DNA from: Tissierellia bacterium
Lineage (GTDB): Bacteria > Bacillota > Clostridia > Tissierellales > Tepidimicrobiaceae
Direction: 5' to 3'
DNA: 33,091 nucleotides
Assembly (NCBI GenBank): GCA_012728075.1
Contig: JAAYFV010000017.1
Location: forward strand, 1-33,091
Below are positions 1-33,091 of this stretch, one piece after another (position 1 is the first letter of the stretch; every line of letters starts with the position of its first letter). The position numbers were made by a program, and so were the translations under genes. Under the pieces are notes generated by a model that was given only the letters and a program-made list of their open reading frames with translations, was not told the DNA's origin and did not search any database.

Positions 1-513
1 ATAAGTCATAAGAATCCTATTTAAATATAATACAATTTAAGTATATTTAAAATGACTAAAATTTATTTGGTTTAACAAAACTTCTATTTAGTTTACACGA
101 TGATCCTGTTTATTTACAGGAGGATTATGAAGCTCCTATATTGAATTTTATAATTTAAAATCCGTCAACTATTTTTAAAAAAAGCTTTTATTTTGAGCCA
201 TAAACAGATTTAACAAGCTATCTCATACAAAACCCTATGAGCAACAGAAAGCTGCACACAAGCCCTTCTAAGGCCTTAAAATACCTACTGTTGCTTTGAA
301 TATTTATTAAACTTAAATTTGTTCGAGAAATAGTCAAATTTGATATTTTAATACTTTAAAATATCATTATAAAATAATGGCAAATGATTATATTCATATA
401 TTGTATATAATATATGATTTTATTAATATATATTAAGTTTATACTATTAAATTAAATATTTATACTGTTTGTTTTATATTTTATAAATACTGTAATTTAA
501 AAAGCTATAATAA
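1..513. other. AT-rich gene-free region with a possible structured element
   Basis: I see no credible coding region in either strand here. The sequence is very AT-rich except for a patch at about 200-300. In that patch an 8-base arm AGCAACAG (240-247) pairs perfectly with CTGTTGCT (288-295), enclosing a short palindrome TAAGGCCTTA (269-278). A smaller hairpin, CCTGT/ACAGG, lies near 106-121. This could be a small structured RNA or the eroded end of a mobile element. I recognise no riboswitch, tRNA or transposase in it. Confidence 0.4.
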
Positions 514-873
514 TTGACATAATATTTACCTAATAGATATTCTCCATTAATCAATTCACCATGACAATCTGAGCCACCTGTAATTATTAATTCATGAAGT
601 TTAGCAACATTTAATAGATATTTAACATCTTTTGAATTATGTTTAGAATGTATAGCTTCAATACCATCTATTCCAATATTTATACAGTACTCTATTATCC
701 TACGATCTTCTAGTATTCCAGGATGAGCTAGTACAGCAATTCCATTTAATGTATGGATTAGATTTATAGCTTCATCTATTTTTAAGGTATCTCTTTCAAC
801 ATAAGCGTCCTTTCCTCTATTTAAATATAATTCAAAAGCTTCTTTTATATTGCTAACATATCCGTGTTTTACA
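514..873 (-). pseudogene. Duplicated internal fragment of the PHP-domain phosphoesterase gene
   Basis: This 360-base stretch is a same-orientation copy of positions 3575-3934, inside the intact PHP gene. Side by side I count six substitutions (at 548, 552, 593, 710, 807 and 864) and no insertions or deletions, about 98% identity. It corresponds to roughly codons 141-259 of the 271-codon gene, so it keeps the AHPG and GSDCHG metal-binding segments. It lacks the N-terminal HxH region and the native C-terminus. The reading frame stays open, but directly upstream it meets a stop with no start codon between. It is therefore a non-functional fragment of recent origin. Its upstream edge lies about 11 bases from the hairpin at 885-917. 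Confidence 0.9.
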
Positions 874-884
874 TTGTTTATATG

Positions 885-917
885 TTTAGTTTACATAATT
901 TTATTATGTAAACTAAA
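885..917. repeat. Perfect 15-bp inverted repeat, hairpin 1 flanking the ThiF-family gene
   Basis: The left arm TTTAGTTTACATAAT (885-899) is the exact reverse complement of the right arm (903-917), with a 3-base centre. It lies just downstream of the ThiF-family gene. The inner 11 bases of each arm are the same as in the hairpin at 1682-1714, on the other side of that gene. The outer bases differ but remain paired. The half-sites AGTTTACATAA (888-898) and TTATGTAAACT (904-914) match the XerD-binding half of the Bacillus subtilis dif site as I recall it. There is no U-run typical of an intrinsic terminator. Confidence 0.8.
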
Positions 918-949
918 ATACTATAAAATACTAAATGTAGCTGTTTTTT

Positions 950-1639
950 TTAACAGTTTAATTCTACTAAGTCAAAATTATCATTTAATAAATCTATAAA
1001 TAATATTTTGTTTCTCAATAAAGTTCCTTTTTGTGTTAGCAATTTTATTACTTCTGCAACTTGTATTGAAGCTATTAAAGGAGGTATAAAAGAAGGGTTG
1101 CCTAATTTTTCCTCTATCCCCTTCCCTTTCCTATTATTTCTAGAATATAATAAGCTAAGAATATTATCTCCAGGGAATATAGTAGATACTTGACCATAAA
1201 ATCCTGCTATGGCTCCATGAACCATAGGTATATTAGCTTTCGAGGCAGTTTTTTCAATTAATAATCTAGTTTCAATATTATCCAATGCATCTACCACTAC
1301 ATCATGCCCCTTTATCAAATCCCATGCATTAGATTCCACTACCATGGTTTCAATAGCATTTATTTTTATATGAGGGTTAACTAACTTCATCCTCTTCTTA
1401 GTTTCTATAACTTTGCTTTTGTTTATATTTTGTGTATGGCAAATCAATTGTCTATTTAAATTGGTTTCATCAAAAGTGTCTCCATCAACGGCTGTAATAT
1501 ATCCTACTCCAATTCTAGCTAACATTTCTATTATATATCCCCCTAACCCGCCACATCCAATTACGCATACTTTGCTGTTATTTAATATTTCCATATCTTC
1601 TATTGTTAAAGATTCCATATTTCTTATATAACGTTTCAT
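950..1639 (-). CDS. ThiF/MoeB/HesA-family adenylyltransferase (E1-like)
   Basis: This 229-residue protein has the E1-like ATP-binding fold. GCGGLG lies at residues 28-33, aspartates 52 and 54 follow the second strand, and NLNRQ is at 60-64. A DALDN segment near residue 116 completes the nucleotide and acceptor site. The family adenylates the C-terminus of small sulfur-carrier proteins (ThiS, MoaD) or related substrates in the cytoplasm. The paired CxxC zinc motifs of many MoeB proteins are not seen, so it is a short ThiF-like form. No ThiS, MoaD or thiamin/molybdopterin gene lies nearby, so the partner is unknown. An RBS-like GGTGAT precedes the ATG by about 10 bases; Met8 is a possible alternative start. 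Two related hairpins bracket the gene, suggesting it may be a cassette. Confidence 0.85.
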   Translation of the reverse strand: MKRYIRNMESLTIEDMEILNNSKVCVIGCGGLGGYIIEMLARIGVGYITAVDGDTFDETNLNRQLICHTQNINKSKVIETKKRMKLVNPHIKINAIETMVVESNAWDLIKGHDVVVDALDNIETRLLIEKTASKANIPMVHGAIAGFYGQVSTIFPGDNILSLLYSRNNRKGKGIEEKLGNPSFIPPLIASIQVAEVIKLLTQKGTLLRNKILFIDLLNDNFDLVELNC

Positions 1640-1681
1640 AATTAATTATCACCAACCATAAAATAATTTAAAATTACAAAT

Positions 1682-1714
1682 CAAGGTTTACATAATAATA
1701 TTATGTAAACCTTG
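1682..1714. repeat. Perfect 15-bp inverted repeat, hairpin 2 flanking the ThiF-family gene
   Basis: The left arm CAAGGTTTACATAAT (1682-1696) pairs perfectly with the right arm (1700-1714) around a 3-base centre. It shares the 11-base inner arm with the hairpin at 885-917. The four outermost base pairs differ between the two hairpins, but each remains complementary. It lies 43 bases upstream of the ThiF-family start and downstream of the aminotransferase gene. It could end the aminotransferase transcript, but the tail after the hairpin is only moderately T-rich. A recombination or protein-binding site fits as well. Confidence 0.8.
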
Positions 1715-1823
1715 CATAGGTTAACTTTAGTCTAATATAATCGAAGTTATTAAGGATCTTATATTTATATGTTTTTTAATATAAAAACATTAATGCTCCA
1801 ATTTGGATACTTAAATACTATAT

Positions 1824-3032
1824 CTATTTATTAGACTTATTAGACTTTTCTACAATATCTTTTATACGTTTGAGACCTTCTTTGATATTTTCCATGGATG
1901 TTGCATAAGATAACCTTATGTAGTCATCATCTCCAAAACCTATTCCAGGAATAACCGCTACTTTACACTCGTCTAATAAAACTTTTGCAAAGTCTAGGGA
2001 ACTGTTTATTTCTACTCCTCCAATAAATTTTCCTTTTAATTGGGTGATATTCACCATAATATAAAAAGCACCTTTAGGTTTTCTACAGCTGAGTCCATCT
2101 ATTGAGTTGATAGTATCTGTCATATAATTTCGTCTTTCTTCAAACTTTTTTCTCATTTTTTCTACACTACTTTGATCTCCTGTTAGACCTACCACACTTG
2201 CATATTGAGAAATAGAGCATGGATTAGATGTGGTGTGGCTTTGTATATTGCTCATTATTTTGATTATTTCTTCATGAGCTGCAGCATAGCCTATTCTCCA
2301 TCCAGTCATTGCATATGCTTTTGACATACCATTTATTACAATAGTCAAATCTTTTATGTCATCATTTAAGGATGCAATACTAACATGCTTACCATCATAT
2401 ACTAATTTTTCATATATTTCGTCTGATATTATAAATATATTATTTTCAACTGCCCAACGAGCAATTGTTTTTAATTCTTCTTTGTCGTATATAGCTCCTG
2501 TGGGGTTGCTTGGACTATTTAAAATAAGAGCTTTTGTTTTATCACTTAATACTTGTTCCAAGTCTGATGTAGAGAATTTAAAACCGTTTTCTTCTTTTGT
2601 TTGTACAAACACTGGTGTTCCACCAGAAATTTTGACTAATTCAGGATAGCTGACCCAATAAGGTACACCGATAATTACCTCATCTCCTGGATTTATTATT
2701 GCCATTAGTGCATTAAATATGGAATGTTTTGCACCACTTGATATAATTATATTATTGGTATTGTAGTTAAGATTATTTTCATTTTTTAGTTTTTGGCAAA
2801 TAGCTTTTTTTAATTCGATAATACCTGAAGCTGGGGTATATCTTGTTAAACCTTCTTCTATGGCTCTTATACCTTCTTTTCTGATGTTTTCTGGAGTATT
2901 AAAATCAGGTTCACCAGCCCCAAATCCAATAACATCAATGCCTTGTGCTTTCATAGCTTTGGCTTTTGCTGTTATCTCTAAAGTAACAGAAGGGGATATT
3001 TTTAATCCTTTTTTAGATAAATTTAAACTCAT
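1824..3032 (-). CDS. PLP-dependent class I/II aminotransferase (AspB-type aspartate aminotransferase)
   Basis: The 402-residue length is typical for subgroup Ib aspartate aminotransferases. Visible motifs in order are GAGEPDFNTP near the N-terminus (substrate loop), NSPSNPTGAIY, SDEIYEKL with the PLP-ring aspartate, and SKAYAMTGWRIGY with the PLP-binding lysine at about residue 240. YIRLSYATS near the end carries the arginine that binds the substrate carboxylate. It transfers amino groups between an amino acid, probably aspartate, and 2-oxoglutarate in the cytoplasm. A strong RBS (GGAGG) precedes the ATG. A good promoter lies upstream, so it can be expressed independently of the PadR/PHP pair before it. 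Substrate specificity within the family cannot be read from the sequence alone. Confidence 0.9.
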   Translation of the reverse strand: MSLNLSKKGLKISPSVTLEITAKAKAMKAQGIDVIGFGAGEPDFNTPENIRKEGIRAIEEGLTRYTPASGIIELKKAICQKLKNENNLNYNTNNIIISSGAKHSIFNALMAIINPGDEVIIGVPYWVSYPELVKISGGTPVFVQTKEENGFKFSTSDLEQVLSDKTKALILNSPSNPTGAIYDKEELKTIARWAVENNIFIISDEIYEKLVYDGKHVSIASLNDDIKDLTIVINGMSKAYAMTGWRIGYAAAHEEIIKIMSNIQSHTTSNPCSISQYASVVGLTGDQSSVEKMRKKFEERRNYMTDTINSIDGLSCRKPKGAFYIMVNITQLKGKFIGGVEINSSLDFAKVLLDECKVAVIPGIGFGDDDYIRLSYATSMENIKEGLKRIKDIVEKSNKSNK

Positions 3033-3091
3033 ATAGATACCTCCATATCATTTCATTTTATTGTATAAAAACTTATTATATAAAATATTAC

Positions 3092-3120
3092 TCTATATAT
3101 GTTTCTACATAAATTCTCAA
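3092..3120 (-). promoter_or_regulatory. Probable sigma-A promoter of the aminotransferase gene
   Basis: On the minus strand a -35 TTGAGA (3115-3120) and a -10 TATAGA (3092-3097) are separated by exactly 17 bases. They lie about 60 bases upstream of the start codon. Confidence 0.5.
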
Positions 3121-3157
3121 ATTCCTTCTTTTAGGGTTAAGTATAGTTAAATTTTTA

Positions 3158-3538
3158 TCAAAATTTTATTCCATATATATCTTTTAATACTGTTTGTACA
3201 ATATATAGAGAGTCTTCAAAAGTAGGTTTGTATTGTAATAATATAATTTGATAATGTTTATAACCTTTATCAGTAAGCCTATATCTTCTTATAGATCTTT
3301 TATCAGGTTCTTCCCACCAGCCTGTCACGTATCCCTCTTCTTCAAGCTCTCTAAGTAATGGGTATACCATGCCAGGACTAGGTTCCCATTTATTATCCAA
3401 TCTACTCCTTATCTCATCTATAATTTCGTTTCCATAGTAACTTTTATCTTTTAATAGATGTAGTATATATAATTTTACAAAAGAAGTTGTGCTTATTTTT
3501 GATGGAAATTGTCTATTCCTTTTGTTTTTATAATCCAT
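3158..3538 (-). CDS. PadR-family transcriptional regulator
   Basis: The protein has 126 residues with the PadR winged-helix pattern. FVKLYILHLLKDKSYYGNEI is followed by the GMVYPLLRELEEEGYV recognition-helix segment and the wing (RRYRLTDKGYKHY). PadR proteins are dimeric repressors, often of nearby efflux, detoxification or stress genes. The ATG shares one base with the stop codon of the upstream PHP gene (TAATG). An AAGGAAG RBS is embedded in the end of that gene, so the two are translationally coupled. No transporter adjoins it; the target could be this operon itself or the aminotransferase downstream. The ligand is unknown. Confidence 0.85.
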   Translation of the reverse strand: MDYKNKRNRQFPSKISTTSFVKLYILHLLKDKSYYGNEIIDEIRSRLDNKWEPSPGMVYPLLRELEEEGYVTGWWEEPDKRSIRRYRLTDKGYKHYQIILLQYKPTFEDSLYIVQTVLKDIYGIKF

Positions 3539-4353
3539 TATAATCTTCCTTTCATGACAGGTACATAATCTATATTGACATAATATTTACCTAATAGATA
3601 TTCTCCATAAATTAATTCACCATGACAATCTGAGCCACCTGTAATTATTAATTTATGAAGTTTAGCAACATTTAATAGATATTTAACATCTTTTGAATTA
3701 TGTTTAGAATGTATAGCTTCAATACCATCTATTCCAATATTTATACAGTACTCTATTATCCTACGATCTTTTAGTATTCCAGGATGAGCTAGTACAGCAA
3801 TTCCATTTAATGTATGGATTAGATTTATAGCTTCATCTATTTTTAAGGTATCTCTTTCAACATAAGCATCCTTTCCTCTATTTAAATATAATTCAAAAGC
3901 TTCTTTTATATTGCTAACATATCCATGTTTTACAAGGGCTCTAGCTATATGAGGTCTACCAATATAGTTATCTTTTGCCATGAGTTGTACTTCATCTATA
4001 TCTATTTTCATACCGAGTTTATTAATTTTGCTGACCATCTCTATACCTCTTTTTACTCTATTAATTTTGAGGTTTTCCGTAATTTCTTTTAATTTTGATG
4101 ATTTATAATCTATGAAGTAGCCTAATATATGAACTTCTTCATCTTTAAATATACATCCAAATTCAATTCCAGGAATTACATGTATTTTGTTTTTTGTTTT
4201 GCTATATTGGACTGCAGATTCTATACCATCTACATTGTCATGATCTGTGATTGCTATGCCATCTAGTTTTTTTGCTATAGCTAAATGGATCACTTGTTGA
4301 GGGGTTAGCAATCCATCAGAATAATTAGTATGTATATGTAAATCAAATATCAT
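3538..4353 (-). CDS. PHP-domain metal-dependent phosphoesterase (TrpH/YciV-like)
   Basis: The 271-residue length fits the stand-alone PHP family, whose characterised members include 3',5'-nucleoside bisphosphate phosphatases and 5'-3' exoribonuclease RNase AM. The metal-binding set is complete: DLHIHTNYSDG at residues 4-14, ITDHDNVDG at about 35-43, GIEFG, AHPG and GSDCHG. The inserted lid domain is in the middle. A GGAG RBS lies 8-10 bases before the ATG, and a promoter with TTGATA and TATAAT is upstream. It is the first gene of a two-gene unit with the PadR regulator. Codons 141-259 are duplicated at 514-873. Its exact substrate (nucleotide or short RNA) is not determinable here. Confidence 0.88.
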   Translation of the reverse strand: MIFDLHIHTNYSDGLLTPQQVIHLAIAKKLDGIAITDHDNVDGIESAVQYSKTKNKIHVIPGIEFGCIFKDEEVHILGYFIDYKSSKLKEITENLKINRVKRGIEMVSKINKLGMKIDIDEVQLMAKDNYIGRPHIARALVKHGYVSNIKEAFELYLNRGKDAYVERDTLKIDEAINLIHTLNGIAVLAHPGILKDRRIIEYCINIGIDGIEAIHSKHNSKDVKYLLNVAKLHKLIITGGSDCHGELIYGEYLLGKYYVNIDYVPVMKGRL

Positions 4354-4396
4354 AATTGTAATCTCCTTTTTATTTATTGTATCATAAACAACTTAT

Positions 4397-4426
4397 ATTA
4401 TATACAATAAATATATCTTATATCAA
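4397..4426 (-). promoter_or_regulatory. Probable promoter of the PHP-padR operon
   Basis: On the minus strand a -35 TTGATA (4421-4426) and a consensus -10 TATAAT (4397-4402) are separated by 18 bases. They lie about 45 bases before the PHP start codon, downstream of the spoVS terminator. Confidence 0.55.
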
Positions 4427-4432
4427 TTTTAT

Positions 4433-4478
4433 AAGCAAATAAAAAAACCTGTTTTAAAACAGGTTTTTTTATTTGCTT
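4433..4478 (-). terminator. Intrinsic terminator of spoVS (46-base perfect palindrome)
   Basis: Two 23-base arms (4433-4455 and 4456-4478) are exact reverse complements. The core AACCTGTTTT pairs with AAAACAGGTT, followed by a run of seven T on either strand. It begins 10 bases beyond the spoVS stop. The symmetry means it could stop transcription in both directions. Confidence 0.85.
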
Positions 4479-4487
4479 CCCCTAATA

Positions 4488-4748
4488 TTATCTTGGTTCT
4501 ACAATTAACTTCATAGCTGTCCTTTCTTCACCGTCGATTTCGATGTCGGTAAAAGCTGGTATACAAATGAGATCGATTCCGCTAGGTGCAACAAATCCTC
4601 TTGCGATAGCTACTGCTTTAACTGCTTGATTTAAAGCACCTGCTCCAATTGCTTGGATTTCTGCACTACCTTTCTCTCTCAATACTCCAGCTAGTGCTCC
4701 TGCTACAGAATTTGGACTTGATTTTGCTGATACTTTTAATACATCCAT
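4488..4748 (-). CDS. spoVS: Stage V sporulation protein S
   Basis: The 86-residue protein is an unmistakable SpoVS: MDVLKVSAKSSPNSVAGALA, then GAGALNQAVKA, ARGFVAPSG and the C-terminal TAMKLIVEPR. SpoVS is an Alba-like small protein needed for spore coat and core maturation in Bacillus subtilis; its biochemical function is not settled. The full family length is present. A strong purine-rich RBS (AAGGGGGA) precedes the ATG. The upstream region has a near-perfect sigma-H promoter, and a strong terminator follows, so it is a single-gene unit. Its place after RNase Y is conserved in many Firmicutes. Confidence 0.97.
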   Translation of the reverse strand: MDVLKVSAKSSPNSVAGALAGVLREKGSAEIQAIGAGALNQAVKAVAIARGFVAPSGIDLICIPAFTDIEIDGEERTAMKLIVEPR

Positions 4749-4790
4749 TAAAATATCCCCCTTACATTAATATATTTTTGTATATATTAT

Positions 4791-4819
4791 TTATTCTATA
4801 GATAATCCAAAAATCCTCT
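4791..4819 (-). promoter_or_regulatory. Sigma-H-type promoter of spoVS
   Basis: On the minus strand AGAGGATTT (4811-4819) fits the sigma-H -35 pattern RNAGGAWWW. ATAGAATAA (4791-4799) fits the -10 pattern RNNGAATWW. They are separated by 11 bases. B. subtilis spoVS is known to depend on sigma-H, so the match is expected from the family. Confidence 0.7.
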
Positions 4820-4907
4820 TTTTTTTTGAAGAAAATTATAAAAATTTGCATTTTCTACAATTTTGCATTAGAGGATTGATGTGATGTAAGGTTAAAATAA
4901 AACTGTA

Positions 4908-6440
4908 TTATTTTGCATACTCAATGGCCCTTGTTTCTCTAATGACATTTACTTTTATTTGGCCTGGATAGTCTAACTCTGACTCTATTCTTTTAGCAAT
5001 TTCTCGTGCAGTGTGTATTATTTCATCGTCTGTTACATCATCAGGTTTTACCATTATTCTTAATTCACGTCCCGCTTGTATAGCATATGACTTTTCAATT
5101 CCGTCAAAAGAATTTGCGATTTCTTCTAATTTTTCAAGTCTTTTAATGTAAGCTTCTAATGTTTCCCTTCTTGCTCCAGGTCTTGCAGCAGAAATAGCAT
5201 CAGCAGCTTGGACTAAAACAGCTTCTACACTTTGAGGCTCTATATCCCCATGATGAGCTGCTATAGCATGGAGCACCTCTTTTGATTCTCTATATCTTCT
5301 AGCTAAGTCAACACCAATATCTACATGTGGACCTTCTACCTCGTGGTCTACTGCTTTTCCTATATCATGTAGCAGTCCTGCTCGTTTAGCTACTCTAACA
5401 TCTGCCCCTAGTTCAGCTGCCATGACTCCTGCAATATGGGATACTTCAATAGAATGTTTTAAAACGTTTTGACCATAGCTTGTTCTGTATTTTAATCTGC
5501 CGAGTAATTTGATCAATTCTGGATGTAAACCATGGATTCCCGTTTCAAAAGCTGCTTGCTCCCCTTCTTCTTTAATAATATTATCGACTTCTAATTTTGC
5601 TTTTTCAACCATTTCCTCAATTCTTGCTGGATGAATTCTTCCATCTACTATTAATTTTTCTAAAGCTATTCTTGCAATCTCTCTTCTTATAGGATCAAAT
5701 CCAGATAATACTACAGCCTCTGGTGTATCATCTATTATTAAATCAATACCTGTTAAGGTTTCTAGGGTTCTTATGTTTCTTCCCTCTCTACCAATTATTC
5801 TTCCTTTCATTTCGTCATTTGGTAGATTTACCACTGTTACTGTTGTCTCTGCAACGTGATCCGCGGCGCACTTTTGAATTGCACACGAAATAATCTCTCG
5901 AGCTTTTTTCTCTGCTTCTTCTTTAGTTTGAGCTTCCATTTCCTTAATCATTATAGCAGATTCATGAACAATTTCTTTTTTGATATCATTTAATAATAGT
6001 TCTTTTGCTTCCTCGGAGGTTAAGCCTGAAAGTCTTTCTAATTCTTGTACTTGTTGCTCATATAGTTCATTGACAAGAATTTCCTTTTCGTTCAATTCCT
6101 TTAATTTTTTATTAAGTGCTTCTTCTTTTCTTTCAAGAGCTTCGTTTTTTCTATCGATAGCTTCTTCTTTATGCATTAGACGGCGTTCCAATTTTTGTAT
6201 TTCTGCTCGCCGTTCTCTATTCTCCCTTTCATTTTCAATTCTGATTCTGTGAGCTTCTTCTTTTGCTTCCAGTATAACCTCTTTTTTATGCGTCTCGGCT
6301 TCTCGATTAGCATCTTCAACAATCTTTATAGCTAATTCCTCGGCATTATTAATTTTCCCTTCACCGATGGTTTTTCTTATATAAAAGCCAATTACAATTC
6401 CAACGACGATACCTATAATAGTTATTACAATGTCAATAAT
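4908..6440 (-). CDS. rny: Ribonuclease Y, apparent ATT start
   Basis: RNase Y is the membrane-anchored endoribonuclease that starts mRNA decay in Firmicutes. Read from 6440 the protein has 510 residues, the usual family length. It has an N-terminal membrane helix (about residues 4-20, rich in Ile, Val and Gly), a long charged coiled coil, a KH domain with [10 protein letters not shown] at 213-222, and an HD domain with [14 protein letters not shown] near 355. No ATG, GTG or TTG occurs in frame before TTG at codon 84, inside the coiled coil. An in-frame TAG lies just upstream of the RBS. An ideal RBS, GGAGGTGGG (6443-6451), sits right before ATT ATT, so initiation at ATT (6440, or 6437) is the best reading. 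Starting at codon 84 would remove the anchor. A promoter and structured leader precede it. Confidence 0.93.
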
Positions 6441-6442
6441 GA

Positions 6443-6451
6443 CCCACCTCC
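6443..6451 (-). promoter_or_regulatory. Ribosome binding site that fixes the ATT start of rny
   Basis: On the minus strand GGAGGTGGG is a strong Shine-Dalgarno sequence. Six bases separate GGAGG from the first ATT and nine from the second. The only other starts within reach are out of frame and hit a stop after a few codons. Confidence 0.75.
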
Positions 6452-6517
6452 AGTTCTATTTAGTTTTCAAGTTCCTTTTTCATATTCAAATTATCAAATC
6501 TTGAATAAAAATATAAA

Positions 6518-6531
6518 CCGAGTAGTCTCGG
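6518..6531 (-). terminator. Terminator-like hairpin in the rny leader
   Basis: On the minus strand CCGAG and CTCGG pair around ACTA, followed by the T-rich tail TTTATATTTTT. It lies between the rny promoter and the rny RBS. It could end the upstream ATPase operon, attenuate rny, or both. The stem is short (5 base pairs, four of them G-C), so strength is uncertain. Confidence 0.5.
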
Positions 6532-6544
6532 CCTATAGAGTCTA

Positions 6545-6568
6545 CATACTATAATTTTGTATAGCATG
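6545..6568 (-). promoter_or_regulatory. Stem-loop at the expected 5' end of the rny transcript
   Basis: On the minus strand CATGCTATA pairs with TATAGTATG (one G-U pair) around a 6-base loop. It begins a few bases after the expected start of transcription. A 5'-terminal hairpin would be expected to protect the rny mRNA end. Confidence 0.45.
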
Positions 6569-6578
6569 GTACGATTTT

Positions 6579-6607
6579 ATTTTATTACTTTTTAATAGAT
6601 ATGTCAA
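6579..6607 (-). promoter_or_regulatory. Promoter of rny
   Basis: On the minus strand a consensus -35 TTGACA (6602-6607) and a -10 TAAAAT (6579-6584) are separated by exactly 17 bases. It sits just past the stop codon of the Rad50-like C-terminal gene and gives rny a leader of about 130 bases. Confidence 0.65.
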
Positions 6608-6612
6608 GTATA

Positions 6613-7281
6613 TTAGTTAGGGGTTATTTCTTCTATAGAACTTATTGATTCTTTTAAATGGACTCTATAGGCTTTTGTACCAATGGATGAAAGATGATCA
6701 TTGTGGGTTACCATTATAATCTGTCTTTGAAATAGTTCTGATGTTTTTTTTAAGAAATCAGCAACATTATAAATATATTCTTCACTTACATGTTTAGCAG
6801 GCTCATCTAGAATAAGTGGGCCTTCAATCTTTGGTTTATAAATTTCTAGAAAAGATATTCGTAAAGCTAAAGAAATAATATCTACAACACCACCACCTCT
6901 TGATAATTCAGGTTTGGTTTTTATTATATTATCTTCCATTTTAGTTGATACATAAAACTCTGCATTAGGTTTACCATATAATTCTTCGATTTCTATTTCA
7001 AACTCCACATTATTTTCAAATATATATTGTAGACAGTTAGTAACTAAGGACTCTACTTGATGTTTTGCTTGGTTTCTAGCAAACTCTGCAGTACTTTGTA
7101 GGAGTATACTTACTTTTTCCATCAATTGAATCGTGGATTCAATTTCCTGAACTAAACTTTCATATTCTTGTATTTGTTCTATTATTTTTTCTTTTTTCCC
7201 TTGTTCTTTAGAAATATATGATTTCATATTAATTAAGTAGGATTCTAATTCTTCATAGTTGTTTATATTGTCAATAATCAT
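6613..7281 (-). CDS. Rad50/SbcC-like ATPase, C-terminal lobe encoded as a separate protein
   Basis: This 222-residue protein looks like only the second half of an SMC/Rad50-type ATPase. Residues about 10-75 are coiled coil. The ABC signature is SRGGG (127-131) followed by VVDIISLALR, Walker B is GPLILDEP (154-161), and the H-loop is VTHND (191-195). No Walker A exists in it; that motif is in the 480-residue protein two genes upstream. An active ATPase would have to form by association of the two. It starts 4 bases after the stop of the 82-residue coiled-coil gene and ends the set led by the SbcD-like nuclease. It could also be compared with phage gp46-like recombination ATPases. Assignment to the family is firm; the split-complex reading is inference. 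Confidence 0.85.
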   Translation of the reverse strand: MIIDNINNYEELESYLINMKSYISKEQGKKEKIIEQIQEYESLVQEIESTIQLMEKVSILLQSTAEFARNQAKHQVESLVTNCLQYIFENNVEFEIEIEELYGKPNAEFYVSTKMEDNIIKTKPELSRGGGVVDIISLALRISFLEIYKPKIEGPLILDEPAKHVSEEYIYNVADFLKKTSELFQRQIIMVTHNDHLSSIGTKAYRVHLKESISSIEEITPN

Positions 7282-7285
7282 ATAA

Positions 7286-7534
7286 TCACTTCTTTTCTAA
7301 AATATCTTTAGGTAGTAAAGTATTAGCTTTTTTGAATAGTTCATCTATCTCTAAAGTTAATTTTTTGATTTCTTCGTCTAAATTTTCTGGATTTACTCCT
7401 AAACTATTTAGTTCTTCAATTATTTCTGCTTGTTGATTATTTAATTGCTCTAATCTAGCTTCAGCTTTATATTTTAAATTCTTAGCTTTTTCAAGATTAT
7501 CTTTTAGTATATTGAGTTCTTTTTCATAATCCAT
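7286..7534 (-). CDS. Small coiled-coil protein between the two Rad50-like halves
   Basis: I do not recognise a named family with certainty. The 82 residues are almost entirely charged heptad-type coiled coil in two segments. A short linker (LGVNPENLDEE, about residues 45-55) joins them, and the end is LLPKDILEKK. It has no membrane segment, signal peptide or catalytic motif. Its place between the Walker A half and the Walker B half suggests it supplies part of the descending arm of a Rad50-like coiled coil, or a bridge to it. A strong AGGAGG-type RBS lies about 10 bases before the ATG, so it is actively translated. The gene is 14 bases from the upstream gene and 4 from the downstream one. Confidence 0.75.
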   Translation of the reverse strand: MDYEKELNILKDNLEKAKNLKYKAEARLEQLNNQQAEIIEELNSLGVNPENLDEEIKKLTLEIDELFKKANTLLPKDILEKK

Positions 7535-7548
7535 ATTTATTATCCTCC

Positions 7549-8991
7549 TTACTTATAATTATCTATTATTTCATCAATTTTGAGTTTGTCAATAGGGCTA
7601 AAACATACAGGGCACATTTCAATTTGTGATAAGACATCCTTATATTTTATTAAATTTTTATTCAATGTTACTTTAATATTTTCTAGTTTTTTTTCTATAT
7701 TAAGCTTTGATTTGCTAATAGCCTTATATATATTATTGTAATTTTCTAATATTATTACAGTGTTTAATTTATTTTCAAGTAAATTCTTTATATGGATAGC
7801 CTGTTCAATACCTGCAAGCTTATCTATATAAATATTACCAATAGAAATATTTTTATTAATATCATTCAAAATATTATTTAATTGTAACAGTTTTTCGGTT
7901 TTTAAAATCTTTTTTTCAATTATGCTTATACACTGTTGTACCTTCTGAATTTCTTTCAATTTAATTAATATTTTTTTGTTTTCTAATATAGAATTATTTG
8001 TATATTTATAATTTGTACTTAGTTTGTATAACTTGTCAATTTTATTATTGTATATATAGATGTTTTCTAATAGGTTTTCAACCTTGGATGTATTTTCTAA
8101 TTGTTTTAATAAATTAGAATTATGTTTAATTTGGGTTTCAATGTGATTAAGCTTATTGTAATTATTATTCAAATATATATGTCTATTTATTTTTTGTGAT
8201 AACTTTTGTCCTATTGCTTTAATTTTATCAATATCTTTTAATTTTATCAAATAATCTTCTAGTAACTTAATTTCATTATTTAATTTATTTAAGTCATTTT
8301 GCAAAAAAACCAATTTTTCTAATTTTTGCCTATTATTATATATGGATTGCTTGATCTCATCTAATTCTTTAATTCTATTTATTAAATCCTCTAAATATGC
8401 GTAATCTTCAAGATTCACATAAAGAACTTCTAAAGCTTCCTCATAAGATTTTTTCTTTATATTTAAATTCCTTATATCCTTTAAAGTGTCTTTTAAAGCA
8501 TCATCTACTATATGAACACCTACTAGTCTACCAATTGCATTGGCTCTTGTAGAGTTTTTTTCTGAAAGTAAGAAAGGTCCTTCTAATTGTTCTCCAATAT
8601 TGATAGAACTTGTTTGGCCGCTATCTAAGGGGACTTTTCTTATAGAAGTAGCTTCTACAATTTCCTGAGGAATTTGAGTTCCAAAACCTTCAAAAATTTT
8701 TTCCTTTCCATATTGATCATATAAATAATATGAATTTTTGCTTTTACTTCTATATCTTTTTATTTTAGTATTATCACTAAAAATTATTGTTACACTGCAT
8801 TCTCTTTCTCCTTCCCTTATAAAAAAATCGCCAGAAGGCTCATTGTATAAAGCCCATTTTAAAGCTCTGATTATAGCAGATTTACCTTGATCCGATGGAC
8901 CAACAATTACATTTAAACTAGAGTCAAATTCCATTTCTGTATATTTATGAGATTGAAAATTTTCTAAAATAACTTTTTTTATATACTTCAT
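7549..8991 (-). CDS. Rad50/SbcC-like ATPase, N-terminal lobe with Walker A and zinc hook
   Basis: The 480-residue protein begins like SbcC/Rad50: a KKVILENFQSHK strand, then Walker A GPSDQGKS at 31-38. The remainder of the N-terminal ATPase lobe runs to about residue 185, with a possible Q-loop in LDSGQTSS. A long coiled coil of about 270 residues follows. It ends with CPVC at 460-463, the zinc-hook motif of Rad50, and the protein stops 17 residues later. In normal SbcC (about 1000 residues) the chain would turn and return to a signature/Walker B lobe; here that lobe is a separate gene. I chose ATG 8991, with AGGAG 12 bases upstream. The alternative ATG at 9003 touches its RBS and would add four residues. 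The gene abuts the stop of the SbcD-like gene. Confidence 0.85.
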   Translation of the reverse strand: MKYIKKVILENFQSHKYTEMEFDSSLNVIVGPSDQGKSAIIRALKWALYNEPSGDFFIREGERECSVTIIFSDNTKIKRYRSKSKNSYYLYDQYGKEKIFEGFGTQIPQEIVEATSIRKVPLDSGQTSSINIGEQLEGPFLLSEKNSTRANAIGRLVGVHIVDDALKDTLKDIRNLNIKKKSYEEALEVLYVNLEDYAYLEDLINRIKELDEIKQSIYNNRQKLEKLVFLQNDLNKLNNEIKLLEDYLIKLKDIDKIKAIGQKLSQKINRHIYLNNNYNKLNHIETQIKHNSNLLKQLENTSKVENLLENIYIYNNKIDKLYKLSTNYKYTNNSILENKKILIKLKEIQKVQQCISIIEKKILKTEKLLQLNNILNDINKNISIGNIYIDKLAGIEQAIHIKNLLENKLNTVIILENYNNIYKAISKSKLNIEKKLENIKVTLNKNLIKYKDVLSQIEMCPVCFSPIDKLKIDEIIDNYK

Positions 8992-8992
8992 A

Positions 8993-9976
8993 TTAAAACT
9001 CATCTCCTAAACACTTCATTTGAGAGTTAGCTATTCTTTTCAGGGCTTCTTCTTTTACCTCTTGGGAAACGCCTTCTGCATTAGATACTGCCATTAATAT
9101 TTCATTTATTTCTAATTTCTCAAAATTTACTGCAGTATCTATAGATTGTTTAAATTCAAAAAGTCTTTCTGATTTAAATATATGATTTTCTATTTCTCTT
9201 CTATCTAACACCTGTGAACCAGGTTTAGCAGATTTTAATTGAATTAATTCAATATGAATATGGTCACTTAAATCAATTAATGTAACTTTAGGCATTCGTT
9301 CAATTTCTGCTAAACTATTTGTTATCCTTATAAGACTACCAGGATTTACAAAATACTTATTATTAATTTCTACAATACCAAAACCTGAATGATAATGTCC
9401 TGATAGGGTTATATTAGCTTCTGTATCCACTATATCTTCTATTAGTGTATAAGGGATACCTTTAATAAAAGGTTTATCTAATAGCATACCATGTACCATA
9501 TGGATAGAGTAGTCTGCATCTTTAGATACATCTTTTACTAAATAATCAGATTTATCTATTTCATCAATATTATATGTGTAAGACTTACCAGTTAATTGAA
9601 CTATTATGCCATTTTTTTCTAAAAATATTTTTTCTTCATCTCTTATCACTTTGACTACACCTAAGGCATCCAATAAGCCAAGCATAGTTCTATTTATAGT
9701 TTGTGGATTATGTCCATAGATATCGTGGTTTCCTGAAATTATATATATAGGTATTTTTATAGAATTTATAATGGAGGCAAAACGATTTACAATTGAAATA
9801 GAAACATCAGGTCTGTCAAATAAATCTCCACCGTGTAGAAGAAAGTCTATTTTATACTCTTCAATAATTTGATTTACTTCTATAAATTTTCTTTCTAAAG
9901 TTTCAAATAAATTGTCATTTCTATTTTTGGGTGTATTCCCTCTTATATGAGTGTCTGTTAAAAAAAGTAATCTCAA
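8993..9976 (-). CDS. SbcD/Mre11-like metallophosphoesterase (DNA repair nuclease subunit)
   Basis: The 327-residue calcineurin-like phosphoesterase carries the full Mre11/SbcD metal set. This is DTH at residues 8-10, GGDLFD near 48, GNHDIYG near 82, HG in a VHGMLL segment, and GHYHSGFG near 195. A C-terminal capping region follows, shorter than in typical SbcD (about 380-400 residues). Partnered with a Rad50/SbcC ATPase, the family trims blocked or hairpin DNA ends. The start is TTG with an AAGGAG RBS nine bases upstream. It follows recA by about 40 bases with no obvious promoter, so it is probably transcribed with recA and thus induced by DNA damage. The next gene encodes the matching Walker A half of the ATPase. 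Confidence 0.88.
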   Translation of the reverse strand: MRLLFLTDTHIRGNTPKNRNDNLFETLERKFIEVNQIIEEYKIDFLLHGGDLFDRPDVSISIVNRFASIINSIKIPIYIISGNHDIYGHNPQTINRTMLGLLDALGVVKVIRDEEKIFLEKNGIIVQLTGKSYTYNIDEIDKSDYLVKDVSKDADYSIHMVHGMLLDKPFIKGIPYTLIEDIVDTEANITLSGHYHSGFGIVEINNKYFVNPGSLIRITNSLAEIERMPKVTLIDLSDHIHIELIQLKSAKPGSQVLDRREIENHIFKSERLFEFKQSIDTAVNFEKLEINEILMAVSNAEGVSQEVKEEALKRIANSQMKCLGDEF

Positions 9977-10000
9977 TTATTGCCACTCCTTATAAATAAA

Positions 10001-10016
10001 CCTCCTTTAAAGGAGG
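10001..10016 (-). terminator. Hairpin between recA and the SbcD-like gene
   Basis: A perfect palindrome, CCTCCTTT paired with AAAGGAGG, begins one base after the recA stop. On the minus strand it is followed by TTTATTTAT. It may be a partial terminator limiting read-through from recA. Its right arm also resembles an RBS, which would be hidden when folded. Confidence 0.5.
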
Positions 10017-10017
10017 C

Positions 10018-11076
10018 TTATTGAGTTTTTTCTTGATTTAATTCAGTTTTTTCTTCTTTATTATCTAAGTCTATATTTTTAGATTTCAATCCAAACTGTT
10101 CTTTGACTTTATTCTCTATTTCCTGTGCAATATTAGGGTTTTCTTTTAAAAAGTCTTTAGCATTTTCTCTACCTTGTCCAAGCCTATTTTCTCCATAGCT
10201 ATACCAGGATCCCGATTTATTTATTATATCTGCACTAACTCCAGCATCTAATATATTTCCTTCTTTTGATATTCCTGTGCCATACATAATATCAAATTCA
10301 GCTTGTTTAAAAGGTGGAGCAAGCTTGTTTTTTACAACTCTAACTCTAGTTCGGTTACCAAGAATATTATCGCCTTGTTTTATGGAATCTATTCTTCTCA
10401 CATCTAATCGGATGCTAGAATAAAATTTTAGAGCTCTCCCACCTGTTGTAGTTTCTGGATTTCCAAACATTACACCAACTTTTTCTCGTAGCTGATTAAT
10501 AAAAACAACAGTAGTATTGGATTTGTTGATAGCTCCTGCTAATTTCCTCAAAGCTTGGGACATTAATCGAGCTTGTAACCCTACATGGCTATCTCCCATT
10601 TCTCCCTCAATTTCTGCTTTAGGTACAAGAGCAGCTACCGAGTCTACTACTACTATGTCAACTGCGCCACTTCTTACTAAAGCTTCTGCAATTTCTAATC
10701 CTTGTTCTCCAGTATCAGGTTGAGATACTATTAAATTTTCTATATCTACTCCTAGATTTTTAGCATAAATTGGATCTAATGCATGTTCAGCATCTATAAA
10801 AGCAGCTATACCATCTAATTTTTGAGCTTCAGCTATTGCATGTAATGCTACTGTAGTTTTTCCAGAAGATTCTGGCCCAAATATTTCAATTATCCTTCCT
10901 CTAGGTAATCCTCCAATACCTAGAGCTATATCTAGATCCAAAGAACCAGTTGGTATTACATCAATACTTGTAATATTAGTATCTCCCAATCTCATAACGG
11001 AACCTTTTCCAAACTGTTTTTCAATTTGGCTTATAGCAACATCTAAAGCTTTTTTCTTTTCGTTTTTTTCAGTCAT
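10018..11076 (-). CDS. recA: Recombinase A
   Basis: RecA coats single-stranded DNA, drives strand exchange and triggers LexA self-cleavage. The 352-residue length is standard. Visible features are the N-terminal [11 protein letters not shown], Walker [10 protein letters not shown] at about 66-74, a Walker B-type [12 protein letters not shown], the loop L1/L2 segments ([34 protein letters not shown]), and a charged C-terminal tail. A LexA box overlaps its promoter. An in-frame stop upstream excludes a longer protein. The best RBS (AAAGGTGG) lies 24 bases before the ATG with a small hairpin in between; a weaker GGGA is nearer. recX, often downstream of recA, is absent. Confidence 0.98.
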
Positions 11077-11082
11077 ATTTTC

Positions 11083-11095
11083 CCAGTTAAACTGG
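11083..11095 (-). promoter_or_regulatory. Small hairpin between the RBS and start codon of recA
   Basis: On the minus strand CCAGT and ACTGG pair around a 3-base loop, 6 bases before the ATG. The strong RBS AAAGGTGG lies upstream of the stem. Folding would shorten the effective spacing from 24 to about 11 bases and would hide the nearer GGGA. Confidence 0.4.
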
Positions 11096-11116
11096 AGTCA
11101 CCACCTTTCATAATAA

Positions 11117-11130
11117 CGAACGTTAGTTCT
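11117..11130 (-). promoter_or_regulatory. LexA (SOS) box of recA
   Basis: CGAACGTTAGTTCT matches the Firmicutes LexA consensus CGAACNNNNGTTCG in all but the last base. It lies 6 bases downstream of the recA -10 element and overlaps the expected start of transcription, a position suited to repression. Confidence 0.85.
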
Positions 11131-11136
11131 AAATTA

Positions 11137-11165
11137 ATTATATATCAACTTATAAAATTAGTCAA
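11137..11165 (-). promoter_or_regulatory. Sigma-A promoter of recA
   Basis: On the minus strand a -35 TTGACT (11160-11165) and a consensus -10 TATAAT (11137-11142) are separated by exactly 17 bases, immediately before the LexA box. Confidence 0.75.
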
Positions 11166-11187
11166 ATATAATTTTGCATTTAGATAT

Positions 11188-12411
11188 TTAAATAATCTTT
11201 CTTAATTCATCAAAAGCCTTCATTGTAGTTCTATTTTGTATAGTGGTTCTATCTCCATTAAATATAGATTTTATAGCATATGCATTATTATCAGTAGCAA
11301 TACCTATATATACTAGTCCAACGGGTTTTTTTTCATTACCTCCAGAGGGGCCAGCAATACCCGTAGTGGATAAGGCTATATCTACCTCTGTTTTATTTAA
11401 AAGTCCCATTGCCATTTCAATAGCTACTTGTTCACTAACAGCTCCATATTTGTTTAAGGTTTCTTTCTTAACTCCTAATTCTTCTATTTTAGCTTTATTG
11501 CTATAGGTAACTATTCCTCGATCTAATACCTGAGATACACCAGGTATTCTAGTAAATCTACTTACTATGAGTCCACCAGTACAAGATTCACAAAATGCTA
11601 TTGTCATATTTTTATCTAATAGTTTTTTGTACAAAGTTTGTTCTATAGATTCATCTTCATAGCTATAGATATATTTAGATATTTTTGAATCAATTTTTTC
11701 AATAGTATTTTCTAGTAATTTGTTTGCTTTTTCTTCATTAGTACCTTTTACTATGATTTTTATATCTACTCTGCCATCTTTTGCATAAGTTGCAATACTA
11801 GGGTTTTGTGTATTTCCTATTAAATCTTTTAACATATCTTCTAAGGCGGATTCGCCTATTCCAATAGTATTTATAGTTTTTACCTTGATAATGTTATCTT
11901 GTTTTATTAAAGGCAATGCATATTTATTTAACATTAATTCCATTTCTTTTGGTGGTCCAGGAAGTAATATAAAAATTTTACTATTATATTCAATATATAT
12001 TCCAGGAGCGGTTCCAATCTCATTTTTTAATATAATGCTACCCTCAGGCATATAAGCTTGTTTGATATTGTTTGATGTCATAGGCCTATTTGTCTTTTCA
12101 AAATATTTTTTTATATTTTCTTCTATAGAATTATTTAATATAAGTTTAATACCTAAAGTTTTAGCTACTACTTCCTTGGTCATATCATCATATGTAGGTC
12201 CTAATCCACCAGTAAAAATAAGCAAATCTGATCGTTTCATACCTATATTTATAGCATCCTCTAATAGTTTTGGGTCATCTATTACTGTAGTATGAAAATA
12301 GACATCTATTCCCATATAGGATAGTTTCTTAGTTATGTAATGAGCATTTGTATTTAAAGTGCTACCTAAAATTATTTCAGTTCCTACAGAAATTATCTCT
12401 GCAATCATCAT
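11188..12411 (-). CDS. cinA: CinA-family protein (competence/damage-inducible; NMN deamidase)
   Basis: The 407-residue, two-domain protein has an N-terminal MoCF-type domain (IISVGTEIILGSTLNTNA, TGGLGPTYDD near 70-80). Its C-terminal CinA amidase domain has FCESCTGGL, with the nucleophile-region serine and cysteine, and GIAGPSGG. The C-terminal domain of characterised members converts nicotinamide mononucleotide to nicotinic acid mononucleotide (pyridine nucleotide salvage). The N-terminal domain can act as an ADP-ribose pyrophosphatase. ATG at 12411 has AGGAG five bases upstream; a GTG two codons earlier overlaps the RBS and is unlikely. It sits 11 bases downstream of pgsA. The recA promoter lies in the gap after it, so recA is separately controlled although cinA and recA often share an operon. 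Confidence 0.95.
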   Translation of the reverse strand: MMIAEIISVGTEIILGSTLNTNAHYITKKLSYMGIDVYFHTTVIDDPKLLEDAINIGMKRSDLLIFTGGLGPTYDDMTKEVVAKTLGIKLILNNSIEENIKKYFEKTNRPMTSNNIKQAYMPEGSIILKNEIGTAPGIYIEYNSKIFILLPGPPKEMELMLNKYALPLIKQDNIIKVKTINTIGIGESALEDMLKDLIGNTQNPSIATYAKDGRVDIKIIVKGTNEEKANKLLENTIEKIDSKISKYIYSYEDESIEQTLYKKLLDKNMTIAFCESCTGGLIVSRFTRIPGVSQVLDRGIVTYSNKAKIEELGVKKETLNKYGAVSEQVAIEMAMGLLNKTEVDIALSTTGIAGPSGGNEKKPVGLVYIGIATDNNAYAIKSIFNGDRTTIQNRTTMKAFDELRKII

Positions 12412-12422
12412 AATCACTCCTA

Positions 12423-12971
12423 TTATTTATCTCCAGATTCTAATACATGTTTGTTTTTATATATATAGTCCACTCCAGATACAACTGTAAAGAATAATGC
12501 AATATAAAGCATAATTTTATCTAATGGAATTCCTATTAATCTAAAAGGAAAATTATCTATTAACAATAAGATTATAGCTATTAACTGAGTAGCTGTCTTT
12601 ATTTTTCCTAAAGAAGACGCTGCTATAGTTATTCCCTCTGATGCAGCAATAATTCTAAATCCTGTAATGGTAAATTCTCTTGCAATTATTATGACTACAA
12701 TCCAAGCAGGTACTTTAGCCAATTGTATCATAGATATAAGAGCTGCTGAAACTAACAACTTATCAGCTAGAGGATCTATAAATTTACCAAAAGTAGTTAT
12801 TTGATTCCTACTTCTAGCTATATATCCATCTAACCCATCAGTAGCAGCTGCGATTGCAAATATTAATGCAGCTACATAGTTATTGTTGTTGAAATTAGAA
12901 AACAATATTATCATAAATACTGGGATTAGTAAGACTCTAAACATAGTTATCTTGTTTGCTAAATTCATCAT
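12423..12971 (-). CDS. pgsA: CDP-diacylglycerol-glycerol-3-phosphate 3-phosphatidyltransferase
   Basis: PgsA makes phosphatidylglycerol phosphate, the committed step to phosphatidylglycerol and cardiolipin, in the membrane. The 182-residue protein has the CDP-alcohol phosphotransferase signature DGLDGYIAR followed by FGKFIDPLADK, including all conserved aspartates. Several hydrophobic helices span the chain. The start is an ATG pair inside the end of rimO, with a GGAGAG RBS there. The 35-base overlap implies coupled translation. It belongs to the rimO-pgsA-cinA run that is conserved next to recA in Firmicutes. Confidence 0.95.
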   Translation of the reverse strand: MMNLANKITMFRVLLIPVFMIILFSNFNNNNYVAALIFAIAAATDGLDGYIARSRNQITTFGKFIDPLADKLLVSAALISMIQLAKVPAWIVVIIIAREFTITGFRIIAASEGITIAASSLGKIKTATQLIAIILLLIDNFPFRLIGIPLDKIMLYIALFFTVVSGVDYIYKNKHVLESGDK

Positions 12972-14292
12972 TCATCTCTCCAATCAAATCATATTCTAGA
13001 CAATCTGTAATTCTTACATGGATATATTGGCCTATATTTATTTTTTTATCTGAATATATATATACTACCCCATCTATTTCTGGGCTATCCATATAGGTTC
13101 TACCTATATATACACCTTTTTCGTGTATCTCTTCTACTAATGCTAAATATATTTTTCCAATCTTTTGTTGATTTAGTTTATAGGATATACCTTGTTGTAA
13201 TTCCATCAATTTATTTTTTCTATTTTGTTTAATCTTTTCATTAACTTGTAAATCAAACCCATAGGCTGGAGTTCCTTCTTCTCTAGAATAAGTAAATACA
13301 CCAAGTTTATCAAATTTAATATCATTTATAAAGTCATATAGTTCCTGAAAATGTATTTCATCTTCTCCTGGAAATCCTACTATGAAAGTTGTCCTGATTA
13401 TTATATTAGGAATTTCTTTTCTCAGAATATTTATTAATTTTATTATATTTTCTTTTGATGTTCGCCTATTCATCTTTTTTAAAATGGGATTACTAATATG
13501 TTGTAAAGGGATATCTACATATTTAACAACCTTTTTGTTATTTTTAATTGCTAATATTAGCTCTTTTGTAAAATTATCTGGATACAAGTAAAGAAGCCTA
13601 ATCCATTGCAGTTTTTCTATTTTATTTAATTCGTTTAACAAATCCGCCAACTTATATTCTCCATATAAATCGATACCGTAATCAGTAGTATTTTGAGCTA
13701 TAAGTATTATTTCTTTAACACCGTTATTTACTAAATAATTAACTTCCTCTAAAATATCTTCCATCTTCCTACTTCTATATTTTCCACGTACTTTAGGAAT
13801 AATACAATAGGAACAGTAGTTATTACAACCTTCTGATATTCTTACATACTCAGTAGGCTTAAAACTTATTCTTTTGACATCTTCTAAATATTTTTCATCT
13901 ATATTTTTTATCTTTTTTATTTTATTTTGTCCTTTTTCAAGGGAATTAATTACATTTATGATGTCCTTAATATTACCTGTACCTATTATTCCATCTATCT
14001 CTTCTATTTCATCCAATAATTCTTTATAATATCTTTCGGCTAAACAACCTGCAAGTAACAAGTATTTGCAAGTACCATTATTTTTATATTTAGTCATCTC
14101 CCATATAGTTTCTATGGATTCTTCTTTTGCATCCTGTATAAATCCACAAGTATTTACTACTATTATATCTGCTTTTTCTAGTGATGTAGTAATGGTATAG
14201 TTATTTTCTTTTAATATTCCTGCCATCAATTCTGAATCAATTTCGTTTTTTGAACAACCTAATGTTATTATAGAAATGTTTTTTACAGTCAT
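12937..14292 (-). CDS. rimO: Ribosomal protein S12 methylthiotransferase (radical SAM)
   Basis: RimO adds a methylthio group to an aspartate of ribosomal protein S12. The 451 residues show the N-terminal MTTase domain (TLGCSKNEIDSE, VVNTCGFIQDAKEES, GCLAERY) with three cysteines for the auxiliary iron-sulfur cluster. The radical SAM motif CNNYCSYC lies in EGCNNYCSYCIIP, followed by RGKYRSR, and a C-terminal TRAM domain closes the chain. The CSKNEIDSE and GIIGTGN segments favour RimO over the tRNA enzyme MiaB. Start ATG shares a base with the ftsK stop (TAATG), with an AAGGAG RBS inside ftsK, so the genes are coupled. Confidence 0.94.
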   Translation of the reverse strand: MTVKNISIITLGCSKNEIDSELMAGILKENNYTITTSLEKADIIVVNTCGFIQDAKEESIETIWEMTKYKNNGTCKYLLLAGCLAERYYKELLDEIEEIDGIIGTGNIKDIINVINSLEKGQNKIKKIKNIDEKYLEDVKRISFKPTEYVRISEGCNNYCSYCIIPKVRGKYRSRKMEDILEEVNYLVNNGVKEIILIAQNTTDYGIDLYGEYKLADLLNELNKIEKLQWIRLLYLYPDNFTKELILAIKNNKKVVKYVDIPLQHISNPILKKMNRRTSKENIIKLINILRKEIPNIIIRTTFIVGFPGEDEIHFQELYDFINDIKFDKLGVFTYSREEGTPAYGFDLQVNEKIKQNRKNKLMELQQGISYKLNQQKIGKIYLALVEEIHEKGVYIGRTYMDSPEIDGVVYIYSDKKINIGQYIHVRITDCLEYDLIGEMNDEFSKQDNYV

Positions 14293-16433
14293 TATTTATC
14301 GCTCCTTAAGTAAGTATCTATATCATCTTTCGCTATTAGAACTTTTCTTGGTTTGCTACCTTCGTATCCTCCAATTATTCCTTTTGCTTCCATCTCATCT
14401 ATAATCCTTGCGGCTCTAGCATATCCGATTCTTAATTTTCTTTGTAAAAGAGAAATTGATGCCTGTCCTTCATCAATAACTAAATTGATAGCCTCTGGTA
14501 ATAATTCATCGGAATCATCAATAATTTTATCTATTTGTATATCTTTTTGAATGCTTTCTAAAATATCATTATCATATTCAGCTACATTTTGTTCCCTTAA
14601 AAAATTTACTACATTCTCAATTTCATTATCGCTAACATAAGCCCCTTGTATACGTATTGGTTTAGAGTAATTAGAAGGATAGAATAGCATATCCCCTTTT
14701 CCCAATAATTTTTCTGCACCAGCCATATCCAATATGGTCCTTGAATCTACTTGTGATGATACTGCAAAAGAAATTCGAGAAGGTATATTGGCTTTTATAG
14801 TACCAGTTATAACATCTACTGAAGGTCTTTGGGTTGCAACTATTAAATAAATACCAGCTGCTCTTGCCATTTGAGCTAATCGACATATATAGTCTTCTAT
14901 TTCTTGAGCTGCTACCATCATTAAATCTGCTAACTCATCAATAATGATAACAATATTGGACAATTTTTCTTCTTGTTTGTTTTTCACTTTTTTATTGTAG
15001 GAAGTTATATCCCGGACATTATTTTTAGCAAATATTTTATATCGTCTTTCCATTTCATTTACAGCCCAATTTAGTGCAAATGCAGCTTTTTTAGGTTGGG
15101 TCACAACAGGTATTAATAAATGGGGTATTCCATTATATATACTTAATTCTACCACTTTTGGATCTATAAGCAATAGTTTAACCTCGTCTGGATGGGCTTT
15201 AAATAATATACTTAGTATTATTGTGTTTATGCATACGGATTTTCCAGAACCTGTAGCTCCAGCTATTAGTAGATGTGGCATTTTGTCGATTGTAGATATT
15301 ATAGGATTACCTGAAATATCCTTACCTAAAGTTAAAGGTAAATTACTATTTAAAGTGACAAATTCTTCAGATTCTAGTATTTCTTTTAAACTAACATTGT
15401 CTTTGATTTTATTGGGTACTTCTATTCCTACTGCAGCTTTTCCTGGTATAGGTGCTTCTATTCTAATATCCGATGTAGCCAAATTAAGAGCTAAATCATC
15501 TGCCAAATTTACAATTCTACTAACTTTAACCCCTGGCGCTGGCTGGAGTTCGTAGCATGTTATAGCTGGTCCTTTGTTTATTTGGACAATTTTAGATTCA
15601 ATTCCAAAATTGTCCATTGTTTTTTCAATTTTTTTTGCATTGTTTATTATTTCTTTTTTATTATTTATCTCTTGTTTTATATGATCTTCTAATAAATCCA
15701 ATGAAGGTAATTTATAGTTGGTGAAATTATGCTTACTGTTTACTATAATAGCTTCAGTTTTCTCTTGGGTAGTTTTTACATTAGTATTAGAATAAGTATT
15801 TTTAGTATAATCATGAATTACTATTTCATTTTTATTTTTAGTATTATTGATTGAAGGTGTTTTTTCTCTAATTTCATTTTTATTATTTACTTTTTTCATT
15901 GTTTTTTTGTGAAGATGTATTTTTTTAATATAATCTTGAATTTTAATTTCTGTAAATTGTAAAATTGAAACAATAATTATAAAGGATATAATTATATAAC
16001 TACCAATAGTACCAAATAGTTTAAAAAAGATATACCCAAAGAATGAACCAATTAAACCTCCACCTAGCCCTTTTTTACTTAGTTCTAATGTTTTAGTGAT
16101 ACTTTTAGTAAAAGTTATAGCACTTTGATTTTTTATATCCAAAAGGGTTAAAAAACAAAAAAACAACATTATCATATAGAGGGATTTTTTATCATTTTCT
16201 ATATTTAGCTTATTTATCATAAATAATAAACCTAATGCTATAATAATAACAGGGAATACATATCCTCCAAAGCCCATAAGAGTAAAATAAATATTTTTTA
16301 AGAGCATTCCTATTATTCCTGTTTTGTCACTAAATAGGCTAATAACTGAAAGCATACCAAATGAAATAAAGGTAATCCCTAATATTTCTCGATTGTGTTC
16401 TTTATTTATCTTTATCTTTTTCTTACTCAACAA
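14292..16433 (-). CDS. DNA translocase FtsK/SpoIIIE
   Basis: This hexameric ATP-driven DNA pump clears chromosome ends from the septum and, in spore formers, moves the chromosome into the forespore. The protein has about 713 residues. It has four or so N-terminal membrane helices (residues 15-160), a Lys/Asn-rich linker (about 165-250), a RecA-like motor with Walker A GATGSGKSVCIN near 395 and Walker B IVIIIDELADLM, and a C-terminal winged-helix gamma domain (ISLLQRKLRIGYARAARIID). The position next to tepA matches B. subtilis spoIIIE, but orthology to SpoIIIE rather than SftA/FtsK cannot be proven here. Start is TTG 16433 or 16430 after an AAAGGGTGA RBS; a GTG at 16439 overlaps that RBS. Confidence 0.95.
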   Translation of the reverse strand: MLSKKKIKINKEHNREILGITFISFGMLSVISLFSDKTGIIGMLLKNIYFTLMGFGGYVFPVIIIALGLLFMINKLNIENDKKSLYMIMLFFCFLTLLDIKNQSAITFTKSITKTLELSKKGLGGGLIGSFFGYIFFKLFGTIGSYIIISFIIIVSILQFTEIKIQDYIKKIHLHKKTMKKVNNKNEIREKTPSINNTKNKNEIVIHDYTKNTYSNTNVKTTQEKTEAIIVNSKHNFTNYKLPSLDLLEDHIKQEINNKKEIINNAKKIEKTMDNFGIESKIVQINKGPAITCYELQPAPGVKVSRIVNLADDLALNLATSDIRIEAPIPGKAAVGIEVPNKIKDNVSLKEILESEEFVTLNSNLPLTLGKDISGNPIISTIDKMPHLLIAGATGSGKSVCINTIILSILFKAHPDEVKLLLIDPKVVELSIYNGIPHLLIPVVTQPKKAAFALNWAVNEMERRYKIFAKNNVRDITSYNKKVKNKQEEKLSNIVIIIDELADLMMVAAQEIEDYICRLAQMARAAGIYLIVATQRPSVDVITGTIKANIPSRISFAVSSQVDSRTILDMAGAEKLLGKGDMLFYPSNYSKPIRIQGAYVSDNEIENVVNFLREQNVAEYDNDILESIQKDIQIDKIIDDSDELLPEAINLVIDEGQASISLLQRKLRIGYARAARIIDEMEAKGIIGGYEGSKPRKVLIAKDDIDTYLRSDK

Positions 16434-16471
16434 TATCACCCTTTAAAAGATTGTATCTTTACATAGTGCTA

Positions 16472-17302
16472 CTATCCAATTAAATGGGAAATTATAGTAA
16501 TAAATCCAATTATCCATAAGTAATAGGAAAAATAGTGTAATTTATCTTTTTTAAGCATTTTAATTAAAAACTTAATAGCGAATACTCCTACAATAGTAGA
16601 TAATAATATTCCTATTATTAGTGGGCCATCAATAACAGCTGTACTACCTGTTTTAATTACATCTGTTATTCCAAACAATCCAGCACCAAAAGTTGCTGGA
16701 AGTGCAAGTAAAAAAGAAAACTCTGTTGCTAAAGATCTGTCTAATCCTCTAAGAAGACCTGCTACAATAGTTGAACCAGAACGTGAAATTCCTGGTATAA
16801 TAGCTATGCCTTGAAAAATTCCAATAGTTAACGAATCTAGTATTGTCATATTCCTAACCTTTTTATTTTCATGAGGTTTTTTATTAGCTATCCAAAGCAA
16901 AAGACCTGTTATTAAAAAGGCCACTCCTATAGGCAATATTGAAGAGGAATATAATTTCTTAAAAAAATCTTCAAATAAAAAGCCTATAATTGCTGTAGGT
17001 ATACTTCCTATTATGATTAATAGAGCTAGTTTTTGATAGTCATTAACAATTTTAAACTTTTTGTTTTTTATTCCACTTCCTAGCATTTTAAAAAACTCAA
17101 CTATTATCTTTATTATATCATTAAAATAAACTATTACTATTGAAATAAGGGTTCCGAAATGGAGCATCTCAGTAAAAAAGAGATTCCCTTCCTTGATTCC
17201 AAAAAAATGTTGTAATATAACTAAATGTCCTGAACTACTAATAGGTAAAAATTCAGAAATTCCTTGAAAAATGCCTAATGTTATAGCTTGAATTAAAGTC
17301 AA
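16472..17302 (-). CDS. uppP: Undecaprenyl-diphosphatase (BacA/UppP)
   Basis: This integral membrane enzyme recycles undecaprenyl pyrophosphate to the monophosphate carrier for cell-wall synthesis and gives low-level bacitracin resistance. The 276 residues, about eight hydrophobic segments, carry both signature regions: GISEFLPISSSGHL at about 14-27 with the catalytic glutamate and serine-rich loop, and GISRSGSTIVAGLLRG near 165-180 with the conserved arginine. Start is TTG with a GGGGGG-rich RBS six bases upstream. It precedes ftsK by under 40 bases, so the two are probably cotranscribed. uppP in this location differs from B. subtilis and may tie wall precursor recycling to septation; that link is inference. 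Confidence 0.95.
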   Translation of the reverse strand: MTLIQAITLGIFQGISEFLPISSSGHLVILQHFFGIKEGNLFFTEMLHFGTLISIVIVYFNDIIKIIVEFFKMLGSGIKNKKFKIVNDYQKLALLIIIGSIPTAIIGFLFEDFFKKLYSSSILPIGVAFLITGLLLWIANKKPHENKKVRNMTILDSLTIGIFQGIAIIPGISRSGSTIVAGLLRGLDRSLATEFSFLLALPATFGAGLFGITDVIKTGSTAVIDGPLIIGILLSTIVGVFAIKFLIKMLKKDKLHYFSYYLWIIGFITIISHLIG

Positions 17303-17339
17303 TTCAATCCCCCCTTATTTAATTAATTGTGCTCTTGTT

Positions 17340-17348
17340 ATTATAGCA
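17340..17348 (-). promoter_or_regulatory. Possible extended -10 promoter before uppP
   Basis: On the minus strand TGCTATAAT combines the TGN extension with a consensus -10 (TATAAT at 17340-17345), about 40 bases before the uppP TTG. No good -35 is visible 17 bases further upstream, as is common for extended -10 promoters. Confidence 0.35.
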
Positions 17349-17365
17349 TAATTTAAAATCTTATA

Positions 17366-18049
17366 CTATCCATATTTGTCATCTATTAGGCTATTTAATT
17401 TTTTTAATGCATAACTAAAGCCTCCAACTTCATCAATAAGGCCATAATCGACTGCCTCTTTTCCAATAAGAATTGTACCAATATCATTTGCTAGCTCATC
17501 TGTTGAATACATAAGTTGAATTAATTTTTTCCTATCAATATTAGAAGTTCGTAAAATGAAATTTATTATTCTTTGTTGCATTTTTTCAAAATATCTAAAG
17601 GTTTGAGGTACACCAATTACTAAACCAGTAGTTCTTATAGGATGGATGGTCATAGCTGCTGTAGGTACAATAAATGAGTAGTCTGCAGCTGTTGCTAATG
17701 GGACACCAATACTATGACCTCCCCCTAAAACTAGAGATACTTTTGGTTTATCAATACTGTATATCATCTCTGCAAGAGCTAATCCAGCTTCAACATCGCC
17801 TCCTACTGTATTTAACATGATAAAAATACCTTTTATTTTTGGATCTTGTACTGTTGCTATTAATAAAGGAATTATATGTTCATATTTAGTTGTTTTTTTA
17901 TCAGAAGGAGACAAACTGTGTCCTTCTATTTCTCCAATAATAGTTAAAAATTGAATAGGGTTTTGAAAGTCAGGGATATTTGGTATTCCCATTTGTTTGA
18001 TGCTTTCTGTAATATCCTTTGGATTATTATCATTTTCATTTTTATTCAA
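17366..18049 (-). CDS. tepA: TepA/YmfB-type ClpP-class serine protease
   Basis: The 227-residue protein is a ClpP-fold peptidase of the TepA group, found in Firmicutes next to spoIIIE. The catalytic serine is in GGGHSIGVPLA, where ClpP has GxAxS. The histidine is in AAMTIHPIRT, and an aspartate is likely further on. MLNTVGGDVEAGLALAEMI is the family's substrate-binding strand. B. subtilis TepA was linked to processing after protein export and to spore acid-soluble protein degradation. No signal peptide is present. Start is TTG with GGAGGG eight bases before. The order dapG, tepA, then uppP and ftsK matches the dapG-tepA-spoIIIE region of B. subtilis, although dapA and rnjB are not present here. 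Confidence 0.9.
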   Translation of the reverse strand: MNKNENDNNPKDITESIKQMGIPNIPDFQNPIQFLTIIGEIEGHSLSPSDKKTTKYEHIIPLLIATVQDPKIKGIFIMLNTVGGDVEAGLALAEMIYSIDKPKVSLVLGGGHSIGVPLATAADYSFIVPTAAMTIHPIRTTGLVIGVPQTFRYFEKMQQRIINFILRTSNIDRKKLIQLMYSTDELANDIGTILIGKEAVDYGLIDEVGGFSYALKKLNSLIDDKYG

Positions 18050-18116
18050 TTTGTTCCCTCCACCTATAATATTATTTTATATTAGTTTTAACTCTTTTAT
18101 TAATAATATGCTATAT

Positions 18117-18165
18117 GTCTAAAACAAATCCGATTCAATAGGATTGAATCGGATTTGTTTTAGAC
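18117..18165 (-). terminator. Terminator of the aspartate kinase gene
   Basis: Two perfectly complementary 23-base arms (18117-18139 and 18143-18165) flank a 3-base loop. The core is AATCCGATTCAAT. It lies 25 bases past the aspartate kinase stop, and the descending arm ends in a T-rich stretch (TTTGTTTT). The long AT-containing stem could also work in the other direction. Confidence 0.75.
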
Positions 18166-18189
18166 TTTTATATATAAAGATAGGTTAAT

Positions 18190-19404
18190 CTATTCATATA
18201 ATTTAAATTCATTGTGAAGGGCTGCTAGAGCTCTATTTGTATCTTCTTCTTTTATTAGACACCAGATTGTATTATAAGAGTCTGAAGTTTGCAAGATTTG
18301 TATATTTTCTTTTGAGAGAGCTTTAACAATTCTTGCCATTACTCCAGGGACTCCTCTCATTTTATAACCAATAGCACTAATTTTACAGCAATTTTCTACT
18401 ATTTCATATTTAAAGTTTTCTTTTTCTAATATTGAAACTAATTTATCTTTATCCTTTTTATCTATAGTAAATATTTTTTTATCTATTAAGAAATTTATTA
18501 AATCCAAACTTATATTGTTAGAAGTGATCTCTTCCATTAACTTGTCTATTCTAGAATCATCGTCATTTAATGAAATAATAAATTGTACTCTTCCTTTTTT
18601 ATAGGTGATTGCAGTAATTATCTTTTCATTAAATAGTTCTTTTCTATTATTAATAAAATTTACATTAACTTCTTCTATGGAAGTACCTTCACTATCCGAA
18701 TAGGTATTTTTGATTACTAATGGTATATTTGATTGTTGAGCCATTTCTACTGCTTTTGGATGTATAATTTTTGCACCATCTTCAGCTAATTGATAAACTT
18801 CAGAATAACACATTCTTTTTAATACCTTAGCATCAGGAACAATATTAGGGTCTGCTGTCATAATTCCATCAACGTCAGTAAATATTTCTACATGACTACA
18901 TTTGAGAGCTTTACCCAATGCAACAGCAGTTATATCGCTACCACCTCTACCTAATGTAGTAATTTCTCCAGATTTATTACTTCCTTGAAAACCTGCTACT
19001 ACAACTATTTTCCCTTTTTCTAAATGTTTTATAATATTATTTGGATTTACATCAATAATTTCTGCATTTCCAAAATTATCATTTGTTAATATTCCTGCTT
19101 GATAACCCGTTAAGGCTACAGCTTTATAGCCTTTTTCACATATATGATTTGTTAATACTACAGCAGAAATGATTTCCCCACAAGATATAAGTAAATCTAC
19201 CTCCCTATTTGAGACAGATTTTGAAGGGATCATATTTAATAAGGTATCAGTTGCATAAGGTTCTCCATTTCGACCCATTGCAGAAACTACTACTACTACA
19301 TTGTAGCCTTCTTGGTATTTTTTTATAATTTTATTAGCTACTATATTTCTACTTTTTTCTGAAGAAACAGAGGTTCCTCCAAATTTTTGAACTACTATAT
19401 TCAT
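18190..19404 (-). CDS. dapG: Aspartate kinase with ACT regulatory domains (DapG/LysC-type)
   Basis: The enzyme phosphorylates aspartate, the first step to lysine, methionine, threonine and diaminopimelate (needed for peptidoglycan and for dipicolinate in spores). The 404 residues show VVQKFGGTSVSS at the start, VVVVSAMG, GRGGSDITAVAL (aspartate binding), the ATP-site segment FTDVDGIMTADP, and two C-terminal ACT domains that sense amino acids. Position before tepA points to the DapG isozyme, which in B. subtilis is inhibited by diaminopimelate; here that is inference. ATG 19404 follows GAGGTGAT; a TTG one codon earlier is less well placed. No lysine riboswitch fits in the short upstream gap. 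Confidence 0.93.
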   Translation of the reverse strand: MNIVVQKFGGTSVSSEKSRNIVANKIIKKYQEGYNVVVVVSAMGRNGEPYATDTLLNMIPSKSVSNREVDLLISCGEIISAVVLTNHICEKGYKAVALTGYQAGILTNDNFGNAEIIDVNPNNIIKHLEKGKIVVVAGFQGSNKSGEITTLGRGGSDITAVALGKALKCSHVEIFTDVDGIMTADPNIVPDAKVLKRMCYSEVYQLAEDGAKIIHPKAVEMAQQSNIPLVIKNTYSDSEGTSIEEVNVNFINNRKELFNEKIITAITYKKGRVQFIISLNDDDSRIDKLMEEITSNNISLDLINFLIDKKIFTIDKKDKDKLVSILEKENFKYEIVENCCKISAIGYKMRGVPGVMARIVKALSKENIQILQTSDSYNTIWCLIKEEDTNRALAALHNEFKLYE

Positions 19405-19470
19405 CAAGTATCACCTCTAGATTTTTATCTATAGTTTATAATATGTTATATTTTTCATAATGTGAAATTT

Positions 19471-19716
19471 TTAATTGTGATCTAATTCAATAATTATCAT
19501 GTCATTTCCGATTTTTTTAATGGTATGCCAAGGTATTTCAATATAATTATTTTCTGTAAATAGTTTAAATTGTATTTTTCTTTCAGGAATTAATAGAGAT
19601 AAAATTTTACCAGTTTTTTCATCTACTAGTATATCACAATCTGCAATAATACCTAATCTTTCGCCATTATTTAAATTCACAATTTCTTTTCCGCCTAATT
19701 CGTCTAATAACATCAT
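19471..19716 (-). CDS. YlmC/YmxH-family PRC-barrel sporulation-associated protein
   Basis: The 81-residue protein is a small beta-barrel (PRC-barrel) protein. LGGKEIVNLNNGERLG, DCDILVDEKTGKI, LLIPER and IPWHTIKKIGNDMIII are typical of the YlmC/YmxH family. B. subtilis ymxH sits in the same neighbourhood, after mlpA and before dapG, which favours YmxH here. Its molecular role is not established; family members are linked to sporulation. There is no signal peptide or membrane helix. AAGGAGATGAT precedes two adjacent ATG codons, either of which may serve. It lies about 65 bases upstream of the aspartate kinase gene and is probably cotranscribed with it. Confidence 0.88.
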   Translation of the reverse strand: MMLLDELGGKEIVNLNNGERLGIIADCDILVDEKTGKILSLLIPERKIQFKLFTENNYIEIPWHTIKKIGNDMIIIELDHN

Positions 19717-19812
19717 ATCATCTCCTTTGTTTTATTAAAGGATATGTTTTTTGTTTTTATATTATGCTGTTATCATTTATGATAAGCTCTGATATGATAA
19801 ATAATAATATTA

Positions 19813-20247
19813 TTATTTATATCCTGTATGTCCAAAACCTCCTGTTCCTCTTTCAGTATTATCTAAAGTATCCACTTCTATAAATTTGACCTTTTCATAT
19901 TTTATAAATACCATTTGAGCAATTCTATCTCCTTTATTGATTGTATATTCTTTTTCTCCCAAATTTATTAGTATTACTCCTATTTCTCCTCTATAATCAC
20001 TGTCTATGGTGCCTATTCCATTCGCTAAACAAATACCATGTTTTAAGGCTAGTCCACTTCTAGATCTACTCTGCCCCTCATAACCTTCAGGCATGGAAAT
20101 ATAAAGGCCAGTAGGGATCAAAGCCCTATCTAACGGTTTTAACCTTACTGGTTCTAAAATATTAGCATATAAATCTATACCTGCAGAACCAGTTGTTTTA
20201 TAACTGGGAATTGGAAAAGGACTTTTGTTAACTATTTTTATTTTCAT
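19813..20247 (-). CDS. dut: dUTP diphosphatase (trimeric dUTPase)
   Basis: The enzyme hydrolyses dUTP to dUMP, keeping uracil out of DNA and supplying thymidylate synthesis. The 144-residue protein shows all five motifs of trimeric dUTPases in order: GSAGIDLYA (about 20-28), QSRSRSGLALKHG (nucleotide phosphates), NGIGTIDSDYRGEI (catalytic aspartate), KGDRIAQMVF, and the flexible C-terminal RGTGGFGHTG that closes over the substrate. A GAGGTGAT RBS precedes the ATG. A consensus -35 box upstream suggests its own promoter inside the remnant of the lost M16 peptidase gene. dut is not part of this cluster in B. subtilis. Confidence 0.96.
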   Translation of the reverse strand: MKIKIVNKSPFPIPSYKTTGSAGIDLYANILEPVRLKPLDRALIPTGLYISMPEGYEGQSRSRSGLALKHGICLANGIGTIDSDYRGEIGVILINLGEKEYTINKGDRIAQMVFIKYEKVKFIEVDTLDNTERGTGGFGHTGYK

Positions 20248-20297
20248 AATATATCACCTCAGTAAAAAATATTTCTTTTAAATTGATATTTATCTTT

Positions 20298-20429
20298 TCA
20301 AATTTTAATCTTATTAATTATATCATTAGGTGTCAATATTTTGTTTAGCAATAATTCTGATTTGTCTATTTCAAACATCTTACTTGTTGGACTTTCTAAT
20401 CCCAATATATAATTCTCTTTTATTTGTTT
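20298..20429 (-). pseudogene. C-terminal remnant of an M16 (insulinase-family) peptidase gene, mlpA/ymxG
   Basis: On the minus strand a 43-codon open stretch ending in TGA has no start codon or RBS. It begins right after an in-frame TAA and reads KENYILGLESPTSKM, then DKSELLLNKILTPNDIINKI. This closely resembles the segment near the C-terminus of clostridial M16 peptidases of the YmxG/MlpA type, of pattern KGNYILGLESTSSRM then GKSELLLG followed by TPEEI. In B. subtilis and many Clostridia mlpA sits exactly here, between the YlxY deacetylase and ymxH. The gap therefore holds a relic of a deleted gene. The match is from memory of the family, not a search. Confidence 0.75.
20308..20336 (-). promoter_or_regulatory. 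Possible promoter of dut
   Basis: On the minus strand a consensus -35 TTGACA (20331-20336) and a weak -10 TAAGAT (20308-20313) are separated by 17 bases. They lie about 60 bases before the dut start, inside the peptidase remnant. Confidence 0.4.
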
Positions 20430-20443
20430 TTAGTGTTCAGTTT

Positions 20444-21151
20444 CTATTCAATTACGTCTCTTACCTTTCCTATTCTATAACCTTTACTGTACAAAAAATT
20501 TATTATATCTGGTAAGGCTTTTATAGTTTCCTCAGTAGGATGGATCAATATGATAGCAGAGTTATGTATTTTATTAGTTACCCTTTCAATTATTTTTTGT
20601 TTATTACTATCTTTATGCCAATCAATAGTATCAATACTCCACATAATTATATCATAATTTAAATCTTTTGCAGCCTTTATAGTATTATCATTATAGGCTC
20701 CTGATGGTGGTGCAAAGTATTTAGGTTTTGATTTTATAATTTCTCTTATGGTATTATGTGCTTTAATAATTTCTTCTTTGTTTTCTTCATAGCTTAACTT
20801 GTCATAGTCTATGTGTCTATATCCATGGTTACCAATCTCATGTCCTTGCTCATATATTTTTATAAGTAATTCTGGATTTTTAGCAGCCCATTTGCCTGTA
20901 ACAAAGAAAGTTATGTTAATATTTTTTTCCTTAAAAATCTCTAACATTGTTGGTATATATTCATCTCCCCAATCTACATTACAGGCAAATGCCACAATTC
21001 TATCATCCACATTCCCTTTATAATAGATGTCCAAATTAAAAGTTTCATCCACTTTATTATAAAAAAATATATATATCAAAATCAATATTATAATAAAAAT
21101 TATCATCACATATGTATAGAAATTTTTCTTATTTAAAATAAATATTTTCAT
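20444..21151 (-). CDS. Polysaccharide deacetylase, PdaB/YlxY type, membrane-anchored
   Basis: The 235-residue protein starts with a Lys/Asn-rich segment and a strong hydrophobic helix (about residues 13-31), consistent with a membrane anchor or uncleaved signal. A NodB-type deacetylase domain follows. Its motif 1 is NVDWGDE, the form seen in PdaB-type proteins in place of TFDDGP. Motif 2 is HEIGNHGYRH with the metal histidines, motif 3 is YFAPPSGAYN, and the late motifs are WSIDTIDW and ILIHPT. Such enzymes remove acetyl groups from peptidoglycan sugars, often during sporulation. Position right after pnp matches B. subtilis ylxY. The gene follows the pnp terminator, so read-through or an unseen promoter must drive it. 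A GGAGGG RBS precedes the ATG. Confidence 0.9.
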   Translation of the reverse strand: MKIFILNKKNFYTYVMIIFIIILILIYIFFYNKVDETFNLDIYYKGNVDDRIVAFACNVDWGDEYIPTMLEIFKEKNINITFFVTGKWAAKNPELLIKIYEQGHEIGNHGYRHIDYDKLSYEENKEEIIKAHNTIREIIKSKPKYFAPPSGAYNDNTIKAAKDLNYDIIMWSIDTIDWHKDSNKQKIIERVTNKIHNSAIILIHPTEETIKALPDIINFLYSKGYRIGKVRDVIE

Positions 21152-21225
21152 TATATCCCTCCAAATATGCTTATATATTATATATATTCAAAGGGATTAA
21201 AAATATTTACTTTTAGAAATAAAAA

Positions 21226-21248
21226 CATGAACCTTTCCTTGGTTCATG
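21226..21248 (-). terminator. Intrinsic terminator after pnp
   Basis: On the minus strand CATGAACC and GGTTCATG form an 8-bp stem with a 7-base loop, followed directly by TTTTTATTTCT. It begins 4 bases past the stop of the PNPase C-terminal reading frame. Confidence 0.85.
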
Positions 21249-21251
21249 CAT

Positions 21252-21650
21252 TTATTTCTTGTTTTTATTATCAGTTTTTTTATTTTCTTTTGGCAGAGTT
21301 GCTTTTCTAGATAAGTTGATTCTTCCTTGATTATCTATTTCTACTACTTTTACTAAAATTTCATCTCCTACTTTTAATACATCTTCAACTTTATTTATCC
21401 TTTCATGAGATATATTTGATATGTGGACTAAACCTTCTTTGCCATTGGGGAATTCTACAAAAGCTCCAAAGGGTACAATTCTTACTACTTCTCCAAGATA
21501 GGTTTCTCCTACTTCTACATCTTTAGTTATTCTGTTTATCATTTCTATAGCTTCTTTTCCACTTTCCATGTTCTCAGCTGCTATAAATACTTTTCCATCA
21601 TCTTCTATATCGATTTTAACATCTGTTCTATCGATTATCTTGTTGATCAT
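21252..21650 (-). CDS. PNPase KH and S1 RNA-binding part, separated by an in-frame stop
   Basis: This 132-residue frame is the missing C-terminus of the upstream pnp gene, in the same reading frame. It starts within the KH domain after the GPGGK loop ([19 protein letters not shown]) and continues through the S1 domain ([48 protein letters not shown]). It ends in a Lys-rich tail. Met 21650 is the first ATG after the TAA at 21681-21683; a weak GGCGGT lies three bases before it. It could be translated by reinitiation or stop read-through, or not at all. A strong terminator follows. Alone, it would be an RNA-binding peptide without catalytic site and with an incomplete KH domain. Confidence 0.7.
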
Positions 21651-21680
21651 TTTACCGCCAGGGCCTATAATATCCCTTAT

Positions 21681-23363
21681 TTAATCAGGAAGAACTTGCA
21701 TTGTAAATATCCTTGGTGCATAAGGTGATAATTCTTCTCTTGGTTTAGATATAGTTTCTTCCATCTTATCTAATATAAACAATCTAGCCTCTTTTGCTTT
21801 CGATAAAGCTTCTTCTAATATGGTTCTATTTATTCCAGAAATTTTTATATCCATTTGTATTGCTGTAATACCTTCTCTAGTACCTGCAACTTTAAAATCC
21901 ATATCTCCTAGATGATCTTCTAAACCCTGTATATCTGTTAATATCACTACTTTTTCCTCGGATTTCATCAATCCCATAGCAATTCCAGCAACTGGTGCTT
22001 TAATTGGTACTCCAGCATCTAAAAGTGCTAATGTGCTACCACAAACGCTCGCTTGAGAACTAGAACCATTAGAACTTAAAACCTCTGATACTAATCTTAT
22101 AGTATATGGAAATTCATCTTCTCTTGGAATTACAGGCTCCAAAGCTCTTTCTGCTAAAGCACCATGACCTACTTCTCTTCTACCAGGACCTCTCAATACT
22201 CTAGTTTCACCAACGCAATATGGTGGAAAATTATAATGATGCATGTATCGTTTAGATTCTTCTTCACTTATTCCATCTATTATTTGAACATCACCTGAAG
22301 CTCCTAATGTAGCAACAGTTAAAACTTGAGTCTGACCTCTCTTAAACAATCCAGAACCATGAGCCCTTGGAAGAAGACCAACTTCACAGCTAAGAGGTCT
22401 TATTTCGTCAACTTTCCTATTGTCTGGTCTTATTCCTTCTTCTAGTATTAAACGTCTTACCTCTTCTTTTATTATTTCATCTAATACATCACAGCTATCT
22501 TTCTCGTTTTCTGGATACACTTCTATGAATTTTTCTAGGGTTTCTTCTTTTACATTCTCAATATTTTCTTCTCTTTCCTGTTTCTCTACCGTTTGTATAG
22601 CTGCTACAAGTTTTTCTAATGCATATTCTCTAACCTCTTTTTCTATCTCTTCATTGGGTTTAAAAACTTGATATTCTTGTTTTTCTTTACCAACTTCCAA
22701 TTGGATAGACTCAATAAATTGACATAGTTTTTTAATCTCTTTATGGGCATATAAAATCCCTTCTAACATTATGGATTCAGGTAATTCATTTGCACCTGCT
22801 TCTACCATCATTATTGCATCTTTAGTACCAGAAACAATTAGATGCATATCTGATTTATCCCTTTCATCTGCTGTAGGGTTTATGACTAATTCTCTATCAA
22901 TTAAACCTACTGCAACAGAAGCAGTGGGACCATCAAATGGTATATCAGATATAGTTAAAGCTATAGAAGAACCAATCATAGCAACAATGTCTGGGGTACA
23001 GTCCTGGTCTACAGATAGGACTGTTGCAATAACTTGTACATCATTTCTATATCCTTCAGGAAACAAAGGACGAATTGGTCTATCAATTAATCTAGAAGTT
23101 AATATAGCCTTATCACTGGGCTTTCCTTCTCTCTTGATAAATCCTCCAGGAATTTTGCCTACTGAGTATAGTTTTTCCTCAAAATCTACACTTAATGGGA
23201 AAAAATCTATGCCCTCCCTTGGTTCTTTAGATGCAGTAGCAGTAACTAATACTACAGTATCTCCATACTGTAATAAACAGGCTCCATTTGCTTGTTCAGC
23301 AACTTTTCCAATAGTTACGATTAAAGGTCTTCCTGCTAAATCATATTTAAATTGTTTTTCCAT
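21681..23363 (-). CDS. pnp: Polyribonucleotide nucleotidyltransferase, truncated before KH/S1 by an in-frame TAA
   Basis: PNPase degrades RNA 3' to 5' with phosphate and can also polymerise. The 560 residues contain both RNase PH-like cores and the linking helical domain. [38 protein letters not shown], the second core with [26 protein letters not shown] and [15 protein letters not shown], and the catalytic [19 protein letters not shown] are intact. After MQVLPD the frame hits TAA, where homologues have a lysine in the sequence PDKIRDIIG. The following codons read [10 protein letters not shown] without shift into the KH-S1 part. One A-to-T change explains it. A good RBS (AAGGAG) precedes the ATG. 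The full-length frame would be 703 residues, normal for the family. Confidence 0.92.
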
Positions 23364-23435
23364 TTTCTCACTCCTTCTTATGTTGATTACTATTATTATA
23401 ACCTATAAACAATAATAAAACACTAAAAAATCAAT

Positions 23436-23457
23436 AGAGCGGGAATGTCCCCGCTCT
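23436..23457 (-). terminator. Terminator between rpsO and pnp
   Basis: On the minus strand AGAGCGGG and CCCGCTCT form a GC-rich 8-bp stem with a 6-base loop, followed by ATTGATTTTTTAG. It lies directly past the rpsO stop and would set the rpsO to pnp ratio by partial read-through. Confidence 0.8.
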
Positions 23458-23459
23458 TA

Positions 23460-23729
23460 TTATCCTCTGATACCAAGTTTTTCAATTAATGCACGATATC
23501 TTTCAATATCATTCTTTTGAAGATAATTCAAAAGACCCCTTCTTTGACCTATCATTTTAAAAAGACCTCTCCTTGAATGATGATCTTTTTTATGAGTTTT
23601 TAGATGCTCTGTTAATGAATTAATTCTGTAGGTTAAGATTGCAATTTGAACTTCTGGTGATCCAGTGTCATTCTCATGCAATCTATACTCTTCAATAATT
23701 TGAGCTTTTTGCTCTTTAGTCAATGTCAT
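23460..23729 (-). CDS. rpsO: 30S ribosomal protein S15
   Basis: The 89-residue S15 binds the 16S rRNA three-way junction early in small-subunit assembly. [42 protein letters not shown] and [10 protein letters not shown] are diagnostic. The start is ATG 23729, preceded by GAGGAGGTAAAAAA, an ideal RBS. An upstream GTG/TTG-type extension in the same frame is leader sequence, not protein. The order ribF-rpsO-pnp is standard. S15 represses its own translation in many bacteria, and the leader of about 80-120 bases upstream could host such a structure. Confidence 0.98.
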
Positions 23730-23848
23730 TTTTTTACCTCCTCTATTATAAAATTCACCAATAGCTAAGTAAATCGCCGAGGAAACGATAAACATAGCTA
23801 AAGGTACTCCACCAGAATTATATTATCATATATATATTAATTTGTAAA
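23730..23848 (-). promoter_or_regulatory. rpsO promoter and leader (possible S15-binding region)
   Basis: On the minus strand a -35-like TTTACA (23843-23848) lies just after the ribF stop. It is followed by AT-rich -10 candidates, TAATAT at 17-base spacing being best. The leader downstream contains pairable segments (AGCTATG near 23795 and TAGCTAT near 23765) and a GC-containing stretch. This resembles the layout of S15 autoregulatory leaders, but I cannot confirm a known motif. Confidence 0.3.
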
Positions 23849-23850
23849 CA

Positions 23851-24771
23851 TTATTGTCGTGCTTTTATATAACAAATATCTTTCTCTATCTGTTTAATCA
23901 ATTCTTCGATAGTATCAAATTTAATATCTTCCCTTATAAAATCTATAAACATTACTTCAATAGTTTTCCCATATAAATAATCATTAAAATCTAAAATATG
24001 GTTTTCAATTTTCAATTTTTTTTCGTTAAAAGTAGGATTATAGCCTATATTAGTTAAACTTAAATACTGTTTATTATCTATCAATGTAATAGTTTCATAT
24101 ACTCCAGTTTTAGGTATGGTATAGTTATGAGTAAGACTAATATTAGCAGTAGGAAACCCTAATTTTTTGCCTCTATTGCTTCCCCGAACAACTTGCCCTA
24201 TTATAGTATAATGTCTTCCCAAAAATTTGTTTGCCTTATTAATTTGTCCTTCCATTACCAATTGACGAATTCTTGTACTACTAATTACTTCATTTCCAAT
24301 GGAAATAGGTTTGATAATATTAGTTTCAAAACCTTTTTTAGCTCCCAATTCCTTTAAGTAACTGCTATTTCCCATAGCTTTATGTCCAAATCTATAATCA
24401 AATCCCACAGAAACTAGAGCTGCATTTAATTGATTTACTATTATATTATCTACAAATTCTTCTCCAGATAATTTCATTACATTTTCGTCAAAATTCATAA
24501 TATATACCACTTCTACACCTAAGCTTTCAAGTATATTTAATTTCTGCTCATTGGAAGTAAGAATTGATATAGCTTTTTTATCCTTACTTAGTATATTTTT
24601 TGTATGATTTTTAAACAATAAAACTCCAGACTTTAAATCCCTTTTGATTGCTTTTTCTATGGTATCTTCTATCAAATATTTATGTCCTAAATGAATACCA
24701 TCAAAATTACCTAAAGCTACAGCTGTTTTATAATTATTGTTTATACCCATGTCTAAATCTATAATTTCCAT
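23851..24771 (-). CDS. ribF: Bifunctional riboflavin kinase/FAD synthetase
   Basis: RibF phosphorylates riboflavin to FMN and adenylates FMN to FAD. The 306-residue protein has the N-terminal nucleotidyltransferase domain (ALGNFDGIHLGHKYLI near residues 19-34; the ISSTRIRQLV motif). The C-terminal flavokinase domain has GSNRGKKLGFPTANI and the NIGYNPTF segment. ATG 24771 is chosen because AAGGTGAT stands six bases before it; a GTG three codons earlier would overlap the RBS. It starts 10 bases after truB. No FMN riboswitch is visible; expression comes from the upstream operon. Confidence 0.96.
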   Translation of the reverse strand: MEIIDLDMGINNNYKTAVALGNFDGIHLGHKYLIEDTIEKAIKRDLKSGVLLFKNHTKNILSKDKKAISILTSNEQKLNILESLGVEVVYIMNFDENVMKLSGEEFVDNIIVNQLNAALVSVGFDYRFGHKAMGNSSYLKELGAKKGFETNIIKPISIGNEVISSTRIRQLVMEGQINKANKFLGRHYTIIGQVVRGSNRGKKLGFPTANISLTHNYTIPKTGVYETITLIDNKQYLSLTNIGYNPTFNEKKLKIENHILDFNDYLYGKTIEVMFIDFIREDIKFDTIEELIKQIEKDICYIKARQ

Positions 24772-24781
24772 ATTTATCACC

Positions 24782-25675
24782 TTATATAAGAACTTTATCC
24801 ATTTTTATATACAAGACATTGTTTTTTTCAATGGTTCTTCCAATTCCAATAAATATATTGTTAGAATAAATCCTCAACAAAGTATCCCTTTCATAGCTAT
24901 TTATTAGATTTATAGGTAATGGAATTTGGACACCATTTTTTAACTTATTAAAATATTTATCATCAACAGTCAATTTATCCATATGATTTAAAACTTTATC
25001 CATTGGTAGTATAAGTGTACCAATAGAACTTTTATCTAAACTCTTTATATAATCAATACTATAGCTATCTGAAATCTTAAAATCTCCTACACCTATTCTC
25101 ATTAAATAAGACATATATCCATAAGTTCCTAGGGCTTTCCCTATATCATCACATAAAGTTCTTATGTATGTGCCTCTTGAACATTTTGTGTAAAAGATTA
25201 TCTTTCTATTATTGATATTTTTTAGTATTTTTATGTCGTAAATATAGATTTCTCTATAAGCTCTCTTAATAAACTTTCCTTCCCTTGCCAATTCATATAA
25301 CTTTTTCCCTTGATGTTTTAATGCAGAGTACATAGGAGGCTCTTGTAATATTTTTCCTCTAAATTTGTCAAAAATATAGTATATATCTTCCTCATTGACG
25401 GTTTTTGAAGAATGGTTAATAACTTTACCATCTACATCAAGTGTATCCGTTGCTAATCCTAAGGTTAATTCCCCAATATATTCTTTATCCATATCAATTA
25501 AGTACTCACTTATTCTTGTTGCTTTCCCAATACACAAAGGTAAAACACCTGCTGCATTTGGATCTAAAGTGCCAATATGCCCAATTTTTTTAATCCCTGT
25601 AATTCTTCTCATGATATTTACTACATCATGAGAAGTTAATCCCTTTGGTTTAAATAGATTGATTACACCATTCAT
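24782..25675 (-). CDS. truB: tRNA pseudouridine(55) synthase
   Basis: TruB makes pseudouridine 55 in the T-loop of tRNAs. The 297 residues show NGVINLFKPKGLTSHDVV at the start, HIGTLDPNAAGVLPLCIGKAT with the catalytic aspartate, PPMYSALKHQGKKLYELAR, and KCSRGTYIRTLCDDIG. A PUA-like C-terminal region follows. ATG 25675 lies one base past the nrnA stop codon, with TAGGTGAT as RBS inside nrnA. An earlier in-frame GTG overlaps the RBS. The tight junction implies translational coupling within the nusA-infB operon. Confidence 0.96.
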   Translation of the reverse strand: MNGVINLFKPKGLTSHDVVNIMRRITGIKKIGHIGTLDPNAAGVLPLCIGKATRISEYLIDMDKEYIGELTLGLATDTLDVDGKVINHSSKTVNEEDIYYIFDKFRGKILQEPPMYSALKHQGKKLYELAREGKFIKRAYREIYIYDIKILKNINNRKIIFYTKCSRGTYIRTLCDDIGKALGTYGYMSYLMRIGVGDFKISDSYSIDYIKSLDKSSIGTLILPMDKVLNHMDKLTVDDKYFNKLKNGVQIPLPINLINSYERDTLLRIYSNNIFIGIGRTIEKNNVLYIKMDKVLI

Positions 25676-25676
25676 A

Positions 25677-26654
25677 TTAATCACCTAGAGCCATCATTAT
25701 CTCATCAAGAATAAGCTTCTTTGCCTTTGATATATCGTTATAAATAGTACAACCTGCAGCTTTTTTATGACCACCACCATTAAATTTAGTACATATCTTA
25801 GAAACATCTACGGTTTTCTTACTTCTTAAGCTGATCTTTATTTCATCATATTTCATTTCTTTTAATAAAACTGCAACCTCTACAGAATCTATATCTCTTA
25901 TAAAAGATACTACCCCTTCAGTATCTTCCATACTTGCATTATTTTCTTTTAACATCTGTTGAGTTACTGCTACCATACCTATCTTATTATCCATAAATAA
26001 TTCCAAACTATTTAAACAATTAATAAATAGTTTGGTTCTTTCAAGGCTTCTACTTTGATATAGATTTATATTAATCCTTTCTATATCAATTCCCTTTTGT
26101 AGCAGTTTTGAAGCTATCAAATGGGTAATATAAGTAGTATTACTATACATAAAACTTCCAGTATCAGTGCTAATTGCTGTATATAGACATGTTGCAATAT
26201 CTTTATCCATATCAATGCCAATTTCATTGATCAATTTATAGACCAGCTCTCCTGTAGCGGCAGATGTAGGAGAGACAATATTTATATGCCCAAAGTTTGT
26301 ATTGGAAATATGATGGTCAATATTTATTATATTATTAGCCTTTAAAGCAAAGTGTTTTCCCACACCTAATCTATCCATATCACTACTGTCTAAAGCAATA
26401 AATGTGTCTACATTTTCAGTAATATCATATTCCTTAATTAACTCTATATTTGGTAAAAACAAATAATCTTTTGGAATATGATCCACCTTTATCAAACTAA
26501 CATCTTTATCCATCTTTTTCAGCGCCATCCCTAAAGCTAATGTAGAACCTATATTATCACCATCTGGTTGTATATGGGAAGCAATATATATTTTTTTTGA
26601 ATTTTTAATTATGTCAATAGCTTGACTCATGTAGGTTTTAATGCTTTTATCCAT
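25677..26654 (-). CDS. nrnA: NrnA-type DHH/DHHA1 phosphoesterase (nanoRNase/pAp phosphatase)
   Basis: NrnA degrades RNA oligonucleotides of 2-5 residues and dephosphorylates 3'-phosphoadenosine 5'-phosphate. The 325-residue protein has the DHH family motifs: IASHIQPDGDNIGS near residue 25 (motif I), LDSSDMDRLG (II), NIDHHISN (III, the DHH itself) and TDTGSFMYSN (IV). The C-terminal DHHA1 RNA-binding motif is FNGGGHKKAAGC. ATG 26654 is set by AAAGGAG eight bases upstream; codons before it overlap the end of rbfA without an RBS. The gene overlaps rbfA by 8 bases. The position between rbfA and truB is standard for Firmicutes lacking Orn. Confidence 0.93.
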   Translation of the reverse strand: MDKSIKTYMSQAIDIIKNSKKIYIASHIQPDGDNIGSTLALGMALKKMDKDVSLIKVDHIPKDYLFLPNIELIKEYDITENVDTFIALDSSDMDRLGVGKHFALKANNIINIDHHISNTNFGHINIVSPTSAATGELVYKLINEIGIDMDKDIATCLYTAISTDTGSFMYSNTTYITHLIASKLLQKGIDIERININLYQSRSLERTKLFINCLNSLELFMDNKIGMVAVTQQMLKENNASMEDTEGVVSFIRDIDSVEVAVLLKEMKYDEIKISLRSKKTVDVSKICTKFNGGGHKKAAGCTIYNDISKAKKLILDEIMMALGD

Positions 26655-27024
26655 CAGAGTTTCTCCTTTTTTTTTCATCTTCTTCATTTACCTTATCTAT
26701 TAATTTTGACATATAGATTCCTTGTTCTATGGATTCGTCTAGATGAAAGACAGGTTCTGGTACATATCTTAAGTCAATTCTATTACCTATTTCTTTTCTA
26801 ATAAAACCTTTCGCGCTTTCTAAACCTTCCATTGTTTCATTTTTAGCTTCTTGATCCCCTAACACAGATACGTATATGTTGGCGTAGCTTAAATCTCTAG
26901 TAACTTTCACTTTTGTCACGGTAACCATAGGACTTATACGTGGATCCTTAATCTCTATTGTTAGTAATTCTGATACTGTCTTCCTAACTTCTTCTGATAT
27001 TCTATTAATCCTTTTAGTATCCAT
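26647..27024 (-). CDS. rbfA: Ribosome-binding factor A
   Basis: RbfA aids late 30S maturation, binding helix 1 of 16S rRNA and helping cold adaptation. The 125-residue KH-like protein reads RINRISEEVRKTVSELL at the start, IKDPRISPMVTVTKVKVTRD in the middle, and RKEIGNRIDLRYVPEPVFHLDESIE near the end, all family hallmarks. It begins 12 bases after infB with an AAGGGG RBS that includes the infB stop codon. Confidence 0.97.
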   Translation of the reverse strand: MDTKRINRISEEVRKTVSELLTIEIKDPRISPMVTVTKVKVTRDLSYANIYVSVLGDQEAKNETMEGLESAKGFIRKEIGNRIDLRYVPEPVFHLDESIEQGIYMSKLIDKVNEEDEKKRRNSDG

Positions 27025-27036
27025 GGAATCAACCCC

Positions 27037-29016
27037 TTACTGTTCAACTTCTTTTAATATATAAGCTTCTAATATATCTCCTTCTTTTATATCATTGTAG
27101 TTTTCAAGGCCTAAACCACCTTCATAACCACTCAATACTTCTTTAACATCATCTTTAAATCGTTTTAGTGATGATACATTACCTTCAAATACTACAACAT
27201 TGTCCCTTAGGAGACGTATTTTACTGTTTCTTGTAATTTTACCATCTTGAACATATATACCAGCTACAGTCCCTACATTTGGTACTTTGAAAGTAGCTCT
27301 AACCTCAGCTCTCCCTATAACTTCTTCTTCGTATTTTGGTTCTAACATACCCTTTATGGCTGCTTCAATATCTGCTATTGCATCGTATATAACCCTATAA
27401 GTTCTAACATCAACTTTTTCTTCTTTTGCTATGTCCAAAGCATTTAATGTTGGTCTTACATTAAAGCCTATAATTATAGCATTAGAAGCTGCAGCTAACA
27501 TTACATCACTTTCAGTTATACCACCTACACCCCCATGGATGATATTAACTTTTACCTCATCAGTTTCTAGCTTTTCAAGGGATTGTTTAATAGCATCTAT
27601 AGTACCTCTTACATCGGTTTTTATTATTATATTAAGCTCCTTAATTTCACCTAATTGTATTCTTTCAAATAGATCATCTAAAGACACATTTTGTGTAGCC
27701 TTTAACTGTTCTTCCCTATCTAGTTCTTTTTTCTTTTCTGCATAAGTTCTAGCAGTTTTTTCATCTTCAACTGCATAAAGTATGTCTCCCGAAAGGGGAA
27801 CTTCAGATAAGCCTAAAATCATCACTGGAATAGAAGGCCCTGCCTTTTTAACGTTTTTACCTTTATCGTCAAACATAGCTCTTATTCTTCCACTTGTACT
27901 ACCGCAGACTACCATATCTCCTACTCTTAAAGTACCTTTTTGAACTAATACTGTAGCTACTGGACCTCTTCCTTTATCTAACTGAGCTTCTATAACTGTT
28001 CCTACTGCTTTTCTATTAGGATTAGCTTTGAGCTCCTGTAATTCTGCTACAAGCAATATCATTTCAAATAGCTCATCAATACCTTCATTCTTTAATGCTG
28101 AAACTGGAACATTTACTGTATCTCCACCCCATTCTTCTGCCACTAGTCCATATTCTACTAATTCTTGTCTTATCCTGTCAACATTTGCATCTGGTTTGTC
28201 TATTTTATTTATTGCTACTATAATAGGGACATTAGCAGCTTTAGCATGGTTTATAGCTTCCACCGTTTGTGGCATAACCCCGTCATCAGCAGCTACAACA
28301 AGTACTGCTATATCTGTTACCTGGGTCCCTCTTGCTCTCATAGATGTAAAGGCCTCATGTCCTGGAGTATCTAAAAATACTATTTTTTCTCCCTTCACAT
28401 TGACAACTGAGGCTCCAATATGCTGAGTTATGCCCCCTGCTTCTTGTTTTGTAACATGAGTTTTTCTAATTGCATCCAATAAAGAGGTCTTACCATGATC
28501 AACATGACCCATTACTGTAACTACAGGAGGTCTTGGCTTTAAATCCTTTGGATCATCTTCATAATCTAAATCAAATTCGTCCTCTATTTCAGGAGGTTCA
28601 GATTTTACAACATCAAAACCTAGTTCTTCTCCTATAATATTTGCAGTATCAAAATCTATAGATTGATTTTGATTGGCCATTATACCTAGATCAATCAATT
28701 TTGTGATTAATTCTGCTGGTGTAACATTCATTTTATCTGCTAGATCCTTAACTATGATTGTATCTTCTATTTTTATAAGCTTCTTTTGTTTTATATTACT
28801 TTCAGACTGATTCATATCTTTTTGAATAATTTCCTCCGTATCACTATCTTTATTATCTTTTCCTAAAATTAGTTCTTTAATAGTTTCAGCTTCCTCATTT
28901 TCAATAGTAGCCATATGGCTGCTAACTTCTAATCCCATGTCTTCCATTATATCTATTAGTTCTTTACTAGTAATTCCAACTTCCTTCGCTAATTCATATA
29001 CCCTAATTTTTGTCAA
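27037..29016 (-). CDS. infB: Translation initiation factor IF-2
   Basis: IF-2 is the GTPase that brings initiator tRNA to the 30S subunit and promotes subunit joining. The 659-residue protein is a short IF-2. It has two small N-terminal IF2_N-type modules ([20 protein letters not shown] at the start and a second at about residues 70-120), then the G domain with [22 protein letters not shown] and NKIDKPDAN, and domains II, III and IV. TTG 29016 ([12 protein letters not shown]) fits the family start, with GGGGGTG six bases before; codons upstream overlap the RBS. Only 39 bases separate it from rnpM, so the usual L7Ae-like gene between them is missing. Confidence 0.97.
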
Positions 29017-29055
29017 ACTATACACCCCCAATATTTTTACAGGTGATGATTGATA

Positions 29056-29331
29056 TCAATATTCTGTAGAATCAGTTATTGTTTTTTTTATGTTTTCATA
29101 TATTTCATCTGATATATGGGTTTTTAATGTTTTTTCAAGTATTTTGCTTTGTTTAGCTTTAATAAAACATTCATCATCTGGACAAATATATGCTCCCCTA
29201 CCATTCATCTTTCCCGTTAAATCTACTTCTATATTCCCTTCCTTATCTTTAACTATTCTAATGAGTTCATTTTTTGGTTTATTTTCATTGCAAGCCACAC
29301 ACTTTCTTAAGGGAATCTTTCTTTTTTTCAA
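29056..29331 (-). CDS. rnpM: RNase P modulator RnpM (YlxR, DUF448)
   Basis: The 91-residue protein has the YlxR fold signature: RKCVACNENKPKNELIRIVK followed by GRGAYICPDDECFIKAKQ. Cysteines are paired in CVAC and near CPDDEC. In B. subtilis YlxR binds the RNA of RNase P and reduces its activity, hence the name RnpM; other reports give it a regulatory DNA-binding role. Start is TTG with GAGGTG five bases upstream, immediately after nusA (16 bases). The nusA-rnpM-infB order is conserved, but the YlxQ gene normally after it is absent. Confidence 0.94.
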   Translation of the reverse strand: MKKRKIPLRKCVACNENKPKNELIRIVKDKEGNIEVDLTGKMNGRGAYICPDDECFIKAKQSKILEKTLKTHISDEIYENIKKTITDSTEY

Positions 29332-29347
29332 ATTATCACCTCACTAT

Positions 29348-30400
29348 TTATTCTGAAATAATGCCTTCTTCATATTGACTCTTACTTTTTATGTCTATCT
29401 TCCAATTAGTAAGCTTTGCAGCTAACCTAGCATTTTGTCCTTCTTTACCAATAGCTAGTGATAATTGATAATCAGGTACTACTACCAATGCAGATTTTTC
29501 TTGTTCGTTTACTTCAACTTTTATTACCTTAGATGGGCTTAAACTATTTGCTATAAATTCTTCAATATTTTTGCTCCATACAATTATGTCTATTTTTTCC
29601 CCATTTAACTCATCTACAATTGCTTTTACTCTACTTCCTTTGAATCCAACACAAGCCCCAACTGGATCTACATTTGGATCCTTTGAAAAAACGGCAATCT
29701 TAGTACGGGATCCTGCTTCTCTAGATATTGCATATATATCTACAATTCCTTCATGTATCTCTGGAACTTCCAATTCAAACAATCTTTTAACCAGTCCAGG
29801 ATGGGATCTTGAGAGGATAATTTGTGGTCCTTTAGTAGTTTTTTTGACTTCTAATATATATAGTTTTAATCTATCACCTTGCTCATATATCTCACCATTA
29901 ATTTGTTCTGTAGGGGGTAAAATCCCCTCTGTCTTCCCTAAATCAATATATACATTATTTTTACTTATTCGTTGAACCATGCCAGTTATTATTTCGTTTT
30001 CTCTATTTATAAATTCATCATATATTACATCTCTCTCAGCATCCTTAATTCTTTGAATTACTACTTGTTTAGCAGTTTGTGCTGCAATTCTTCCAAAATT
30101 TTTTGGAGTTATTTCTATATTTACTATATCCCCTAACTGGTATTTATCATCAATATTCTTTGCTTCTTCTAAACTTATCTCTAATAACTCATCTTTTACA
30201 TCTTCAACTACATTCTTTTGTGCATATACTTTTACTATTCCAGAATGTTTATTTATTTCTACTTCAACATTTTGCGATGAACCAAAATTTTTCTTGTAAC
30301 TAGAAATAAGTGCTGATTCTAAAGCTTCTAATATTACATCTTTCGATATCCCTTTTTCTTGCTCTATCTCTTCAAGGGCTTCAATAAACTCCACATTCAT
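29348..30400 (-). CDS. nusA: Transcription termination/antitermination factor NusA
   Basis: NusA binds RNA polymerase and affects pausing, hairpin-dependent termination and antitermination. The 350 residues hold the N-terminal polymerase-binding domain (1-125), an S1 domain (GMVQRISKNNVYIDLGKTEG), KH1 (GSRTKIAVFSKDPNVDPVGA followed by CVGFKGSRVKAIV), and KH2 (LAIGKEGQNARLAAKLTNWK). The C-terminal acidic repeats of Gram-negative NusA are absent, as is normal for Firmicutes. GGGAGGG serves as RBS 8-10 bases before ATG. It follows rimP by 15 bases. Confidence 0.97.
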   Translation of the reverse strand: MNVEFIEALEEIEQEKGISKDVILEALESALISSYKKNFGSSQNVEVEINKHSGIVKVYAQKNVVEDVKDELLEISLEEAKNIDDKYQLGDIVNIEITPKNFGRIAAQTAKQVVIQRIKDAERDVIYDEFINRENEIITGMVQRISKNNVYIDLGKTEGILPPTEQINGEIYEQGDRLKLYILEVKKTTKGPQIILSRSHPGLVKRLFELEVPEIHEGIVDIYAISREAGSRTKIAVFSKDPNVDPVGACVGFKGSRVKAIVDELNGEKIDIIVWSKNIEEFIANSLSPSKVIKVEVNEQEKSALVVVPDYQLSLAIGKEGQNARLAAKLTNWKIDIKSKSQYEEGIISE

Positions 30401-30415
30401 TAACTTAACCCTCCC

Positions 30416-30880
30416 TTAAAATTTAACCACCAATTTTATATTTGAGATAGCATCTCTTTGGATTGCCCTTTTTTCTTGATTTTCTTCCATTATGGTAATA
30501 TCTATCTCAGAAAAATCTAATAGCTCTCCCGTAAATTTTTTCTTACCATCTATGTTTTTATATAGACTTATTTCTATTTCCTTTCCTATATTTCTTTTTA
30601 AATCTTTATCTGTTTTTAATGGTCTGTCTAATCCTGGAGATGAAACCTCTAAATAATAGCTACCCTCTATAGGATCTATTTCATCTAATTTATTGCCTAC
30701 TGCTTCGCTAACCTTTTGACAATCATCGATAGATACCCCTTCTCTTTTTCCTATATAAAACCTTAAAAATTGCTCAGCGTTTTCTCTAACAAACTCTATA
30801 TCTACTAAATCGTAACCTAAATCTTCCACAATAGGTTCACAGTTTTCTCTGATAGTTTTTAGTACATTTTTTCTACCCAA
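30416..30880 (-). CDS. rimP: Ribosome maturation factor RimP
   Basis: RimP (formerly YlxS/P15A) helps S12 and S19 join the nascent 30S subunit. The 154-residue protein shows the two-domain pattern: LGYDLVDIEFVRE and LRFYIGKREGVSIDDCQKVS in the N-terminal domain, YYLEVSSPGLDRPLKTDKDL as the linker signature, then an SH3-like C-terminal domain. Start is TTG with GGAGGTG five bases upstream, in a well-formed leader after the polC terminator. It is the first gene of the nusA-infB operon. Confidence 0.96.
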   Translation of the reverse strand: MGRKNVLKTIRENCEPIVEDLGYDLVDIEFVRENAEQFLRFYIGKREGVSIDDCQKVSEAVGNKLDEIDPIEGSYYLEVSSPGLDRPLKTDKDLKRNIGKEIEISLYKNIDGKKKFTGELLDFSEIDITIMEENQEKRAIQRDAISNIKLVVKF

Positions 30881-30961
30881 AGTATCACCTCCATCAATAT
30901 ATATCTATTTTTTGATGTAATATATAAAAATATACTTTTATATGAACATATCAAACAAATA

Positions 30962-30981
30962 AGAGTGGGATGGCCCACTCT
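30962..30981 (-). terminator. Terminator of polC
   Basis: On the minus strand AGAGTGGG and CCCACTCT pair around CCAT, followed by TATTTGTTTG. It lies about 60 bases past the polC stop, upstream of the rimP leader. Its weak T-run suggests partial read-through. Confidence 0.7.
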
Positions 30982-31039
30982 ATTGAGAACAAATACCTAT
31001 AGTTGTATTAATCTTATTATATCATATAGTTTTAAAAAA

Positions 31040-33091
31040 TCAAATATTAAAAAGGCTAATTTGATTGCTTTCTGGCAAATTTAATAAACAACCGTGTTCC
31101 CTTAAAGCTTCTAAAGCTGGTTTATTTACCTTAGCTCTTGAAACTAGATCTTCAACAGATAGAAATTCTGCAATACTACGCTCTTCAACTATCTTTTTAG
31201 CCACCGTTTCTCCTACTCCATCAAGACCCATAAGAGGCGGTATAATTCCATTGTCTCCTATTAAAAATTTTTCACTGTGGGATTTATATAATTGAACCTT
31301 TTCAAAGCTTAATCCTCTTGCATACATCTCTTGAACAACTTCTAAAACTGTTAATTGATTCCTTTCCTTAGCCGTTAAATCATTATAAGCATTTTCTAGT
31401 TCTTTTATCCTTCGATCAACAACATCTTTGCCTTTTAAAATCAATTGGGCATCGAAATCTTGTACTTTAGTTGTAAAATAAGTGGTATAAAATGCCTCAG
31501 GATAATGCACTTTAAAATATGCTATTCTAAAAGACATCATAACATAAGCAACAGCATGGGCTTTAGGAAACATATATTTTATTTTATTGCAAGAGTCTAT
31601 ATACCATTCTGGAATATTTAAAGTCCTCATGTATTCTTCGTCTTCTTCAGATAAACCTCTACCTTTCCTTACATTTTCCATAATTTTAAAGGATCTCTTT
31701 TTGTCCAAACCTGAATAGATTAAATATAGCATAATATCATCCCTTGTAGATATAACTTGACTTAATGATGCAGTGCCACTTCTAACTAAATTCTGAGCAT
31801 TGTTTAGCCAAACATCTGTACCATGGGATAATCCGCTAATCCTAACTAATTCTGAAAAAGTATTCGGTTGAGTATCTACAAGCATTTGTCTTACAAATTT
31901 AGTACCAAATTCAGGTATACCTAGAGTTCCCACTTCTGTATTTATCGCTTTAGAATCTATACCTAAAGGTTCTGTACTAGTAAATAATTTCATAGTTTTT
32001 TCATCATCTAAAGGTATATCCTGTGGTTTAACTCCAGTAATATCCTCTAGCATCCTAATGATTGTAGGTACATCATGGCCTAATATATCTAATTTAAGTA
32101 TTCTTCCACTAATAGAATTATAATCAAAATGTGTAGTTATTACTCCAGATTCCTTATCGTCTGCTGGATATTGAATAGGAGTAAAATCATATATATCCTT
32201 ATATTTGGGAACAATCATAACTCCACCAGGATGTTGCCCTGAAGTACGTTTTATACCACTACAACCTTGTACTAATCTATTGATTTCAGCGGGATGAACA
32301 TTTATACCTTTTTGTTCATGATATTTTTTTACAAATCCATAGGCGGTTTTCTCCGCTATAGTGCCAATAGTTCCAGCTCTAAATACATAGCCATGCCCAA
32401 ATAATTCTTCTGTATATTTATGAGCTTGAGATTGATACTCCCCTGCAAAATTTAAATCAATATCTGGCTCCTTATCTCCCTCAAATCCTAAAAATACTTC
32501 GAAAGGAATATCATGTCCATCTTTATTTAATAAAGTACCACATTTAGGACAAGTTTTATCTGGCAAATCAATACCTGAACCTATGGAACCATCTTCAATG
32601 AATTCGCTATATTTACATTCAGGGCATACATAATGAGGAACTAAAGGGTTTACTTCAGTAATGCCACTCATAGTTGCAACAAAAGATGATCCAACAGAAC
32701 CCCTTGAACCTACTAAATATCCATCCTCTAAGGATTTCCATACCAATTTTTGTGCTATAATATACATTACAGCATATCCATTGCTAATTATGGAATTTAA
32801 TTCTTTATCTAACCTTTCTTTAACAATACTTGGTAAAGGATCGCCGTATATTTCCTTGGCCCTATTATAAGTAATATCTTTTAATTCTTCATCTGCTCCT
32901 TCTATTATTGGTGGATAAGTACCATCTGGTATAGGTTTTATATCCTCTATTTGTTCTGCTATTAAATTAGTGTTTTTTATAACTACCTCCTCTGCTTTTT
33001 GTTTACCTAAATACTTAAATTCTTCTAACATTTCATCTGTAGTCTTAAAATAAAGAGGAGGTTGAATATCTGCATCAGCATATCCTTGACC
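31040..33091 (-). CDS. polC: DNA polymerase III alpha subunit, PolC type (C-terminal part; 5' end outside window)
   Basis: PolC is the main replicative polymerase of Firmicutes. The reading frame is open to the window edge, so 683 C-terminal residues of about 1430 are present; ATG 33029-33031 is internal. Visible parts are the palm with [16 protein letters not shown], a zinc-binding insertion (CPECKYSEF and CPKCGTLL), and the catalytic [10 protein letters not shown] aspartates. Then come the fingers region ([35 protein letters not shown]), the helix-hairpin-helix ([13 protein letters not shown]) and the C-terminal tail ending near NQISLFNI, a likely beta-clamp-binding motif. The exonuclease and OB domains lie beyond the window. 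It precedes rimP as in B. subtilis. Confidence 0.97.

Follow-up and report, generated by a model that had tools for sequence, protein, structure and literature searches.

The window, a stretch of 33,091 nucleotides that makes up positions 1 to 33,091 of contig JAAYFV010000017.1 of a Tissierellia bacterium, very probably encodes, on the chromosome, an Mre11-Rad50 (SbcCD)-type complex with a Rad50 ATPase that is naturally divided over separate proteins. The gene set, here called D, N, mid and C, lies on the minus strand and spans positions 6613-9976, with junctions of 1-14 bases between the four genes. Its neighbours are recA, cinA, rny and spoVS. All four open reading frames were located where the first-pass annotation had placed them. 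The features of the locus are the following:

8993..9976, minus strand: D, SbcD/Mre11-like calcineurin-type nuclease, 327 aa, TTG start
7549..9003, minus strand: N, Rad50 N-half, 484 aa if read from the first ATG, 480 aa from the more likely start at 8991
8878..8901, minus strand: Walker A GPSDQGKS, N residues 35-42 of 484, read from the sequence
7633..8337, minus strand: arm of five tandem 47-residue repeats, N residues about 223-457
7603..7614, minus strand: CPVC zinc hook, N residues 464-467, 17 residues before the C-terminus
7286..7534, minus strand: mid, helical protein, 82 aa
6613..7281, minus strand: C, Rad50 C-half, 222 aa, helix of 80 residues plus C-lobe
6889..6903, minus strand: ABC signature SRGGG, C residues 127-131; G129-G131 invariant in 43 C-halves
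6799..6822, minus strand: Walker B GPLILDEP, C residues 154-161; D159 and E160 invariant in 43 C-halves
6703..6705, minus strand: H-loop histidine H193, invariant in 43 C-halves
6512..6537, minus strand: weak terminator-like hairpin 3' of C, from a consensus scan (2 sites in the region vs 1.4 expected by chance)

The putative nuclease and the two Rad50 halves

D is preceded by a Shine-Dalgarno sequence (AAGGAG, 9986-9991) and matched PF00149 (1.7e-18). The match to TIGR00619 (sbcD) was 9.3e-9 at 35.4 bits, which is under the curated cut-off of 77.65, and the best PDB matches were the Mre11 structures 1ii7, 4hd0 and 3dsc (E 5e-4). The complete phosphoesterase set that had been described for D could be read directly (DTH, GGDLFD, GNHD, HG and GHYH), so that the metal-binding motifs DxH, GDxxD, GNHD, H and GHxH are all present. 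By motifs and profiles, D was shown to be a putative Mre11-like nuclease.

As start of N we prefer the ATG at 8991, for which the ribosome site AGGAG at 9004-9008 lies 12 nt upstream, compared to 0 nt from the first ATG. This gives the previously described protein of 480 residues, with a Walker A motif and an end 17 residues past CPVC. Walker A, of which G35, G40 and K41 are invariant in 51 N-halves, and a Q-loop are found in the N-lobe, which is followed by the arm and then by the zinc hook. N matched AAA_23 (5.9e-19) and, by profile, Rad50 5f3w (5.5e-15). Its AlphaFold2 model (pLDDT 81, pTM 0.38) matched Rad50 3auy in Foldseek (2.4e-6), and the VIA structural matches cover residues 4-196 only, with the arm outside. 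Against TIGR00618 (sbcC), N scored 15.3 bits in its own genome; this is below a curated cut-off that is very strict and was reached in only 1 of 14 control genomes.

The description of C as a protein with SRGGG, GPLILDEP and an H-loop, and with no Walker A, was likewise correct. The C profile matched the Rad50 C-lobe 3qkr_B (1e-12). Its AlphaFold2 model (pLDDT 92.3), which contains one 80-residue helix, matched 1f2t_B in Foldseek (1.0e-8) and Rad50 9a9j_B in VIA (Z 15.1, 165 aligned, 3.6 A). C was shown, as a predicted protein, to carry the signature, Walker B, the H-loop and the proximal helix. By both profile and fold, N thus corresponds to the N-lobe of Rad50 and C to its C-lobe, and the best matches are crystals in which the lobes are separate chains (1f2t/1f2u, 9a9j). 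All Rad50 head motifs (Walker A, signature, Walker B and H-loop) are present and invariant, distributed over two chains. Because the catalytic and hook residues are invariant among homologues, the conserved motifs of N and C are not due to chance.

Arm, hook and the mid protein

The profile of the arm showed a self-similarity of 0.57 at lag 47, compared to a shuffle maximum of 0.13. Among homologues the length of the arm differs in steps of about 47 residues, whereas the lengths of mid and C are constant. Mean identity over 51 loci was 0.21 for the arm vs 0.57 for mid. The prolines of the arm fall at one repeat phase, and the helix breaks in the N model (255-257, 305 and 350-351) match the repeat and proline phase in an AlphaFold2 monomer with a pTM of 0.38. 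This single-chain model fits a kinked rod or folded-back helices alike and shows no strand pairing. The helix lengths estimated earlier were about right, as AlphaFold2 gave 80 residues for the C helix and ~300 helical residues before the hook in N. The 47-residue repeats and the quantised arm lengths support, and extend, the earlier proposal that the locus is no simple cut of SbcC and must have another arm geometry. At the end of the arm, the hook residues C464, P465 and C467 do not vary among 51 N-halves, and profile positions 412-479 of N match the Rad50 hook chains 6zff (2.7e-5) and 1l8d (3.3e-5). These data indicate that N carries a predicted CxxC zinc hook.

The mid gene has its own Shine-Dalgarno sequence (AGGAGG, 7544-7549), 9 nt upstream, and its product contains a conserved GVNPEN break. 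The first-pass annotation had the size of 82 residues and the helical nature right; the protein was not found to be a cut piece of the Rad50 coil and represents a separate conserved family, phrog_18563 (5.8e-13). Moreover, mid was absent from all six armless genomes and found in all four armed controls. At the level of sequence, mid was shown to be a conserved helical protein in its own right, whose occurrence follows that of the arm. Only N and C were shown as parts of the Rad50 head, and mid is an arm-linked third subunit. On one phage contig (L155) a mid-like open reading frame lies beside an N without CPxC, so the hook-to-mid rule is imperfect. In phage Magritte, the gene that lies upstream of C is not a mid.

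Occurrence of the split form and alternative explanations

When searching the genomes of the order, a C-half of roughly 220 aa was found in 85 of 150, the host among them; this count leaves out G066, G071 and the second match of G109, which are weak and lie within longer ATPases. Recurrence of the split in other genomes was looked for, and close relatives were split and none single-chain. The boundaries are the same in 29/29 order-level relatives, and also in named Clostridia, phages and plasmids. The full order recA, D, N, mid, C, rny is present at 51 chromosomal loci. In the Acetivibrio group, D-N-mid lies by rimO and C by rny in 9/9 genomes, with both parts in all nine, and in Pseudobacteroides C is 1.09 Mb away from D-N-mid. 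Among 398 Firmicutes genomes, N is present in each of the 65 that have C. An N match in G343 was rejected as a split form, as it is a canonical SbcC of 976 aa.

Canonical SbcC was found in 47 of the 150 genomes of the order and together with the split form in two, of which G061 is complete-looking and G114 is a draft of 80% completeness that is spread over many contigs. This near-exclusion gave a Fisher p of 5e-20 by genome and 3e-9 by genus, uncorrected for relatedness, and switches between both forms occur inside two families (f4 and f7). In the host genome (98.55% complete) no canonical SbcC was found, only SMC, RecN and ABC transporters; the motifs at the locus are intact. The genome does contain a separate YhaO/YhaN-like pair (L205), which could cover part of the role.

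N, mid and C also recur in phages and plasmids. All three, together with D, were found in 25/25 phage loci (L130-L154), and a distance of 93 kb separates N from C in phage Magritte. Besides the mid family, PHROG 16465 and 15167 match N (1.4e-67) and C (1.9e-59). In five plasmids D and N form one chain, in which the break after the hook is retained. No phage with a D-N fusion was found in the collection searched, which does not include Bacillus phage 0305phi8-36. In family f71, N-C or D-N-C form one chain without arm, hook and mid. The D-N and D-N-C fusions are an indirect pointer to a physical nuclease-ATPase complex. In a tree of the C-lobe, phage and plasmid versions branch deeper than the chromosomal ones; the tree is rooted by a very long branch and support of the key nodes is 0.33-0.76, with 0.33 for the node that would decide between an ancestral and a derived armless form.

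Adjacent genes on the same strand with junctions of 1-14 bases are what a canonical sbcC recently broken by a frameshift or an assembly error would leave behind. We consider this explanation to have almost no chance of being correct; it is refuted by the recurrence of identical boundaries in relatives, named Clostridia, phages and plasmids. In addition, each gene has its own ribosome site, N and C can be 1 Mb apart and the catalytic residues are invariant, which bears out the earlier argument that separate start signals speak against frameshift decay. Joining the pieces would not yield SbcC either, because the arm appears to have no matching return strand and mid is a family of its own. The split is conserved and is not the result of decay or an assembly error. 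That C (and mid) act alone, for instance as a regulator or clamp that does not complete the ATPase of N, is very unlikely: C is a separate gene that can be unlinked from N, but it was never found without N in the 398 genomes, and N-lobe and C-lobe are one chain in f71. N lacks Walker B and the signature and C lacks Walker A, and therefore neither is a full ABC ATPase.

A somewhat larger, still small, probability goes to a phage-derived recombination or replication module with a role like that of T4 gp46/47, which Clostridia would have domesticated and which may now serve for something else than general break repair, e.g. phage defence. The deeper branching of phage and plasmid versions fits such an origin, with the rooting and support given above, and the PADLOC models LmuB and GajA match the N-lobe weakly. 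However, the chromosomal copies lie in a core neighbourhood (recA, cinA, pgsA, rimO and rny), no defence island is present and they nearly exclude SbcC. A phage origin in itself may still be correct. For the Lamassu LmuB/GajA type, neither a full-length single-chain match nor an effector in a defence locus was found, only partial N- and C-lobe matches.

Proposed complex and comparison with known systems

The first-pass annotation had placed the ATPase head between two polypeptides, and this is supported by the strict co-occurrence of N and C, their unlinked loci, the D-N and N-C fusions and the near-exclusion with canonical SbcC. In the split Mre11-Rad50-type complex, N and C would come together in trans to build a single ATPase head. 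A pair of these heads would sandwich two ATP with a D dimer below, and, as in SbcCD, ATP cycling may control whether the nuclease can reach DNA ends or hairpins. Two complexes could be paired through zinc by the CxxC hooks at the C-termini. The mid protein may pack on the 47-residue arm modules or join the arm to the C helix, by which the hook would be linked non-covalently to the head on the return side. The split system appears to occupy the place of canonical SbcCD in related bacteria; the suggested role in DNA repair rests on homology and the recA neighbourhood.

To our knowledge, all SMC/Rad50 proteins have two ATPase head halves tied through an arm and a hook or hinge, and a question for these proteins is how ATP in the head communicates with so remote a hook. 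In the split system this tie is broken in nature, arm lengths are discrete and close relatives are armless, which gives a natural series (full, shorter, longer and no arm) for testing whether the arm, the hook and a connected head are needed. More tentatively, and with the odds rather against it, each 47-residue repeat might be one module with several mid hairpins docked (one per module or a fixed number). The hook would then be held to the C-lobe non-covalently, the arm could open, exchange or become longer or shorter by whole modules, and the armless family would be a minimal Mre11-Rad50 that works as one chain of roughly 700 residues without coiled coil or hook. In many Clostridia that are listed without SbcCD, it is probably present as separate pieces that are annotated as hypothetical proteins.

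With SbcCD/Mre11-Rad50 (E. coli SbcCD 7yzo, archaeal and human MR) the system shares the calcineurin-like nuclease, the bipartite Rad50-type ABC head, the CxxC hook and an operon that starts with the nuclease gene. In those complexes one chain joins both lobes via the coiled coil, whereas here they are separate genes in the window, in 84 other genomes of the order, and in phages and plasmids. The hook is at the chain end, an extra small subunit is present, and the arm consists of 47-residue modules, apparently without a return strand of equal length. In the crystallised Rad50 catalytic domain (1f2t/1f2u), one head is likewise made up of two polypeptides, the N-lobe and the C-lobe. That protein was constructed in the laboratory and has no arm, while the split described here occurs in nature and leaves both arm and hook attached to N.

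No naturally split Rad50/SbcC was found in the literature searched. The closest report describes Mre11/Rad50 fusion proteins of plasmids and phages, in which D is fused to the N-part of Rad50 (Yoshida et al. 2011, PMC3175470). In Bacillus phage 0305phi8-36 and Anaerostipes one P-loop segment was not observed, and a separately encoded C-half or mid was not reported in that study; we found both beside such fusions on other plasmids. YhaO/YhaN is also a pair of Mre11-like and Rad50-like proteins, but its ATPase is a single AAA_27 chain of 810 aa at a separate locus. The phage members of N, mid and C are catalogued separately as PHROG 16465, 18563 and 15167, two of them labelled 'exonuclease' and 'ATPase' and mid as unknown, and are not described as one split Rad50.

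The four genes and the Rad50 lobes

The four open reading frames predicted by the first-pass annotation are present on the minus strand, immediately downstream of recA. Motifs were read in the sequence.

6613-9976, minus strand: locus with D, N, mid and C
D: SbcD/Mre11-like nuclease with all five phosphoesterase motifs
N: Rad50 N-half with Walker A, arm and a CPVC hook 17 residues before the C-terminus
mid: 82-residue helical protein
C: 222-residue Rad50 C-half with signature, Walker B and H-loop, without Walker A

N more likely starts at its second ATG (8991, 480 aa), which has an AGGAG at a distance of 12 nt upstream, whereas the same AGGAG abuts the first ATG. In Pfam, D matched Metallophos (1.7e-18), N matched AAA_23 (5.9e-19) and C matched SMC_N only, below threshold; no specific match to mid was found there. 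Phage families in PHROGs matched N, mid and C at their split lengths (phrog_16465, 1.4e-67; phrog_18563, 5.8e-13; phrog_15167, 1.9e-59, respectively).

A profile built from 51 N-halves matched Rad50 N-lobes (5f3w, 5.5e-15), its final 68 positions matched Rad50 zinc-hook structures (6zff, 2.7e-5; 1l8d, 3.3e-5), and a profile from 43 C-halves matched Rad50 C-lobes (3qkr_B, 1e-12). The AlphaFold2 models of N (pLDDT 81, pTM 0.38) and C (pLDDT 92, pTM 0.75) matched Rad50 lobes in Foldseek and VIA-align, among them 1f2t/1f2u, in which the lobes are two separate chains, as N and C are here. An ATPase head of two polypeptides is thus structurally possible, and we infer that N and C assemble as one head.

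Recurrence, separation and fusion of the genes

The split and its gene order recur, a point that the first-pass annotation had left for genome searches. Of 150 genomes from the order, 85 have C as an open frame of ~220 aa, a count that omits two genomes with weak C matches inside longer ATPases, and the order N-mid-C-rny was constant in all 29 order-level loci read, barring contig ends (L034) and a likely N frameshift (L036). A scan of named genomes yielded 80 loci, from Tissierellia, Acetivibrio and relatives, Caloramator, Fonticella, Thermosediminibacter, Fervidicola, Tepidanaerobacter, Mahella and Fuchsiella; the complete set of recA, D, N, mid, C and rny was found in 51 of them. N, mid, C and D were also present on 25 phage or prophage contigs (L130-L154), and the split form on Alkaliphilus and Bacillus plasmids. 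Decay of one gene as the cause of the split is ruled out by this recurrence across the order, phages and plasmids.

Several individual loci deviate. N carries a frameshift in its N-lobe, with mid and C intact, in L036 and L071 (Tissierella sp. P1 region), reflecting a sequencing error or a recent pseudogene. A C-half homologue at G092:C2:89063-89698 carries four TGA and two TAA codons and is likely a pseudogene in a family that otherwise has intact copies. Phage versions harbour an AP2-domain, homing-endonuclease-like gene between N and mid (L037:4053-4625, L147:4151-4675, L148:6894-7463), and C has a ~90-residue N-terminal extension in two phage contigs (L146:7076-7990, L147:5299-6186). The SbcD-like gene of Bacillus phage vB_BboS-125 (L037:5893-6873) is without annotation in the public record.

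N and C also co-occur when encoded apart. In the Acetivibrio group, C stands alone, flanked by folD and rny, and in all nine genomes searched N lies elsewhere, with D and mid, adjoining rimO; on a single Pseudobacteroides contig, C is at ~388 kb and N at 1,474 kb. The four genes are scattered over 8 kb of a 485-kb phage, a sliding-clamp-like gene separating mid from C, and 93 kb lie between N and C in Microbacterium phage Magritte. Among 398 genomes of the phylum, N was present in all 65 with C; split-type N occurred in 66, C being missing only from one, whose N sits on a 3.4-kb contig.

Gene fusions of the kind found here are standard evidence of physical partnership. On five Bacilli plasmids, D and N are fused into a single protein of 802-937 aa whose C-terminus is again only 19-22 residues past CPxC; mid and C follow as separate genes. 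In family f71, all eight genomes have an armless form: four chains read (L190-L192, L211) join D, N-lobe and C-lobe in 684-783 aa, and L209 has D alongside a chain of 373 aa that unites N-lobe and C-lobe. The Walker A, signature and Walker B motifs are intact; neither arm nor hook was found in these five loci. An AddB-like helicase/nuclease gene adjoins the armless single chain (~700 aa) in L190-L192.

The arm and the middle protein

The N arm is periodic, with profile self-similarity peaks of 0.57, 0.49 and 0.40 at lags 47, 94 and 141 (shuffle maximum, 0.13). Q-loop-to-hook distances cluster at 325 residues, with variants of 231, 371 and 419 (-94, +46 and +94), and Walker A-to-hook distances in the fused plasmid proteins are 389, 439 and 486. 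Arm prolines fall mostly at one repeat phase (69/110 within four positions, many sequences being related), where AlphaFold2 also breaks helices of N (255-257, 305, 350-351). N gains and loses repeats, yet mid remains at ~77-92 residues and the C helix is unchanged, in agreement with the earlier proposal that this is not a simple cut of SbcC. Because mid and the C helix stay constant while repeat number varies, the arm is predicted to differ from a normal coiled coil in which each strand would find its partner in mid and C. The arm may be a kinked rod or may fold back. Mean identity in 51 loci was 0.57 for mid versus 0.21 for the arm. Since mid was absent from 6/6 armless genomes and present in 4/4 armed controls, we infer that it serves the arm.

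Canonical SbcC, origin and proposed mechanism

As to DISPLACEMENT of SbcC, the 150 order genomes have canonical SbcC (E below 1e-20) in 47, the split form in 85 and both in only two (Fisher p = 5e-20 for genomes, 3e-9 for genera). Relatedness inflates the significance, but the two types occur side by side within family f4 and within family f7. A complete sbcCD elsewhere in the genome, together with degraded motifs at this locus, had been named as evidence against the first reading. Canonical SbcC was not found in the window's own genome, where the matches were SMC, RecN, ABC transporters and the locus itself; however, a YhaO/YhaN-like Mre11/Rad50-type pair (365 + 810 aa) is present at L205:2104-5641 (G000:C227), and the split locus is therefore not the host's sole Mre11-like system. 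An AddA-like protein is also present.

When a tree of C-lobes was rooted with four SbcC proteins from clostridia, the sequences from phages and plasmids fell outside the chromosomal clade (support of nested nodes, 0.57-0.76); a phage or plasmid source of the chromosomal split form is plausible, not established. Mre11-Rad50 fusions have been described by Yoshida et al. 2011, with one P-loop segment unseen in two (PMC3175470). A separate C-half like this one could explain such cases. SbcCD is reported to be nearly universal in jumbo phages, in a study that does not mention the split (PMC7824862). We found no description of a natural Rad50/SbcC split in the open literature searched and, going by it, this Mre11-Rad50 variant, whose ATPase head is probably built from two polypeptides and which has a third subunit of its own, is previously undescribed; it is real and widespread.

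With the steps beyond homology transferred from SbcCD/MR, N and C would most likely form the head, and two heads would hold ATP between the Walker A of one and the signature of the other. A D dimer would most likely sit at the base of the heads, with DNA access to D controlled via ATP hydrolysis, and zinc would join the hooks, thereby pairing complexes.

In the adjacent rny (window ~6430-6450, minus strand), no in-frame ATG, GTG or TTG precedes the RNase Y membrane segment. A GGAGGTGCATCGTTATTGA-like stretch is conserved in nearly all of 13 sequences checked, with a conserved ACTTGAAAACTAAATAG-like stretch upstream. Conservation of the former suggests that RNase Y starts at ATT (or GTT); an ATT-type start codon is known for infC.
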